Part shown: piece by piece, positions 1 to 64,000 of the stretch
Position numbering within the stretch: position 1 is the first letter of the stretch
How the letters are laid out: the number at the start of each line of letters is the position of its first letter
Assembly (NCBI RefSeq): GCF_000283515.1
Contig: NC_015976.1
Span: 124,001-188,000 of the forward strand
DNA: 64,000 nucleotides
DNA from: Sphingobium sp. SYK-6
GTDB taxonomy: Bacteria > Pseudomonadota > Alphaproteobacteria > Sphingomonadales > Sphingomonadaceae
Reading direction: 5' to 3'
Translations under genes and position numbers: made by a program
The notes under the pieces: generated by a model
Told to the model about the DNA's origin: nothing
What the model saw: only the letters and a program-made list of their open reading frames with translations
Databases searched by the model: none

Positions 1-1
1 C

Positions 2-745
2 GAGATCATCGGCACGGACAGTGTCGCTGCCGCCGTGGAGATCGTGAACGTCGCCATCGAGGCGCTGCAGCGTGCGGGCGTGCAGGGCATCACCATCGAT
101 TTCACCCTGCCTGACCTGGTGCCGACGCTTGCTGCGGGACCGATGCCGCTGGCGTCATCGGAGGTCGAGGCGGTGCAGGCGCGGCTGGATGCCAAGGATG
201 CCGGCTCTCTGGTGGAGCTTGGCGAAGGCGCGCGCGCTTATCTGGGCCTGATCGAGGCCACCGGGCCGTTTCATGCCGCCATGGAGCGGCTGGAGGCTTT
301 CGATACCGGGCCCGCTCAAGGCGCGCTTGTCGACCGGATCGCTGCGCTGCGCGCCATCGCAAAACCGATTGGCTGGGACATCACCTTGACGCTCGACCCG
401 ACCGAACGCCATGGCTTCGAATATCAGAGCTGGTTCGGCTTCTCCGTTTTCGCGGAAGGATTCATTGGCGAGATCGGGCGGGGCGGCGCCTATCAGGTCG
501 CGCGGCCGGATGGTACGAGCGAACCGGCGATGGGCTTCTCGCTCTATCCCGATCCCCTGATCGATGCCGGCTTCGGAGCCGAATCGGCGCGGCGCCTTTT
601 CCTGCCGCTCGATCACGATCCGGTTCGCGCCGCGGAATTGCGCAGGCAGGGCTGGGTGACGGTGGCCGCGCTCTCGCGGGACGATGATCCGCAGGTGCTG
701 GGATGCGAGGCGCTGCTGGCGGGCCAGGACATTCGCGCTCTTTGA
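2..745 (+). CDS. hisZ: ATP phosphoribosyltransferase regulatory subunit HisZ (5' truncated)
   Basis: This is the C-terminal part of HisZ, the class II histidyl-tRNA-synthetase-like protein that binds the short form of HisG and allows histidine biosynthesis to start. The frame is open from base 2, so the N-terminus lies outside the window and the GTG at 35 is not the real start. The conserved class II core is visible: a GSDSVAA-like stretch, then GVQGITIDFTLPDLV, and near the end FSVFAEGFIGEIGRGG, where HisRS would have its glycine-rich motif. About 248 codons are present of a usual length near 370-390. The next gene (fnr) is separated by 137 bp and is probably an independent unit. Confidence 0.9.
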   Translation, partial: EIIGTDSVAAAVEIVNVAIEALQRAGVQGITIDFTLPDLVPTLAAGPMPLASSEVEAVQARLDAKDAGSLVELGEGARAYLGLIEATGPFHAAMERLEAFDTGPAQGALVDRIAALRAIAKPIGWDITLTLDPTERHGFEYQSWFGFSVFAEGFIGEIGRGGAYQVARPDGTSEPAMGFSLYPDPLIDAGFGAESARRLFLPLDHDPVRAAELRRQGWVTVAALSRDDDPQVLGCEALLAGQDIRAL

Positions 746-851
746 GCCCGCCTGCGGGGCGCCTGCAGGGCGAGAATCGGGCGGCCGGCAGTGATCCGCG
801 ACGGTTCCCTAGTATTATTCCTTATTTCGGGAAGAGCTTGCCAGGAGCACA

Positions 852-865
852 ATGATCTAAGTCAA
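852..865 (+). promoter_or_regulatory. FNR box in front of fnr
   Basis: The sequence ATGAT-CTAA-GTCAA matches 8 of the 10 defined bases of the FNR consensus TTGAT-N4-ATCAA. It ends 17 bp before the fnr start codon, inside the 5' leader or core promoter, a position that usually means repression. The simplest reading is negative autoregulation. A Shine-Dalgarno GGAGG lies at 873-877. Confidence 0.6.
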
Positions 866-882
866 ACAGATCGGAGGTTTCC

Positions 883-1641
883 ATGGCGCGAATGGACGTG
901 CTGCCCGTCGCTCGAGCCTATAGCGACATCGCAGGCCTAGTTGCCGCTCCCCCTCGCTGCCGCAATTGCGCCGTGCGCGACTCGGCGCTTTGCTCGAGCC
1001 TGGACAATCGTGAGCTGAGCGCGCTCAGCGACATCGGCCGGCGGCGGACCATCCCCGCAGGCCAGGTCGTCAGCTGGGCTGGCGACGCCAGCAGCAGCTG
1101 CGCCAATGTCGTGAACGGGACCCTGAAGGTCACCGCGACCATGGCGGACGGACGCGAACAGATCGTCGGCCTGCTGTTCCCGGGCGATTTCGTCGGCCAG
1201 CTTTTCTCCGACGAGACTTCGCTGACCGTGACGGCGCTTACCGACACGGATATCTGCAGTTATTCCCGCACGGCATTCGAGGGCCTGCTGGACGACCTGC
1301 CGCGGATGGAGCGGATGCTTCTCAAGCGCACCATGGCTTCGCTCAACGAAGCGCGCGACCGCATGCTGTCGCTGGGGCGCAAGAACGCGCAGGAGCGCGT
1401 GGCAGGCTTCATTCTCGATCTCGCCGATCGTTCCGGTCGCGAGGAGCATGATGGCAGCATCCATGTCCATCTGCCGATCAGCCGCGGCGGCATGGCGGAC
1501 TATCTGGGCCTCACCATCGAGACAGTGAGCCGTCAGCTAACCAACCTCAAGTCCGCCGGCATCATCAGCTTCGCCAAGGGCGATCGGGAATGCCGCATCC
1601 TGGATCGCGACCAGCTGGAGGACATCGTCAATCCGGCGTGA
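883..1641 (+). CDS. fnr: Fnr/FixK-type Crp-family oxygen-sensing regulator
   Basis: This 252-residue regulator of the Crp/Fnr family controls the switch to low oxygen. Three N-terminal cysteines, C26, C29 and C37, have the C-x2-C-x7-C spacing of cluster-binding Fnr proteins, and C125 (in DTDICSYS) is placed like the fourth ligand, so a [4Fe-4S] oxygen sensor is likely rather than a cluster-free FixK. The effector domain covers about residues 45-150, followed by the dimerisation helix. The winged HTH lies at about 200-230, with ETVSRQL as recognition helix; the E-x2-SR pattern predicts recognition of TTGAT half sites. Such boxes occur in its own leader and upstream of the next gene. ATG 883 has a good GGAGG six bases upstream. 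Confidence 0.93.
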   Translation: MARMDVLPVARAYSDIAGLVAAPPRCRNCAVRDSALCSSLDNRELSALSDIGRRRTIPAGQVVSWAGDASSSCANVVNGTLKVTATMADGREQIVGLLFPGDFVGQLFSDETSLTVTALTDTDICSYSRTAFEGLLDDLPRMERMLLKRTMASLNEARDRMLSLGRKNAQERVAGFILDLADRSGREEHDGSIHVHLPISRGGMADYLGLTIETVSRQLTNLKSAGIISFAKGDRECRILDRDQLEDIVNPA

Positions 1642-1648
1642 GGGGAGC

Positions 1649-2089
1649 CTAGGGCGCCATCCAGCTTTCCTTCAGCGCGATGGCGCGGCGGCTTCCGTCG
1701 AAAAAGCAGCGAAGCATGTATGCCAGCTGCCCGACCTGGTCCCGGTCACCTTGTCGTGATTGCTGGAGGAGCGCGTTCACCAGGTCCTGCGCGTGCATTT
1801 CATCGAGTTCGTGCATCCGGCGTAGCGCGGCCAATGCGGCGTCATTCGGACGCACGGCTGGCGGCAGGGCGGCGAAATATTGTTCCGCACGCTTGAAATG
1901 CGTGGCGGTGACATGCTCGATCCGCTCGCACAGATGCTGGATCTCCTGAGGGGCCGGCAGCGCGGGCAAGCCATCGGCCAGCGTTTCGAGGTCGCGGCAG
2001 AGCATACGCTGCACAATATGATCCTCCCGGATCGCATCGTAGCTGGGCGGCTCGGGCAGCAGGGAAGGGGGGAGGCTTGGGGGGGGCAT
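1649..2089 (-). CDS. Hemerythrin-like (HHE-type) helical protein
   Basis: This is a 146-residue, largely helical soluble protein. The histidine pattern resembles a hemerythrin/HHE metal-binding domain: H24 in REDH, H64 and E69 in HFKRAE, and H93 and H99 in RRMHELDEMH. The final helix carries SRRAIALKES where a last His ligand is normally found, so the site may be incomplete or different. Hemerythrin-like proteins bind O2, NO or a di-iron centre. The gene converges on fnr and has a strong FNR box 58 bp upstream of its ATG, which fits a role in low-oxygen or nitrosative physiology. A GAGGAG precedes the start. The family call rests on the pattern only; no domain search was made. Confidence 0.6.
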   Translation of the reverse strand: MPPPSLPPSLLPEPPSYDAIREDHIVQRMLCRDLETLADGLPALPAPQEIQHLCERIEHVTATHFKRAEQYFAALPPAVRPNDAALAALRRMHELDEMHAQDLVNALLQQSRQGDRDQVGQLAYMLRCFFDGSRRAIALKESWMAP

Positions 2090-2112
2090 CCGTCAGGTCT
2101 CCTCTCGCGAAT

Positions 2113-2160
2113 GTCGCTCATCATGAGCGAGCGGTGACAAAAGACCTTGATCCCGGTCAA
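2113..2160 (-). promoter_or_regulatory. FNR-activated class II promoter of the hemerythrin-like gene
   Basis: TTGAT-CCCG-GTCAA at 2147-2160 matches 9 of 10 defined FNR bases. Read on the minus strand, a -10-like CATGAT (complement of 2120-2125) puts the transcription start near 2112-2113. The FNR box centre is then about 41 bp upstream, exactly the class II activator position. The resulting leader would be about 24 nt with the GAGGAG inside it. The box is seen; the transcription start is inferred. Confidence 0.6.
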
Positions 2161-2350
2161 GGGCGAGGAGGCCGAAGAGAAGGGCCATCCGGGCCGCGTG
2201 GGACGGATCGGCATTCTCTCCTCCCGAGGAGAAGCGGAATCGCGCCTGACGAGCTGATTCGCCGAGTTGTGGCGAGACCGGGGGCCATGAAGACCGGATG
2301 GAGGTGACGGCCCTGCAATGCCGGTCCAACACTGTGCTGAGCTCTGGAAG

Positions 2351-2381
2351 TTGACAAAGATGATGACACGTCCGTGTCATC
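2351..2381 (+). promoter_or_regulatory. Promoter-like site overlapped by a perfect dyad operator
   Basis: GATGACACG at 2362-2370 and CGTGTCATC at 2373-2381 form a perfect 9-bp inverted repeat around TC. A consensus -35 TTGACA lies at 2351-2356, and TGTCAT at 2375-2380 (4 of 6 for a -10, spacer 18) sits inside the right arm, so a bound repressor would cover the promoter. The next gene in this direction is the amidoligase operon 420 bp downstream. The repressor is not identifiable from the window. Confidence 0.45.
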
Positions 2382-2752
2382 TTCCGCTTCCCTGAACTTT
2401 GCGGCGAGGAAATTGAGGCGGATGCCAGCGCCTGTCCCGGCAAGCTTGCGCGGCCTGACCGGATGATTGAACCCTCCAATGAGAAAGAGCCGTGCCTTGC
2501 CTGCCCCTGTCGACAGGCGCGGCGTCCAGAATGGCTGCCACGGCAGAGGGTCTGTAGGACAGGGGAAAAGCGAGGCTGAGGTGGGAGCGGCGGGCCGCTA
2601 TCCAGCGCGCTTCTCCGTCCCCCCAATGCGAATGGCGCGGGCCCCTGCATCGGCGCCATCCCCGGGCGCACCCCGCTGATACTCACCTTCGGAGGGTGAC
2701 CGAGCCCATAAAGGCACAAATTTTCCCCGGACCACCTCACCACGCATGTCCG

Positions 2753-2776
2753 TTGCGCATTGTCTATTGCGCATTG
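2753..2776 (+). repeat. 10-bp direct repeat in the amidoligase operon leader
   Basis: TTGCGCATTG occurs twice, 14 bp apart, within 50 bp of the predicted ATG at 2802. It is followed by an AT-rich CACAATATTTGCG. It could be part of the promoter or an activator site, or chance repetition. Confidence 0.35.
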
Positions 2777-2801
2777 CACAATATTTGCGTTGATTGCCCG
2801 G

Positions 2802-5800
2802 ATGCTCAAAGCCGCCGTCTATCACCGCACCGCCTATCACTACAGCCGGCCTGTCCGCCTTGGCCCCCAGATGGTGCGCCTGCGGCCTGCCCCGCATAGC
2901 CGGACCAAGGTGCCGAACTATGCTCTGCGCATCGAGCCGGACAACCACTTCATCAACTGGCAGCAGGATCCCCATGGCAACTGGCAGGCCCGGCTGGTGT
3001 TTCCCGAGCCTGTCGACCGTTTCGTGGTCGAAGTGGACCTGCTGGCCGACCTCGACGTCATCAATCCGTTCGACTTCTTCGTGGAGCCTTATGCGGAAAA
3101 TTACCCGTTCGCTTATGAGGAGGCGCTTGCCAGCGATCTTGCTGCCTATTTCGATCTCGAGGTGCAGGGGCCGCTGTTTGAGTCACTGGTCGCGCAGCAT
3201 GCCGGGCATCAGGGCCGCACGATCGATTTCCTCGTCGACATCAATCGCCAGCTCGAACAGCGCGTCGGCTATGTGATCCGCATGGAGACGGGCGTGCAGA
3301 CGCCCGAGGAGACATTGCGGATCGGCACCGGCTCGTGCCGGGACAGCGCGTGGCTGCTGGTGCAGCTGCTGCGCCGGCTGGGCTTCGCTGCGCGCTTCGT
3401 TTCCGGCTATTCGATCCAGCTCGTGGCGGATGTCGAGCCGGTCGAGGGGCCCAAGGGCGTGAGCCAGGATGTGGTGGACCTTCATGCCTGGGCGGAAGTC
3501 TATGTGCCCGGCGCCGGCTGGATCGCGCTCGACGCCACGTCCGGCATGTTCGCCGGCGAAGGGCATATCCCGCTCTGCGCCACGCCGCATTATCGTTCCG
3601 CCGCGCCGATCGAAGGCATGGCCGAGCCGGCCGAGGTCGACTTCCGGTTCGAGATGCGCGTCTCCCGCATCGCGGAAGCGGTCCGCATCACCAAGCCGTT
3701 CACGGACGAGCGCTGGTCAGCCGTGCAGGCACTCGGCGAGCAGGTGGATGCCGATCTCGCCGCGCAGGACGTGCGTCTCACCACGGGGGGCGAACCCACC
3801 TTCGTCGCCGTGGATGGGGGGCAGGAAGACGAGTGGAATGGCGGCGCCGTCGGCCCCACCAAGCAAGGCTATGCCGACAGGCTGACCCGCGCCCTGCGCG
3901 CGAAGTTCGCGCCCGGCGGCATGCTCCATCACGGGCAGGGCAAATGGTATCCGGGTGAAAGTCTGCCGCGCTGGGCCTATGCCATCTACTGGCGCAAGGA
4001 TGGCGCACCGGTGTGGCGCGACGCGACCCTCATCGCGCAGGAGGATGGTGAAGGCAAGGCGCCCGCCACGCCCGCGATGGCGGAGCGCTTCATGGCCGGG
4101 CTGGCCGCCGGGCTGGGTGTGGGGCCAAGCTATGTGCTCCCGGTGTTCGAGGACGAGGAGGAATGGGCGAAGAAGGAAGAAGCGCTTCCCCTCAACGTCA
4201 CGCCCGAGGACAACAAGCTCGACGACATCGAAGCGCGTGAACGGATGCGCAAAGCCTATGAGCATGGGCTCTCCAACGCCATCGGCTACGCGCTGCCGAT
4301 CCAGCGCTGGCAGGCTGCGCAACCCGCGCCGCGCTGGATGAGCGAAGTGTGGAGCGTGCGCCGGGGCCGGCTCCGCGCGGTGCCGGGCGACAGTTCGCTG
4401 GGCTATCGCCTGCCGCTCGGGGCGCTGCCTTATGTCCCGCCGGCCGCCTTCCCCTATATCCACCCGCGCGACACCAGCGAACCACGCGAGCCGCTGGCCG
4501 ATTTCCATGTCCAGCGCACCGAGCGCGCGGCCAGGCCCGATCCGCGCGAGCAGATGGTGGCCTCGCGCAGCGAAGCGCCGGACACCGCGGCGCAGGAGCG
4601 CGTCGAGCAGGAATTCATCGAAGGCGCGGTCCGCACTGCCATCACGGTGGAACCCAAGGCGCATTATCTCTCCGTGTTCCTGCCGCCGGTCCGCGCGCTG
4701 GAGGATTATCTGGAGCTGGTGGCGGAAGTGGAAGCGGTGGCATCCGCGCTGCAGGTGGAAGTGCGGATCGAAGGCTATGCCCCGCCGCCGGACCCCCGCC
4801 TGCAGGTGCTCAAGATCACGCCGGACCCCGGAGTCATCGAAGTCAATATCCAGCCCGTCGCGACCTGGGCGGAGACGGTGGACCTCACCGAATCGCTGTA
4901 TGACATCGCGCGCGAGCACGGGCTGACCGCGGACAAGTTCATGATCGATGGCCGGGCGGTGGGCACCGGCGGGGGCAACCACATCGTGCTGGGTGGGCCG
5001 AGCCTTGAGGATTCGCCGTTCATCCGCCGGCCGGACCTGCTCAAGAGCTTCGTCCTTTACTGGCAGCGGCACCCCTCGCTCAGCTATCTCTTCTCCGGCC
5101 TTTTCATCGGGCCGACAAGCCAGGCGCCCCGCATCGACGAGGCGCGGCATGACGGCCTCTACGAGCTGGAAGTCGCGCTGGCGCAGGTGCCCGGGCCGGG
5201 GGCAGGCGAGATGCCGCCGCCATGGCTGGTCGACCGGCTGTTCCGCAACCTGCTGGTCGACGTGACCGGTAACACGCATCGCACCGAGATCTGCATCGAC
5301 AAGCTCTTCTCGCCCGACGGCCCGACCGGCCGTTTGGGCCTGGTGGAATTCCGCGGGTTCGAGATGCCGCCGGATGCGCGGATGAGCCTGGCGCAGCAGC
5401 TCCTGCTGCGTGCCCTCACGGCCTGGTTCTGGCGCGCGCCGCAGGATGGCGGGCTCGTGCGCTGGGGAACCCGCCTCCACGACCGCTTCATGCTGCCGCA
5501 TTTCGTATGGAGCGATTTCCTCGATGTGCTCGCGGACCTGCGGCACGCCGGCTATGTGTTCGACCCCGCCTGGTTCGAGGCGCAGCGCCAGTTCCGCTTT
5601 CCGGTCCATGGCACGGTGCGCGCCGGTGGCGTGGAGCTGGAGATCGCCCATGCGCTGGAGCCATGGCATGTGCTGGGCGAGACCGGCGCGATCGGCGGCA
5701 CGGTGCGCTATGTCGACAGCTCGACAGAGCGGTTGCAGGTGCGAGTGAGCGGCCTTGTGGAAGGGCGCCATGTCGTCGCCTGCAATGGGCGACGCGTGCC

Positions 5801-6146
5801 GATGACGCCGACCGGCGTGGTGGGCGAAGCAGTGGGCGGGGTCCGCTACAAGGCCTGGGCACCCTCGGACTGCCTGCATCCGCGCCTGCCCGTGAATGCG
5901 CCGCTGACCTTCGACATATTCGACCAGTGGAGCGGGCGATCGCTCGGCGGCTGCGTCTATCATGTGGCGCATCCGGGTGGTCGCAACTATGATGACGTGC
6001 CGATCAATGCCTATGAGGCAGAAGCGCGGCGCAAGGCGCGGTTCCAGGATCATGGCCATACGCCGGGATCGATGGCGCTGCCGCTCGAGGAGAAGACAGG
6101 GGAATTCCCATTGACGCTTGACCTGCGCCGCCCCCCGAGCTTGTGA
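2802..6146 (+). CDS. Transglutaminase-like / DUF2126 putative amidoligase fusion protein
   Basis: This large protein (1114 residues) combines two enzymes. The N-terminal 290 residues are a bacterial transglutaminase-like domain with its thiol-protease triad C179 (GTGSCRDS), H228 (DLHAWAEV) and D244 (IALDATSG). From about residue 300, starting near [10 protein letters not shown], comes DUF2126, a family assigned to the glutamine-synthetase-like amidoligase fold, expected to form amide bonds with ATP. ATG 2802 is chosen because the family starts right at this K-A-A-x-Y-H-R-T-x-Y strand; an upstream TTG at 2760 is in frame but less likely. No clear Shine-Dalgarno sequence precedes it. The stop overlaps the next start (GTGA), so the two genes are translationally coupled. 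Substrate and product are unknown. Confidence 0.9.
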
Positions 6147-8644
6147 CACGGATGGCAGGCGCCACAGTGACCATGGAAGATTTCGATCCCGCCCTGCAGC
6201 GTTACCGGCGGGAAGCCAGCCGCAGCGACCTGATGCTGAGCGCGCAGGGCGATCCGCGCATGGCCGCATGCTGGCAGTCCATGCTGGCCACGCTCGCCGG
6301 GCCGGACCGGGGCGGCCTTTCCGGCCTGCAGGAGCGCACGGCGCAGCAGGTGCTCGATCTGGGCATGGCCTTTCGGCTGACCGGCGAAGTGGAGGAGCGG
6401 GTCTGGCCGCTCAGCCCGGTTCCCATATTGCTCCACGCGACCGAATGGCGCGGAATCGAGGATGGCCTCGCGCAACGGGCCGACCTGCTCGAAGCGGTGC
6501 TGGACGATGTCTATGGAGCGGGACGCCTCGTGCAGGAAGGCGCGCTGCCTGCCGCTATCGTCACCGGCAGTCCCGACTACTGGCGCCAGATGCAGGCCAT
6601 CCCGCCGCCGCATGGACATCGGCTGCAATTCTATGCCGCCGACATGGCGCGCGGGCCCGGCGGGGAATGGCGCGTGCTGGCCGATTATGTCCGCTCGCCG
6701 GTGGGGGCCGGATACGCGCTGGAAAACCGGCTGGCGATGACCAGAGCGACGGACGATGCGCTGGGCGCCATGAACTTCGCCCGGCTGGCGCCTTTCTTCG
6801 CCAGCTTCCGGCAGGGACTGGCGGCGATCTGCGCCCGCCCGGATCCGCGCATCGCCCTGCTTACGCAGGGGCGATACAATCAGAGCTATCCCGAGCAGGC
6901 GCATCTGGCCCGTTATCTGGGCATATTGCTGGTGGAGGGCGATGACCTGACCGTCCGCGACGGGCAGCTGTTCGTCCGCACGATCGAAGGCGTCAAGCGC
7001 GTGGACGGTGTCTGGCGCCGCATGGGCACCGATCTGCTGGATCCCCTGGCATTCGACGCGCGCTCGACTATCGGCGTACCGGATCTGTTCGAGGCGATCC
7101 GGACGGGTGGCCTTGCCATGGCGAACTGGCCGGGTGCCGGGCTGGTGGAAACGCCCGCCCTTGCCGCTTTCCTGCCGCGGCTGAGCAAGCGCCTGCGGAG
7201 CGAAGCGCTGCGCATTCCCAATGTCGCGACCTGGTGGTGCGGTCAGAAGAGCGAACGCGAGCATGTGCGCGCGCATGTCGATACGCTGGCCATCGGTTCC
7301 GCCTTCGGCCTGCCGGTGCCTGCCATCCCGCACGGCCGCGCCCGGCTCGCCGCGCGGCTGAGCAGCTCGGAGCGCGCCGCCTTCCTGGCGGAGCTGGATC
7401 AGCGGCCCGTCGATTATATCGGGCAGGAACTGGTGCGGCTCTCGACGACGCCGGCGCTGGTCGGCGGCCAGCTCCTCCCCCGCCCCTTCATCCTTCGGAC
7501 CTTCCTCGCCCGGGATGCGCAAGGCAACTGGTGCGCCATGCCGGGAGGCTTCGCACGCCTCGCCGCCCATGACGACATGCGCGCGGTGCTGATGGGCGAG
7601 GGCGACATGTCCGCCGATGTCTGCATCGTCGCCGACGAGCCGCAGCCGGCCATGACGCTGCTGGAAACCGGCAAGGCGATCAGCATCCGGCGCGTGGCGG
7701 GCACGCTGCCCAGCAAGGCGGCCGACAATTTCTTCTGGCTGGCGCGCTATCTGGAGCGGGGCGAAATGGTGCTGCGCATGGTGCGCGTGCTCATCGGCGG
7801 CAGCATCGAGGCGGAAACCGCGTCCTCGCTCGACCAGCCCACGCTGCGCCGCGTTGCGGACGTGCTGATCGCCTGGGGCGCGGCGACAAACGCCGCCGTG
7901 ACGGGCGGCATCCACCCGCTATGCGTCCATGCCCTGAGCGATCCGAAGATGCCCGGCAGCGTGCACGCGCTTTTCGAGGCGGCCGAGGCCATCGGACGGG
8001 GCTTGCGCGAGAGGCTCGCGATCGATTTCTGGAGGCTGCTCAACCGGGGGCTGGGCGATGTCGCCGCGATGCAGGGGTCACAGCTCATGGCGCATGTCGC
8101 CCGGCTGCTGGATCGCTGTGCGTCGCTTTCCGGCCTTTCTGCGGAAAACATGATGCGCGGGGCCGGCTGGCGCTTCCTCGACATGGGTCGGCGGCTCGAG
8201 CGCGCGGTGCACATTTGTCGGCTGGTCAAGACCTTTGCGGGCGACAATGCCAGCGCGCACGATCTCAATCTCCTGCTGGACCTCTCCGACTGCCAGATCA
8301 GCTATCGCACCCGCTATCTCGCCGGCCTCGCGCTTGCGCCAGTGCGTGACATGCTGGTGCTGGAGCCGGGCAATCCACGGTCGCTGGCGTTCCAGGCCGA
8401 TGCTCTGCTGGAGCATCTCTCGGCGCTGCCCACGCTGCGTGACGATGGCATGCCCGAGCGGCCGGTGCAGATCGCCAATGCCATCGCCGCGCGGCTGCGC
8501 GCCACGACGGCCGAGACGCTTGCGGCAGGCGACCTCGACTTCATCGAGCGGCAGCTTCTCGACCTGTCCGACAGCATCAATGACCGCTTCTTCCTCAAGG
8601 GGGAGGATGCCCCGCGCGCGTCGGGCATGACCCGGCTCGCATGA
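6143..8644 (+). CDS. Circularly permuted ATP-grasp peptide ligase fused to an alpha-E domain
   Basis: This 833-residue fusion starts with a circularly permuted ATP-grasp module (roughly residues 80-480), with recognisable segments such as [20 protein letters not shown] and the [12 protein letters not shown] region. An alpha-E helical domain follows (about 520-820), marked by [14 protein letters not shown] near residue 527. ATP-grasp enzymes of this kind join a carboxylate to an amine; the alpha-E domain is known almost only from these operons. The GTG at 6143 overlaps the stop of the upstream gene by 4 bp. ATG codons at 6152 and 6173 are possible alternative starts, and the latter gives [14 protein letters not shown], a more typical beginning. 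It is followed after 10 bp by a second transglutaminase. Confidence 0.9.
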
Positions 8645-8654
8645 AGGTGCCCGC

Positions 8655-9551
8655 ATGAGATACAAGGTCAGCCACATCATCCGGGTCAATTATAATCCGC
8701 TCGTGCGCCTGGCGCATTTCAACCTGCGCCTGGCACCGATTCCCTGGCCCGGGCAGCAGGTCGATCAATACGAGCTCGCCGTTGATCCGCTGCCGGATCG
8801 GCGGGAGGAGCGGCCGGGCGCCTATCCTTTCAAGCTCGTGCGCGTCGAGATCATGAAGCCCATATCGACGCTTGAAGTGCGCTCGACCTTCATCGCCGAG
8901 GTCGGCGATGCGGAACTGGATTTCGCGGCCTCAGGGCTGACCATCGCACAGGTGGCCAAGGCGGCCCTTGAGGTGCGGCGGCTGGATGCCATGGCGCCGC
9001 CCCATTATCTTTTCCCGTCCCGCCTGCTGCCTGCCACGCCGCAGATCGCGCAATGGGCAAGACCCCTCCTGCCGCCGGACGCGGACTGCCTGAGCAGCGC
9101 TCTCGCCCTGGCCCAGACCATCCGGTCCAGCTTCCGGTATGACACGAGCGCGACGCAGGCGGATACGCCGGTCGCCGACGCCTTCGCTATCAGGCGTGGG
9201 GTCTGCCAGGATTTCGCCCATGTGCTGATCGTGGCCCTGCGGTCGGTGGGGCTGCCTGCGGCTTATGTGAGCGGCTATCTGCGCACTTATCCGCCCCCGG
9301 GTCAGCCGCGACTGGTCGGCGCTGACGCGATGCACGCCTGGGTGGCGCTCTGGTGCGGGCCGCAACGGGGCTGGGTCGGCATTGATCCCACCAACGGCGT
9401 GATGGCCAATGCCGATCATCTGGTCGTGGCCATGGGGCGCGATTATTCGGACATCTCGCCGATCGACGGGGTGTTCGTGGGCGGCGCCTCGCAGAAGACC
9501 TATAATTCGGTCGACGTCTCGCCGATCGATACGCGGACGATGGCGAGCTGA
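8655..9551 (+). CDS. Transglutaminase family protein (third gene of the amidoligase operon)
   Basis: This 298-residue protein has an N-terminal beta-rich transglutaminase-like region (about 1-140) and a catalytic core with C184 (RGVCQDFAH), H227 (DAMHAWVAL) and D244 (GIDPTNGV). It is a separate paralogue of the N-terminal domain of the first operon gene and presumably cleaves or transfers peptide bonds made by the two ligases. It has no signal peptide, so it acts in the cytoplasm. It lies 10 bp after the ATP-grasp gene and closes the operon. The proteasome-like Anbu peptidase often linked to such operons is absent here. Confidence 0.9.
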   Translation: MRYKVSHIIRVNYNPLVRLAHFNLRLAPIPWPGQQVDQYELAVDPLPDRREERPGAYPFKLVRVEIMKPISTLEVRSTFIAEVGDAELDFAASGLTIAQVAKAALEVRRLDAMAPPHYLFPSRLLPATPQIAQWARPLLPPDADCLSSALALAQTIRSSFRYDTSATQADTPVADAFAIRRGVCQDFAHVLIVALRSVGLPAAYVSGYLRTYPPPGQPRLVGADAMHAWVALWCGPQRGWVGIDPTNGVMANADHLVVAMGRDYSDISPIDGVFVGGASQKTYNSVDVSPIDTRTMAS

Positions 9552-9557
9552 CGCAAC

Positions 9558-9586
9558 AAAAACGGCGCCGAACCCGTCGGCGCCGT
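9558..9586 (-). terminator. Intrinsic terminator of rpsT
   Basis: A perfect 10-bp stem (9562-9571 with 9577-9586) with a 5-nt loop is followed on the minus strand by TTTTT. It lies 24 bp after the rpsT stop. The same hairpin also follows the transglutaminase stop on the plus strand but lacks a T run there. Confidence 0.85.
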
Positions 9587-9610
9587 CTTCAATATCCCGA
9601 AGGAATGAAT

Positions 9611-9874
9611 TCAGCCGAGCGCTGCGACGCGCTTCGTCAGGCGACCGAACTTACGGGCCGCCGTGTTCTTGTGCATCACGCCGCGGGCCACGCCGCGCGC
9701 CATCTCGGGCTGCGCAGAGCTCAGCGCTTCCTGAGCGGCCGACTTGTCACCCGCTGCAAGAGCCGCCTCGACCTTCTTCACGAGGGTCCGGATGCGGCTG
9801 AGCCGGCTACCGTTGATCTCGGCGCGACGCGCGTTGCGACGGATGCGCTTCTTTGCCTGAGGCGTATTGGCCAT
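9611..9874 (-). CDS. rpsT: 30S ribosomal protein S20
   Basis: This 87-residue basic protein of the 30S subunit binds 16S rRNA early in assembly. It starts [20 protein letters not shown], the typical S20 N-terminus, and has the conserved second half with [19 protein letters not shown] and [19 protein letters not shown] 9874 is preceded by GAGGA at the right distance; in-frame codons further upstream are not family-like. It forms a monocistronic unit between a candidate TTGACG promoter and a strong terminator, as is common for rpsT. Confidence 0.97.
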
Positions 9875-9957
9875 TGAATTCCTCGAACTCGAAACTGTTG
9901 CATGGAACGCGGCGCGAATCCCGGGAGGGAGCCAGCGAGCCCGCGTGGAAGGCCGGG

Positions 9958-9986
9958 CCATTAGCTGCCATTGGCTCGATCGTCAA
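9958..9986 (-). promoter_or_regulatory. Candidate rpsT promoter
   Basis: On the minus strand TTGACG (complement of 9981-9986) is followed after 17 bp by TAATGG (9958-9963). The -35 is good and the -10 is weak. It would give a leader of about 80 nt. Confidence 0.35.
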
Positions 9987-10012
9987 CCGCCTTATGGCAA
10001 AAGACGGTCGGT

Positions 10013-10579
10013 TCAGGCGGCTGTGCTCGTCGAAACCTTCCGCAGGCCAAGGCCCAGAAGGACGAGAAACAGGCCCCTGAACAGGAAGCTGATTCCGACA
10101 ATGATGGCGAGGAACGCCAGACTCGGCACGGGGCCCGAGAAGAGCAGGATTGCGCCCAGCACCAGATCGAGCAAGCCGAGGAACAGCCGCCACCAGCGGT
10201 CCACCGGAAAGCGCGCGGCCGTGACCAGTTGCATGACGCCGGACACCACCAGCCAGAAACCGATCGCCCAGACCAGCGACAGCGCACCCAGAAGAGGCGC
10301 GAAGAGGATGCTGGCGCCGGCAAGAAGCGCGAGCATGCCGAGAATGAGTTCAATCCACCGCCCGCGCCGGGACAGCGACGAAATGGCGGACGCGATGGCG
10401 GCGACGCCATAGACGATCAGGACGAGCGCGAGGATGATGCCCGTTGCCAGGCCCGTGGCGATCGGATTGGTCAGTGCCAGGACGCCGATCAGGATCACAA
10501 GGACACCATATGCCACGATCCAGCCCCAGCCGGTGCGCAGGGGAGGATCACCGGGAATGGACGATTCGCTGGTTGCCAT
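10013..10579 (-). CDS. HdeD/DUF308 family membrane protein
   Basis: This 188-residue integral membrane protein has six predicted hydrophobic segments arranged as three helical hairpins, the HdeD (DUF308) architecture. Typical pieces are TGWGWIVAYGVLVILIGVLAL at the start, the short RRGRW-type loops between hairpins, and LFRGLFLVLLGLGLR near the end. In Escherichia coli HdeD contributes to acid resistance at high cell density; the role in this group is not established. It lies 21 bp downstream of an AI-2E-type transporter gene on the same strand and may be co-transcribed with it. Confidence 0.85.
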   Translation of the reverse strand: MATSESSIPGDPPLRTGWGWIVAYGVLVILIGVLALTNPIATGLATGIILALVLIVYGVAAIASAISSLSRRGRWIELILGMLALLAGASILFAPLLGALSLVWAIGFWLVVSGVMQLVTAARFPVDRWWRLFLGLLDLVLGAILLFSGPVPSLAFLAIIVGISFLFRGLFLVLLGLGLRKVSTSTAA

Positions 10580-10600
10580 GAACCTGTTTCCTCCGTGCGC

Positions 10601-11734
10601 TCAGAGTGTATCGACTGGTCGAGACCCCGCTGACGACTCGGCGGCGTCGCCCGGCACCATAGCGCTTTGCTCAGGCGCGCGCATGTCCGACACGATCGTC
10701 CATGTCGCGATGAACAGGGCCGCGATGACAGGACCGATCACGACACCGCTGAAGCCGAACAACTCGATGCCGCCCAGCGTCGAAATGAGCACGACATAAT
10801 CGGGAAGGCGCGTATCCCTGCCGACGAGAATCGGACGCAGGAGATTGTCGACCAGTCCGATCACGAACAGGCCGCACAGGACAAGGATGATCGACTTGAC
10901 GATGGCGCCGCTCACGAAAAGATAGATCGATACCGGGACCCAGACGAGGCCGGTGCCGATCGCCGGAAGCAGCGAAAAGAACCCCATGAGGACGCCCCAG
11001 AGAAGCGCGCCTTCCACCCCGAGCACCCAGAAGACGAGTCCGCCGATCAGCCCCTGAAGGATGGCGACGACGATGCTCCCCTTGATCGTCGCGCGGATGA
11101 CCAGCACGAACTGCTTCAGCAGCGCTTCGCGCTGGGCGAGACGCAGCGGTGTGCTGTTCATCAGCCGTCGCGAGAGATCGTCACCGTCCCGCAGGAGGAA
11201 GAAGGTGAGGTAGAGCATCACGCTGAGCGCGATGAGGAAGCTGAAGGCGCCCTGGCCGATCACCACCGCCTGCGCCGCAAGAACGCGCAATATGTCGGCG
11301 ATGCCCGCATTGAGCCGCGCGCGGGCGGCTTCGAAGTCGGCGAAGCCAAGCCGTTCGAGCACGCCCACTGCCCAGCCGGGGAGGTTTTCACGCAGGCGTG
11401 AGAACAGCATCGCGAAGTCGATCTCGCCAGATTGGATGCGCCCATAGAATAAGGTCGCTTCCTGGATCAGCGCCATGCTGAGCAGGATCGCCGGGACGAT
11501 CACCATGGCCACGATCAACACAAGCGTAATGGCCGCGCTGGTGTTCGGCCGGCGCGGGAAAGCCGCAAGCAGGCGGTGATAGACCGGCGTGAAGAGGATC
11601 GCAGCGATCACGCCCCAGAGAATCGCCACGAAGAAGGGCTCGATGAGAAAGGCGAATGCAACAGTGACGAGCAGGACAAGGCCCAGGAAGAAGCCGTCCT
11701 CTACGCGCATTCCGGGGCGGGCCTGAGGCTCCAT
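10601..11734 (-). CDS. AI-2E/PerM family transporter
   Basis: This 377-residue membrane protein of the AI-2E transporter family has two N-terminal helices (VAFAFLIEPFFVAILWGVIA), a central amphipathic region near 90-150, and a C-terminal helical bundle. It carries the hallmark LPDYVVLISTLGGIELFGFSG followed by GPVIAALFIATW. Family members export autoinducer-2 or act as ion antiporters, so the substrate cannot be assigned here. It lies just upstream of the HdeD gene on the same strand. Confidence 0.88.
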   Translation of the reverse strand: MEPQARPGMRVEDGFFLGLVLLVTVAFAFLIEPFFVAILWGVIAAILFTPVYHRLLAAFPRRPNTSAAITLVLIVAMVIVPAILLSMALIQEATLFYGRIQSGEIDFAMLFSRLRENLPGWAVGVLERLGFADFEAARARLNAGIADILRVLAAQAVVIGQGAFSFLIALSVMLYLTFFLLRDGDDLSRRLMNSTPLRLAQREALLKQFVLVIRATIKGSIVVAILQGLIGGLVFWVLGVEGALLWGVLMGFFSLLPAIGTGLVWVPVSIYLFVSGAIVKSIILVLCGLFVIGLVDNLLRPILVGRDTRLPDYVVLISTLGGIELFGFSGVVIGPVIAALFIATWTIVSDMRAPEQSAMVPGDAAESSAGSRPVDTL

Positions 11735-11882
11735 GGGCTCACTTTCAATCCGTTCCTGCCGGGAACCGGATGGGCTCCTGCGGCGACATCATCCCAAACG
11801 CGCACAAAAGGCAATCGGCTTCCGGCGAAGCGATCTTCCCGGACATGACGGCGGGAAGGCCGCGCGCATCCCGGCGTCATAC

Positions 11883-12233
11883 TCAGGATGCCAGTTCGCG
11901 TTCCCAGAGCGCCGGCGCGAACCCGACGAGCAGGTGGTCCAGCCCCGTCACCACCGGCCGCTTGATGATGGAGGGGTGCGCCACCATCAGGGCAATGGCC
12001 TTCGCTTCGTCAATGGCTTCCCTGTCTTCGTCGGGCAGCTTGCGGAACGTCGTGCCGGCCCGGTTGAGAAGGGCCTCCCACCCCGCCTGCTCGACCCAGC
12101 CCCGCAGTTCCGCCGGTTCAGGCGGCGCTTTCTTGTAGTCGCGAAAACTGTAGGCAATGCCTTTCCCGGCCAGCCATGCGCGTGCCTTCTTCACGGTGTC
12201 GCAGTTGGGAATGCCATGCAGGGTGATCGTCAT
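11883..12233 (-). CDS. ArsC/Spx-family thioredoxin-fold protein (YffB-like)
   Basis: This 116-residue ArsC-like protein has a single N-terminal cysteine, C11 in HGIPNCDTVKKA, and the conserved SIIKRPVV near residue 90, as in YffB. YffB-type proteins are thought to be glutathione-dependent thiol reductases rather than true arsenate reductases; there are no ars genes here. ATG 12233 overlaps the stop of the upstream gene as ATGA, which fixes the start and indicates translational coupling. It is the last gene of an rrf2-GFA-arsC-like operon. Confidence 0.85.
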   Translation of the reverse strand: MTITLHGIPNCDTVKKARAWLAGKGIAYSFRDYKKAPPEPAELRGWVEQAGWEALLNRAGTTFRKLPDEDREAIDEAKAIALMVAHPSIIKRPVVTGLDHLLVGFAPALWERELAS

Positions 12234-12718
12234 GGGGCCGGCCATTGCTCCGTATCGTGGTCGGGATGCTGGTGATTGCTGGCGCGGATGATCGGCGCTT
12301 CCTCCACCATATCGTCTTCGGTCGCGCCGTGGTCCGGCAGCGTGGCGAGATGATCGATGAAGGGGAGGCGCCCTTCCATGCCGACTTGCGTCCGGGGCGG
12401 GGCCAGCGCGGGATCGTCGAGCGATCCGAGCGTGAGGGCGGTGCGCCCGCTGGTCTTGCCGCGATAGAAAAGCGGCGTGCCGCAGCGCGCGCAGAAGCCC
12501 CGTTCCGCGAGATCGGACGAGGCGAAGACCGCAGGGGCGCCGCGCGTCCAGACGAGCCTGTCATTGGGGGCGCCGACCAGAGCGGCGAAGACATTGCCCA
12601 CCGCCTTCTGGCACATGCGGCAATGGCAGATATGGGAATTGTCCAGCAATTGCCCGGCGCGGTAGCGCACCGCGCCGCACTGGCATCCTCCGGTCGCGAT
12701 GATGTCGAGGCGCTTCAT
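12230..12718 (-). CDS. GFA/CENP-V domain protein (glutathione-dependent formaldehyde-activating type)
   Basis: This 162-residue protein has the zinc-binding GFA fold. Cysteine sets seen are CQCGAVRY near residue 12, CHCRMCQK near residue 31 and FCARCGTPL near residue 75, the usual arrangement for two zinc ions. Family members include Gfa, which helps form S-hydroxymethylglutathione, but most are of unknown function. It overlaps the upstream rrf2 gene and the downstream arsC-like gene, each by an ATGA. The last 40 residues, rich in Asp, Glu and His, are a poorly conserved tail. Confidence 0.88.
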   Translation of the reverse strand: MKRLDIIATGGCQCGAVRYRAGQLLDNSHICHCRMCQKAVGNVFAALVGAPNDRLVWTRGAPAVFASSDLAERGFCARCGTPLFYRGKTSGRTALTLGSLDDPALAPPRTQVGMEGRLPFIDHLATLPDHGATEDDMVEEAPIIRASNHQHPDHDTEQWPAP

Positions 12719-13149
12719 GCGAGCGCGTCAGTGCTGACATCCTCGAACTTGTCGGCCAGCGTCAGCCTGTCGAGGATTGCGGCCGTCTCGTCACGGACCT
12801 TGAGCATGATCCGCCGCAGTTCGCATTCGTCTTCCGGCAGGCAGTTCTTGCAAGGCTGGTGCGCATAGCGGCTGGCGCAGGGGACAAGAGCGAGCGCCCC
12901 GTCGGTCAGGCGGAAGATGTCGCCGTAGCGGATATCGATCGGCGCGAGGGCGAGCCAGTAGCCGCCGTCACGCCCCCGGCGCGTCGCGACCAGCCCGGCC
13001 CGGCTCAGTTCGGAGAGAATGACGGTGAGAAACTTGGCGGGTATGTTCTGCGCGGCGGCGATGTCCGCAAGTTGGATCGGCCCCTCGCCATAGTGCCGCG
13101 CAAGATGCTGAAGCGCGCGGATCGAGTAGCGAGTGCGTTGCGAAAGCAT
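12715..13149 (-). CDS. Rrf2 family transcriptional regulator with a four-cysteine cluster motif
   Basis: This 144-residue Rrf2 repressor has an N-terminal winged HTH (about residues 1-65, including QLADIAAAQNIPAKFLTVIL and RRGRDGGYWLA). C91, C100, C103 and C109 follow in the region where IscR, NsrR and RirA bind an iron-sulfur cluster. The spacing C-x8-C-x2-C-x5-C is not that of IscR or NsrR, so the signal sensed is open; iron, redox or NO are candidates. It is the first gene of an operon with GFA and ArsC-like proteins, both thiol or glutathione related, and probably controls it. Confidence 0.88.
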   Translation of the reverse strand: MLSQRTRYSIRALQHLARHYGEGPIQLADIAAAQNIPAKFLTVILSELSRAGLVATRRGRDGGYWLALAPIDIRYGDIFRLTDGALALVPCASRYAHQPCKNCLPEDECELRRIMLKVRDETAAILDRLTLADKFEDVSTDALA

Positions 13150-13323
13150 ACCAACCTATTTGGCAGAGAATGCGTCCGGTGCAAGTGGTTTGGCCGAATT
13201 TCAGCCGTCATGCGCACATGGCGCGCCCTGTCGCAAAGGCCGAGCGCCTTGTGTCGGTTCAGAAGATCCGCCTGACGGAGCGTCATCGCAGGCGAAGCGC
13301 GCGTCAGGCGTCCGGATCTGTCC

Positions 13324-14697
13324 TCAGGCGGCCTGTTTGCGCCGCTCGGCCAGTTCGTCGTTCAGCATCTCTGCCAGCAGGAACGCCAGTTCGAGGCTTT
13401 GCGCCGCGTTGAGGCGGGGGTCGCAATGCGTATGGTAGCGATCGGCAAGGCTCTGCTCCGTCACGTCGACGGCGCCACCGGTGCACTCCGTGACATTCTG
13501 GCCCGTCATCTCCGCATGGATGCCGCCGCCGAAGCTGCCTTCCGCGCGATGCACGGCGAAGAAGCCGCGCACTTCGGCGAGGATCCGCTCGAAGGGGCGC
13601 GTCTTGTAGCCGGTCGCGGCCTTGATGACATTGCCGTGCATCGGATCGCAGGACCAGACCACCGGATGCCCCTCCCGCATCACCGCGCGTACGAGCGGGG
13701 GCAGGCCGGCCTCGATCTTGTCATGGCCATAGCGCGTGATGAGCGTGATCCGGCCCGCTTCGCGCGCGGGATTGAGCAGGTCGAGCAGGCGCAGCAGCAC
13801 GTCCGGCTCCAGGCTGGGGCCGACCTTCATGCCGATCGGATTGCCGATGCCGCGCAGATACTCGACATGCGCCGAGCCCTCGAAACGCGTGCGATCGCCG
13901 ATCCACAGCATGTGCGCGCTGGTATCGTACCAGTCGCCCGTGAGGGAATCCTGACGGGTCAGCGCCTGCTCATAGGGCAGGAGCAAGGCTTCATGGCTGG
14001 TATAGAAGCTGGTGCCGCCAAGCTGCGGCACCGTCTCGGGAGACAGGCCGCAAGCCTTCATGAAATCCAGCGTTTCGCCGATGCGATCCGCCATTTCCCG
14101 GAACTTCTTCGCCCAGGGACTGCGGCCCATGAAATCGAGCATCCAGCCATGCACCCGGTCGAGGCTGGCATAGCCGCCGGTGGAGAAGGCGCGCAGCAGA
14201 TTGAGCGTCGCGGCCGACTGGTTGTAGGCGCGAATCATGCGCGCCGGGTCCGGTTCGCGGCCCTCGGCCGTGAAAGCGATGTCGTTCACATTGTCGCCGC
14301 GATAGCTGGGCAGCTCCACGCCACCCACGGACTCGGTTGCGGACGAACGGGGCTTGGCGAACTGCCCGGCCATGCGGCCGACCTTCACCACCGGCAGCTT
14401 GCTGGCAAAAGTGAGCACCACCGCCATCTGCAGCAGCACGCGGAACGTATCGCGGATATTGTTCGGGTGAAACTCGGCGAAGCTCTCCGCGCAATCGCCG
14501 CCCTGCAGCAGAAACGCCTCGCCATTGGCGACCTTCGCCAGATCCGCCGTGAGATGACGCGCCTCTCCGGCGAAGACCAGCGGCGGGAAATTGCCAAGCT
14601 GAGCCTCGGCCGCGGCCAGTGCCGCGGCGTCGCGATAGTCGGGCATTTGCAGCCCCTCATGATCCCGCCAGCTTGCGGGGTTCCAGTTCGCCGTCAT
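13324..14697 (-). CDS. aroG: Class II 3-deoxy-7-phosphoheptulonate (DAHP) synthase
   Basis: This enzyme catalyses the first step of the shikimate pathway, condensing phosphoenolpyruvate and erythrose 4-phosphate. The 457 residues match the plant-like class II enzymes common in alphaproteobacteria: [10 protein letters not shown] near residue 65, [40 protein letters not shown] and [23 protein letters not shown] 14697 starts [17 protein letters not shown], the usual N-terminus, and has GGAG 11 bases upstream. The leader contains several small hairpins (see 14727-14779). The gene stands alone, convergent with nothing nearby. The symbol aroG follows common usage for class II enzymes. Confidence 0.95.
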
Positions 14698-14726
14698 CGC
14701 CGAAAAAACTCCGTGCACGGTGCCGA

Positions 14727-14779
14727 GCGCCCAAGATGGGGCGCGCCGGACCGGGGGCAAGCCCCTACGCCTTCGGCGT
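14727..14779 (-). promoter_or_regulatory. Hairpin-rich leader of the DAHP synthase gene
   Basis: Three small stems are seen in the 85 bases before the start codon: 14727-14732 with 14739-14744, 14754-14757 with 14762-14765, and ACGCC 14767-14771 with GGCGT 14775-14779. A run of six T (minus strand) lies between the first stem and the ATG. This could be an attenuation leader, but no leader peptide or competing long-range stem is obvious. Confidence 0.25.
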
Positions 14780-14856
14780 GTCGGAAGCAAGGATGCTGCT
14801 GCGCACCCGCAGCATGGCGAGCGTGCAGGGCCAGCCGCCGCCCGGAGCCATGCGTC

Positions 14857-14904
14857 AATTGCAAGACCGCACTCCAGAATTGCAAACTGATATCCTGGAT
14901 ATCA
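14857..14904 (+). promoter_or_regulatory. Operator-like repeats upstream of the XRE-SulP pair
   Basis: A perfect dyad, TGATATCC-T-GGATATCA, occupies 14888-14904, 27 bp before the HTH start codon. Just upstream, AATTGCAA is repeated at 14857-14864 and 14878-14885, 21 bp or two helical turns apart. Autoregulation by the adjacent HTH protein is the simplest reading. Confidence 0.5.
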
Positions 14905-14931
14905 ATTATCTGTTTTGATACATGAAGCGTC

Positions 14932-15198
14932 ATGATGACGTCTGCCCAGATGCGCGCCGCTCGTGCCTTGCTCGGCATGGATCAGCGCCAGCTCGCCCAG
15001 CTCTCCGGCGTTTCGCTGCCGACGATCCGGCGCATGGAAGCCAGCGACGGCAATGTGCGCGGCAATGTCGACAGCCTCGTCAAGGTGGTGGATGCGCTCA
15101 GCGCCGCGGGGGTGGACCTCATCGGTGACGGCGCGCCGAGCCCGGATGGCGGTCGCGGCGTCCGGCTGAAGCCCCGGAGGGGAGAAAACGGATCATGA
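14932..15198 (+). CDS. Small XRE-type helix-turn-helix regulator
   Basis: This 88-residue protein consists of one lambda-repressor-like HTH (about residues 8-65), with ALLGMDQRQLAQLSGVSLPT as helix 2 to recognition helix, and a short basic tail. Such solitary HTH proteins usually repress their own operon. Its stop overlaps the start of the SulP gene (ATGA at 15195-15198), so it is almost certainly the dedicated regulator of that transporter. A perfect 17-bp palindrome in the upstream region is the likely operator. ATG 14932 and 14935 are both possible starts. Confidence 0.85.
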   Translation: MMTSAQMRAARALLGMDQRQLAQLSGVSLPTIRRMEASDGNVRGNVDSLVKVVDALSAAGVDLIGDGAPSPDGGRGVRLKPRRGENGS

Positions 15199-16919
15199 AG
15201 CAACGCGTGGCCGCTCCGAGCTTTGCGGAACTCTTCACGCCCAAGCTCGTCTCCGTGCTCCGGGAAGGCTATGATGCGCGCGGCCTCAAGGCGGACGCGG
15301 TTGCGGGCCTGACGGTCGCCATCGTCGCCCTGCCCCTCTCCATGGCCATTGCCATCGCGTCCGGTGTCGGCCCCGAGCGCGGCCTCTACACCGCGATCAT
15401 CGGCGGGTTCATCGTCTCGATGCTGGGGGGCAGCCGTTTCCAGATCGGCGGGCCGGCGGGCGCCTTCATCGTCCTCATCGCCGCCACGGTCGCGCGGCAT
15501 GGCGTGGACGGCCTGCTGATCGCGACCTTCCTGTCCGGCCTCATGCTCATGGCGGCGGGGTGGCTGCGGCTCGGCACGTTCGTGAAGTTCATACCCTATC
15601 CCGTGACGGTGGGCTTCACCGCCGGGATCGGCATCATCATCCTGGCCAGCCAGCTCAAGGACCTCATGGGCCTCACACTCGCGGGACCGGAGCCCGGCGA
15701 ACTGCTGCCCAAGCTGCAGGCACTGGGCGTGGCCCTGCCCACGGTGAACGCGGCGGCGCTCGGCCTTGCTCTGGCGGCCATCGCCATCATCCTCGCCTGC
15801 CGGAAATGGCGGCCGCACTGGCCGGCCTATCTCATCGCCGTGGTCGCAACCGCCCTGCTGGCCACGCTCGTGAACCTGCCGGTGGAAACCATCGGCTCCC
15901 GGTTCGGCGAAATTCCGCGCGGCCTGCCCGCGCCGGGATTGCCCGATCTTTCCCCGGGTCGCGTGGTGGAGCTTCTGCCGACGGCTCTGTCCTTCACGCT
16001 GCTGGGCGCGATCGAGAGTCTGCTCTCCGCCGTGGTGGCGGACAGCATGAGCGGGCGGCGGCACCGGTCCAATTGCGAGCTGGTGGCGCAAGGCGCGGCC
16101 AATTGCGCCAGTGCGCTGTTCGGCGGGATGTGCGTGACGGGCACGATCGCGCGGACGGCCACCAATGTCCGGGCAGGCGCGCGTGGCCCGGTGTCGGGCA
16201 TGCTGCACGCCGTGTTCCTGCTCGTCTTCATGCTCGTCGCCGCGCCGCTCGCGAGCTATATTCCGCTTGCTGCCCTCGCCGGCCTGCTGGCGACGGTCGC
16301 CTGGAACATGGTCGAGCGCGATCATATCGCCACGCTCGTGCGCGCCTCGCGCGGGGATGCGCTGGTGCTGGCGGTCACTTTCCTGCTGGTGGTGCTTGAG
16401 GATCTCAGCCTCGGCATTCTCGTGGGCTTCAGTCTCGGTACGCTGATCTTCCTCAACCGCATGGCGCAGGCAGTGGAAGTGGAGACCGGCAGTCCCCTCG
16501 TGGAGGCCGACCGCGCGGACGATGATCGGACCGGTGGCCGATCAGGTTACGAGCTCGCCCCGATCGCGGATCAGGACATCGCCCTTTGCCGCATCTCGGG
16601 TGCCTTCTTCTTCGGCGCGGCGGGCGCGGTCTCCGCCATGCTGGACCGGCTGGACGAGAATCCGCGCGCCTATGTCATCAACATGGCAGACGTGCCGATG
16701 CTCGATTCGACCGGCGCCGCGACCATGGAGGCCTTTGCGCGCAAGGCGGCTCAACGCGGCGCGGCGCTCTACATCGCCGGGGCGCGCCCGGCCGTCCGCC
16801 GCGCTCTTCTGAGCCATGGCGTCCGCCCGCCCCATGCCCACTATCGCGCGAACATGAAGGAAGCCATCGAAGCGGCCCGACTGGCAAAATTGGGCAGCGA
16901 AGAAGAAACGCTGCATTGA
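15195..16919 (+). CDS. SulP family inorganic anion transporter with STAS domain
   Basis: This 574-residue SulP/SLC26 permease has a membrane domain (about residues 30-420) containing the family signature AVAGLTVAIVALPLSMAIAI and a C-terminal cytoplasmic STAS domain (about 455-560) with VPMLDSTGAATMEAF. Family members move sulfate, bicarbonate, or C4-dicarboxylates with Na+ or H+; the substrate is not decidable here, and no carbonic anhydrase or cys gene is adjacent. It is translationally coupled to an upstream HTH gene. It converges with the dehydrogenase gene, leaving only 36 bp. Confidence 0.92.
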   Translation: MKQRVAAPSFAELFTPKLVSVLREGYDARGLKADAVAGLTVAIVALPLSMAIAIASGVGPERGLYTAIIGGFIVSMLGGSRFQIGGPAGAFIVLIAATVARHGVDGLLIATFLSGLMLMAAGWLRLGTFVKFIPYPVTVGFTAGIGIIILASQLKDLMGLTLAGPEPGELLPKLQALGVALPTVNAAALGLALAAIAIILACRKWRPHWPAYLIAVVATALLATLVNLPVETIGSRFGEIPRGLPAPGLPDLSPGRVVELLPTALSFTLLGAIESLLSAVVADSMSGRRHRSNCELVAQGAANCASALFGGMCVTGTIARTATNVRAGARGPVSGMLHAVFLLVFMLVAAPLASYIPLAALAGLLATVAWNMVERDHIATLVRASRGDALVLAVTFLLVVLEDLSLGILVGFSLGTLIFLNRMAQAVEVETGSPLVEADRADDDRTGGRSGYELAPIADQDIALCRISGAFFFGAAGAVSAMLDRLDENPRAYVINMADVPMLDSTGAATMEAFARKAAQRGAALYIAGARPAVRRALLSHGVRPPHAHYRANMKEAIEAARLAKLGSEEETLH

Positions 16920-16955
16920 TGCGGCTCGGAGGCGCCGGGCGTACCCTGCCAGCCC

Positions 16956-17915
16956 TCAGTATCCCCGGCTCAGGTCAACCACATGCTCAAGCGGCTCGCC
17001 GGCGAGATAATGGCGCAGATTCTTCAGGAAACGCTGGGCACCCCGGCGGAAAGCGCTGGTCTGGCTCTGGCCGGACAGGTGCATGGTGACAAGCAGGTTC
17101 GGCGCATCCCATAGCGGGTCTTCCGGCGGCAGCGGCTCCGGCGTGGTCACGTCGAGGAAGGCGCTGCCGATCCCGCCGGACCGCAAGGCGTCGATCAGCG
17201 CGGGCTGATCGACAAGTTCGCCCCGGGCGATGTTGATGAGCCGGGCATCGGCCTTCATGGTGGCCAGCTCCGCCGCGCCGATCATCGCGCGTGTCTCGTC
17301 CGTGCTGGGGGCTGCAAGGATCACGATGTCGAATTCGCCGAGGCGGGCGCGCCAGTCGTCCGGCCCGATCACGGTCGGATCGCCGGAGTCCGCGGACCGC
17401 CGTACACCGGTCACGTCGACGCCGAAGGCCCGCAGCCGCGTGCCGATCTCGCGGCCGATCGCGCCATAGCCGATGATGAGTGCCTTCGCGCCCAGCAGCT
17501 CGAACGAACCGGGCGGCCCGCTGCGGATCCAAGCCTTGCGATCATGGGCGCGGACCACCTCGTCCAGCCGCTTGGCGAGGGTGAGCACGCCGAGCACGGC
17601 ATAATCGGCAATGACATCGGGCATGAGGCCATTGCCATTGGTGAAGATCTGCCCGCGCTCGCGGATTTCCTTCACTGGAAAAGCATCGAGTCCGACGGTG
17701 ACGGTGTTGATCCACCGGGCAGACGTCGCGGCGCGAGGGCCCTTCACATAAGCGCCCGATGCCCAGTCGTCGAACCAGCCGATCTCGGCTTCCGGCGCAA
17801 GCGCGAGGCATTCCTCGAGCGTCGAGAAACCCCTGACCTCCACGCCCTCCGGCAGCATGGCCGAAAGCTGGGCGCGATAGCGCTCGGGAAAGACGATCAG
17901 CGGCTTATGTGCCAT
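16956..17915 (-). CDS. D-2-hydroxyacid dehydrogenase (NAD-binding)
   Basis: This is an oxidoreductase of the D-isomer-specific 2-hydroxyacid dehydrogenase family, 319 residues. The Rossmann motif is LIIGYGAIGREIG near residue 145. The catalytic set is visible: Arg in NIARGELVD, Glu in TTPEPLPPEDPLW and His in TMHLSGQS. The substrate is unknown; a hydroxypyruvate or phosphoglycerate role is not supported by neighbours. ATG 17915 overlaps the 3' end of cysS by 11 bp, so the gene follows cysS in one transcript. Confidence 0.88.
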   Translation of the reverse strand: MAHKPLIVFPERYRAQLSAMLPEGVEVRGFSTLEECLALAPEAEIGWFDDWASGAYVKGPRAATSARWINTVTVGLDAFPVKEIRERGQIFTNGNGLMPDVIADYAVLGVLTLAKRLDEVVRAHDRKAWIRSGPPGSFELLGAKALIIGYGAIGREIGTRLRAFGVDVTGVRRSADSGDPTVIGPDDWRARLGEFDIVILAAPSTDETRAMIGAAELATMKADARLINIARGELVDQPALIDALRSGGIGSAFLDVTTPEPLPPEDPLWDAPNLLVTMHLSGQSQTSAFRRGAQRFLKNLRHYLAGEPLEHVVDLSRGY

Positions 17916-19380
17916 GCTCCAGCTTCCACTCCCATCCCAGCGGATCGCCATCCATCACCTCGACTCCGGACGCGATGAGCGAATCGCGGATCGTGTCGGA
18001 CGTGGCGAAATCCTTCGCCGCGCGCGCCTCTTTCCGCTGCGCCAGAGCCGCATCGATGTCGGCTTCCGCGATGGTAGCGGCTGTGGGGCGCAACCGCAGC
18101 GCCGTGCGGTCGAGCGTGAGAAGATCGAGCCCGAACACCGCGTCCATCCGCTCGATCAGCGCGCGCTTTTCCTCGGCCGGCACTTTCTTCATCGCAATCG
18201 CTTCCTCGACGACGATGAGCGCGGCCGGCGTGTTCAGATCATCGCTCAGCGCCTCGTCGAACCGCGCCAGCAGGGGCGCCAGGCGGGGATGCGTCACGGC
18301 GTCCGCCGCCTCCACGCCCCGGAGCGGTCCGACCGCCATCAGCATACGCTTCAGGCGCGTGAGGGCCGCCGCGAGATTGTCCCAGCTGAATTCCAGTTCC
18401 GATCGGTAATGCGCCTGCAGGCACAGCAGCCGGTAAGCGAGCGGGTGATAGCCCCGGTCGACGAGCAACTGCAGCCGCAGGAACTCGCCCGAGGACTTGC
18501 TCATCTTGCCGCCGCGATCGATCAGGAAATTATTGTGCATCCAGATGCGGGCACCGCTGTTCTGCGCGCAATCGAGATGGCCGTGATGAGCATCGAAGCC
18601 CTGGATCGCCTGATTCTGCGCGATCTCGTTGGGATGATGAATTTCGCGGTGATCGATGCCGCCGGTGTGGATGTCGAATGGCAGGCCCAGCTCGGCCCGG
18701 CTCATCACGGAGCATTCGAGATGCCAGCCCGGCGCGCCGCGGCCCCAGGGCGAATCCCATTCCATCTGGCGCGTCTCGCCCGGCGGGGTCCGGCGCCAGA
18801 TGGCGAAATCCGCGCCATGGCGCTTGCCTTCCACCTGCTCGATCCGGCCCTCGCCTTCTTCCGTGGCCGCGCGCGCCAGCCGGCCATAGTCGGCGACGGT
18901 CGACACGTCGAAATAGAGGCCCGAGGGCAGCTCGTAGCAATGCGTATCGGCGATGGCTTTCGCCGCCTCGATCATCTGCGGCACATAATCGGTCGCCACC
19001 GTCCATTGCGCGGGATCAGACACGTTCAGCCATTGGAGGTCGCGCTTGAACTCGGCGGTGTAGAAGGCGGCGATATCCCAGGCCGATTTGCCCTGGCTCG
19101 CGGCGGCCTTCTCCATCTTGTCGTCGCCCGCATCGGCATCTGACGTGAGATGGCCGACATCGGTGATGTTGATGACATGACGCAGGCGATAGCCCTTGAA
19201 CCGCAGCGTACGGCCCAGCGTATCCGCGAAGACATAAGCCCGCATGTTGCCGATATGCTGGTAGTTATAGACGGTCGGCCCGCAGCTGTAGACGCGCGCC
19301 TCGCCGGGATGGACGGGCTCGAACGGCTGCATCGCGCGCGTCAGGCTGTTGAACAGGCGCAGGGGCGTGGCTTGGGTCAT
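17905..19380 (-). CDS. cysS: Cysteine--tRNA ligase
   Basis: Cysteinyl-tRNA synthetase charges tRNA-Cys. The 491-residue class I enzyme has the HIGH-like motif in CGPTVYNYQHIGNMRAY and KMSKSSGEF near residue 295. Zinc ligands lie in YSCGPT, in HLECSV and in IDHREIHHPNE. ATG 19380 (MTQATPLRLFNSLTR) matches the family start; 12 further codons upstream are open but not family-like. A terminator for the neighbouring PEP-CTERM gene sits between the two genes, so cysS has its own promoter, and the dehydrogenase gene overlaps its end. Confidence 0.96.
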   Translation of the reverse strand: MTQATPLRLFNSLTRAMQPFEPVHPGEARVYSCGPTVYNYQHIGNMRAYVFADTLGRTLRFKGYRLRHVINITDVGHLTSDADAGDDKMEKAAASQGKSAWDIAAFYTAEFKRDLQWLNVSDPAQWTVATDYVPQMIEAAKAIADTHCYELPSGLYFDVSTVADYGRLARAATEEGEGRIEQVEGKRHGADFAIWRRTPPGETRQMEWDSPWGRGAPGWHLECSVMSRAELGLPFDIHTGGIDHREIHHPNEIAQNQAIQGFDAHHGHLDCAQNSGARIWMHNNFLIDRGGKMSKSSGEFLRLQLLVDRGYHPLAYRLLCLQAHYRSELEFSWDNLAAALTRLKRMLMAVGPLRGVEAADAVTHPRLAPLLARFDEALSDDLNTPAALIVVEEAIAMKKVPAEEKRALIERMDAVFGLDLLTLDRTALRLRPTAATIAEADIDAALAQRKEARAAKDFATSDTIRDSLIASGVEVMDGDPLGWEWKLEHGT

Positions 19381-19448
19381 GGCGGGCCATGTGAGCGTTG
19401 CCGGCGCCAGGGTCAACTCCCGCCCGCAGCGCAGGATGCAGCGAGTCC

Positions 19449-19484
19449 AAAAAGGAAGGCGGCGGCCTGTCCGGCCGCCACCTT
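19449..19484 (-). terminator. Intrinsic terminator of the PEP-CTERM gene
   Basis: A 12-bp stem with one mismatch (19456-19467 with 19473-19484) and a 5-nt loop is followed on the minus strand by TTCCTTTTT. It separates the PEP-CTERM gene from cysS. Confidence 0.85.
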
Positions 19485-19533
19485 CTTGGCCTTCTCTCGC
19501 ATGGCTGCGCCAGCCGAGAGCGGGCGCTTTTCT

Positions 19534-20244
19534 TCAGACGAAGCTGAGACGGACGCGACGGCGACGGAGTGCGCTACCGACCACGCCCATCCCCGCGATC
19601 ATCATGGCCCAGCTCGCCGGCTCCGGCACGGCTGCCGGGGGCGGCACGTCCTCGATCGCGCGCACGTCGAAGCGGATGTTGTCGAGGCCGACGTCATAAG
19701 CATCCGGTCCCCAGACGAGCCTGATGCCATCGGAGAACCAGCCGCTGTCGACCGCGAGCGTGCCATGGGTGGGATAGAGCGTCGGCGCCGAGCCGGCCGC
19801 GATCACTGTGCCGCCAAGCGAGCTGATGTCATAATTGATCGTCTGGCAGCTGCCGCGATTCTGATAGCAACCAAAATCGAGGGAAATCAGCGACACTTCA
19901 TAGCCGGCCGCTGCCGTGAAGATGATCTCGCTGGCATGGGTCGTCGGCCCGGAGCCGCCCCAGACGATGTTCAGCAGATCGCCGTAGCCGGCCGCCCAAT
20001 GCTTGAGGAAGCTCTCGTAAGTGACGCCGGTGCTGCTGTCGAAAGAGCGGTAGGACACGTCCACCTGCCCGGCGATATCCCCGTAATTCTGGCCAATGGC
20101 CGAGCCGTTGCCGCAGGCTTCGTTGCCAGCAACGCCGCAGATATTCCCGCTGAAATCGAGAACCGACACCGCGCCCGCGGCAGAGGGCAGCGCCATCAGG
20201 CCAGTGCCTGCCATCGCCGCGAGGACAAAGTTTTTCACAAACAT
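19534..20244 (-). CDS. PEP-CTERM sorting domain protein
   Basis: This is a 236-residue exported protein. Its N-terminal signal peptide (FVKNFVLAAMAGTGLMALPSAAGA) is followed by a beta-rich region with two cysteine pairs, and it ends with the sorting signal VPEPASWAMMIAGMGVVG and an arginine cluster. PEP-CTERM proteins are recognised and processed by exosortase and are usually linked to exopolysaccharide or biofilm formation. No exosortase or polysaccharide gene is in the window, so processing must occur in trans. ATG 20244 has GGGAG upstream. The ectodomain family is unrecognised. Confidence 0.9.
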   Translation of the reverse strand: MFVKNFVLAAMAGTGLMALPSAAGAVSVLDFSGNICGVAGNEACGNGSAIGQNYGDIAGQVDVSYRSFDSSTGVTYESFLKHWAAGYGDLLNIVWGGSGPTTHASEIIFTAAAGYEVSLISLDFGCYQNRGSCQTINYDISSLGGTVIAAGSAPTLYPTHGTLAVDSGWFSDGIRLVWGPDAYDVGLDNIRFDVRAIEDVPPPAAVPEPASWAMMIAGMGVVGSALRRRRVRLSFV

Positions 20245-20400
20245 ATCAATCTCCCACATCATCAATCTGGAAGGCGCGCATGCACCCTTCCGACAGATCA
20301 AGCGGGAAATTGCCGCGAATCGGACCAGCGGTCCCGCACGGACCGCCGTCCCGAATCGAGATTGCGCAGATTTCTGACAGCCGGCGCGGCGAATGGCGCC

Positions 20401-20937
20401 TTATTTGGGCGCCAGCACCATGAGCATCTGGCGGCCTTCCATGCGGGGATAGGCCTCGACCTTGGCAATCTCGGTCACGTTCTCGGCAACGCGCTGAAGC
20501 AGCGCCATCCCGAGTTGCTGGTGCGCCAGCTCACGGCCGCGAAACCGCAGCGTGATCTTGACCTTGTCGCCCTCGCCGATGAAGTCGTGGACCTTCTTCA
20601 TCTTCGTATCATAATCATGATCGTCGATGTTCGGACGCATCTTGATCTCTTTGAGTTCCTGCGTCTTCTGGGTCTTGCGAGCGATATTGGCCTTTTTCTG
20701 GGCCTCATATTTGTACTTGCCGATGTCGAGAAACTTGCAGACCGGCGGATCCGCAGTGGGCGAGACCTCGACGAGGTCGAGGCCGACATCGGCTGCCTGC
20801 TCCATCGCCTCGCGCGTGAACATCACGCCGAGATTTTCACCATTCTCATCAATGACGCGCACCTTGGGCACATTGATGAATTCATTGTAGCGCGGGCCGT
20901 TGAGCGGCGGGGGCGGCGCCATAGGGCGGCGCATCAT
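20401..20937 (-). CDS. infC: Translation initiation factor IF-3
   Basis: This 178-residue IF-3 keeps 30S subunits free and checks the initiator tRNA-start codon pairing. The N-domain ([27 protein letters not shown]) and C-domain ([46 protein letters not shown]) are intact. An ATG start (20937 or 20934) is used here, rather than the AUU seen in enterobacteria. It lies 281 bp downstream of thrS on the same strand, the usual thrS-infC order, but the ribosomal protein genes rpmI and rplT do not follow. The gap holds a 7-bp hairpin at 21017-21038. Confidence 0.96.
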
Positions 20938-21218
20938 TGGGGGACGTATAGCCAGTTCTCCTTTAATGACAGTTCGAGGCCTCTTAACTTAACGATTTTC
21001 GATGGCAACTGAAAGAGGCGTGCTACGCAAGGCACGCCGGTGCGGCGCGATAGCAACAGTGCGTTAATGAGCTGCCAAGATGCCGCGCGCCATCTCCCCA
21101 TATAGGAATGATGGCGAGCGATTGCGAGACATCCGGCGGACATGCCGGCGTGGCGCCGATCGCCCGCGATCCTTCGATGCCGTCCGGCGCCGGACGAGGT
21201 TCGCCGGCGCGCGGGCGC

Positions 21219-23222
21219 CTATCGCAGATCGGGCGGAGTCGCTTCGGCGACGAGCATGGCGATGAGATCGTCCACCTTCATGACCTTCTGATGCTCGTCC
21301 GAGCCCAGCCGGCGCAGCGCTACGGTGCCTTCCTCAGCCTCGCGCCGGCCCACGACCAGCAGGTTGGGGACCTTGGCAAGGCTGTGCTCGCGCACCTTGT
21401 AATTGATCTTCTCGTTGCGCAGGTCCGTCTCGACGCGCAGGCCCGCCGCCTGCATCCTGGCCGCGACGTCCTTGGCATAGTCGTCCGCGTCCGAGACGAT
21501 GGTGGCGACGACTGCCTGCACCGGGGCCAGCCACATCGGGAACTTGCCGGCATGGTGCTCGATGAGAATGCCGATGAAGCGTTCATAGCTGCCCAGGATC
21601 GCGCGGTGGAGCATCACCGGGCGATGGCGCTCGCCATCCTCGCCGACATAGCTGGCGTCGAGCCGCTCGGGCAGCACCGTGTCCGTCTGGATGGTGCCGA
21701 CCTGCCATGTGCGACCGATCGCGTCGGTGAGGTGGAACTCGAGCTTGGGCGCGTAGAAGGCGCCTTCGCCGGGCATTTCCTCCCAGCCCCATTCCGCCGT
21801 GTTGCGCCCGGTGGCGGCGACGGCGTCGCGCAGGCTCTGCTCGGACCAGTCCCACATCTCGTCCGAACCGAAGCGCTTCTCCGGGCGCAGGGCGAGCTTG
21901 ATGGCGTAATCCGAGAAGCCGAGGTCCTTGTAGACGACGTCGAGGAGGTCGCAGAAGGCGGCCACCTCGCTCACGAGCTGATCCTCGCGGCAGAAGATAT
22001 GCGCGTCGTCCTGCGTGAACTGGCGCACCCGCATCAGGCCATGCAGGGCGCCGTGCGGTTCGTTGCGGTGGCAGCAGCCGAACTCGGCCAGGCGCAGCGG
22101 CAGGTCGCGATAGGATTTGATGCCCTGCCGGAAGATCAGCACATGCGCCGGGCAATTCATGGGCTTGAGCGCCATCCATTCCGCGTCCTGCGAGACGACG
22201 GGGCCTTCATCCTCGGTATTCGGCGTCTCGTCGGGGATGACGAACATGTTTTCGCGATACTTGCCCCAGTGGCCGCTCTGCTCCCACTGGCGCGCATCCA
22301 TGATCTGCGGCGTCTTCACTTCCTGATAGCCCGCCGCGTCCAGCCGACGGCGCATATAGGCCTCAAGCTGCCTCCAGATCAGATAGCCCTTGGGGTGCCA
22401 GAAGACACTGCCATGCGCTTCCTGCTGGAGATGGAACAGGTCCATCTCCTGCCCGATCTTGCGATGGTCGCGCTTCGCCGCTTCCTCCAGCCGATGGAGA
22501 TGCGCGTCGAGCTGCTTCTTGTTCAGCCAGCCCGTGCCATAGATGCGCGAGAGCATGGCATTGCGCTGGTCGCCGCGCCAGTAAGCGCCGGAGACGCGCG
22601 TCAGCTTGAAAGCATTGGGATCGACCTTGCCCGTGGAAGCGAGATGCGGCCCTCGGCACATGTCGAGCCACTCGCCGCCGGACCAGTAGACGGTCAGATC
22701 CTCATCGCCCGGCAACTCGGCCGCCCATTCGGCCTTGAAGGATTCGCCCTGCGCGGTCCAGCGCTCGATCAGCGCCTCGCGGCTCCAGACCTCGCGGCGC
22801 AGCGGCTTGTCGGCCAGGATGATCTCGCGCATCTTCGCTTCGATGGCGGGCAGGTCGTCCTCCGTGAACGGCCCATGATCGGCGGGCGGCGCGACATCGT
22901 AATAGAAGCCGTCGTCCGTCGCCGGACCGAAAGTGATCTGCGTGCCGGGGAACAGCGCCTGAACGGCCTCGGCAAGGATATGCGCATAATCGTGGCGCGC
23001 CAGCTCCAGCGCATCCTTCTCGTCCTTCGCGGTGACCAGCGCGAGATTGGCGTCCGCCTCCAGGGGGCGCGTGATGTCGACCAGTTCGCCGTCAACCCGG
23101 GCCGCCAGCGCCGCCTTTGCGAGCCCCGGACCGATGGCCGCCGCGATCTCCGCCGGCGTCGTGCCCCGCGCCACCTCGCGCTGCGAGCCATCAGGGAGCG
23201 TGATCTTCACTAGTTCCGTCAT
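21219..23222 (-). CDS. thrS: Threonine--tRNA ligase
   Basis: This is a full-length 667-residue class II threonyl-tRNA synthetase. In order it has a TGS domain (1-60), the second-additional editing domain (about 70-230, with [17 protein letters not shown]), the catalytic core (about 270-540) with [10 protein letters not shown] and [11 protein letters not shown] providing zinc ligands, and the anticodon-binding domain (about 555-650). No regulatory operator like that of E. coli thrS is recognisable; a small stem (23248-23263) lies 26 bp before the start. It is followed by infC. Confidence 0.97.
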
Positions 23223-23553
23223 CGGTTTTGTTCCTGTCTGCGGCGATGCGCTTAGGGAAGCGCGGCCGTATTGAAAAGAGGCAGGAAAGGGAGGACGCCG
23301 TCCGCTTGCCCATTCCCCCGTCGGATGGGCCTCTGGCGACGTGCGTCAGCGGCGAAGCATGACGCGCGTGCCGAGGCCCCCGGTAGTGGTCCGGGTGATC
23401 GTCGTCGACCTGATGAGCGCGAACGGTCTCGGCATGGTCCACAACATAAGGGGAGCACGCCGGTTTGTCACGCCTCCGGCTCCCTGCGTGGACAGCGACC
23501 ACGCCGGATGCGCGCCGGTCGGGTCCCCGAGGGGCGCAACCTGACAAGGGTGC
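23223..23553. other. Intergenic stretch between thrS and the small membrane-protein operon
   Basis: No convincing gene is seen in these 331 bp. Short open frames lack ribosome binding sites and family features. The part nearest thrS contains a perfect 6-bp stem with a 4-nt loop (GCGCTT 23248-23253 with AAGCGC 23258-23263). Confidence 0.45.
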
Positions 23554-23613
23554 TTGACATCAGGCATCGAATAGTCAACTATCCTTTACATCGATTCAAT
23601 GGAGCTTGACTAT
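23554..23613 (+). promoter_or_regulatory. Promoter with paired operator half-sites for the small HTH operon
   Basis: A consensus -35 TTGACA (23554-23559) is followed after 17 bp by AACTAT (23577-23582). ATAGT-CA-ACTAT at 23571-23582 is a dyad covering this -10. The 8-mer ATAGTCAA of the dyad recurs inverted as TTGACTAT at 23606-23613, overlapping the start codon of the first gene. A repressor bound at both would block transcription and could loop DNA; the HTH protein encoded by the third gene is the obvious candidate. Confidence 0.5.
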
Positions 23614-23791
23614 GACCATTCTGTCCAAGGCGCTTTGCTGGGCGGCCGCGCTGATACTCCTGGCTGTCGGTGCACGGCTCGGCGTCGTGTCCGAGCGAGC
23701 GATGCGAGTGCTCATGATCGTCCTGCCGATTGTCGCCGTGCTCACATTACGCGGCGGGCGGTGCAGCCGTGCCGCCCGCGAAAGGGCCTGA
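23612..23791 (+). CDS. Small hydrophobic membrane protein
   Basis: This 59-residue protein has two predicted membrane helices (ALCWAAALILLAVGARLG and MRVLMIVLPIVAVLTL) and a short arginine-rich C-terminus. I do not recognise the family. ATG 23612 has GGAG seven bases upstream; an in-frame TTG two codons earlier is less likely. It is the first gene of a three-gene operon with a larger membrane protein and an HTH regulator, and probably acts in the membrane with the next product. Confidence 0.65.
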   Translation: MTILSKALCWAAALILLAVGARLGVVSERAMRVLMIVLPIVAVLTLRGGRCSRAARERA

Positions 23792-23794
23792 GCC

Positions 23795-24214
23795 ATGGCA
23801 GGCGCATCCACGAACATCGCCTACCGGCGCTATCTGCGGCGCATGGTGCCGATCAGCCTCGCTTATGTCGCGAGTGTCGCACTCGCCACGCGGCTCATTC
23901 CGGATGACGCGCCCGCCGATGCCGTCACCATCTTGATCGCGCTGGTGCCCGGCCTTGCCGTCTTCGGCTGGATCTGGGCCATGGCGCGGCTGCTCATCGA
24001 GCTGGACGACGAGTATCTGCGCCTGCTCGAAGTGCGCAAGTTCCTCGTGGCGACCGGCGTGACTCTGGCGGGCACCAGCGTCTGGGGCATGGTGGAACTC
24101 TATGCCGACGTGCCGCGCCTGCCGGTCTTCTTCGTCTTCCCGCTCTGGTGCGCCGGCCTTGCTATCGGCCAGATCGTCAATCGCCTGACGCTGGGCGACG
24201 GAGGCTGCGCGTGA
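23795..24214 (+). CDS. Four-helix membrane protein of unknown function
   Basis: This 139-residue protein has four predicted membrane helices, at about residues 18-32, 43-65, 82-100 and 110-130. An acidic loop, LIELDDEYLRLLEVRKFLVA, in the middle contains charged residues and is the most family-like segment. Similar small membrane proteins paired with a 60-70-residue HTH gene are common in proteobacteria, but the function is unknown. The gene starts 3 bp after the previous stop and overlaps the HTH gene by GTGA. Confidence 0.8.
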   Translation: MAGASTNIAYRRYLRRMVPISLAYVASVALATRLIPDDAPADAVTILIALVPGLAVFGWIWAMARLLIELDDEYLRLLEVRKFLVATGVTLAGTSVWGMVELYADVPRLPVFFVFPLWCAGLAIGQIVNRLTLGDGGCA

Positions 24215-24402
24215 GAAATCGCCTGAAAGTCCTGCGCGCCGAGCGGGACTGGACGCAGGGCGATCTGGCCGACCGGCTGGCGATCAGCCGACAAAGCGTG
24301 AATGCCATCGAGACGGGGAAATATGATCCTTCCCTGCCGCTGGCATTCCGCATCGCCGATCTGTTCGGCCTGCGGATCGAGGAAATCTTCCTGCGCGATT
24401 GA
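24211..24402 (+). CDS. Minimal HTH regulator (YozG/XRE type)
   Basis: This 63-residue protein is almost entirely one Cro/C1-type HTH: RLKVLRAERDWTQGDLADRL, then the recognition segment ISRQSVNAIETGKYDPSLPLAF, and the characteristic end RIADLFGLRIEEIF. Proteins of this size normally dimerise and repress their own operon. The GTG start at 24211 overlaps the stop of the membrane-protein gene by 4 bp, so all three genes form one unit. The dyad over the promoter is its likely target. Confidence 0.88.
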   Translation: MRNRLKVLRAERDWTQGDLADRLAISRQSVNAIETGKYDPSLPLAFRIADLFGLRIEEIFLRD

Positions 24403-24427
24403 AAAGGTTGAGCCGCCAGCGGCGACA

Positions 24428-25165
24428 TCAGTTTTTCTCGAGCACCAGCACATAGCCCATCGGCATGACATCGCGCATGCGCCGGCTGAGCGGCGCCAGC
24501 GGGGCGAAGAGCGCGCCGGTCATGTAGTGCACGATCCAGGCCGGGAGCGGAAAGCGGCGCGTGTAGACGATCTTGGTGAGCAGATCGCGCACGACATCCA
24601 GCCCGCCGGCATAAGCGCGCCCCTCCACCACCGCGAAGCCATGACGCGCCGCAAAGTCGCGCAGCTTGTGAATGGTGTAGCGATGATGATCGTGCGGCTC
24701 CTCATGCAGCCAGTAAAGAAACGGCACGCCGATGATCGCCCGCCCACCGGGACGCAGGACGCGCGCCACCTCGGCAAGCAGCCGGTCAGGCTCGCGCAGA
24801 TGCTCCAGCACGTCGGTGAGCAGCACGGTGTCGAGCGAACCACTGCCGATACGCAGCGGCTCTTCCAGATCCTGCGCGACATCGGGTGCGACGAGCCTGT
24901 GTGGTCCGTCCGGGCGATCGACCCAGAGCATCGATGTGACGTGCGGCGCGTAGATGCCCGCCAGCGGCGCGTTGCCGCAGCCCAGATCGGCAAGCGCACC
25001 ACAGGCATATGCACGGATCGCGGTGACATAGCTGTCCAGCGCCTTGTCCGCGGACAGGCGCGAAGCGATGCCGACATGCCTGACGGCGCTGCGCCATCGG
25101 CCGCGCCGCTCGACGAACTTGCTTGGCCGCCAGCCTCTGGCGACCAGTTTTTCCAACTGGACCAT
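24428..25165 (-). CDS. Class I SAM-dependent methyltransferase
   Basis: This is a methyltransferase of the Methyltransf_11/UbiE-like type, about 245 residues. Motif I is LADLGCGNAPLAG, the acidic motif II region is DTVLLTDVLEHL, and motif III is VLRPGGRAIIGVPF; EEPHDHHRYT after it resembles families acting on small molecules or glycans. The substrate is not predictable. The start is uncertain: ATG 25165 is chosen, but the frame is open up to 25333 and the basic upstream residues could belong to the protein if a GTG or an earlier ATG is used. It is divergent from the yjgN-like gene. Confidence 0.75.
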   Translation of the reverse strand: MVQLEKLVARGWRPSKFVERRGRWRSAVRHVGIASRLSADKALDSYVTAIRAYACGALADLGCGNAPLAGIYAPHVTSMLWVDRPDGPHRLVAPDVAQDLEEPLRIGSGSLDTVLLTDVLEHLREPDRLLAEVARVLRPGGRAIIGVPFLYWLHEEPHDHHRYTIHKLRDFAARHGFAVVEGRAYAGGLDVVRDLLTKIVYTRRFPLPAWIVHYMTGALFAPLAPLSRRMRDVMPMGYVLVLEKN

Positions 25166-25336
25166 ATACCGCCTGATCTGCCCCCTGCGGTCGACTCGTC
25201 TGCCGGGCCCCCACCCGACTCCTCCGATATAGCGTCCAAAGCTTAATTGTCGCTGCTTGACAGTGCGCGGGCCGGCAGTGTTCTTCCACTCGAGGATGCG
25301 GCGTCGAGGGGGCGGGCGCAGGGGGAAGGACATATC

Positions 25337-26395
25337 ATGGAGGAACCGGACGCCGGCGCGTTCGCATTCACCGGCGACTGGCGAGATTATGCGCCGATCG
25401 CCTTCACCAATCTGCTGCTAACCATCGTCACGCTGGGGGTCTATCGCTTCTGGGCGACCACGCGCACCCGGCGCTATCTGTGGAGTCGCACCCGGTTCAT
25501 CGACGAGCCGCTGGAATGGACGGGCACGGGCATGGAGCTGTTCATCGGCTTCCTGCTGGTGCTGGCGCTGTTCGGCATCCCCCTGCTGTTCCTCCAGTTC
25601 GGCATGCAGGCGCTCATCTTCAACGGGCAGGCGCCGCTGGCCTTCAGCCTCGCCTTTCTCGCCTTCGCCATGATCTTCTACCTCAGCGGCGTCGCGCGTT
25701 TCCGCATGCTGCGTTACCGGCTGAGTCGGACCTGGTGGCACGGCATCCGTGGCGGCAGTGACGAGAACGGCTGGGCTTATGGCTGGTCCTATGTCTGGCG
25801 CTATGTGGTGGCCGCCTTCTCGCTCTACCTGCTGATCCCCTGGGCCATGATGTCCCTGTGGAACGACCGCTGGAGCGCGATGAGCTTCGGCCCGTTCCCA
25901 TTCCGCGCCAAGGCGGGGCCGGGGGCCGTCTTCAAGCGCTTCCTGCTCTTCTACCTGTTGCCTCTCGCCCTGTTCGTCCTGCTGACGATCGCCGGCATCG
26001 GCATGCGGGAAGGAGAGACGGCGCTCGATCCCGCGGCTGCGGCGATGGTGGGATTTCTGTTCTTCTTCATCTACGCCGGGCTCGGCGTCATCGCGCTCGT
26101 CTTCTACGCCAAGTTCTTTCGCGTCGCGGTCGGGGGCATGTCGCTCTCCGGACTGCATTTTCATTTTCGGGCGCGTTCGCGGGACTGGCTCATGCTCATC
26201 CTGGGTGACATCGCGCTGGTGGTGCTGACGCTCGGGATTGGGGCGATCTTCCTGTCCTATCGTCACTGGAAGTTCTTCATCACACATCTCTACGCCACCG
26301 GTGAGATCAGCCTTTCCGAGCTCACCCAGTCCACCACGGCGGCACCGAGGCAGGGCGAAGGCCTCGCCGATGCCTTCGATATCGGGGCGATCTGA
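25337..26395 (+). CDS. YjgN/DUF898 family inner-membrane protein
   Basis: This 352-residue polytopic membrane protein has about 6-8 helices. DUF898 features are FTGDWRDYAPIAFTNLLLTI at the N-terminus, the aromatic TLGVYRFWATTRTRRYLW, which recurs as a degenerate second repeat, and RHWKFFITHLYATGEI near the end. The function of the family is unknown. ATG 25337 has GGAAGGA upstream. An M48 metalloprotease follows after 78 bp on the same strand; YjgN-M48 pairs are recurrent, which suggests the two membrane proteins work together. Confidence 0.88.
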   Translation: MEEPDAGAFAFTGDWRDYAPIAFTNLLLTIVTLGVYRFWATTRTRRYLWSRTRFIDEPLEWTGTGMELFIGFLLVLALFGIPLLFLQFGMQALIFNGQAPLAFSLAFLAFAMIFYLSGVARFRMLRYRLSRTWWHGIRGGSDENGWAYGWSYVWRYVVAAFSLYLLIPWAMMSLWNDRWSAMSFGPFPFRAKAGPGAVFKRFLLFYLLPLALFVLLTIAGIGMREGETALDPAAAAMVGFLFFFIYAGLGVIALVFYAKFFRVAVGGMSLSGLHFHFRARSRDWLMLILGDIALVVLTLGIGAIFLSYRHWKFFITHLYATGEISLSELTQSTTAAPRQGEGLADAFDIGAI

Positions 26396-26473
26396 CAAGG
26401 GGATGGACATGGGATCATCCCGTTCCGGCAATGCATCGCAGGCGGCGCCCGGCGAGCGCAGGGCGCGCGCATC

Positions 26474-27553
26474 ATGACGAGCGCCGGTCCCGACGAGCGC
26501 ATCTGGCATTATGACGGGCGGGACGCGACGCGCCACCATCCCAGAATCGACTGGCATGCGGAGGGCTTCTCGCTCGTCTGGCCAGGGGGCAAGAGCGGGC
26601 CGCATCGGTGGAGCAATCTGGTGCCACAGGGCAATGCGGGCGGCCGCTCGGTCTATGGCCTGCGCGGGGAAGGGGGCTGGCGGCTGGTTTTCGACGGCCC
26701 GCCGCCGCATGATTTTGCCGTGCATCTGCCGCTGCCGGCTCGCTATGGCCGCTGGATCGACCGCATCGGCCTGTGGCCGGCCATCGCCCTCTTCGCCCTG
26801 ATGGCTGCGATCCTCCTCTTCGTCGTCCTGCGCGCGCCCGCCTGGGTCGCGCCGCTGATCCCGCGAAGCTGGGAAGACCGGCTCGGCGACACGATGATCG
26901 GCGATTTCGGCGGCAGGCTGTGCGAAACGCCCGAGAGCCGCGCTGCGCTCGAGAAACTGCGGCGCGAACTGGGCGACGCCGTGCCGATCCGCCGCATCGC
27001 CATCGCCAATATCAAGATGGTCAATGCCGTGGCGCTGCCGGGCGGACATATCATCATTTTCAGGGATCTCATCGAGGAGGCCAAGTCGCCCGACGAACTG
27101 GCCGGGGTGCTCGCGCATGAAATCGGCCATGTGCGCAATCGCGACACGATGACGGCGCTGGTGCGCCAGCTCGGCCTCAGCGTCCTGCTGGGCGGCTTCA
27201 ATGGCCAGGTGGGCGGCACCATCAACGGGCTGCTCGCGCTCAGCTATGGCCGCGATGCCGAGCGGGAGGCGGACCGCTATTCCATCGAGGCCCTGCGTGC
27301 GGCCGGTATCTCGCCGCTACCGACCGCCGCTTTCTTCGAACGGATGGAGAAGCGCTCCGGCGGCGAAAGCATCGAGCGAGCGATGAGCTGGATGGCCTCT
27401 CACCCCGTGTCCGCCGAGCGCAAGGCCGCGTTTGAAGATTCGGCCGTGAAGGGCGGACACTATAAGCCGGCGCTCAGTGCCGTCGAATGGAAAGCCCTTG
27501 TCGATGCCTGCGCCCATGACAAGGATGTCGCCCCGCCGCCGTTCGACTTCTAG
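26474..27553 (+). CDS. M48 family membrane metallopeptidase
   Basis: This 359-residue zinc protease has an N-terminal soluble region (1-95), one membrane helix (about 98-120), and a C-terminal peptidase domain. The zinc site is H215-E-I-G-H219, with the third ligand Glu in DAEREADRYS near residue 263; the SHPVSAER segment that closes M48 domains is present. BepA and LoiP are the best-known relatives in envelope quality control. It follows the yjgN-like gene. A 24-codon frame (26403-26477) overlaps its ATG as ATGA, which might couple translation. It converges with the HWE kinase gene (7 bp gap). Confidence 0.9.
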   Translation: MTSAGPDERIWHYDGRDATRHHPRIDWHAEGFSLVWPGGKSGPHRWSNLVPQGNAGGRSVYGLRGEGGWRLVFDGPPPHDFAVHLPLPARYGRWIDRIGLWPAIALFALMAAILLFVVLRAPAWVAPLIPRSWEDRLGDTMIGDFGGRLCETPESRAALEKLRRELGDAVPIRRIAIANIKMVNAVALPGGHIIIFRDLIEEAKSPDELAGVLAHEIGHVRNRDTMTALVRQLGLSVLLGGFNGQVGGTINGLLALSYGRDAEREADRYSIEALRAAGISPLPTAAFFERMEKRSGGESIERAMSWMASHPVSAERKAAFEDSAVKGGHYKPALSAVEWKALVDACAHDKDVAPPPFDF

Positions 27554-27560
27554 GCAAGGG

Positions 27561-28670
27561 TCAGGCGGTGATCTCGTCCAGCGGTGCGCGCATCTCGAGC
27601 GAGAAACCGGTCGGCGCGTAGCGCCGGACCACGTCGCTGCGACTGCCGAGCCCCCTGTCGATCAACCGGGAGCCGAAGCCCGACTGTCCGGGCCCGGCAA
27701 TTTCCGGCCCGCCGCTTTCCTCCCACGCGAGGCGGAACATGCCATCCTCGATGGTCCAGAGCAGGCGGATGCGTCCCTCCGGACAGGAGAGCGCGCCATA
27801 TTTGACGGCGTTGGTCGCTAGCTCGTTGAGCATGAGCGACAAGGCGAGCGTTGCATGGGAGCCGATCGGGCAGTCCGGCCCATCCAGATCGATCTGCCCC
27901 AGCCCGTCATGCGGGGCCAGCGAATCGCTGATGACGCGGCGCAGCGAGACCGCAGACCAGCCCTGCCGCAGCAGGATGTCATGTGCATGGCCCAGCGCCG
28001 TGAGCCGCTCGCCGAAGGCATCGAGCGCAGCGGCAGGCGTCGCGTGGCGCAGCGTCTGGAATGCAATTCCCTGCACGACCGCCAGCGTGTTCTTGAGGCG
28101 ATGCGCCAGCTCCTGGTTCACCGCGGCCAGATCCGCCTGCGCGCGCACCGTATCGCTGGTCTCGATCACGGTATCGAGCATGCCCGCAATCGTTCCGTCC
28201 GCGAGGCGCAGCGGGCTGTAGCAGAATGTGAACCACGCCTGCTCGGGGCCACCGGAGCGATGGATGACGAGTGGAAAATCCTCGATATAGGTCGGCGTCC
28301 CGGCGAAGGCGCGCTTCACGATCGGTTCGATGTCGGGCCAGACCTCCGACCAGACGTCAGCAAAGGAGCGGCCCAGCGCATCCGCCTTGCCACGAAGAAT
28401 GGGCAGGAAAGCGTCATTATGGATCGTCGTGAGCTGAGGGCCCCAAATCACCGCCTTGGGAAAATGCGAATCCAGGATCTGGCGCGTGATGATCTTGAGC
28501 TCGGAAGGCCAGTCGGCCTGGGGGCCGAGAGGCGTCGTTGCCCAATCGAAGCGGTCGATCCGTTCGCTCATCGACTGGGAGGATCGACTTGTGGTCTCCC
28601 CGGTTCCTTCAGATGTCGTGGAAGCCGAGCATGCGTATCCCGCCGCCTCCGGCCTGCTGTTTCCATCCAT
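27561..28670 (-). CDS. HWE-family sensor histidine kinase with PAS domain
   Basis: This is a 369-residue cytosolic sensor kinase. A PAS-like domain (about residues 45-165, starting at FDWATTPLGPQADWP) precedes the HWE kinase core. The phosphoacceptor His lies in NQELAHRLKNTLAVVQGI near residue 190; the N box is LNELATNAVKYGAL and the W-x-E motif is in LAWEESGG. HWE kinases are typical of alphaproteobacteria and often feed the general stress response through PhyR. No receiver gene is adjacent. ATG 28670 has GGAG eight bases upstream; a start at 28571 (MSERIDRFDW) would remove a low-complexity N-terminus and is equally family-like. Confidence 0.9.
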   Translation of the reverse strand: MDGNSRPEAAGYACSASTTSEGTGETTSRSSQSMSERIDRFDWATTPLGPQADWPSELKIITRQILDSHFPKAVIWGPQLTTIHNDAFLPILRGKADALGRSFADVWSEVWPDIEPIVKRAFAGTPTYIEDFPLVIHRSGGPEQAWFTFCYSPLRLADGTIAGMLDTVIETSDTVRAQADLAAVNQELAHRLKNTLAVVQGIAFQTLRHATPAAALDAFGERLTALGHAHDILLRQGWSAVSLRRVISDSLAPHDGLGQIDLDGPDCPIGSHATLALSLMLNELATNAVKYGALSCPEGRIRLLWTIEDGMFRLAWEESGGPEIAGPGQSGFGSRLIDRGLGSRSDVVRRYAPTGFSLEMRAPLDEITA

Positions 28671-28874
28671 CGCTTTTGCTCCGCTTGCGCAAGCCCACCT
28701 TCGGATGGTTTTCGGCCGAACGCGTGTTCGAGTCCGGCTCGGGTGCCGGATCGTTCCCGCTTATTGTCGCGATTTAGGCCCGTCCAACCGATTCCGATGA
28801 ACTGAACAGATGGTCGGACCGGAGACACGGTCTCGCCGGTTCAATCTCTCAGCAAAGCAGTCTAGGACGACATA

Positions 28875-29630
28875 ATGAGCGATATGCCCCTGGAGCCGCC
28901 GAGCTTCCTCTCCCGTCCGGACACTCCCCGGCTGGCCTACCGGCACCGGACCGGAGCCGGACCGACGACCGTGTTCCTCCCCGGCTACATGTCCGACATG
29001 CTGGGCGGCAAGGCTGCCGCGCTGGACAGCTGGGCTGCGGCGCGGGGGCAGGCGATGCTGCGGCTGGACTATGCCGGCTGTGGCGAAAGCGACGGCACCT
29101 TTGAGGATGGGACGCTGGCGAGCTGGCGTGACGATGCGCATGCCGTGATCGACTATGTCGCGCCGGACGGGCCGCTGGTGCTGGTGGGGTCCTCCATGGG
29201 GGGATGGCTTGCGCTGTTGCTTGCACAGGCGCTCGGCCGGCGCGTGGTCGGGCTGGCCGGCATCGCCGCCGCGCCGGACTTCACCGACTGGGGCTTCGAC
29301 GCCGCGCAGAAGGAAGTGATCCGGCGCGAGGGGCGACTGGTGGAGCCCACGCCTTATGGCGACCAGCCTTATGTGACCACGCGCGCCTTCTGGGAGTCCG
29401 GGCAGGCGCTGCGGCTGCTGGAGAGCGAGATCGCTATCGATTGCCCGGTGCGGCTGATCCAGGGGCAAGCCGATCCCGACGTGCCATGGCAGACGGCGCT
29501 GCGGATCGCTGAACGCCTCCGTTCAGCGGACGTGCAGACGATTCTCGTCAAGGACGGCGACCATCGCCTCTCCCGCCCGCAGGATATCGCCCTGCTCTGC
29601 GGGACGGTGGCGGCCCTGACGGAGCTCTGA
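28875..29630 (+). CDS. Alpha/beta hydrolase
   Basis: This 251-residue serine hydrolase has the nucleophile elbow GSSMGGW with S107, the acid D200 in GQADPDVP, and the base H230 in KDGDHRLS, in correct order. The oxyanion-side motif is FLPGYMSDM, and LDYAGCGESDG follows strand 4. There is no signal peptide. The nearest known types are mammalian-like ABHD10/palmitoyl-protein thioesterases and peptide or ester hydrolases; the substrate is open. A repeat protein gene begins 7 bp after its stop. Confidence 0.9.
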   Translation: MSDMPLEPPSFLSRPDTPRLAYRHRTGAGPTTVFLPGYMSDMLGGKAAALDSWAAARGQAMLRLDYAGCGESDGTFEDGTLASWRDDAHAVIDYVAPDGPLVLVGSSMGGWLALLLAQALGRRVVGLAGIAAAPDFTDWGFDAAQKEVIRREGRLVEPTPYGDQPYVTTRAFWESGQALRLLESEIAIDCPVRLIQGQADPDVPWQTALRIAERLRSADVQTILVKDGDHRLSRPQDIALLCGTVAALTEL

Positions 29631-29637
29631 TCCCCGC

Positions 29638-30555
29638 ATGTTCCTGCCCATCGCGCTCGCCCTTGCCCAGCTCGCCCAGCCCGCGCAGCACGATCCCGAG
29701 ATCGAGGCGCTGCTGCGGCGACGTGACGAGCGCAGGCGCAGCGAAGCGCTGGAACAGCCCGCGCCGCGAAACGGCGCGGATGCGGAAACCGGTGACAAGG
29801 CGGGGCTGGACCGGGTCCTCCCGCCGCAGATTGCCGAGCGGCTGGCGGCATGCCTTGCGAAAGCCGATGGTGATCCCGACACAGGGCTCGCCGACGCTGC
29901 CGCGTGGGCAAAGGCGGGCGGCGGTGCCTATGCGGCGCATTGCGAGGGTTATGCATTGGGGCAGGCCGGGCGCTGGACGGAAGCGGCCGATGCTTTCGCG
30001 CGCGGCGCCGGGACGAGCGGACTCGATGTCGAGACGCGCGCGCGGCTCTGGTCGCAGGCCGGCAATGCGGCTCTGGTGGCGGGCGATGTTCCGCGGGCGA
30101 TCCGTGATCTCGATACGGCATTGGCGAATCCGCTGCCCCGCACCCTTTCCACTGGTGAAATCCATCTCGATCGCGCGCGGGCGCGCGTTGCAGCCGGCGA
30201 CCTTCCCGGCGCGCGCGCCGACCTTGATGAGGCCGTGGTGCTCGCGGCGTCCGACCCGCTCGCATGGCTGCTGTCCGCCACGCTGGCGCGGCGCATGGAC
30301 GACCTGCCGCTGGCGCGCCTCCATATCGGGGAAGCCGCGAAGCGCGCAGGCAATGATGCAGCCGTGGCTCTGGAGCAGGGCATCATTCTGGCGCTTTCCG
30401 GCGAGCGGGACGATGCAGCCCGTGCCGCCTTCTCACGCGCACGGGAGCTGGCGCGACCGGACAGCGCGATCGGCAAGCAGGCGGCGGACTATCTTGCACA
30501 GCTGGGCGCGGAGCCCGAGGCGCCGAAAGAATCGCCTGTCGAGCCAGGGCGATGA
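29638..30555 (+). CDS. Tetratricopeptide-like repeat protein
   Basis: This 305-residue protein has a hydrophobic N-terminus (MFLPIALALAQLAQPAQ) that may be a weak signal or anchor. A charged linker follows, then from about residue 85 repeated helical pairs rich in Ala, Leu, Arg and Asp of the TPR/SEL1 type, for example AGRWTEAADAFARGAG and AAGDLPGARADLDEAVVLA. It is probably a periplasmic or membrane-bound scaffold. It is co-directional with the hydrolase gene and 7 bp downstream of it. Its stop codon lies in the loop of a terminator hairpin. Confidence 0.8.
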   Translation: MFLPIALALAQLAQPAQHDPEIEALLRRRDERRRSEALEQPAPRNGADAETGDKAGLDRVLPPQIAERLAACLAKADGDPDTGLADAAAWAKAGGGAYAAHCEGYALGQAGRWTEAADAFARGAGTSGLDVETRARLWSQAGNAALVAGDVPRAIRDLDTALANPLPRTLSTGEIHLDRARARVAAGDLPGARADLDEAVVLAASDPLAWLLSATLARRMDDLPLARLHIGEAAKRAGNDAAVALEQGIILALSGERDDAARAAFSRARELARPDSAIGKQAADYLAQLGAEPEAPKESPVEPGR

Positions 30556-30567
30556 CGGCCCTTTTTT
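30546..30567 (+). terminator. Short intrinsic terminator after the repeat-protein gene
   Basis: AGGGC (30546-30550) pairs with GCCCT (30558-30562) around a 7-nt loop that contains the TGA stop codon, and six T follow at once. The stem is short, so efficiency is uncertain. Confidence 0.5.
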
Positions 30568-30607
30568 GTGATTGACGTGGAGCATGGTCAAGAAAGACCC
30601 GGCGTGC

Positions 30608-32413
30608 TCAATCCTGCGCCTTGCCGCCGTACAGGGCATCCAGCTGCGACTGGTACTTCGCCCGGATGATATGCCGGCGGATTGATTGCTTGGGCGTCAG
30701 CATCTCGTTCTCGATGGTGAAGGGCTCGTCGGCCAGGGCGAAACGCCGGATCTTCTCGATGATGGAAAGGTCCGCGTTCACCCGATCGACCGCCGCGCGA
30801 ATGGCGGCAAGAAAGGCCGGGTCCTCGCGCAAGGCGATCAGCTCCGGGGATTTGTGCCGCGTCGTTGCCCATTCTGTTGTCCACTCCGGATCGGGCACGA
30901 TCAGCGCCACGATATGCGGGCGCCGGTCGCCATGGACCATGACCTGGCCGATCTCCGGCTGGAGCGTGAGCATGCCTTCCAGCTTTGCCGGCGCGACATT
31001 GTCGCCCTTGTCATTGACGATGAGGTCCTTCTTGCGATCCGTGATGCGCAGCCGGCCGCCCTCGTCGAATTCGCCGATGTCACCGGTGTGCAGCCAGCCG
31101 TCGCGAATGGCGCGCGCGGTCTCGGCCGGGTTGTTCCAGTAGCCTTTCATCACCAGTTCGCCGCGCACGAGGATTTCGCCATCGTCCGCGATTCGCACTT
31201 CGACATCCTTGAGCGGTGGTCCCACGCTATCCATGCGCAGGCCGCGCGAGGGGCGATTGCAGCTGACCACTGGTCCCGCCTCGGTCTGGCCATAGCCTTG
31301 CAGCAGCGTCAGCCCCAGCGCGTCGAAGAAGGCGCCGACATCGGGATTGAGCGGTGCGCCGCCCGAGACAAGTGCCTTCATCCGCCCTCCGAACCGGCTG
31401 CGGACCTTGGGAATGATCGTGCGATTGAGCACGGCCTGGAGCGGCCGGTCGAGCAGCGGAAGCCGGCCGCCATGCGCGCTCCGCTTGCCCCCAAGGCGCT
31501 GGGCCTGCTCCAGCAGCAGCGCCGGCAGCCGCCCCTGCTTCTCCACCGCCCGGGATACGCGCATGCGCAGCAGCTCGAACAGGCGGGGGACGACGACCAT
31601 GATCGTCGGGCGCACCTCGGCGATGTTCGCGCCGAGCTTCTCGAGGCTCTCGGCATAATAGATCTGCCCGCCAAGGCCGATGGGCAGGAACTGGCCTCCG
31701 GAATGCTCATAGGCATGGCTGATCGGCAGGAAGGAGAGGAAAACCTCCTCGTCCCAGCCGAAATCGCCCGCGATGATGTCCACGCAGCCCTCGACATTGC
31801 AGAGGATCGCGCCGTGATGCTGGACGACGCCGCGCGGCGCGCCGCCGGTTCCGCTGGTGTAGATGATGCAGGCGGTGTCCTCGCGCGTGGCGGTAAGCGC
31901 GTCTGCGCAGGCCCACGGGTCGGCGGGGTGGAGCGCCAGCAGCGCATCCCAGTCATGGATGGCAACGGCGCTGCTCTGCATCGATTTCACCGGCTCGATG
32001 GCGATCGCGAACTCGATCGGCGAGCGCATCACGGCGGGCATGAGAGTCTTCGCGATCTTGGCGGTCGAGAAGATGACCGCGCGTGCCCCGCTATTGGCGA
32101 TGATATGCTCATGATCGCGGATGGTATTGGTGGTGTAGGTGGGCACGGTGATGGCGCCGGCGGCCATGATCGCGAGATCGGCGATGCAGAATTCGGGCCG
32201 GTTCTCGCTCACCAGCATCACCCGGTCGCCCGGTTCGATGCCGAGCGATTGCAGCGCCTTCGCCATCGATGCGACCTGTCGTGATGCCTGGGACCAGCTC
32301 GTCGATTGCCAGTCATCCTCGCTCTTTGCCCAGAGGAAAGGGCGATCACCGCCCTCGGCCGCCCGCGCGAAGAACATGGCGGTGAGGCTCGGGAAATGTT
32401 CGAAAGCGCGCAA
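30608..32413 (-). CDS. Long-chain acyl-CoA synthetase (AMP-forming)
   Basis: This 601-residue ANL-superfamily ligase activates fatty acids as acyl-AMP and then acyl-CoA. Motifs are the P-loop IIYTSGTGGAPRGV, HAYEHSGGQFLPI, the A5 motif GYGQTEAGPVVS, GWLHTGDIGEFDE and the hinge region DRKKDLIVNDKGDNVAP. The best start is a TTG at 32413, preceded by GGGAGAGG five bases upstream, which gives the family-like N-terminus RAFEHFPSLTAMFFARAAE; no ATG fits unless the first 12 residues are dropped. The gene is divergent from the gamma-glutamyltransferase gene. Confidence 0.9.
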   Translation of the reverse strand: MRAFEHFPSLTAMFFARAAEGGDRPFLWAKSEDDWQSTSWSQASRQVASMAKALQSLGIEPGDRVMLVSENRPEFCIADLAIMAAGAITVPTYTTNTIRDHEHIIANSGARAVIFSTAKIAKTLMPAVMRSPIEFAIAIEPVKSMQSSAVAIHDWDALLALHPADPWACADALTATREDTACIIYTSGTGGAPRGVVQHHGAILCNVEGCVDIIAGDFGWDEEVFLSFLPISHAYEHSGGQFLPIGLGGQIYYAESLEKLGANIAEVRPTIMVVVPRLFELLRMRVSRAVEKQGRLPALLLEQAQRLGGKRSAHGGRLPLLDRPLQAVLNRTIIPKVRSRFGGRMKALVSGGAPLNPDVGAFFDALGLTLLQGYGQTEAGPVVSCNRPSRGLRMDSVGPPLKDVEVRIADDGEILVRGELVMKGYWNNPAETARAIRDGWLHTGDIGEFDEGGRLRITDRKKDLIVNDKGDNVAPAKLEGMLTLQPEIGQVMVHGDRRPHIVALIVPDPEWTTEWATTRHKSPELIALREDPAFLAAIRAAVDRVNADLSIIEKIRRFALADEPFTIENEMLTPKQSIRRHIIRAKYQSQLDALYGGKAQD

Positions 32414-32614
32414 GCAGGCCTCTCCCTCGATACGATATCGCCGTCTGACGCGGCATGAACGCGCCGTATAGGCTGGCCGTTCCGTAAGGGCCAGAGCCAA
32501 GCATGGCAGTCCATGCGGTGCGAGACTGGGCATGCGGCCCTTGCCTTGTCGGCATCGCTCTCCCACTGTGCGGGGATATGCATGTCTTGCACGGCCTGAA
32601 GGGAACATCGCCGC

Positions 32615-34351
32615 ATGAGTTTTCTCCGACCGCTCGTCAGCTTCCTTGCCGCTCTCGCGCTCGGCGCATGCGGCGCGGGCACGGGCACTGCGCCGCAAAG
32701 CGCCTCCGCTCAGCCGCCGTCTGCCAGCGCGCAGCCGCGCCACTTCGCCATCGCATCCAATCCGCTGGCCGTGGAAGCGGGACTGGCGGTGCTGCGCCGG
32801 GGCGGCAGCGCCGCGGATGCCGCGATCGCGGTGCAGGCCATGCTCTCGCTGGTCGAGCCGCAAAGCTCGGGCCTTGGCGGCGGCGCGTTCATGACATGGT
32901 TCGATGGCGCGCGCGGCACCGTCACGGTCTATGACGGCCGGGAGACAGCCCCTGCCGGCGCCAGCGAGACGATGTTCCTGGATGCCGCGGGCAAGCCGCT
33001 GCCCTTTGGCGACGCCGTGATCAGCGGCCGGGCGACCGGCGTGCCCGGCGCGGTGAGGATGCTCGCCATGGTGCATGGCGAACATGGCAAGCTGCCCTGG
33101 GCATCGCTGTTCGACGATGCGGAGCGGACGGCGCGCGAAGGCTTCGTCATCACACCCCGGCTCGGACGTTTCCTGGGCGGGCGTTTCCCGCAGCTCGGCG
33201 TGGCGGATGCCCGTGCCTATTTCTCGAATGCCGACGGCACGATGAAGAAGCCGGGCGACCGGCTGGTCAACGCGCCTTATGCCGATTTCCTGTTGCGGCT
33301 CGCGGCGCAGGGGCCGGACGCGCTCTATACCGGAGAGACCGCACGGCGCATCGTGGACAAGACCACGTCAGGGACCTTGCCGGGCACGATGACGGCGGCG
33401 GACCTTGCTGCCTATCGGCCGGTGAAGCGCGAGGCGCTGTGCAACCCCTATCGTGTCTATCTGGTCTGCGTGCCCCCGCCGCCCTCCAGCGGCGTGGGTT
33501 TCCTCGAATTGCTGGCGCTGCTCGAGCGCACGGATATCGACAAGCGCGGGCCGGACGATCCGCAGGCATGGTTCCTCTTCGCGCAGGCCAGCCGCATCAT
33601 GTATGCCGACCGTGATCGCTATGTGGGCGACCCTGCCTTCGCACAGGTGCCCGTCAAGGGCCTGATCGACCCGGCCTATGTCGCGCAGCGGGCACGGCTG
33701 ATCGGCACGACGGCGGGTGCACCGCCAGCCGCGGGCATCCCGCCCGGCGCCGCGCTCGCCGGGGTGGACGCCACGGTCGAGCCGGGCGGCACCTCGCATT
33801 TCATCGTGGGCGATGCGCAGGGCAATGTCGTTTCCATGACGACCACGGTCGAATCGATCTTCGGCACGGGCCGGATGGTCGATGGCTTCTTCCTCAACAA
33901 CCAGATGACCGACTTTTCCTTCGTGCCGCGCGATGCCGAGGGGCGGCCGGTCGCCAATGCCGTGGCGCCGGGCAAGCGCCCCCGCTCGTCCATGATCCCG
34001 CTCGTGCTCATCGACGAGGCAGGCCGGTTCGCCGGCGCTTTCGGATCGGCGGGGGGCAACGCCATCCTCGCCTATGTGGGCAAATCGCTGGTCGCGGCCA
34101 TCGACTGGCAGCTGCCTGTTCAGGACGCGCTGGCATTGCCCAATCTCGTCGCGCGCGGGGCCGCCTTCCAGGGAGAAGTCGACAAATTTCCTCCCGATGT
34201 GATCGAGGGTCTCAAGGCCCGCGGCATCGATCTGCGGCCGGGGCAAGGCGAGGATTCGGGCGTCCATGCCGTGATGATCCGCGAGGGTGACCGGTTCGAT
34301 GGCGGCTACGATCCCCGGCGCGAGGGGCGCGCCATCGCCGAGCCGAAGTAA
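32615..34351 (+). CDS. Gamma-glutamyltransferase, predicted lipoprotein
   Basis: This 578-residue Ntn-hydrolase cleaves gamma-glutamyl bonds, for example in glutathione. A type II signal peptide ends in LGAC with C19 as the lipidation site, so it is anchored in the envelope. The autoprocessing nucleophile is T393 in PGGTSHFIVGD, giving a large subunit of about 370 residues and a small one of about 185. The small subunit carries SMTTTVESIFGTG and PGKRPRSSMIP. The presence of the processing Thr and binding motifs argues for an active enzyme. It has its own promoter region, shared with the divergent acyl-CoA synthetase. Confidence 0.93.
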   Translation: MSFLRPLVSFLAALALGACGAGTGTAPQSASAQPPSASAQPRHFAIASNPLAVEAGLAVLRRGGSAADAAIAVQAMLSLVEPQSSGLGGGAFMTWFDGARGTVTVYDGRETAPAGASETMFLDAAGKPLPFGDAVISGRATGVPGAVRMLAMVHGEHGKLPWASLFDDAERTAREGFVITPRLGRFLGGRFPQLGVADARAYFSNADGTMKKPGDRLVNAPYADFLLRLAAQGPDALYTGETARRIVDKTTSGTLPGTMTAADLAAYRPVKREALCNPYRVYLVCVPPPPSSGVGFLELLALLERTDIDKRGPDDPQAWFLFAQASRIMYADRDRYVGDPAFAQVPVKGLIDPAYVAQRARLIGTTAGAPPAAGIPPGAALAGVDATVEPGGTSHFIVGDAQGNVVSMTTTVESIFGTGRMVDGFFLNNQMTDFSFVPRDAEGRPVANAVAPGKRPRSSMIPLVLIDEAGRFAGAFGSAGGNAILAYVGKSLVAAIDWQLPVQDALALPNLVARGAAFQGEVDKFPPDVIEGLKARGIDLRPGQGEDSGVHAVMIREGDRFDGGYDPRREGRAIAEPK

Positions 34352-34469
34352 ACCAAAGGGGGGCTCGGAGCCTGTCCGGGCCTCCCTGCCGTGCCTGACC
34401 TGCCGACAGGAAACGGGGAAGGTGCGATCCGCATCTTGACGCGCGCCTGCTCCCGCGCGAGCGTGCGCC

Positions 34470-35134
34470 ATGATCCTCACCGCCCTGTTCCGGGCTCTTC
34501 CGCAGATCGCCCTGCCGGACATCCGGGCCGTGCTCTGGCGCAGTCTGGCACTCACGCTCCTGCTGTTTGCCGGGCTGGGAGTGCGGTCTGGTGGGGCTTG
34601 CGGACCCTTTTCATGCGAACGGGCTGGCTCGCGGCGGACGGTTTCGCCGGCGCGGCGCTGGCGGGGCTGATCGCGGCGCTTTGTGCCTGGCTGCTGTTCC
34701 GCGCCGTGGCCGTCGCGGTCGTCGGCCTCCATGCCGACCGGATCGTGGCAGCCGTGGAACGGGCGAGCTACCCCGGCCGACATGCCGCCGCCCGGATCGT
34801 GCCGGTGACGCAGGGCGCGGGCGGGGCCATCCGCTCCGTGGTACGCGCCATCGGCTGGAATCTCCTCATGCTGCCCCTCTATCTCCTCCTGCTCGCCACC
34901 GGCATTGGCGCGCCGCTGCTGTTCTTCGCGATGAATGCCTGGCTGCTCGGCCGTGATCTCGCCGAGCAGGTCGAGGGACGTCATCCCGACCTGCCGCCTC
35001 TCAGCGCCGGTCAGCGATCGCAGATCGGTCTCGTTTCGGCTCTGATGTTCCTGTTGCCTGTCCTGAACCTGCTTGCGCCCGTGCTGAGCGTGGCTATGGC
35101 AACCCACATGTTTCTTGGGCGCAGGGCGGACTGA
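34470..35134 (+). pseudogene. EI24/CysZ-like membrane protein with a frameshift
   Basis: The reading frame from ATG 34470 (MILTALFRALPQIALPDIR, then LALTLLLFAGLG) stops being protein-like after about 38 codons. The continuation VWWGLRTLFMRTGWLAADGF is found in the -1 frame from about 34586 to the stop at 35134. Together they give an EI24-domain protein of about 220 residues with four to five helices and the late LLMLPLYLLLLATGIGAPLLF and NAWLLGRDLAEQVEGRH. One base is missing near 34581-34586. This may be a true inactivating mutation, a sequencing error, or less likely programmed -1 slippage; no classic slippery heptamer is seen. The downstream lipoprotein gene begins 5 bp after the stop. Confidence 0.8.
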
Positions 35135-35138
35135 CGGC

Positions 35139-35531
35139 ATGGTCCGCGCATTCATCATCCGACATGGCAGCGCGGCGGCACTGATGCTCGGCCTGCTGCC
35201 CGCGCTGGCAGCCTGCGGTGCCGGCGTCGTCCCGCCCGGCGATGCCGCGCGGCCGGCGGCGGGGTTCACGCCGGCCAGGAAGTCGCAGCCTGGCGGCCTG
35301 ATGGGGGCCGATGCACGGGGACTGACGCGCCTCTTCGGCGAGCCGCGCCTCGACATCCGCGACCCGGCGGCGCGCAAGCTCCAGTTCGCGAACGGCCGGT
35401 GCGTGCTCGATGCCTATCTCTATGCGCCGGCTGCCAATCGCGAGCCTGTCGTCACGCATGTCGACGCGCGCGACGGCAACGGGGCGGACATGGACTGGAA
35501 CGCCTGCGCGAAGATGTTGCGCGACCGCTAG
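35139..35531 (+). CDS. Small lipoprotein of unknown function
   Basis: This 130-residue protein has a lipoprotein signal ending in LAAC (near residue 26), so it is predicted to be membrane-anchored. The mature part contains GLTRLFGEPRLDIRDPAARK and two further cysteines, one in NGRCVLDAYLY and one in DWNACAKML, suitable for a disulfide. I do not recognise the family; the pattern resembles small SmpA/OmlA-like outer-membrane lipoproteins only weakly. ATG 35139 is four bases downstream of the EI24 gene's stop, so both are probably co-transcribed. Confidence 0.75.
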   Translation: MVRAFIIRHGSAAALMLGLLPALAACGAGVVPPGDAARPAAGFTPARKSQPGGLMGADARGLTRLFGEPRLDIRDPAARKLQFANGRCVLDAYLYAPAANREPVVTHVDARDGNGADMDWNACAKMLRDR

Positions 35532-35536
35532 GCGGA

Positions 35537-36616
35537 TCAGCCGGTCTGGTCGCCCGTTGCTGTGATTTGCGTGGCGAGCCGCTCCAGAGCCCAGCGCGCC
35601 GCTTCCGCCACGACGGCGTCATCATCGTCCACCAGCCGTTGCAGCGCAGGCACCAGTGCGGGATCGGCGCTGTTGCCGGCAGCGATCGCAGCGTTGCGCA
35701 CCATGCGGTTGCGCCCGATCCGCTTGATCGGCGAGCCGGCGAACACGGCCCGGAAGGCCGCGTCATCGAGTGCCAGCAGATCGGCAAGCTCGGGCGCGAC
35801 CAGTTCTGCGCGCGGCAGATAGGCCCTGTTGGCTCGCGCAACTTGCGCGAACTTGTTCCAGGGACAGACGGCGAGACAGTCGTCGCAGCCATAGACATGG
35901 TTGCCAATGCCCGGCCGTAACTCCTCCGGGATCGGGCCCTTGTGCTCGATGGTGAGATAGGAAATGCAGCGCCGCGCATCGAGACGATAGGGAGCCGGAA
36001 ACGCATCGGTGGGGCAGATGCGCTGGCATGCGTCACAGGAGCCGCAGCGATCCCGCGCGGGCGGATCGGGTATCAGGTCGGCCGTGGTGTAGATCGAGCC
36101 CAGGAACAGCCAGCTCCCCTCGGTACGACTGACCAGATTGCTGTGCTTGCCTTGCCAGCCGAGGCCTGCGGCGGCCGCCAGCGGCTTCTCCATGACGGGC
36201 GCGGTATCGACGAACACCTTGAGCGCCACGCCGCTGTCTTCCGCCAGCCAGCGGCCCAGTGCCTTGAGCGCCCGCTTCACGACGTCATGATAATCCTGCC
36301 CCTGGGCGTAGACCGAGATGCGGCCCGTGGAGGGATAGTCGGCCAGCGCCATGGGGTCGGATCGAGGCGCATAGCTCATGCCCAGCATGATGACGGACCG
36401 CACCTCCGGCCAGAGCGCGGCGGGGCTGCCGCGCTGCTCCGCACGGTCCTCCATCCATCCCATCTCGCCATGGCACCCGGCGGCAAGCCAGGCGCGCAGA
36501 CGCCCCGCCGCCTCCGGAATCGCATCCGCGCGCGTGATCGCACAGGAGGTGAAGCCGAGGCGCAAGGCTTCCGCCTTGATTCGCTCTTCCAGCGTCCGGG
36601 AGTCCGGCCGTGCCAT
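35537..36616 (-). CDS. queG: Epoxyqueuosine reductase
   Basis: QueG performs the last step of queuosine synthesis in tRNA, reducing epoxyqueuosine with cobalamin and two [4Fe-4S] clusters. The 359-residue protein has the N-terminal cobalamin-binding reductase domain ([18 protein letters not shown], then [19 protein letters not shown]) and the ferredoxin-like cluster motifs [12 protein letters not shown] and [16 protein letters not shown]-like C-terminal extension ([17 protein letters not shown]) follows, as in full-length QueG. ATG 36616 gives the family start [14 protein letters not shown]. It diverges from msrB, leaving 64 bp for both promoters. Confidence 0.95.
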
Positions 36617-36680
36617 GGCGGCGCTGCCTAGCCGAAGCGGGGGGACTTGCGAAGCCCGTTCGCGCGCCCACATCAGGGCG

Positions 36681-37190
36681 ATGGAACACGGGACCGGACA
36701 GGACCGACGAGCGATGCTGAGCGGCGCGGCCTCGCTGGCGCTTCTCTCGCTGGCTGGCATCGGGCGGGCAAGCGCCGCCGGGCGACCCAGCGCGCCCTTT
36801 CAGCTCACCGATGCGGAATGGCGCAAGCGGCTCGGGCCGCAGGCTTATGCCGTTCTGCGTCGGGCGGCGACGGAACGCGCCTACAGTTCGCCGCTGAACG
36901 GGGAGAAGCGCAAGGGAATCTTCGCCTGTGCCGGTTGCGGCCTTCCGCTCTTCTCCTCCGCCACCAAATATGACAGCCGCACCGGCTGGCCCAGCTTCTG
37001 GCGACCCTTGCCCAAGGCGGTGGGCACCAGCACCGACCACATCCTGGGCTATGCCCGGACGGAAGTACATTGCGTGCGGTGCGGCGGCCATCTCGGCCAT
37101 GTCTTCAACGATGGGCCAAGGCCCACGGGCCTGCGCTACTGCATGAACGGCGCCGCCTTGAAATTCATCCCGGCTGCGGCCTCCGGCTGA
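36681..37190 (+). CDS. msrB: Tat-exported peptide-methionine (R)-S-oxide reductase MsrB
   Basis: MsrB reduces the R-epimer of methionine sulfoxide in proteins. The 169-residue protein begins with a twin-arginine signal, [19 protein letters not shown], so it is predicted to be folded in the cytoplasm and exported to the periplasm. The catalytic domain carries two zinc-binding CxxC pairs (ACAGCG and HCVRCGG), HLGHVF, and the catalytic cysteine in RYCMNGAAL. The usual RYCVNSA reads MNGA here, a mild variation. It is divergent from queG. Confidence 0.92.
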
Positions 37191-37258
37191 CCGGCTGGCG
37201 AATTTGCGGCAGAGATGAAGCGGAGCCGGGCGGATGCCCCTCCGCATCCGAACGCGCC

Positions 37259-39049
37259 TTATCGAGCCCGAAGCCTGACCCGGTACACCAGCACGCTTTC
37301 GCCGGGACGCATCGGCACGAGTTCCAGCCACTCAGGCGGGTTCCCGGAGGCGAGGACTGCGGCGAGGCCACGCGGATTGAGCTGGCGGTACTTGCGCACC
37401 TCGTTCTCCTGCGCACACAGCACGACGTAATCCGCCCCGGCGCGCGCGACGATCGCCTGCGCGGCGGAAGGCGTCGCGGTCATGCCTTCGATGACCATCT
37501 TCATGCCCTCGATGTTGCGATGATGGCCGGTGCCGATGACGGCATGGTGTGTGTAGGCCAGCACATGCGCGCCGATGTCGAGCGGCGTGAACAATGTGGC
37601 GGGAGGCAAAGCGCTCAGCCCCCGCAGGCGGGAAAGACTGGCGCAAGCGACAGATCGTGGTGCTGCCTCGCTATCCCCGGCTTCCTGGTCGTGATGCAGG
37701 GCGGCGGTGGCCGAGACGGCCCCGAGCGGCGTGGCGATGGCTGTGGCCGCCGTGAGACTCACGCGCAACGGCATGAACCTCAGCCGCTGTGCCGCCGCTA
37801 CCAAGCGCCCGAGCAGCACGGCATTGCCCGGAAGCGCGACGAGATGCGCGAATGACATGGCGCGCATGACGCTGAGGGAAACCGCTAGTGCGCCGAACTG
37901 GAGGATCAGTATCGCAACCCAGGCCATGCGCTCCGGGCCATGCGCGGCTCGCCGCAGGCCGATGATGCTCCCGACAAGGCCGAGCAGCGAGGGCAGGACG
38001 ATCATCGCCTGCATGTCGGGCGTCTGCGCCGTCAGGGGCAACCCTTCGCGGACGGAGAGATACCAGTGCCGGTAAACGAGGGGATCGAGCGTATCGAACG
38101 GCCCGGCGAGGCATTGCCGCGACAGCGCGAGGAAGGCGGCAAGACCGGCGCCGCCGGCCAGCGCCAAGGGCACCGAGCGCTGCAGGCGCGTGCCGCCTGG
38201 AAAGGCGCGCTGCGCGCCGATCAGCACGATCGCGGCGAGCGCGAGCGGCACCAGATAGGCCGGCGAGACGCTGTCGCACCATGGAAACAGCGCGTCAGCC
38301 GGTGTGTGGGTGCCGAACAACAATATCGCCGAGAGGCCAGTGAGGGCAGCCAAATAAGCAAGCAGGTCCGGCCAGCGATCGGTGCGGGCAACGTGGCGAA
38401 GCCCGAATATGCTTCCGACCAGCACCGCATAAGGCAGGCCCTCGATGGATATCTGCAGCCAGCCCGCCATCGCGACGCCCGCCAGCAATCCGGCGCGCCC
38501 GTCACGCCAGTCCGCCCGCGTCAGGGCCAGCATGGCAAGAGCGCCCATGACGATCTGCATGCCATGATGATCGATACGCATGGGCGCGAACCGGATGAGG
38601 ATCGACGCGGAGGAGAGCAGCAGGATGACCGCCAGCAGCGCCGGTCCGCGATGCAGCCCCAGCGCCCGCGCGGTGGCATGGACGATGAAGCAGAGCGCCA
38701 GCAGCATCAGGAGCGGTATCGCGACCAGCGTCACGCGTTCGGCCAGCGCCACACCCAGCATGGGCGTGAGGAGGGCCAGCATCGACGCGATCGGCAGGTC
38801 TACCAGCCGTGACCAGTGCATGGGCACGCCGGTCGGTGGATGGATGCGGTGCTGCAGGCTGTCGAACCAGCTCTGTCCTGCCAGCAGGTCCCGCACCTGC
38901 ACCAGTCGCAGGGCATCGTCGGGATCAAGGAAATAGAGGGCGGTGATGTACTGCCAGTTGATCGCGATCATGACGCTGGCCGACAGCAGCCAGAGCATGA
39001 GAATCAGCACGCGCGGGCCCGGCGCGAAACTGGCCGAACCGCTCACCAT
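37259..39049 (-). CDS. Polytopic membrane protein, glycosyltransferase-39-like
   Basis: This 596-residue protein has about ten to twelve membrane helices. After the first helix comes a loop with DPDDALRLVQVRDLLAGQSW, where the paired acidic residues are placed like the catalytic Asp of GT-C enzymes that use polyprenyl-phosphate sugars. HWSRLVDLPIA and RFAPMRIDHHGMQ follow in later loops. The C-terminal region after 470 is a soluble domain. It is the last gene of an operon with a flavoprotein and GtrA. ATG 39049 overlaps the end of gtrA by 7 bp. The glycosyltransferase role is inferred from layout and context. Confidence 0.75.
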   Translation of the reverse strand: MVSGSASFAPGPRVLILMLWLLSASVMIAINWQYITALYFLDPDDALRLVQVRDLLAGQSWFDSLQHRIHPPTGVPMHWSRLVDLPIASMLALLTPMLGVALAERVTLVAIPLLMLLALCFIVHATARALGLHRGPALLAVILLLSSASILIRFAPMRIDHHGMQIVMGALAMLALTRADWRDGRAGLLAGVAMAGWLQISIEGLPYAVLVGSIFGLRHVARTDRWPDLLAYLAALTGLSAILLFGTHTPADALFPWCDSVSPAYLVPLALAAIVLIGAQRAFPGGTRLQRSVPLALAGGAGLAAFLALSRQCLAGPFDTLDPLVYRHWYLSVREGLPLTAQTPDMQAMIVLPSLLGLVGSIIGLRRAAHGPERMAWVAILILQFGALAVSLSVMRAMSFAHLVALPGNAVLLGRLVAAAQRLRFMPLRVSLTAATAIATPLGAVSATAALHHDQEAGDSEAAPRSVACASLSRLRGLSALPPATLFTPLDIGAHVLAYTHHAVIGTGHHRNIEGMKMVIEGMTATPSAAQAIVARAGADYVVLCAQENEVRKYRQLNPRGLAAVLASGNPPEWLELVPMRPGESVLVYRVRLRAR

Positions 39050-39438
39050 CCGGAAAACACGATGGACCGGCGCAGCAGCCATGTGACCTGGAAACTGATG
39101 ACGATGGCCATCAGCTTGGCGAAGATCGGCAGCAGGCCCAGCAGATGGCCAAGGCTCACGATGACGGTGGTGAGCGCGAGCCCCGCCAGTGCGGATCCGA
39201 CGAACAGCCCTTGCTGGCGAAGCCTCTCGGGCCCGGGAGGCGCCGCGCAATCGGGGAAGACCAGCCGGGACGACATGAGCCAGTGCACGGCGATGCCGAT
39301 GCCATAGCCCAGCGCGGCGGCGAGCGCCGGGGTCAGGCCGGTGCGCAGGAACAGGACGAACAACCCGACATCACAGACGAGCGCGGCGAGGCTGGCGACG
39401 CCATAGCGCATGTAGCGCAGCGAGATGAAACCGGTCAT
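39043..39438 (-). CDS. GtrA family membrane protein
   Basis: This 131-residue protein has the four-helix GtrA architecture: RYGVASLAALVCDVGLFVLF, LGYGIGIAVHWLMSSRLVF, a third helix with VGSALAGLALTTVIVSL, and FAKLMAIVISFQVTWLLRRSIVF at the end. GtrA-like proteins are believed to flip polyprenyl-phosphate-linked sugars across the inner membrane, for example in O-antigen glucosylation. Its position between a flavoprotein and a GT39-like membrane protein fits a sugar modification pathway that needs such a carrier. Confidence 0.9.
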   Translation of the reverse strand: MTGFISLRYMRYGVASLAALVCDVGLFVLFLRTGLTPALAAALGYGIGIAVHWLMSSRLVFPDCAAPPGPERLRQQGLFVGSALAGLALTTVIVSLGHLLGLLPIFAKLMAIVISFQVTWLLRRSIVFSGW

Positions 39439-39447
39439 GATGCGGAC

Positions 39448-40992
39448 TCAGGCAGCCCGTACGGGTGCCGGCACCGCGCGCGTGCTCGCCAGCGCCGCCC
39501 GTTCGCCCGCCGTCAGGTCCGGTCCCGAGAACACGCCTTCGCGCCCTGCCTCGTGATATTCGGCGTCCTCGTTCACGGCCCAGATATCGTAGATTTTCCT
39601 GCCGGCCTGGATGTTGCGCACGGTCAGCATCGCCGTCATCATCGCATGATCCTGGTTGTTGTAGCGATGCATGCCGTTGCGGCCGATCAGGTGAAGCGTG
39701 GGATAGGCCTCGTCCAACTCCGCGCGGATCGCCTCGACATTGGCGGCGTAGGTCTCGTCATAGACCGGATAGGCCTTTTCCTGTCGCACCACGGCGCCGC
39801 CGACCACCTGATCGGCGGAGACGAGGCCCATCAGTTCCATCTCGCGCGTGGCCAATGCGATGAGATCCGCATCGCTGGCGGACCACAGGCCATCGCCTTC
39901 GAAGCAGAAATATTCGAGGCCGACGCAGGCAATGTCGGGATCGGGCACCATTTCGGGCGACCAGCTGCGGAAGTTCTGGACTCGGCCCACCTTCACGCGC
40001 GGATCGTGAATGTAGATCCAGTTGTCCGGGAAAAGGTCCTCGGAGCGGATCATCAGCGCCACCGTCAGGAAGTCGCGATAATTCAGCGCAAGCGCATTGC
40101 CGAGCGTTTTCGGCACCGGATGGATGCGGCCCGTCAGCTCGCGCATCGGTGCGGAGCTGATGACATGGGCGGCGCTGATCGTGATGGTCTCTCCGGCCTT
40201 CGTGCTGGCAACCACGCGCCAGCGACCGGTCACCTGATCCCGCGCCATCCGGTTCAGCGCATGTCCCATCAGCACCCGGTTGCCCCCGGCGAGCACATGG
40301 TCGCGCGCGGCGTCCCACATCATGCCGGGGCCGAGACGTGGATAGCGGAAATGCTCCAGCAGCGTCTTCGCGCCCATGCCGTCGTTCGGCTTCCTGTTGA
40401 GGCCGAGGCTGCGCCGGAGGCCATCCAGCACCGCGGCGCCGAGGCTCAGACCCTTGATGCGTTGTGCGGCCCAGTCCGCGGACATTTCGTCGCAGGGCAT
40501 GCCCCACACCTTCTCGGTGTAGGTCTTGAAGAAGATGGAATAGAGCTTGCGGCCGAACTGGTTCACCACCCAGTCCTCGAAGCTCTTCACCTGCCGGATG
40601 GGGCGCAGCTTCGCGCGAAGGTAGCTCGCCATGCAGAGTGCCGAGCGTAGCAGGCCGAGATTGCGGAGCGCCTCGAACGCGCGCAGAGGATAGCTGTAGA
40701 ATTTGCCCTGATAATAGATGCGGCTCATCCGGGGTCGCTCGATGAAGTCGTGCGGCAGGATCTCGTTCCACAGATCGACGACTTCGCGCGACTTGGAGAA
40801 GAAACGGTGGCCGCCGATGTCGAACCGGAAGCCCTCATGCTCGACCGTCCGGCTGATGCCGCCGACCTGCGCCGGGTCCTTTTCGATCACGGTGACGCTG
40901 TAGCCGGCCTTGGTCAGCAGGTAGGCGGCCGTGAGGCCCGCGGGGCCAGCGCCGATGATCGCGACGTCGACCGGCTGGTCAGGACGAGACAT
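39448..40992 (-). CDS. NAD(P)/FAD-dependent oxidoreductase (amine-oxidase/UDP-galactopyranose-mutase-like)
   Basis: This 514-residue flavoprotein has the dinucleotide-binding motif IIGAGPAGLTAAYLL at residue 12 and the sequence GGISRTVEHEGFRFDIGGHR typical of the NAD-binding_8/amino-oxidase group that includes UDP-galactopyranose mutase. The segment YTEKVWGMPCDEMSADWAAQR is well conserved in this subgroup. Its product sugar or lipid is unknown; the GtrA and GT39-like genes downstream, 9 bp away and overlapping, suggest that it makes or rearranges a sugar donor. The operon probably starts at its promoter near 41000-41060. Confidence 0.88.
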   Translation of the reverse strand: MSRPDQPVDVAIIGAGPAGLTAAYLLTKAGYSVTVIEKDPAQVGGISRTVEHEGFRFDIGGHRFFSKSREVVDLWNEILPHDFIERPRMSRIYYQGKFYSYPLRAFEALRNLGLLRSALCMASYLRAKLRPIRQVKSFEDWVVNQFGRKLYSIFFKTYTEKVWGMPCDEMSADWAAQRIKGLSLGAAVLDGLRRSLGLNRKPNDGMGAKTLLEHFRYPRLGPGMMWDAARDHVLAGGNRVLMGHALNRMARDQVTGRWRVVASTKAGETITISAAHVISSAPMRELTGRIHPVPKTLGNALALNYRDFLTVALMIRSEDLFPDNWIYIHDPRVKVGRVQNFRSWSPEMVPDPDIACVGLEYFCFEGDGLWSASDADLIALATREMELMGLVSADQVVGGAVVRQEKAYPVYDETYAANVEAIRAELDEAYPTLHLIGRNGMHRYNNQDHAMMTAMLTVRNIQAGRKIYDIWAVNEDAEYHEAGREGVFSGPDLTAGERAALASTRAVPAPVRAA

Positions 40993-41066
40993 GCAGGCAG
41001 TTCCCCCGGATAGATTGTCCTCGCCGGGAAGTGAACGAAATGGCCTAACAAAGCGTTAAACCGGCC

Positions 41067-41813
41067 TCAGCCGGGCCCTTCCCGTTCGCCATATTCGATG
41101 CGGATGCGCACCCAGCTCCCGACCATCGGCTTGCCGTTGATGCGCGGGGGCAGAACGCGGAACTGCCAGGCCGCCTCGCGCACGGCGCGGCCGAAGCCGG
41201 AGCCTAGCGGCGATTCGCCCAGCGTCCGGCAATCGTCCACGCGGTAATCCTCGATGGTGCGGCAAGCGATGAGCCCCCAGCCCCGGCGCGGGCGATTGGC
41301 CGGCAGATAGCCGGCCAGTTCCGCGTCGCTGGGCTTGCGATACCAGTCAGCCTCATAGAGACGCGCGCCGCCCGGGCCTTCCCCGGGGCCATAGGCAGCC
41401 TCGCTGTCAGCCTCTTGCGTCGACGAGCCCCGGCTGCGGCTATGCGAAGGCATGCGGCTTATATCGGCAGCCGCGAACTCGGCGCTGGTCATTGTCAGGT
41501 AATTGGGCAGGACAGGCGCGGGGGAAGGATCGGGCTTTGGCGGCTCGGGCGGGCTCGTCGCCGGTTTGGGCGCCTCGCTCGCCGCCTCTTTCGCCTGACG
41601 CTGCGTTCGCGCCTTCGAGGCGTCGGCTTGCTCGGGCTTGGAAGCCGGCAGAAAAATGGTGGTCAGCGATTGTTCGACCGTGCGTGGAATCGGCATCGAG
41701 CGGTGGAAGAGAAGCAGCGCGATGACCAGTGCGTGCAGCGCGAGCGTGAGCGCAAGCGGACCCAGCTTGCGCGCGCGTACGGAAACGCCGCCATAGCGCT
41801 CGCCGGCAAGCAT
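41067..41813 (-). CDS. TonB-like energy transducer
   Basis: This 248-residue protein has an N-terminal membrane helix (LALTLALHALVIALLLF, about 21-37), a Pro/Ala/Lys-rich linker to about residue 105 (PEPPKPDPSPAPVLP), and a C-terminal globular domain of about 110 residues. That domain ends like TonB (EAAWQFRVLPPRINGKPMVG, then WVRIRIEYGE). TonB spans the periplasm and couples the proton motive force to outer-membrane receptors. No exbBD or receptor gene is adjacent, so it is an extra TonB paralogue or acts with genes elsewhere. Two cysteines (CRTIEDYRVDDCR) may pair. Confidence 0.8.
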   Translation of the reverse strand: MLAGERYGGVSVRARKLGPLALTLALHALVIALLLFHRSMPIPRTVEQSLTTIFLPASKPEQADASKARTQRQAKEAASEAPKPATSPPEPPKPDPSPAPVLPNYLTMTSAEFAAADISRMPSHSRSRGSSTQEADSEAAYGPGEGPGGARLYEADWYRKPSDAELAGYLPANRPRRGWGLIACRTIEDYRVDDCRTLGESPLGSGFGRAVREAAWQFRVLPPRINGKPMVGSWVRIRIEYGEREGPG

Positions 41814-42066
41814 CAGCGGCAGCGTCCCGAGGCAGCGAGAGCCGGGAAGATGAAGTCTGCAATCAAGGGCGGCACGATCTCGAGCTTATCCTCGCTTCGC
41901 CGTGTGTGCACGCATCTTAACGGCGGATGACCGGTATGGGCATTTCCGCCGAACCGGGCCCGCCTGCAAGCGCGAGATCTCCCCCGGCCCTCTCCCGGCG
42001 GCGTCGAAGATCGAACAATAGCAGCGTCATGTCGCGTTCTTCCGGAGCTGCCCCGCGGCGTGGCCT

Positions 42067-42426
42067 TCAGCGTAGCTCGTATGCCTTGCCTTTCACGATG
42101 ACGCGCTCGATCCTCATCTCGGCGGTGCCGTCAGTGCGCGGGTAGCCGATCAATGTGACCGTACCGCCCGGCTTCATCATCGCCTCGGTGAGGCCACGGG
42201 CTTCCATGCGCGCGACCGGGGCGAGCACCACGTCCCAATCGCGCCCGTCATGGCGGACCGTGGCTGCGCCATGAGGGTTTGCCCAGCGCAGCGTCTTGAG
42301 CGATCCCTCGATCTCGATCGTTTTCCTGGCATCATAGCTGCTCCAGCCATGGTGAGCCGCAGCCAGTGAGGACAGAGGCAGCATCAGGGTCAGCAGACCC
42401 GCATGCGCGATATGGCAAAGTCGCAT
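42067..42426 (-). CDS. DUF6152 family periplasmic protein
   Basis: This is a 119-residue secreted protein with a signal peptide ending near AHA/AAA and a mature N-terminus HHGWSSYDARKTIEIEG. The core contains LRWANPHGAATVRHDG and VTLIGYPRTDGTAEMRIERV, typical of DUF6152. The HH at the mature N-terminus would allow metal binding. Function is unknown. It sits alone between the TonB-like gene and the M1 peptidase gene. The 253 bp on its downstream side contain no recognisable gene. Confidence 0.82.
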   Translation of the reverse strand: MRLCHIAHAGLLTLMLPLSSLAAAHHGWSSYDARKTIEIEGSLKTLRWANPHGAATVRHDGRDWDVVLAPVARMEARGLTEAMMKPGGTVTLIGYPRTDGTAEMRIERVIVKGKAYELR

Positions 42427-42508
42427 TGGCCAGACCTTTCATGAACGAAAAGACTCGCCCCCGGATCACCAGTGTAGCGACATGGTGCCGCCGGCAAAAG
42501 GCCGACGG

Positions 42509-45145
42509 TCAGTCGAACATCGAGGCGATTTCGCGGCCCCGCGCCGTGCGCAACGCGGCGCAGGCGCGAATCTGCTCGATGGCCCGGTCAAGTTCGAGCG
42601 CGCCGCGCTGATACTGGACCACCTTGGGCCGCAGTGCCGCTTCCGCGCGATCGGCTTCCGCCGCCGAGCATCCCGACTGGGTGATCCCGGGCAGGCTGGC
42701 CGCCGCGAAGATGCCGGCGCCGGTCACCACCGAATCATAGTTCGCGACCAGCCAGTCGATGGCCAGGGCCCGCGTGGCTGGCTCGCTCGCCATCCCGCGC
42801 ACCATGCGCAGCGTATCCGTGGGCCGCAGGCCCTCCTGCCCAAAGCGGGAGATCAGCCATTGCGCGATCGCCGGATCGCCACTGCCGGCCAGCGCGCTCA
42901 GCATGGCGCCGCGCCGCACCGTATCCTCGCTCGCGAGGGCGCGAGTGAACAGATCGCCAGCCACGGCCTGCCCGCCCTGCGCCACATAGGCGCCAAGTGC
43001 GGCGGAAAGGAAGGAGAGGTCGAGCGCACCGGCATCTCCGGCAAGGTCGGCTTTCATCGCGGCGACGAGGGTGTCGCGCACGCCCTTGTCCTTCGCTTCG
43101 CCGGCCAGCAGCGAGACGAGGCTGCCGCGCCGCGCGCGACGATCCGGATCGTCGGCGGCATAAGCGCCGGCGCGGGGATCGAAGCCAAGCTCCGCCAGCA
43201 TCGGCGCATAGATCGCATCGAGCGTTGCCTTGTAGGCATCCAGCGTCTTGCCGGGGAAAAGCCCGCGCCGGCGCAGTCCAGCCAGGCGATCGCCAGCCTC
43301 CGTCGCAGCTTCCGAATAGGCATGGCCGGCCATGCTCCGCGCCGCCTTGACCAGCAATGAGGGCGCGGCATGCCCTGCCCGCATGTCCGCCCAGAGACTG
43401 TCATTGAGCGCCAGTGCCTCGCCCGGTTCGAGACCGGGGCCGGCCTCGATCAGCCGCACCCACTCCGCCTCATCCAGCGAGAAGCGATAATAGCCGGTGC
43501 CGTCGGCATTAGGCATGATTGCGCCGGCCCCGGTGAGCGGCAGCGTTGCCGTCGGCCGATCGAGCAGCGAGCATTGCCGTGCCTCGCCGAGCTTCACGCA
43601 GAGCGGAATCAGCCAGCTCTGCGCCGGCACCTGGCTTCCGAGCAGGTGATAGCGGGACTGGCTGACCGTCAGGCCATTTGTCGCGCGCGCGAGCTTCACG
43701 ACCGGAACGCCCTGCTGGTGGACGAAGCTCTTGAGCGCTTCGACGATCCGCGGGTCGCCCGCCGCCTCGGCCAGAGAAGCGAAGAAATCCTCGCTGCTTG
43801 CCGAGCCATAAGCGTGGCGATCCATGTGGAGGCGGACGCCGTTACGGAACTTCTCGTCACCCAGATAGGACGCAATCATGGAGACGACCTGGCCGCCCTT
43901 GCCATAAGTCACCGCATCGAAGGCGCTGTCGATCTCGGCATTGCTCTTGATCGGCTGACGGATCGGGCGGCCGGCGGTCAGCGCGTCGGTGTTCATGGCC
44001 TGGAACGCCTCGTCGATGGCACCGACGCCGATCTTCAGGTCCGGCCGCCATTCATCGCCGATGCGATAGCCCATCCAATTGGCGAAGCTCTCGTTGAGCC
44101 ACAGATCGTCCCACCATTTCGGCGTCACGAGGTCGCCGAACCACTGGTGCGCCAGTTCATGGGCCACCACCATGCCGAACAGCTGCTGCTGTCCAACCGG
44201 AGGAATTTTGCCGAGCAGCAGGATCGGGTCGCCGTAGATGTCCGCCCCGGCATTCTCCATCGCGCCCTGCATCACAGGCGAGGCGATCTGGTCGAGTTTG
44301 GGGAAAGGGAAGGGGGTGCCGAAATAGCGTTCCAGCAGCGTTACGATCGGTCCGGTGTTCTCCAGCGCGAAAGCCAGCTTCTCGCTGTTCGGCTCGGTCG
44401 CGACGACACGCACTGGAAGCGGCTTCGCGCGCTCGGGCGTCGGCGCGACGCTGCCTTCCGCCACGGCCATCGGTCCCACGACGAATGCCATCAGATAGGT
44501 TGGCAGCGGCAGGGTCGGGGCGAAGCTGTGCTTCACCAGCGTGCCGACCGTCTCTTCACCGGTCTGCGGCGCATTGGTGAGCGCGGTCTGGCCGGCCGGG
44601 GCGGTCAGGCTGACCGTGAAGGGCGTCTTGTGGCCCGGTTCGTCGAAACCGGGGAAAGCGGCGCGGGCATCGATCGACTGGAACTGGGTCCAGGCATACC
44701 ATTTGTCGGCCACCTTGACGCGATACAGGCCGGACGGGCTCGCCCCGAACGGTGCGTCATAATCGAAGACCAGCGTCGCTTTGCCTGCAGGTAGCGGACG
44801 AGCGAAATCGAGCCGGGCCACGCCCAGCGAATCGACCTCGGCATAGCTGGCGGCGATCACCTGCCTGCCGACACGCGCTGCCACTTTGTGCATCGCAAGG
44901 TCGCGGCCATGGATGAACAGCGACTGGGAGGCTTCCTTCACATCGATGTCGATCTCGACATGCCCCGAAAAGCGCTCACGCTCCGGTACGATGGTGAGAT
45001 CGATGCGATAGGCGGAAGGCGCCGCCACGGTGGGCAGCAGCCCCTGCGGAACGGACGGCGAACTGGCTTGCTGGGCGGGCTGCGCAATCAGCGGCGCGGC
45101 AGTGGCCAGCAGGACCGGAGCGAAGAACTGACGGAAAAAGCGCAT
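42509..45145 (-). CDS. M1 family aminopeptidase, secreted
   Basis: This 878-residue zinc aminopeptidase has a signal peptide (MRFFRQFFAPVLLATAAPLIAQ), so it is periplasmic or extracellular. Motifs are GAMENAG for substrate N-terminus recognition near residue 285, the zinc site HELAHQWFGDL with the third ligand in LWLNESFA near residue 325, and an ERAP1-like C-terminal domain. ATG 45145 gives the signal peptide; the long upstream open stretch is only the antisense of purH. It lies 29 bp downstream of purH on the same strand and may be read through from it. Confidence 0.93.
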   Translation of the reverse strand: MRFFRQFFAPVLLATAAPLIAQPAQQASSPSVPQGLLPTVAAPSAYRIDLTIVPERERFSGHVEIDIDVKEASQSLFIHGRDLAMHKVAARVGRQVIAASYAEVDSLGVARLDFARPLPAGKATLVFDYDAPFGASPSGLYRVKVADKWYAWTQFQSIDARAAFPGFDEPGHKTPFTVSLTAPAGQTALTNAPQTGEETVGTLVKHSFAPTLPLPTYLMAFVVGPMAVAEGSVAPTPERAKPLPVRVVATEPNSEKLAFALENTGPIVTLLERYFGTPFPFPKLDQIASPVMQGAMENAGADIYGDPILLLGKIPPVGQQQLFGMVVAHELAHQWFGDLVTPKWWDDLWLNESFANWMGYRIGDEWRPDLKIGVGAIDEAFQAMNTDALTAGRPIRQPIKSNAEIDSAFDAVTYGKGGQVVSMIASYLGDEKFRNGVRLHMDRHAYGSASSEDFFASLAEAAGDPRIVEALKSFVHQQGVPVVKLARATNGLTVSQSRYHLLGSQVPAQSWLIPLCVKLGEARQCSLLDRPTATLPLTGAGAIMPNADGTGYYRFSLDEAEWVRLIEAGPGLEPGEALALNDSLWADMRAGHAAPSLLVKAARSMAGHAYSEAATEAGDRLAGLRRRGLFPGKTLDAYKATLDAIYAPMLAELGFDPRAGAYAADDPDRRARRGSLVSLLAGEAKDKGVRDTLVAAMKADLAGDAGALDLSFLSAALGAYVAQGGQAVAGDLFTRALASEDTVRRGAMLSALAGSGDPAIAQWLISRFGQEGLRPTDTLRMVRGMASEPATRALAIDWLVANYDSVVTGAGIFAAASLPGITQSGCSAAEADRAEAALRPKVVQYQRGALELDRAIEQIRACAALRTARGREIASMFD

Positions 45146-45174
45146 GGCCCTGATCCTCCCGATGAATGATGCCC

Positions 45175-46767
45175 TTAATGCCGGAAATGACGCATGCCGG
45201 TAAAGACCATGGCGAGCCCGGCGTCGTCCGCAGCGGCGATCACGTCCGCGTCCCCCAGCGATCCGCCGGGCTGGATCACCGCGGTGGCCCCGGCCTCGGC
45301 AGCGGCGAGCAGGCCATCCGGGAAGGGAAAGAACGCGTCGGACGCAACAGCCGAGCCGGCCGTGCGCGGCTGCGCCCAACCCGCGATCTCGGCGGCCTCG
45401 CGCGCGCGGATCGCGGCAATCCGGGAGGAATCCCGACGGTTCATCTGCCCCGCGCCAATGCCGGCGGTCACGCCGTCCCGGGCATAGACGATGGCATTGG
45501 ACTTGACGTGCTTGGCCACGGTCCAGGCGAAGAGGCAATCCTCCAACTCACGATCCGTGGGCGCGCGCTTCGTCACCACCTGCAGCGACTCGCGCGTCAC
45601 ATGGCCATTGTCGCGGCTCTGCACCAGCACACCGCCCGCGATGCTTCGCAGCGTCATGCCCGTCCGTGCCGGGTCGGGCAGCGGGCCGGTGAGGATGAGC
45701 CGCAGGTTCTTCTTCGTCGCGAATGCCGCCTTCGCGGCATCATCGGCATCGGGTGCACACACGACTTCCGTGAAGATCTCGGTGATCGCTTCCGCCGTGG
45801 CCCCGTCGAGCGGGCGGTTGACCGCGATGATGCCCCCGAAGGCGGACACGGTATCGCACTGGAAAGCCGCCCGATAGGCTTCCGCCAGCGTCTCCCCCGT
45901 CGCGACCCCACAGGGATTGCCGTGCTTGACGATCACGACCGTGGGCGGCCCGTCGCGAAACTCGCTGATGAGTTCCAGGGCAGCGTCGGCATCGTTGAGA
46001 TTGTTGTAGGAAAGCGCCTTGCCCTGCACTTGCCGGTGATCGGCCAGCGTCCCGCCCGGCGCGAATGCGGGCAGATAGAGCGCGGCCTGCTGATGCGGAT
46101 TTTCCCCGTAGCGAAGCGACTGGCCGAGCCGCAGCGGCACTGAGAGGCGCGGCGGGAACATCTCGCCCTGATCGGCGAGCGCGAACCAGCTTGCGATCAT
46201 GGCATCATATTCGGCTGTCGCGGCATAGGCCTTGGCAGCGCAGAGCCGGCGGAAATCATAGCTCGTTGCGCCGCCCTGCGCCTCCATCTCGGCCACCAGC
46301 CGCGCATAGTCGGCCGGATCGGTGACGATCGTCACGCTGGTGTGGTTCTTCGCGGCCGAGCGAACCATGGAGGGACCGCCGATATCGATATTCTCGATGA
46401 TCTCGTCCCAGTCCGCGCCTTTCGCGACGGTCTGCGCGAAGGGATAGAGATTGACGACCACCAGATCGATCGCCCCGATCCCGTGCGCCTCCATGGAAGC
46501 GACATGCCCGGGATCGTCCCGCACGGCGAGCAACCCGCCATGCACGACCGGGTGCAGCGTCTTGACACGGCCGTCCATCATCTCGGGGAAGCCTGTGAGA
46601 TCGGAGATGTCGCGCACCGCGAGGCCCGCTTCGCGCAGCGCCTTCGCGGTGCCTCCGGTCGAGACGAGCTCCACGCCATGACCGGCGAGCGCCTTTCCCA
46701 GATCGGCAAGCCCCGTTTTGTCGGACACTGAGAGCAGTGCCCGGCGGATCGTCACATCCCGCATCAT
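45175..46767 (-). CDS. purH: Bifunctional AICAR transformylase/IMP cyclohydrolase
   Basis: PurH catalyses the last two steps of de novo IMP synthesis. The 530-residue protein has the N-terminal IMP cyclohydrolase domain (about 1-195: [48 protein letters not shown]) and the C-terminal transformylase domain (about 210-530: [35 protein letters not shown]-type [13 protein letters not shown]). Both active sites look intact. It follows the heparinase-like gene by 9 bp in the rsmB-rpe-heparinase-purH operon. Confidence 0.97.
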
Positions 46768-46776
46768 TTCCTGTCC

Positions 46777-48528
46777 TTATCCAGATTTCCTGAGCAGCCA
46801 GCCAATGCTCATGCCGCCGGCTCCGGCGACGGCATTGACCACCAGTTGCTGCGTGGGATGGGGTCGGCCATCGCCGTCCACCCACAGACTGTCTTCCACG
46901 GCCAGTTCGCCCGCCCCTACGCGGAACTGCCAGAGTGCGCCATTGGGCAGGCGCAGCAGCGCGCCCTGCCGGTCCGCCGTCAGGGTGGGCTCCACGTCCG
47001 TGCCGAGATGGAAGCGGATCGCGAGCGGGCATTCCGCGATCTTGCGTTTCCTCTCGACCGGCAGGAGCACGTCCTCGCCGCGCAGTTCCCGGCCATCGCC
47101 GCTGAGCATGAGAATGCGCCGGCACGTGAAGCCGAGACGGCGTGCATAGCCGTCATGCCCTACGTCCAGCCGGCTGCCCTGCTCGAGCTCGTGGCGCTCC
47201 AGCTCCACTTCCACCACGCCCTTGCCCAGCGTGCCGTCCGGCAGGATCGCCGTGGAGTTGCTGTCGTCCAGAACCAGGGTGCTGTGCGCGGCTGTGGTGC
47301 GAAGGCCCTGCGCCAGATCCGCAGGCAAGGTCGTGCCTGCCATCACGGCGCCGCCGCAATTGACGATGATGCGCGTGGGTCCGTCGGAAAGTTCGAATGC
47401 GCCCGTGGATGCGCAGCCGTTGCGGGCCAGCCGGGCAACCGGCGGCGGTGCCGCATCCACCTGGACGACCGCCTGCCCGGCGGCGAGGCGCTGATAGCCC
47501 CAGTCGCGCGCCTGACGCAGCGGCCGCGTCCGAATGCCCGAGGCCGCAACAATGGTCGTGATCCGCGAAGGGTCGATCGGTACGCCACCCTGCCAGCATC
47601 CCGGCGCGCCGTCTCCGTGCAGGATGCCGAGCAGCGCGGCCACGACGCGCTCCAGCGTCTGGTTCACGAAGGCCGGCATATCCTCGCGGCGGACATCATA
47701 GACGGCGCGAAGCATGGAGAGCAGCGTGATCGCCTCGATCTGCTCCATCGGCGAGCGCGAGATGATGCCGCCGTCGGCGTAGAAGGCGCCTTCCAGCGCC
47801 CGCTTGAGCCCTGCCTCGCCAAAGACGCGGCGCGGCTCGCCGCCCGGCAGCAGCAGACTGGCCGCAACGATGCCTGCCCAGGCGGTGACGCGGGCCAGAC
47901 CCATCGGCGCCTTGTCGGCGCCCCGATCGAGATGGCGAGCGGTACGGGCAATGCCATTGAGGACCAAGCTACGATAAACGAGATCGCCGCTCGACAGGAT
48001 CAGGGGCGAATAAGCGGTCCAGTGGAGAATCCGCCAGGCGGCATTGTCCACGCGCCAGGCCGGTTCGCTCGGGGTGGTGGCGTGCGCGTCCAGCCAGGCG
48101 CGCATCTGCGCCTCGGCCACCGGGACGGCATTGTCCCGGCTGGTTGCGGCAGCGAGATCGCGCAGCCAGCGGAAGCTGTGCAGATAATCGACGAATGCCT
48201 CCGGCTGGTCGATCTTCCGCCAGTCGAGCGCCGCAACCGGCTGCTTGATGCCCCGGAACAGGAAATAGCCGGCGCGCAATGCCTTGCCTGCGCGCGCGTC
48301 GCCGGGGATGACATCATCCGGAACGGCAAGCAGCTTGAGCGGATATTTTCCCTTCAGGCGCATGCTGTGGAACGGCGTCGCCCAGGTCATGCGGTAGAAA
48401 TGGTTGGCGAGACGCTGGGCCAGAGACACGCTTCGATCGTCCGAGAGGCGAATCAGCCGCTTGCCCTGTTCGATGCCCTCTTCCTCGGGCGGCTCCGGAA
48501 CGGGCGCGGGGCGAGGGCGCGCGCTCAT
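46777..48528 (-). CDS. Heparinase II/III family protein
   Basis: This 583-residue protein has an alpha-helical toroid in the first half (with [20 protein letters not shown]) and a beta-sandwich heparinase_II_III domain in the second half (about 360-570, with [19 protein letters not shown] and [15 protein letters not shown]). Such enzymes are polysaccharide lyases or proteins of unknown activity in cell-envelope metabolism. It lacks a signal peptide, so it should be cytoplasmic. It overlaps rpe by 4 bp (ATGA) and precedes purH by 9 bp. Its position between housekeeping genes is conserved in sphingomonads. Confidence 0.88.
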
Positions 48529-49187
48529 GATCCGCGCAATCTCCGGATATTCTCCGCATAAGCGGACGGCCCTCCCCGGAACGTGGCTGTGCCGGCGACC
48601 AGCACGTCGGCGCCCGCCGCGATCGCGCGGGGTGCGGTATTCACGTCGATGCCGCCATCGACCTCGAGCGCGATTTCCCGGCCGGACTTGTCGATCGCCT
48701 TACGGACGGCCTCGATCTTGCGCAGCTGGCTGTCGATGAAGCTCTGGCCGCCGAAGCCCGGATTGACGCTCATTACCAGCACCAGGTCGATCTCATCCAT
48801 GAGATAGTCGAGCATCTTGGCTGGCGTGCCGGGATTGAGCGAGACCCCTGCCTTCTTTCCCAGCGCCTTGATCCGCTGGATCGTGCGATGGATGTGGGGG
48901 CCGGATTCCGGGTGGACGGTGATGACATCAGCACCCGCCTCCGCAAAGGCATCCAGAAATGGATCGACCGGCGAGATCATCAGGTGGACGTCGAAAGTCT
49001 TGGCGCTGTGCGGCCGGAGCGCCTTCACCACCATCGGCCCGATCGTGATGTTGGGAACGAAATGGCCGTCCATGACGTCGACATGGATCCAGTCCGCGCC
49101 CGCCTCGTCAATTGCGCGCACTTCTTCGCCCAGCCGCGCGAAATCGGCCGAGAGGATCGAGGGCGCAATACGGATGGATGGCACCAT
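48525..49187 (-). CDS. rpe: Ribulose-phosphate 3-epimerase
   Basis: Rpe interconverts ribulose 5-phosphate and xylulose 5-phosphate in the pentose phosphate pathway. The 220-residue TIM barrel is complete: [17 protein letters not shown] at the start, [17 protein letters not shown] with catalytic Asp, [31 protein letters not shown], and [20 protein letters not shown] with the second Asp. ATG 49187 is close to the rsmB stop (110 bp) and the gene overlaps the heparinase-like gene. Confidence 0.97.
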
Positions 49188-49297
49188 GGCTGTCGCTTAG
49201 CCCTGCGATTCGGCCAGCGCAACCGGTCGGGGGATAAAGTTGTGGATGGATTGGCCGGAATGGCCGCACCTGGCTCGCTACGGGACAGGATGTCGCT

Positions 49298-50599
49298 TCA
49301 GAATCGCTCCATCAGCGTCATGAAGAAGCCATCCAGTCCGCCCGTTTCGGCCAGTTGGCCGGGCAGGGTGCGCACGCGGCCGGAGGCGGTTTCGGCAAGT
49401 CCCGCCGGCAGGACGCCCGCTGCTATGGCGCGCGGGCGCATGTCGCTTCGCTTCACCAGCAGGGCGTCGACCTGCGCTTCGCCTTCCGCCCGTTCGAGCG
49501 AGCAGGTTGCATAGACCATCCTGCCGCCCGGCTTCAGCCAGCCCGCAGCGCGATCCAGCAGCGTGGCCTGGATTTCCGTCATTTCGGCGATCTGCCTCGG
49601 GCCCACGCGGTGGAGCACGTCGGGATGGCGGCGGAAGATGCCTGTGGCGCTACACGGCGCGTCGAGCAGAATGCCGTCGACCGGCACGGTGGGCTTCCAG
49701 GTCAGCAGATCGGCTTCCACCACCTCGGCGGAAAGGGCCGTGCGCTGCAGATTGGCGCGCAACCGCTCCACGCGGCGGCGCGACTGATCGACGGCGATCA
49801 CGTGCCAGCCGGCGGCGACCAGCTGCATCGCCTTGCCGCCTGGCGCCGCGCACAAATCCAGCATCAGCCGGCCCTCGCCGGCCCCCAGCAGCCGGGCCGG
49901 CAGGGATGCCGCAAGATTCTGCACCCACCACGCGCCTTCACCAAGACCGGGCAGTGATGCGACGTCGGTCTCCGCGGGCAGGCGGACATGGCCCGGGAGA
50001 AGCGAGATGCCGCCAAGCCGCTCTGTCCATTCCGCGGTGGTAGCGGCATCGCGCAGGGAGAGGTCCAGGGGTGGGCGCACGGCCATCGCTTCCCGCGCCG
50101 CTGCGACCATAGCCTCGCCCCATGCGGCGCCCCAGCGCGCGTCCACCGGCGCCGGCAGCGCGGGCGGAGTGGGAAGGTGGAGGTCTCGCTTCAGCAAGGC
50201 GCTCAGCACGCCATGGACCAGCTTGCGCGGGCCTCCGTCGACCAGCGGCAAGGCGGTCGCAACAACGGCATGGTGCGGAGTCTGGAGCAGCAGGGCCTGC
50301 GCCAAAGCCAGCCGCAGCACCATGCGCGCCTTGGCGTCGTCCGGCAGGGTCTGCCGTGTCGCGCTGTCGATCAGCGCGTCGAGATCAGGCAGGTGGCGCA
50401 GCGTGACGGCGGTAATGTTGTGCGCGAACGCCCGGTCTGCCGGCAGGGCGATGTCCCGGGTCGCCGTCGCCAGCGCCTGTTCGAGCGGCATGCCTCGCCG
50501 CAGCACGGCATCGAGCAGCCGCAATGCCGCGCGCCGGGCCGGGAAGCCGGCCGGTTCGTCCTTGTGCCCTGTCGGGCCTTTCTGGGTGGGTCTGGTCAT
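49298..50599 (-). CDS. rsmB: 16S rRNA (cytosine-967-C5)-methyltransferase-like RsmB
   Basis: This 433-residue RNA m5C methyltransferase has an N-terminal NusB-like domain (about 15-145, AALRLLDAVLRRGMPLEQAL), the SAM-binding motif LDLCAAPGGKAMQL, and the two catalytic cysteines in DAPCSATGIFRRHPD and YATCSLERAEGE. It methylates 16S rRNA; C967 is assumed from E. coli RsmB. ATG 50599 (MTRPTQKGP) is the first plausible start; the upstream open codons overlap the intergenic region. It is the first gene of the leftward operon to purH. Confidence 0.93.
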   Translation of the reverse strand: MTRPTQKGPTGHKDEPAGFPARRAALRLLDAVLRRGMPLEQALATATRDIALPADRAFAHNITAVTLRHLPDLDALIDSATRQTLPDDAKARMVLRLALAQALLLQTPHHAVVATALPLVDGGPRKLVHGVLSALLKRDLHLPTPPALPAPVDARWGAAWGEAMVAAAREAMAVRPPLDLSLRDAATTAEWTERLGGISLLPGHVRLPAETDVASLPGLGEGAWWVQNLAASLPARLLGAGEGRLMLDLCAAPGGKAMQLVAAGWHVIAVDQSRRRVERLRANLQRTALSAEVVEADLLTWKPTVPVDGILLDAPCSATGIFRRHPDVLHRVGPRQIAEMTEIQATLLDRAAGWLKPGGRMVYATCSLERAEGEAQVDALLVKRSDMRPRAIAAGVLPAGLAETASGRVRTLPGQLAETGGLDGFFMTLMERF

Positions 50600-50693
50600 G
50601 AGGGGCGGCCTATAGCAGCGATGAGCGACTTTGGACCCCCGAATATCGCCCGACCGGCATCGGGACCGCGCGTGCCCCGAACCGGTGCTGGCC

Positions 50694-51857
50694 TCAGCGC
50701 GGCCAGACCGGCGGGCCCGCCAGCAAATGAGGCCCCGCATCGCGCGCCCGTCCGCAGCCGGTGAGGGCGAGGCCGGCGCGCAGTTCCGTCGCCATCTGCG
50801 CCAGCATTCGCGAGACCGCTTCCTCGCCGCCCGCCGCCAGCGCGAAGGCCCAGGGGCGGCCGATCATTACGCCTTTCGCGCCGAGCGCGAGCATGCGCAG
50901 GATGTCGAGCCCGTTGCGAACCCCGCCATCGGCAAGCACCGTGAGTCGTTCTCCCACCGCCGCGGCAATCGCTGGCAGGGCTTCGGCGGTGCCTGTCGTG
51001 GCATCGAGCTGGCGTCCGCCATGATTGGAGACGACGAGTCCATCCGCTCCGATATCCGCGGCGCGGCGCGCATCCTCCGGATCCATGATGCCCTTGAGCA
51101 CCAGCGGCCCGTCCCAATGGCTGCGGATGAACTCAAGGTCCTTCCAGGTCACGGACGGATCGAAATTGCGCCCGCTCCAGCTCAGGAAGTCGTTGAGCCG
51201 GACATTGCCCTTCATGATCGGCACCAGATTGCCCAGCGTATGCGGCTTTCCGCGAAGGCCGACGTCCAGGGCCCAATGCGGGTGGCTGAGAATCTGCGTC
51301 CAGCGCCGCCACTGGCCTGTGAGGCCGGGGGGGCCGGAGAGGCCCGAGCGCTGGTCCCGCCAGCGCGGTCCGGGTACGGGCAGGTCGACCGTCATGAACA
51401 GCACCGGGCAGCCAGCCCCCTTCGCGCGCGCAAGCAGGTCCATGACGAAGCCGCGATCCTTGGCGACATAGAGCTGGAACCAGAAGGGCGCCGGAGTTGC
51501 GTTCATCACCTCGTCGATCGAGCAGAGCGCGACCGTCGACATGACGAACGGCACGCCATTGGCCTGCGCGGCCCGAGCCGCCTGGATCTCGCCCCGCCGG
51601 CGCAGCATCCCGCCCATGCCGACCGGTGCGAGCATCAGGGGCATGTCGAGCCGGTGACCGAACAGGTCGGTGGACAGGTCCGCTTCCGAAACATCGTTGA
51701 GCACGCGCTGCCGGAGCGCCACGGCGCGCACGGCGGCGGCATTGCGCGCCAGCGCGACCTGATCGAAACTGCCCCCGTCGACATAATCGAACAGGAAGCG
51801 GGGCAGGCGCCGTCGCGCGGCATCGCGCAGATCCGTGAAGCTGTGCGGCCAGACCAT
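50694..51857 (-). CDS. FMN-dependent alpha-hydroxyacid oxidase/dehydrogenase (LldD-like)
   Basis: This 387-residue FMN TIM barrel has the motif SNHGGRQLDATTGT with the catalytic His and adjacent Arg, DYVDGGSFDQVALARN near the start and LADGGVRNGLDILRMLALGAKGV at the FMN phosphate. This matches L-lactate dehydrogenase, glycolate oxidase and (S)-mandelate dehydrogenase; the choice cannot be made from sequence inspection. There is no lactate permease or regulator beside it. It is transcribed alone, with 94 bp to rsmB and 198 bp to dnaE2. Confidence 0.88.
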   Translation of the reverse strand: MVWPHSFTDLRDAARRRLPRFLFDYVDGGSFDQVALARNAAAVRAVALRQRVLNDVSEADLSTDLFGHRLDMPLMLAPVGMGGMLRRRGEIQAARAAQANGVPFVMSTVALCSIDEVMNATPAPFWFQLYVAKDRGFVMDLLARAKGAGCPVLFMTVDLPVPGPRWRDQRSGLSGPPGLTGQWRRWTQILSHPHWALDVGLRGKPHTLGNLVPIMKGNVRLNDFLSWSGRNFDPSVTWKDLEFIRSHWDGPLVLKGIMDPEDARRAADIGADGLVVSNHGGRQLDATTGTAEALPAIAAAVGERLTVLADGGVRNGLDILRMLALGAKGVMIGRPWAFALAAGGEEAVSRMLAQMATELRAGLALTGCGRARDAGPHLLAGPPVWPR

Positions 51858-52055
51858 CTCAGGCGTTGTCCCGGCCGTGAAGGATGGAGGCGCAGGAAGC
51901 TGGCGTGCTGTTCATGGTCATCCTCTCGTCTCTTCACCCGGTCCGGATGAACCGTGGCTCGCGAAGCCCGGTGTCATAACGGCAAGAGATGCGGACAGCT
52001 AGCTTCCTATCTTTGGCGGCAGGGGCAGCTGTTGGGATTCCGGCGATTTTCCGCC

Positions 52056-55000
52056 TCAATGAAAGTCCCGCGAGCGCGGCAACAGTCGGACGTTGCGGGG
52101 ATGCTGCGCCATGCGCTGCGGCGCCTTGTGGCGGGGATGCTGCGGATGGAGGAAGACGTCGGCACGGCTGAGCTGGGCACGCGGCTCGTGCAACGCCGAC
52201 AGATGACCAAGCAGGTCGCTCCTGTCGATGATACGGCTCGCCATGACATGGAGAACACCCTCCCGGCTGCGCTGCAGCTCGCCATCGACGATCATCAGTC
52301 GCGCCGCCATGACCTCGCGCCGATAGCGCTCGAAGCGGCGTGCCCAGATCACGATATTGGCAATGGCCTCCTCATCCTCCAGCGTGACGAAGATGGCATT
52401 GCCCTTGCCGGGCCGCTGGCGCACCAGCACGATGCCGCCCGTGCGGACATGCGCGCCGGCCTTCGCGTCGCGCAGCGCGATGCAGGGGAGCGCACCTTCA
52501 GCGGCAAGGAATGGCCGCAGCAGGGCCATGGGATGCGCCTTCAGGGACAGGCGATGCGTCTGATAGTCCGCCGCGACCTGTTCGCCCAGCGCCATGGGCC
52601 GCAGCGCAACGGCCGGTTCCTCACCCAGTTCGCGTGCGCGGGCAGCCGCGAAAAGCGGCAGCTCGTCGGTTGGCGTGCGCCGCGCTTCCCACAGTGCCTC
52701 GCGCCGGCCATGCCCCAGCGAGCGCATGGCATCGGCATCCGCCAGCAGATGCAGCGCGCGGGACGGCAGGCCTGCCCGCCGCGCGAGATCCTCCACATTC
52801 GCGAACGCGCCTTCCGCGCGTGCCGCGGCGATGGCGTGGCCCCATTCTTCCCGGAAGCTGCCGATCTGGCGGAAGCCGAGACGCAGGGCGAGGGCGGAGG
52901 CGCTCGCGCCCGGCCCGTTCTCCAGCCCATTATCCCAGTCACTGGCATTCACGTCGATCGGGCGCACCGCGACGCCATGCTCAATGGCATCGCGGACAAG
53001 CTGGGCCGGCGCGTAAAAGCCCATGGGCTGGGAATTGAGCAGCGCGCAGGTGAACACGGCGGGCTGATGGCACTTGATCCATGCCGAGACATAGACGAGC
53101 CGCGCGAAACTCTGCGCGTGGCTCTCCGGAAAGCCATAGGAACCGAAACCCTCGATCTGCCTGAAACAGCGCTCGGCGAAATCGCGCTCATAGCCACGCG
53201 CGACCATGCCGCCGACCAGCTTGTCCCGATAGCGATCGATGGTGCCGAGATTGCGGAATGTGGCCATGGCGCGGCGCAGGCCATTGGCTTCGTCATTGCT
53301 GAAGCCCGCGGCCGTGATGGCAAGTTTCATCGCCTGTTCCTGAAAGAGCGGGACGCCGAATGTCTTGCCGAGCACGTCATGGAGTTCATTCGGGTCGTGC
53401 GGCGGGTGCGGCGCGGGATAATCGACCGGCTCCTCCCCGCAGCGGCGGCGCAGATAGGGATGCACCATGTCTCCCTCGATGGGGCCGGGACGGACAATGG
53501 CCACCTGCACGACGAGGTCATAGAGGTTGCGCGGCTTCAGGCGCGGCAGCATGTTCATCTGCGCCCGGCTCTCGACCTGAAAGACGCCGATGCTGTCACC
53601 GGTGCACAGCATGTCATAGACAGCCTCGTCGTCCGACCGGAGGTCGATCTCCAGGCTGTGGTCGCCCAGGCCATGCCGGCGCATCAGCTCATAGCTCTTT
53701 GCGATGCAGGTGAGCATGCCGAGCGCCAGGACATCCACCTTCATCAGGCCAAGCGCGTCGATATCGTCCTTGTCCCATTCGATGAAAGTGCGGTTGTCCA
53801 TCGCGGCATTGTGAATCGGCACCAGCTCATCGAGCCGGCCCTGCGTCAGCACGAACCCGCCGACATGCTGCGAGAGATGGCGTGGCAGGTTGAGGATGCG
53901 CTGCACGAAATCGTTGAGCCGCGCGATCTCGGGATTGTCAGGGTCCAGCCCCGCCTCGACGACGCGCTTCCTCTCATAGGATGCCGCGTAACTGCCCCAG
54001 ACGGTGCTCGCCATATGCGCCGTCACATCCTCGCTGAGGCCCAATGCCTTGCCCACCTCACGCACCGCGCTGCGGGGGCGGTAATGAATGACGGTCGCAG
54101 CAATGCCGGCGCGCGCGCGGCCATAGCGCCGGTAAATATACTGGATCACTTCCTCGCGGCGCTCATGCTCGAAATCGATGTCGATGTCCGGCGGCTCTCC
54201 CCGCTCGGCGGACAGGAAGCGGGAGAAGAGCAAGCGGTGCTCGGATGGATCGACCGAGGTGACCCCCAGCAGGAAGCAGACGATGCTGTTCGCCGCGCTG
54301 CCGCGGCCCTGGCAGAGAATGGGCGGCTTCTGCGCCCGGGCGAAGCGGACGAGATCATGCACTGTCAGGAAATAATGCGCATAAGCGCGATCCCGAATGA
54401 GCGCGAATTCCTCGGCGATGCGTTTCCTCACATCCTCCGGCAGATCCGCCCCATAGCGCTTGTGCGCTTCCTCCATGACGAGATGTTCCAGCCACTGCTG
54501 CGCATCCCAGCCGAAGGGCACGGGCTCGTGCGGATATTCGTAGCGCAGCTCTTCCAGCCGGAAGCCGACGCGGCGCGCGAACGCCTCCACCTGCAGCATG
54601 GCGTCCGGGCAGGCGGCGAACAGGCGCAGCATTTCCGCCGGGGGCTTCAGGTGCCGCTCGGCATTGGCATGCAGCACCCGTCCGGCTTCCCGCACGGTCG
54701 TGCGCAGGCGGATGGCGGTCATGACATCCTGCAGGGGGCGGTCTTCCGGTGCAGCATAGAGCGCATCATTGAGCGCGATGAGCGGCACGCCCGAGGCGCG
54801 GGCGAGCGCCTGCGCACGCGCGAGCCGCCGCGCGTCCCGCCCCTCGCGATTCATCATGGCGCCGAGCCAGACCCGACCCGGCGCGGCGGCGGCAAGGCGG
54901 TGCAGCAAAAGCGATGTTGCGGCTTCGCCGCCAAATTGCTGCGGCAGGACGATCAGCAGCAGATCCTCGCTATGCATGAGCAGATCATCGAGGCGCAGGT

Positions 55001-55358
55001 CGCATTCCCCCTTCTTCGCGCGAAGATTGCCGGTGCTGAGCAGCCGGGTGAGGCGGCCCCAGCCATGGCGCGTGGCGGGATAGGCAAGAATGTCATCCGT
55101 CCCGTCCGCAAAGACGAGGCGTGCACCCGCGAGGAGGCAGAAGGCCTCCGGCACGGCCTCGCCCTCTTCGCGCAGGCGATCGAGCGCGATCTTGGCGCGC
55201 ACCACGCCGGCCACCGTGTTGCGATCCGCAAGGCCGATACCGCGATGGCCCAGCGCCACGGCCCGCGCGACCATTTCAGCCGGCGCGCAGGCCCCGTGCA
55301 GGAAGCTGTACGCGCTTGCGCAGCCCAGCTCGACATAGAAGGGCACGTCCGCCGTCAT
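52056..55358 (-). CDS. dnaE2: Error-prone DNA polymerase DnaE2
   Basis: DnaE2 is the catalytic polymerase of the ImuA-ImuB-DnaE2 mutasome that bypasses damaged DNA during the SOS response. The 1100-residue protein has the PHP domain at the start (VPFYVELGCASAYSFLHGAC), the polymerase core with acidic residues in EPPDIDIDFEHERREEV near residue 390, FGVPLFQEQAMKLAI, and an OB fold near the end, finishing in NVRLLPRSRDFH. ATG 55358 overlaps the imuB stop by 4 bp (ATGA), which fixes the start. It has no sign of frame damage. Confidence 0.96.
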   Translation of the reverse strand: MTADVPFYVELGCASAYSFLHGACAPAEMVARAVALGHRGIGLADRNTVAGVVRAKIALDRLREEGEAVPEAFCLLAGARLVFADGTDDILAYPATRHGWGRLTRLLSTGNLRAKKGECDLRLDDLLMHSEDLLLIVLPQQFGGEAATSLLLHRLAAAAPGRVWLGAMMNREGRDARRLARAQALARASGVPLIALNDALYAAPEDRPLQDVMTAIRLRTTVREAGRVLHANAERHLKPPAEMLRLFAACPDAMLQVEAFARRVGFRLEELRYEYPHEPVPFGWDAQQWLEHLVMEEAHKRYGADLPEDVRKRIAEEFALIRDRAYAHYFLTVHDLVRFARAQKPPILCQGRGSAANSIVCFLLGVTSVDPSEHRLLFSRFLSAERGEPPDIDIDFEHERREEVIQYIYRRYGRARAGIAATVIHYRPRSAVREVGKALGLSEDVTAHMASTVWGSYAASYERKRVVEAGLDPDNPEIARLNDFVQRILNLPRHLSQHVGGFVLTQGRLDELVPIHNAAMDNRTFIEWDKDDIDALGLMKVDVLALGMLTCIAKSYELMRRHGLGDHSLEIDLRSDDEAVYDMLCTGDSIGVFQVESRAQMNMLPRLKPRNLYDLVVQVAIVRPGPIEGDMVHPYLRRRCGEEPVDYPAPHPPHDPNELHDVLGKTFGVPLFQEQAMKLAITAAGFSNDEANGLRRAMATFRNLGTIDRYRDKLVGGMVARGYERDFAERCFRQIEGFGSYGFPESHAQSFARLVYVSAWIKCHQPAVFTCALLNSQPMGFYAPAQLVRDAIEHGVAVRPIDVNASDWDNGLENGPGASASALALRLGFRQIGSFREEWGHAIAAARAEGAFANVEDLARRAGLPSRALHLLADADAMRSLGHGRREALWEARRTPTDELPLFAAARARELGEEPAVALRPMALGEQVAADYQTHRLSLKAHPMALLRPFLAAEGALPCIALRDAKAGAHVRTGGIVLVRQRPGKGNAIFVTLEDEEAIANIVIWARRFERYRREVMAARLMIVDGELQRSREGVLHVMASRIIDRSDLLGHLSALHEPRAQLSRADVFLHPQHPRHKAPQRMAQHPRNVRLLPRSRDFH

Positions 55359-56974
55359 GCGAACAATCCGTGGAGATACCAGAGCGGCGAGACGGCCTCT
55401 CGTCCGTAAAGGCCATGGCAAAAGACCCAGAAACGGCGCCCCGCCGCATCCTCCACGCGGTAATAATCGCGCGTGAGGCCGGGGTCCGTGGCATGACCTT
55501 CCGGCCGGCGCCACCATTCCGGCGCGATCCGCTCGGGGCCTTCCTGCCGGGCGATGTGATGCACCGCGCCGCGCCAGCGGAACTGGCGCGGGGGTCCATC
55601 CGGCACCTGGGCGATCACGTCGATGCGCTCGGGCGGATCGAGCAGGCTGATCGGCCGTAGCGGTGGCTCGCCGGGCTGCGGTCTGGCCCATGGCCGCGGC
55701 GGGGAGGATGCCGGCGCCAGCCGCGTCGCGCGCTCGGGCACATGCGTTTCGCGGGGAGCGAGGCGGCGGAAGCGGCCCGGCCCGGCCCGCACGCCCAGCC
55801 GGTCAAGCAGGGCGGAGAGGTCGGACGCCTTCACCGGATCGCTCTCCAGCCCGCCCTGCTCGGCATCGTGCGCCTCGGCATGCGGCACGGCAAGGCGCAC
55901 GAGATCGAAGCCGAAGCCCGGGTCGAGCGGATCGGCCAACGTCGCGATCCGCTCGTCGAACAGGCGGAGCACCACGGCGGGGTCGCGCACCGGTTGCCCG
56001 GTTTCCACGACGAGATCGCGCATCGCCCCATCGCTGCGATAAAGCCGGACCGCGAAGGCGCGGCCGCCCTGATGCCGGTTGCGCAGCATTTCGCAGACTT
56101 CGGCCAGCAGGTCCGCCAGGATCGCCATGACCGTCTCGACCCGCGCTATTGGCTCGGGGAAGCGACGCTGGGCATGGATGGCGGGCGGCAGGCGCCGGGG
56201 CGTGATGCGGCTGTCGGTGTGCCCGAGCAGGCGGTCCAGTGCATCGACCATGGCAGCCCCGAAACGCGCCGCAAGAGGCGCGCGCGGCAGTCCGGCCAGA
56301 TCGCCGATGTTCGTGAAGCCCGCCCGGCGCAGCGCCAGCGCGACATCGGGATCGAGCCGCAAGGCCAGCAGCGGCAAATGGCGAACGGCTTCGGCCTCGT
56401 CCTCGTAGCGGCGTTCTCCCAGACGTGCCAGTGCCAGCGCCGCCTCGGGGGTTGCGGCCCGGGCGACACGCACGCGCAGGTCCCACGCACGCATGAAGTC
56501 CCGCGCCTCGCGCGCGAGGCTCGCCTCGTCGCCGAAGAGATGCGCACAGCCGGCAACATCCAGCACCAGCGCATCGGGCGGATCGATCGCGACCATGGGC
56601 GTGAAGCGGTCGCACAGGTCCGCCAGATGCTCCAGCAACCGCATCTCGCCGTCCGGATCATGCGGCACGGCCCGGAGTGCGGGCAGCCGCGCCCGCGCAT
56701 CGGCCAGCATCATCCCCGGCTCCAGCCCGAGCGCCAGTGCGTCCGCGTCCAGTGCCAGCAGGCGATGGGCGCCGCGTTGCAGGGTGACGAAGACCAGCGG
56801 CGGCTCTTCCGCCATGCCGGACGATCCGAGGGGAGAAGTCGCGTCAGACGGCGATGCGCCAGCCGCCGTCATTCCCGGCATCGCGCGCGCTTCCCGCATC
56901 CGGAACAGATCCGCTGCCAGGAAGGGGAAAGCGAGAGCCAGGAAGCGCCGCCGGCCTGAAACAGGCTGCTTCAT
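55355..56974 (-). CDS. imuB: ImuB, catalytically degenerate Y-family polymerase of the mutasome
   Basis: ImuB is a Y-family polymerase homologue that lacks catalytic carboxylates and links DnaE2 to the beta clamp. The 539-residue protein starts SGRRRFLALAFPFLAADLFR. The first-strand D of active Y-family enzymes is replaced here, the little-finger region lies near 280-400, and a long low-complexity C-terminal tail follows. A possible clamp-binding stretch is not obvious. ATG 56974 overlaps the imuA coding sequence by 131 bp, a large but typical overlap in this group; the next gene overlaps by ATGA. Confidence 0.93.
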   Translation of the reverse strand: MKQPVSGRRRFLALAFPFLAADLFRMREARAMPGMTAAGASPSDATSPLGSSGMAEEPPLVFVTLQRGAHRLLALDADALALGLEPGMMLADARARLPALRAVPHDPDGEMRLLEHLADLCDRFTPMVAIDPPDALVLDVAGCAHLFGDEASLAREARDFMRAWDLRVRVARAATPEAALALARLGERRYEDEAEAVRHLPLLALRLDPDVALALRRAGFTNIGDLAGLPRAPLAARFGAAMVDALDRLLGHTDSRITPRRLPPAIHAQRRFPEPIARVETVMAILADLLAEVCEMLRNRHQGGRAFAVRLYRSDGAMRDLVVETGQPVRDPAVVLRLFDERIATLADPLDPGFGFDLVRLAVPHAEAHDAEQGGLESDPVKASDLSALLDRLGVRAGPGRFRRLAPRETHVPERATRLAPASSPPRPWARPQPGEPPLRPISLLDPPERIDVIAQVPDGPPRQFRWRGAVHHIARQEGPERIAPEWWRRPEGHATDPGLTRDYYRVEDAAGRRFWVFCHGLYGREAVSPLWYLHGLFA

Positions 56975-57665
56975 GATTCCACTCCACGGTCCAGTCGAGC
57001 CCTGCCGCGCCGCCGCGCTGGCGCAGCAGGGAAATATGCAATGCCGGATGACCAGGCGCATCGGCTTCCAGTGGGGACGATGGCAGGGACGCCACCTGCC
57101 ATCGCGTCTGCGCCGCGCTGGGCATCGCCCGTCCGCCCCGCAGGCGCAGCAGCAGTGGCGTCACGCCCGATGCCTCGGCGGCGAGCGTGAGTCGGCGGGT
57201 TGCGGTCAGGTCAAGCAAGGGCGGATTGCCGCCCAGTTCCAGCACCACCACGCCCAGTGCGGCGCAACGAAGCGCATCCACGCTCGTGCGCAGCAGGGCC
57301 CTGGCATCGGGCAGCACGCCTAGCAGCAGATGCGCGGGATCAAGCCCCAGATCGGCAAGGCCTGGACCATGCAGCCCGGCGCCTCGCTGGGCTGCATCCT
57401 CGCGCAGCCAGAGAATGGTGGGCGCGGCGCCTTGTGCCTGCGTGAGCAGGCAAGCCAGCATTGCCGCAAAGCCGGCGGTGCTGGCTTCGTCATGCCCTTC
57501 CCGAGGAAAGACTTCATGCAGCCGCCCGGCCGCAAGACCGCCGCCCAGCACCCGGTCGATCGCTTCCATGCCGAACGGGTGCAACGCCGGCGCGGTTACG
57601 CCACGGGGCGGCCCACCGGCGAGAGCCCGCTTGAAAGCAGGGGGAAGGCGACTCGTCTCATGCAT
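56844..57665 (-). CDS. imuA: ImuA, SulA/RecA-like mutasome factor
   Basis: ImuA (273 residues) is the RecA/SulA-like partner of ImuB and DnaE2. It contains FGMEAIDRVLGGGLAAGRLHE, a RecA-like beginning without a canonical Walker A, and the strongly conserved WNHEAACFRPAALPG near the end. The ATG at 57665 lies directly beside the LexA box (57666-57680), leaving no room for a Shine-Dalgarno, so translation may be leaderless or begin further in. It is the first gene of the operon. Confidence 0.92.
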   Translation of the reverse strand: MHETSRLPPAFKRALAGGPPRGVTAPALHPFGMEAIDRVLGGGLAAGRLHEVFPREGHDEASTAGFAAMLACLLTQAQGAAPTILWLREDAAQRGAGLHGPGLADLGLDPAHLLLGVLPDARALLRTSVDALRCAALGVVVLELGGNPPLLDLTATRRLTLAAEASGVTPLLLRLRGGRAMPSAAQTRWQVASLPSSPLEADAPGHPALHISLLRQRGGAAGLDWTVEWNHEAACFRPAALPGSRFPLPGSGSVPDAGSARDAGNDGGWRIAV

Positions 57666-57680
57666 GTTCTTATTATGTTC
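57666..57680 (-). promoter_or_regulatory. LexA (SOS) box of the imuA-imuB-dnaE2 operon
   Basis: The minus strand reads GAAC-ATAATAA-GAAC, a perfect match to the alphaproteobacterial SOS box GAAC-N7-GAAC. CATAAT inside it would serve as -10, with TTGACT 19 bp further upstream as -35. The box touches the imuA ATG, so LexA bound here blocks transcription and the mRNA would start at or just before the start codon. Confidence 0.85.
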
Positions 57681-57903
57681 TCAAGTGCGCCATGGGAGTC
57701 AAGGGACTTGGCCTAGTCCCGGGTCTCTGCCCTGCACGGGCTGGCTGGCTTTGGCCCCGCGCTCCCGCACCAGAAAGGCTGTCATTCCGTAACGGAAAAA
57801 AACATCACGGACAGCATGAGGGCTTTGCAGGAAAATTCCCAACCCTTGGGCTTGATTGCAAACTGATGGGAAATCATCAGGCCGCAAGCGCTTCTGAAAA
57901 ACC
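57681..57903. other. Intergenic stretch between imuA and the small secreted-protein promoter
   Basis: The sequence holds a promoter-like TTGACT for imuA near its left edge. Otherwise I see no gene or clear structure; the right half is less GC-rich than the surroundings. Confidence 0.4.
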
Positions 57904-57937
57904 GGCAATATCCTTTAAAAACAATGATATGCCTGTT

Positions 57938-57953
57938 TGGCACGCTTAATGCA
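57938..57953 (+). promoter_or_regulatory. Sigma54-type -24/-12 promoter
   Basis: TGGCACG-CTTA-ATGCA matches the RpoN consensus TGGCACG-N4-TTGCW at all but one base (A for T in the -12 block), and the T before it fits the preferred pyrimidine. Transcription would start about 12 bp after the GC at 57951-57952, at about 57963-57964. Upstream, GGCAATATC at 57904-57912 and GATATGCC at 57926-57933 form an imperfect inverted repeat. Confidence 0.5.
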
Positions 57954-57963
57954 CTAAGTCAGG

Positions 57964-57984
57964 TGCAAGCATCCCCCGCTTGCA
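57964..57984 (+). promoter_or_regulatory. 5'-terminal hairpin in the leader
   Basis: TGCAAGC (57964-57970) and GCTTGCA (57978-57984) form a perfect 7-bp stem with a 7-nt loop. It begins exactly at the predicted transcription start, a placement that commonly stabilises mRNA. Confidence 0.45.
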
Positions 57985-58009
57985 AGGTTCAAAGTGAGGA
58001 GAGTTCAAA

Positions 58010-58294
58010 ATGTCGAAGTTCAAGTCCCCCCTGGTTGCCGCTGCTGCTCTCGGCCTGTTCGCTGTTTCTGCTCCGGCGCTGGCCGGTACCGGCGAGCCCG
58101 TCCGCCACTATCAGGCCAAGACTGTCGAGACCGGTGGCGAGCCGCTCTACTGCGTCAAGGAAACGGTTGCCGGTTCGATGATCCCCCAGCGCGTCTGCAT
58201 GACGAAGCGCGGCTGGACCGAAGCGGGCGCCCGCGTCGTCGAGAAGGATGTCGAGGTGCTGGCAGTCAACGCCACCAAATATCCGCGCCGGTGA
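58010..58294 (+). CDS. Small secreted two-cysteine protein
   Basis: This 94-residue protein has a signal peptide (MSKFKSPLVAAAALGLFAV, cleavage near APALA) and a mature part of about 69 residues. Its two cysteines, in YCVKETVAG and VCMTKRGW, are 16 residues apart and could form a disulfide. It is basic and has no membrane segment. I do not know its function; similar short periplasmic proteins are widespread in sphingomonads. GAGGAG lies nine bases before ATG 58010. Strong expression is suggested by an excellent ribosome site and the sigma54-like promoter and 5' hairpin. Confidence 0.8.
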   Translation: MSKFKSPLVAAAALGLFAVSAPALAGTGEPVRHYQAKTVETGGEPLYCVKETVAGSMIPQRVCMTKRGWTEAGARVVEKDVEVLAVNATKYPRR

Positions 58295-58308
58295 TGCGCG
58301 AAGGCCGC

Positions 58309-58341
58309 GGCGCCGCTCCATTCCCCCTCAGGAGCGGCGCC
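58309..58341 (+). terminator. Strong hairpin after the small secreted-protein gene
   Basis: GGCGCCGCTCC (58309-58319) and GGAGCGGCGCC (58331-58341) form a perfect 11-bp stem with an 11-nt loop. No T run follows, so it may protect the mRNA 3' end rather than terminate. Confidence 0.5.
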
Positions 58342-58375
58342 GGCAGGCCCTGCATTCACTTCCAAGGCAAGCTTG

Positions 58376-58408
58376 CGGCCGCGACGCCAGAGACGTCGGC
58401 GGCCGTTT
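58376..58408 (+). terminator. Second hairpin with short T tract
   Basis: CGGCCGCGACG (58376-58386) pairs with CGTCGGCGGCCG (58394-58405), one bulged base, followed by TTT. It lies between the small gene and the 3' end of terC and may stop transcription from the left. Confidence 0.5.
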
Positions 58409-58413
58409 CACTT

Positions 58414-59196
58414 TCAGTGAGGGCGTATGTTTCCCTCAAGGGCCTCGGCTGCCTTTCCGGCCTCCCGTCGGCGACGCGCCATGATGTTGAGCCCCTCCAC
58501 AAGCGCCGAGAAGGCCATGGCGGCATAGACATAGCCCTTGGGCACATGCGCGCCGAACCCTTCCGCGATGAGCGTGGTGCCGATGAGCATCAGGAAGCTC
58601 AGCGCCAGCATGACCACCGTGGGATTGCGCTCGATGAAGTTGGCGAGCGGCGTCGCGGCGAACAACATGGTGCCGACCGCCACCACCACCGCGATCACCA
58701 TGATGGCGATATTGTCCGTCATGCCCACAGCGGTGATGATGCTGTCGATCGAGAAGACGAGATCGAGCAGGATGATCTGGCCCACTGCGGCGCCGAAGCC
58801 GATTCCCAGCGCGCCGGCATCGAACATCTCGTCGCCCGAACGGGGATCGATGTTGTGGTGGATTTCCTTGGTCGCTTTCCAGACGAGGAACAGGCCGCCC
58901 GCCACCAGGATCAGGTCGCGCCAGGAGAAAGGCTGGCCGAACGCCTCGAACAGCGGCGCGGTGAGCTGCATGATCCAGGCGATGGACGCGAGCAGCACGA
59001 GCCGCATGATCAATGCGAGGCCGATGCCGATCCGCCGTGCCCGGACCCGCTGATGTTCCGGCAGCTTGTTGCTGAGCACGGAGATGAAAATGAGATTGTC
59101 GATGCCCAGCACCACTTCCATGGTGACGAGCGTGGCGAGGGCCACCCAGGCGGCGGGTTCGCTCGCCAGGGCGGCAAGGCCTTCCATCATGACCAA
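58414..59196 (-). CDS. TerC family membrane protein
   Basis: This 260-residue membrane protein has seven to eight helices. TerC signatures are [20 protein letters not shown] and [18 protein letters not shown], which carry acidic residues in helices, and [20 protein letters not shown]. TerC proteins are linked to tellurite resistance and manganese export or insertion of metal-loaded proteins. The start may be 59196, 59190 or 59187. It follows the BI-1-like gene by about 30 bp on the same strand, so they likely form an operon. Confidence 0.88.
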
Positions 59197-59225
59197 TCAG
59201 ACCTTTCGGCAGCCGGGAGAGCGCT

Positions 59226-59942
59226 TCACTCGCGCTCGCCGGTCAGGTTGAGCAGAAGCTGGAAGATGTTGACGAAGTTCAGGTAGAGCGACAGCGCCCC
59301 GAACACGGCCATCTTGCTCAGCGCCTCATGGCCGAGCGTTTCGGCATACTGCGCCTTGATGTTCTGCGTGTCCCACGCGGTGAGGCCCACGAACACCAGC
59401 ACACCGACGATCGAGATGACGAGTTGCAGCGCGCTGGAGCCCAGGAAGAGGTTCACGAGCATCGCGATCAGCACGCCGATCAGGCCCATCATCAGGAAGC
59501 TGCCGAAGCGCGAGAGATCGGCTTTGGTCGTATAGCCGTAGAGGCTCATCGCCGTGAACATCGCCGCGGCAATGAAGAAGGTCTGCGCGATGCTGGTGCC
59601 CGTGAAGACCAGGAAGATCGACGCCATGGAGACGCCCATGGTGGCCGCGAACGCCCAGTAGGTCGCTTGCGCGGCGAACGCGCTCATCTTCTCGATGCGG
59701 AAGGAGAAGAAGAACACGAAGGCCAGCGGGGCGAACATGAAGACCCATTTGAGCGGCGTGCCGAAGATGGCGCTGACGAGCGCCGGCGTCGACGCCACGA
59801 CCAGCGCCACGATGCCGGTGAGGAGAACGCCCGACGCCATATAATTGTAGACGCGCAGCATGTGCGCTCGCAGGCCGGCGTCAAAAAGGGCCGCATCCTG
59901 GGGCACGCCGCCGCGTGAGAGAACCCGCTCTTGTTCGTACAT
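59226..59942 (-). CDS. Bax inhibitor-1/YccA family membrane protein
   Basis: This 238-residue protein has seven membrane helices and the BI-1 features DAGLRAHMLRVYNYMASGVL, QATYWAFAATMGVSMASIFL and DTQNIKAQYAE. Bacterial members such as YccA and YbhL interact with the FtsH protease or act as pH-sensitive calcium leak channels. GAGG sits eight bases before ATG 59942, inside one arm of a hairpin (59952-59976), so translation may be controlled. terC follows. Confidence 0.9.
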   Translation of the reverse strand: MYEQERVLSRGGVPQDAALFDAGLRAHMLRVYNYMASGVLLTGIVALVVASTPALVSAIFGTPLKWVFMFAPLAFVFFFSFRIEKMSAFAAQATYWAFAATMGVSMASIFLVFTGTSIAQTFFIAAAMFTAMSLYGYTTKADLSRFGSFLMMGLIGVLIAMLVNLFLGSSALQLVISIVGVLVFVGLTAWDTQNIKAQYAETLGHEALSKMAVFGALSLYLNFVNIFQLLLNLTGERE

Positions 59943-59951
59943 GGCAAAAAC

Positions 59952-60037
59952 CTCGTTTGCTTGCTGTCCAAACGAGTGGCTCTTCTGCCGTTTTCAGGAA
60001 CATCAACAAAACGGCCGGCATCGAGCGCACTCGATGC
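59952..60037 (-). promoter_or_regulatory. Three consecutive hairpins upstream of the BI-1 gene
   Basis: Within 86 bp there are three perfect 8-bp inverted repeats: CTCGTTTG 59952-59959 with CAAACGAG 59969-59976, GCCGTTTT 59987-59994 with AAAACGGC 60008-60015, and GCATCGAG 60018-60025 with CTCGATGC 60030-60037. On the minus strand the first one masks the Shine-Dalgarno GAGG of the BI-1 gene. This could be a structured 5' leader or a small RNA. No promoter is evident. Confidence 0.5.
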
Positions 60038-60241
60038 GGTCCGACATCACGACCGCCGAAACGATCGCCAGAGGGGCCCGGCCCGCATTGCTGCCATAAA
60101 TAGAGGCATGGACCCCGCAAATCAATGATCCTGCGCGGCAGGCGCCTTGCATGGCCAATATTCTTCGCGTGGTGCGCGCCGAGGGCATCTCCTTCGCAGT
60201 CGCAGCAAAATAGCGCTTGATTCCGGAAGGCCCCGGTGACA

Positions 60242-60278
60242 GGAGCCCACGGCCCACTGGAAAGAGGCGGTGGGCTCC
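60242..60278 (+). promoter_or_regulatory. Hairpin in the ligA leader
   Basis: GGAGCCCAC (60242-60250) and GTGGGCTCC (60270-60278) form a perfect 9-bp stem around a 19-nt loop, 37 bp before the ligA ATG. No T run follows, so it is not an obvious terminator. The 278 bp before ligA contain no gene. Confidence 0.4.
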
Positions 60279-60315
60279 ATTATATCTTCAAACCGTCCGA
60301 TCGAAAGGTCAGGCC

Positions 60316-61586
<1,271 letters not shown>

Positions 61587-61655
61587 CCACTCCGGACCGC
61601 GGCTGCGCGCCGGCAGCCTGTTGGACGGACGGGCAAAGCGCATTATGGGCCCTGC

Positions 61656-63278
61656 ATGATCCGCCTTTCCGGCCTCACCCTCCCGCTCGACCATCCGGTC
61701 GAGGCCATGGCTCCGGCCATCTGCGCGCGGCTGGGCATTCCAGCCGAGGACCTGCAGCATTTCGAGATCGTCCGGCGCGGCAATGACGCGCGGCGCAAGA
61801 GCGCGATCCTGCTTGTCTACATGCTCGATGTCGCGCTGCGTGACGAGGCCGCCGTCCTGGCGCGCTTCGCAGGCGATCACGAGGTCCGCGCGCGGCCGGA
61901 CACCGACTATCATTTCGTCGCGAAAGCGCCCGAAGGCTGGTCCGGCCTGCGCCCGGTCGTCATCGGGGCCGGGCCATGCGGCCTGTTCGCCGGGCTCCTG
62001 CTGGCGCAGATGGGTTTCCGCCCGATCATCCTCGATCGGGGCAAGGTGGTGCGCGAGCGGACCAAGGACACCTGGGGCCTGTGGCGCCGGTCAGTCCTGA
62101 ACCCGGACAGCAATGTCCAGTTCGGGGAGGGGGGCGCGGGCACCTTTTCCGACGGCAAGCTCTACTGCCGCGTCAAGGATCCGCGTTTCCTCGGGCGCAA
62201 GGTGCTGGAGGAGTTCGTGAAGGCCGGCGCTCCGGAGGACATCCTCACCGAGGCGCATCCTCATATCGGCACGTTCCGGCTCGTCACCATGGTGGAGAAC
62301 ATGCGCCGCACCATCGAGGCGCTGGGCGGCGAATATCGCTGGCAGACCCGCGTCGATGATCTCGCGCTGGATCGGGACGGGGAAGGCCGCATGGCCCTGC
62401 GCGGCCTGCATCTGCAGGATGGCAGCTTTCTGGAAGCCGACCATGTGGTCCTCGCCATCGGCCATAGTGCCCGCCCGACTTTCGAGATGCTGCATGCGCG
62501 CGGCGTTTACATGGAAGCCAAGCCCTTCTCCATCGGCGTGCGCATCGAGCATCCGCAGAGCTGGGTGGATGAAGCGCGCTACGGGGCCTGCGCGAAGCAC
62601 CCGATCCTGGGCGCAGCGGCCTACAGCCTCGCGCATCATTGCGACAACGAGCGCACGGTCTACAGCTTCTGCATGTGCCCCGGCGGGCGGGTCGTGGCGG
62701 CCACGTCCGAGGAAGGGCGCGTGGTGACCAACGGTATGAGCCAATATTCCCGCGCGGAGTTCAACGCCAATAGCGGGCTCGTCGTCGGCATCGAGCCCGC
62801 GCGGGATTATCCGGACGGGCCGCTCGCCGGCATCGCGCTGCAGCGTCACTGGGAGAGCCAGGCCTTTCTCGCCGGCGGTTCCGACTATCGCGCGCCAGCG
62901 CAGACCGTGGGCGACTTTCTTGCAGAACGCCCGTCAACAGCCACCGGCTCGGTCATCCCCAGCTACAAGCCGGGCGTGACGATGACCGATCTCTCCGCCT
63001 GCCTGCCTCCGTTCGTCATTGAGGCCTTCCGGGAAGCCTTGCCCGCCTTCGGCAAGCAGATCCGCAACTATGACCATCCTGACGCCGTGATGACGGGCGT
63101 GGAGACGCGCACTTCGTCTCCCGTCCGAATCACGCGTGGCAGGGACTTCCAGAGCCTGAACGTGGCGCGGCTGTTTCCGGCCGGGGAGGGCGCCGGCTAT
63201 GCCGGAGGCATTCTCTCGGCGGCGATGGACGGTATCAAGGTCGCGGAAGCCGTCGGGAAAAGCATCCTGGCGCGCTGA
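61656..63278 (+). CDS. COG2509-type FAD-dependent dehydrogenase
   Basis: This 540-residue protein belongs to the COG2509 group of uncharacterised FAD oxidoreductases. An N-terminal ferredoxin-like domain (about 1-90, ISLVYMLDV-type strand) precedes the dinucleotide-binding motif VIGAGPCGLFAGLLLAQMG at residue 107. Other conserved pieces are NVQFGEGGAGTFSDGKLYCR, SFCMCPGGRVVAATSEEG and a C-terminal GEGAGYAGGILSAAMDG. The substrate is unknown. It is co-directional with ligAB, 69 bp downstream, but its role in aromatic metabolism is not shown. Confidence 0.87.
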   Translation: MIRLSGLTLPLDHPVEAMAPAICARLGIPAEDLQHFEIVRRGNDARRKSAILLVYMLDVALRDEAAVLARFAGDHEVRARPDTDYHFVAKAPEGWSGLRPVVIGAGPCGLFAGLLLAQMGFRPIILDRGKVVRERTKDTWGLWRRSVLNPDSNVQFGEGGAGTFSDGKLYCRVKDPRFLGRKVLEEFVKAGAPEDILTEAHPHIGTFRLVTMVENMRRTIEALGGEYRWQTRVDDLALDRDGEGRMALRGLHLQDGSFLEADHVVLAIGHSARPTFEMLHARGVYMEAKPFSIGVRIEHPQSWVDEARYGACAKHPILGAAAYSLAHHCDNERTVYSFCMCPGGRVVAATSEEGRVVTNGMSQYSRAEFNANSGLVVGIEPARDYPDGPLAGIALQRHWESQAFLAGGSDYRAPAQTVGDFLAERPSTATGSVIPSYKPGVTMTDLSACLPPFVIEAFREALPAFGKQIRNYDHPDAVMTGVETRTSSPVRITRGRDFQSLNVARLFPAGEGAGYAGGILSAAMDGIKVAEAVGKSILAR

Positions 63279-63326
63279 GAGAGCGACCAGGAGCTTGCAC
63301 CCGCCCGCTCCCCCCGTGAATTCTGC

Positions 63327-63354
63327 TTGACCTTCTTACTCTACTTAATAGATT
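63327..63354 (+). promoter_or_regulatory. Candidate promoter of the last gene
   Basis: TTGACC at 63327-63332, a 16-bp AT-rich spacer and TAGATT at 63349-63354 (4 of 6 for -10) lie in a local drop of GC content. It is 144 bp before the next start codon. Confidence 0.4.
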
Positions 63355-63497
63355 GAGTTTCGCGGCCGATCGGGATCTTTGATCACAGGCGCGCCCGAGG
63401 CGACAACGCCAGGTCCGCGGTTGCCCTTCCGAAATACGGAAATGCGCCGCGATGCTTTTTCAGACGCTCGGCACCCCTCATGGCTCGAGGTCCATTC

Positions 63498-63968
63498 ATG
63501 CTGCATTCTTCCTTGCGTCGGTTCATCACGCCTTTTCAGCAGGCCAATCTTCGCCGGCATGCCGCGTACCTTCTGTCGCTTCCCGCCGGTTATGAAGCGT
63601 TCGACATGAGGCGCATCACGAGTGAAGGTGCCCGGGGAGAGAGCCGCGCACCAGCCTATCTGCCGGCGGAGGGGATCGTCTGCTGCGCGATCGGCCATGG
63701 ACCCAGAGCGGGCTTCGCGCCGGACGGAACGGAGAACTGGTATCGCTACTCCTGCCGCTATTTCATCGATGCCGGCGCAGGCTATTGGAGCGATGACGAG
63801 GAGTCTCCGGCGCGGGAGGCCTGGCTCTGGTGCTTCGACACGCTCTGGGCGGCCAGCGACAACAGCAGCGAGGGGGCGGCCCGCCGCATCCTCTGGCTGC
63901 TGGATCATGGCCTGCCCCCGCTCGCGGAGGCGCAGCGAGAAGGACTGGCGCCCCTGTGCTATCGCTGA
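63498..63968 (+). CDS. Unrecognised soluble protein
   Basis: This 156-residue protein is not known to me. It has no signal peptide or membrane helix and is rich in aromatic residues in the middle: ENWYRYSCRYFIDAGAGYW, then DDEESPAREAWLWCFDTLW, with four cysteines in the chain. The start at 63498 is chosen because GAGG lies six bases upstream (63492 side); an ATG at 63480 lacks a ribosome site. A TTGACC/TAGATT promoter candidate lies about 140 bp upstream. It ends 32 bp before the window edge. Confidence 0.65.
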   Translation: MLHSSLRRFITPFQQANLRRHAAYLLSLPAGYEAFDMRRITSEGARGESRAPAYLPAEGIVCCAIGHGPRAGFAPDGTENWYRYSCRYFIDAGAGYWSDDEESPAREAWLWCFDTLWAASDNSSEGAARRILWLLDHGLPPLAEAQREGLAPLCYR

Positions 63969-64000
63969 TCGCGATGCCGGAATGAGAGCGCGAGGGCCTT

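Follow-up and report, generated by a model that had tools for sequence, protein, structure and literature searches.

The 64,000-nucleotide stretch of Sphingobium sp. SYK-6 DNA analysed here (NC_015976.1, positions 124,001 to 188,000; hereafter the window) carries a compact three-gene operon that a first-pass annotation read as two peptide-bond-forming enzymes paired with two peptidases, without the proteasome-like Anbu subunit. Does this operon hold two working ligases, does it act alone, and when would it be used? A predicted peptide-ligase system of DUF2126, Alpha-E, circularly permuted (CP) ATP-grasp, transglutaminase (TG) and Anbu proteins was reportedly described by Iyer and co-workers in 2009. 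The window operon resembles that system in its domains and gene neighbourhood, but here it is split between two distant operons, its fused ATP-grasp is degenerate and PhaR-like sites are present. The link to this system drawn in the first-pass annotation is supported by later descriptions of the DUF2126/Alpha-E/CP-ATP-grasp/TG/Anbu operon, in the available parts of PMC6376114 and PMC5666114. We give an even chance to the reading that an amide-bond system is divided over two operons, one of them in the window; in this reading gene 2 is a pseudo-ligase, the catalytic ATP-grasp is supplied in trans and PhaR exerts control.

Operon organization

The operon comprises three genes:
2802-6146, + strand: gene 1, TG (N-terminal and core) fused to a DUF2126 GS-like amidoligase, 1114 residues
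6143-8644, + strand: gene 2, degenerate CP-ATP-grasp fused to Alpha-E, 833 residues
8655-9551, + strand: gene 3, second TG-like protein, 298 residues

The position and coupling of the genes (2802..9551) agree with the first annotation: the last 4 bases of gene 1 are shared with gene 2, and 10 bases separate gene 2 from gene 3. We place the start of gene 1 at the ATG at 2802 rather than the TTG at 2760, because the homologous start is an ATG in 10 of the 10 named-genome sphingomonad loci. A hemerythrin gene and an Fnr-type regulator are located upstream.

A Pfam profile search, the check proposed for the annotated domains, bore them out, placing DUF2126, CP_ATPgrasp_2, Alpha-E and TG domains together in this one neighbourhood; NCBIfam assigns no family to any of the three proteins. 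Gene 1 contains Bact_transglu_N, Transglut_core and DUF2126, the last scoring 1297 bits over all 826 positions and having the GS-like fold. The structure list for this fold includes GmaS. Gene 3 contains Bact_transglu_N and Transglut_core, and matches the structure 3isr (E 5.8e-11). Both TG Cys-His-Asp triads are intact, as first noted, in gene 1 (C179/H228/D244) and gene 3 (C184/H227/D244). Cys and His are kept in 22/22 members of each TG group, and Asp in 22/22 of the gene-1-type group, which takes in two stand-alone TGs, and 21/22 of the gene-3-type group.

The suggested comparison of neighbourhoods in other genomes revealed the three genes in order at 70 of 80 loci. This kind of operon is thus already known, and the window copy is typical of a peptide-ligase system that has been described but not explained. 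The genes or frames that lie between DUF2126 and gene 2 in loci L078, L084, L089 and L090 look unrelated, as judged by eye.

Degenerate ATP-grasp of gene 2

Gene 2 matches CP_ATPgrasp_2 (E 1.7e-126) and has the CP-ATP-grasp fold, followed by a second domain:
7706-8593, + strand: Alpha-E domain of gene 2, residues 522-817 (Pfam E 1.1e-65)

The Alpha-E domain has an ER motif at E538-R539, in which E is kept in 20/21 and R in 21/21 fused copies, and yields weak helical matches among solved structures. In TryS, Mg is bound by Asp330/Glu344/Asn346, according to the available portion of PMC3581523, and a D...E-x-N-x4-S pattern with spacing like that of the TryS residues is present in these ATP-grasps. 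PDB 3n6x, a putative glutathionylspermidine synthase (29% identity), is much closer in sequence to the stand-alone ATP-grasp type (628.7 bits vs 190).

We compared the Mg/ATP positions E155, N157, K363 and N454, numbered on the anbu-operon ATP-grasp of the same genome, between stand-alone and fused copies, omitting two stand-alone pieces and one fused piece that were too short. Each residue is kept in 20/20 stand-alone ATP-grasps; among 98 fused copies, E155 occurs in 1, N157 in 0, K363 in 7 and N454 in 1, and no copy has all four. The scaffold residues R270, D278, R425 and D463 are present in 98/98 fused copies. The protein in the window lacks the Mg ligands E-x-N, the ATP-loop Lys/Gly and the C-terminal Asn, and has A180, Y182, G385 and L483. 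A tree built from 46 of the 98 fused copies and the 20 stand-alone ones groups the fused ATP-grasps in one clade.

The fused ATP-grasp of gene 2 therefore looks catalytically dead, a loss of activity predicted from the loss of residues. The invariant scaffold would also suit a domain that is changed rather than dead, working with a different metal or nucleotide arrangement or on a different substrate, and an Arg at the old Asn position, found in 93/98 fused copies, could be newly catalytic. However, the window copy has Tyr (Y182), not Arg, at that position, and the ATP-loop Lys and Gly are gone from the fused copies with no constant substitute, and we regard such a change of function as improbable. 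Because the Mg/ATP residues are lost, the first-pass claim of two peptide-bond-forming enzymes is unsupported, and the pairing of two ligases with two peptidases falls with it.

Remote anbu operon

No anbu gene lies in the window operon, but a complete ATP-grasp/Alpha-E/TG/Anbu operon is located 2.63 Mb away in the same genome, at C1:2760500-2764533, and its ATP-grasp retains the catalytic residues. The annotated absence of Anbu thus holds for the operon and not for the genome, where it is ruled out. The remote operon corresponds to the Anbu operon of Yersinia bercovieri and Pseudomonas putida (PP_2685-2688), complete but outside the window. In the available part of PMC6376114, the Y. bercovieri ATP-grasp liberates phosphate from ATP, and a pull-down with the Anbu operon yielded no specific complex.

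Constant tight linkage of anbu in this lineage, which the first-pass annotation had weighed against a local peculiarity, did not occur: Anbu lies <=10 kb from DUF2126 in 2/14 host-class genomes with both, several of these 14 being drafts with the two on different contigs. Stand-alone Alpha-E is found in 19/21 DUF2126 genomes vs 26/121 others in the host-class sample (Fisher p 2e-9; copies were sorted into stand-alone and fused by their score and the length of their frame, and G075 was placed with the stand-alone ones). Within the host family it is present in 25/26 DUF2126 genomes, where 99/119 genomes have one anyway. In loci L178, L179 and L181, a stand-alone ATP-grasp and Alpha-E are directly upstream of the cluster.

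These results bear on the original proposal that a peptide or tag is produced by two active ligases and trimmed by two peptidases, all from this operon alone and without Anbu. The conserved active-site candidates of TG and DUF2126 would fit it, as would the lack of Anbu in 7/21 DUF2126 genomes of the host-class sample, but the four Mg/ATP residues are never found together in the 98 fused copies and the same genome has an anbu operon, making the proposal very unlikely.

Upstream region and PhaR-like sites

The unusual promoter noted in the first pass proved partly right: the dyad and the repeats exist, but conservation, judged in part from a comparison that drew on 85 of 88 sources, falls on a PhaR-like site rather than on the dyad. 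The inverted repeat at 2359-2384 has 12-nt arms (92% complementary), and we rejected it as a conserved operator, its core TGACAC-N4-GTGTCA being missing from the locus of the congener G217 (L249). The direct repeats were confirmed at 2747-2774. The exact block before the ATG that is shared with G217 spans 22 bases (2764-2785), consisting of the second direct-repeat copy and the PhaR-like site. A sigma-70 promoter was also rejected, with 0 sigma-70-like pairs upstream (shuffle mean 0.9), and + strand sigma-54 sites (TGGYM-N6-TTGC) were found <=350 bases upstream in 0/79 loci. The block contains one candidate operator:
2770-2781, + strand: candidate PhaR/AniA-like operator, CGCATTGCACAA, 32 bases before the gene 1 ATG

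The candidate overlaps the second repeat copy and fits YGCRNYGCASMA, a consensus based on footprinting and gel shifts (PMC12542648 and other PhaR work). The same 12-mer lies inside the listed site of the Sinorhizobium meliloti phaR (aniA, SMc03880) promoter, where PhaR binding was rated weak (PMC12542648). PhaR-like sites also precede the remote anbu operon and a phasin gene in the same genome, which has a phaR gene; in sequence terms, both marks of a PhaR regulon, an upstream operator and phaR in the genome, are present. A match to the pattern at window position 44886 falls within a coding frame.

In the host-family sample, the site is upstream of 13/24 DUF2126 genes and 16/42 stand-alone ATP-grasp genes, vs 42/2280 control stretches; when the consensus columns were permuted 2000 times, no resulting string came up to either count (best 4). 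Both upstreams have it in only 5 of the 17 host-family genomes read for both, and it also occurs in 7/25 genomes read without DUF2126. In 11 host-family loci no start could be located, which leaves several genomes of the family without one or both of the upstreams. The enrichment is not class-wide: class and plasmid loci have the site in 1/26 gene-1-type upstreams (one stand-alone TG included) and 1/20 stand-alone ATP-grasp upstreams (of which two or more belong to genes within a longer operon), vs 18/1720 controls, with one short upstream dropped from the comparison as a whole.

Is 2770-2781 then a PhaR operator? Genome-wide, the pattern occurs 215 times vs 111 for its reversed form, so about half of the matches may be background; this and the lack of class-wide enrichment would suit an element of another regulator or of the untranslated region. 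The experimentally grounded consensus and the site before the phasin gene argue against that reading, which we consider unlikely, though not negligibly so. The PhaR papers examined do not report these genes as regulon members, and the word 'transglutaminase' is absent from the main text of three PhaR regulon papers, PMC12542648 among them; SMb21227, an ATP-grasp-domain protein of S. meliloti, is PhaR-repressed (PMC12542648).

Proposed mechanism

In the two-operon reading, gene 1 would be the working ligase. Its DUF2126 domain would use ATP to activate a carboxylate and couple this to an amine; the fused TG domain would act on the product by way of a Cys thioester, either transferring or cleaving it. 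Gene 3 would add another TG of this type. We infer that gene 2, as a pseudo-ATP-grasp with Alpha-E, may bind substrate or scaffold the complex, and that the remote operon acts jointly with the window operon, supplying in trans the catalytic ATP-grasp, its own Alpha-E, TG and Anbu. In this species PhaR would probably repress both operons from sites whose centres are some 26-33 bases ahead of the first gene; as PHB accumulates, PhaR would move to the granule and both operons would turn on. The amide-bond system would thus be used at carbon excess and nitrogen shortage. The DUF2126 genomes that have no Anbu and the negative Y. bercovieri pull-down count against this reading. As a first guess, the product is a small amide or isopeptide adduct storing or recycling nitrogen, rather than a protein tag.

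A catabolic alternative starts from gamma-glutamylation pathways, in which an amine is glutamylated and the adduct is then hydrolysed. DUF2126 would likewise glutamylate an amine for nitrogen scavenging, and the TG-like enzymes would hydrolyse the adduct, leaving no tag or stored product. GmaS, among the GS-fold structural relatives, fits this, as does nitrogen-limitation control of related clusters in the available parts of PMC5491218 and PMC7801951. In Burkholderia cenocepacia, the four-gene cluster I35_5080-5083 is NtrC-dependent (log2 -6.0 to -9.4; PMC5491218, as far as available) and encodes ATP-grasp, Alpha-E, TG and a large TG protein, in the order of L178, another B. cenocepacia strain, from which the large protein would carry DUF2126; unlike the window operon, it has NtrC/sigma-54 control and a stand-alone ATP-grasp within the cluster. 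P. putida PP_2685-2688, with its Anbu-like gene, is tied to nitrogen limitation during PHA production in the accessible text of PMC3325844 and PMC7801951; in the first strain column of the latter, the Anbu-like PP_2685 is about unchanged (1.12), and PP_2686-2688 are up 11- to 15-fold. Against scavenging, the recurring unit at the loci consists of TG, DUF2126, ATP-grasp, Alpha-E and Anbu only, although the scans covered just those five and could have overlooked a partner from a different family. We judge scavenging a minority reading, rather unlikely next to the two-operon system.

Discussion

Reading the fused ATP-grasp as dead removes a wrong assumption about one supposed ligase. The PhaR-like sites point to a growth condition for a product hunt (carbon excess, nitrogen limitation, PHB present), which agrees with the nitrogen-limitation control of the related Burkholderia and P. 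putida clusters in the available parts of PMC5491218, PMC3325844 and PMC7801951, and they offer a genetic switch through phaR and phaC. It is possible, at somewhat less than even chances, that an ancient conserved pseudo-ligase (ATP-grasp fused to Alpha-E) lies at the core of a bipartite Anbu/DUF2126 amide-ligase machine, regulating it or binding its substrate, and that this machine is wired to PhaR in sphingomonads and, for the DUF2126 operon, in rhizobia such as Rhizobium, Sinorhizobium and Mesorhizobium. If true, the pseudo-ligase and PhaR reading would reveal a new modification or nitrogen-storage pathway active during bioplastic granule formation.

Distribution of the three-gene operon

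The window operon comprises three genes:
2802-6146, + strand, gene 1, transglutaminase-like (TG)-DUF2126
6143-8644, + strand, gene 2, fused ATP-grasp-Alpha-E
8655-9551, + strand, gene 3, TG

The operon is common and of a kind already known. The gene neighbourhood described in the first-pass annotation recurs in other genomes, with the same order in 70 of 80 DUF2126 loci (fetched with a DUF2126 alignment as the best 80 of 588 confirmed stretches); a contig end cuts off 5 of the 10 loci that do not show it in full. DUF2126 is present in 21 genomes of the class sample (n = 142), 16 of which, window included, carry the ordered set, with a stretch inserted within the operon in 3. Queried by tblastn, gene 1 gave hits on 26 plasmid records, 25 of which align across most of the protein, from hosts including Burkholderia, Caballeronia, Azospirillum, Acidithiobacillus, Enterobacter, Halomonas and an acidobacterium. 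Four loci (L062 from genome G012, L068, L069 and L070) carry fused ATP-grasp-Alpha-E and TG genes in genomes with no DUF2126 match, representing a two-gene form of the operon.

Degenerate active site of the fused ATP-grasp domain

Residue conservation was compared in an alignment of 98 fused and 20 stand-alone ATP-grasp domains, numbered according to the SYK-6 anbu-operon enzyme. E155, N157, K363 and N454 are each present in 20/20 stand-alone copies, whereas 1/98, 0/98, 7/98 and 1/98 fused copies, respectively, retain them, and none has all four (0/98). The N157 position is Arg in 93/98 fused copies and Tyr in the window copy, H421 is retained in 1/98 and D423 in 0/98, and the third Mg ligand, D142, remains Asp in 67 fused copies and is replaced by Glu in 31. 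By analogy with other ATP-grasp enzymes, the ATP loop presumably comprises K363 and the Gly residues after it. The D142, E155, N157 and S162 pattern resembles that of trypanothione synthetase, although the spacing is 13 here and 14 in the latter, whose Mg ligands are Asp330, Glu344 and Asn346 in the excerpted text of PMC3581523.

R270, D278, R425 and D463 are each found in 98/98 fused copies, indicating that the fused domain is conserved rather than decaying. A tree built from 46 fused copies (of the 98) and all 20 stand-alone ones places the fused type, with an acidobacterial copy, in a single clade (support 0.94). Unlike the lost ATP-grasp residues, the TG triads are retained, and DUF2126 has invariant acidic, His and Arg positions throughout (39/39 sequences).

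A complete anbu operon elsewhere in the genome

Anbu had been annotated as missing, which is true of the window locus only: the genome carries a complete ATP-grasp, Alpha-E, TG and Anbu operon at C1:2760500-2764533 (C1, the SYK-6 contig), 2.63 Mb from the window operon, with its TG and Anbu assigned by Pfam. Anbu is present in 35/142 class-sample genomes and in 14/21 with DUF2126; of these 14, 2 have the two genes no more than 10 kb apart. Stand-alone Alpha-E, a marker of the anbu-type operon, is present in 19/21 DUF2126 class genomes, the other two being assemblies 84% and 74% complete. In the family sample, stand-alone ATP-grasp accompanies DUF2126 in 25/26 genomes, a weak test of co-occurrence because it is found in 99/119 genomes anyway (the search matched 100, G233 through its fused copy only).

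In L178 (a B. cenocepacia strain), L179 and L181, the three genes are preceded on their own strand by stand-alone ATP-grasp and Alpha-E genes, separated from them by a TG gene in L178 and by one other annotated gene in L179; in class genomes G035 and G042, the pair lies immediately downstream.

L181, on an Enterobacter roggenkampii plasmid (NZ_CP116251.1, 90.7 kb), is a compact five-gene cassette amid insertion sequences, ordered ATP-grasp, Alpha-E, TG-DUF2126, fused ATP-grasp-Alpha-E and TG. On an Acidithiobacillus caldus megaplasmid (L180), the DUF2126 cluster lies near ntrB/ntrC-type genes and an amidase; there, Anbu is matched by two frames, and TG and DUF2126 occupy separate frames. Near the SYK-6 anbu operon, an asparaginase/isoaspartyl-peptidase type gene (L027:10657-11667; Pfam Asparaginase_2) lies beside a frame judged by eye to be similar to 2-isopropylmalate synthase.

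A PhaR-like site upstream of the operon

The region upstream of the window operon contains:
883-1638, CRP/FNR-type regulator
1652-2089, other strand, hemerythrin-like gene, convergent with the regulator
2359-2384, inverted repeat, 12-nt arms, 92%, in the gap separating the operon from the hemerythrin-like gene
2770-2781, CGCATTGCACAA, putative PhaR-like site, overlapped by the repeats annotated at 2753 in the first pass

Published excerpts give PhaR sites as TGCRNYGCASMA in B. diazoefficiens (PMC6201568) and WNWDDNYGCRNYGCRNHHWNW in S. meliloti (PMC12542648); the window 12-mer sits within the site that the latter gives for the S. meliloti phaR promoter, where binding is weak. The exact block before the ATG shared with the congener G217 spans 22 bases (2764-2785); a TGACAC-N4-GTGTCA dyad was not found in the fetched congener locus (L249). 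The SYK-6 genome has a phaR gene, a site 36-39 bases upstream of the anbu-operon ATG, and a consensus site at the 5' end of its Phasin_2 gene, with a second, looser site upstream by eye.

The B. diazoefficiens consensus occurs in 16/85 upstream regions versus 3/1700 random stretches and 9/1700 shuffles; the corresponding counts are 20/85, 23/1700 and 31/1700 with a leading Y, and 23/85, 33/1700 and 67/1700 once the left arm of the S. meliloti form is dropped. As read from upstream listings, the core site is present in 11/11 sphingomonad loci (about -31 to -44), 10/10 loci titled Rhizobium, Sinorhizobium, Ciceribacter or Metarhizobium (mostly -55 to -75) and 6/6 Mesorhizobium loci (about -89 to -102), and in few of the remaining loci. 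Upstream regions in the family sample carry YGCRNYGCASMA at 13/24 DUF2126 genes and 16/42 stand-alone ATP-grasp genes, versus 42/2280 controls, and none of 2000 permuted consensus strings came close to these counts. It is found at both genes in 5/17 family genomes with both upstreams read, and also in 7/25 read that have no DUF2126. The site was not enriched in the class sample and plasmids (1/26 and 1/20, versus 18/1720 controls); PhaR is present in 19/21 DUF2126 class genomes and 82/142 overall. Searches of mainly open-access literature, the founding paper aside, returned no report of the degenerate fused ATP-grasp or the PhaR link.

An apparent link of one nutritional state to different regulators

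PHB, the carbon store that PhaR regulates, is synthesized at carbon excess. Related clusters are turned on under nitrogen limitation in the published extracts: in B. cenocepacia, I35_5080-5083 are lower by log2 6.0 to 9.4 when ntrC is mutated (PMC5491218), and P. putida PP2685-2687 rise 6.6- to 11.1-fold under nitrogen limitation (PMC3325844), with PP_2686-2688 up 11- to 15-fold in another study, where the column with these rises gives 1.12 for the Anbu-like PP_2685 (PMC7801951).

We infer a joint action of the two operons, and with it a ligand and a product. A single machine would be divided between the window and remote operons, with DUF2126 and the remote ATP-grasp as putative ligases, the TG-like enzymes as transferases or hydrolases, and Anbu, where present, as a hydrolase; gene 2 may be a non-catalytic binding or scaffold part. 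The proposal follows from the regulation: given nitrogen-limitation control elsewhere and PHB synthesis at carbon excess, the same machine appears to have been placed, lineage by lineage, under differing regulators of a single state.
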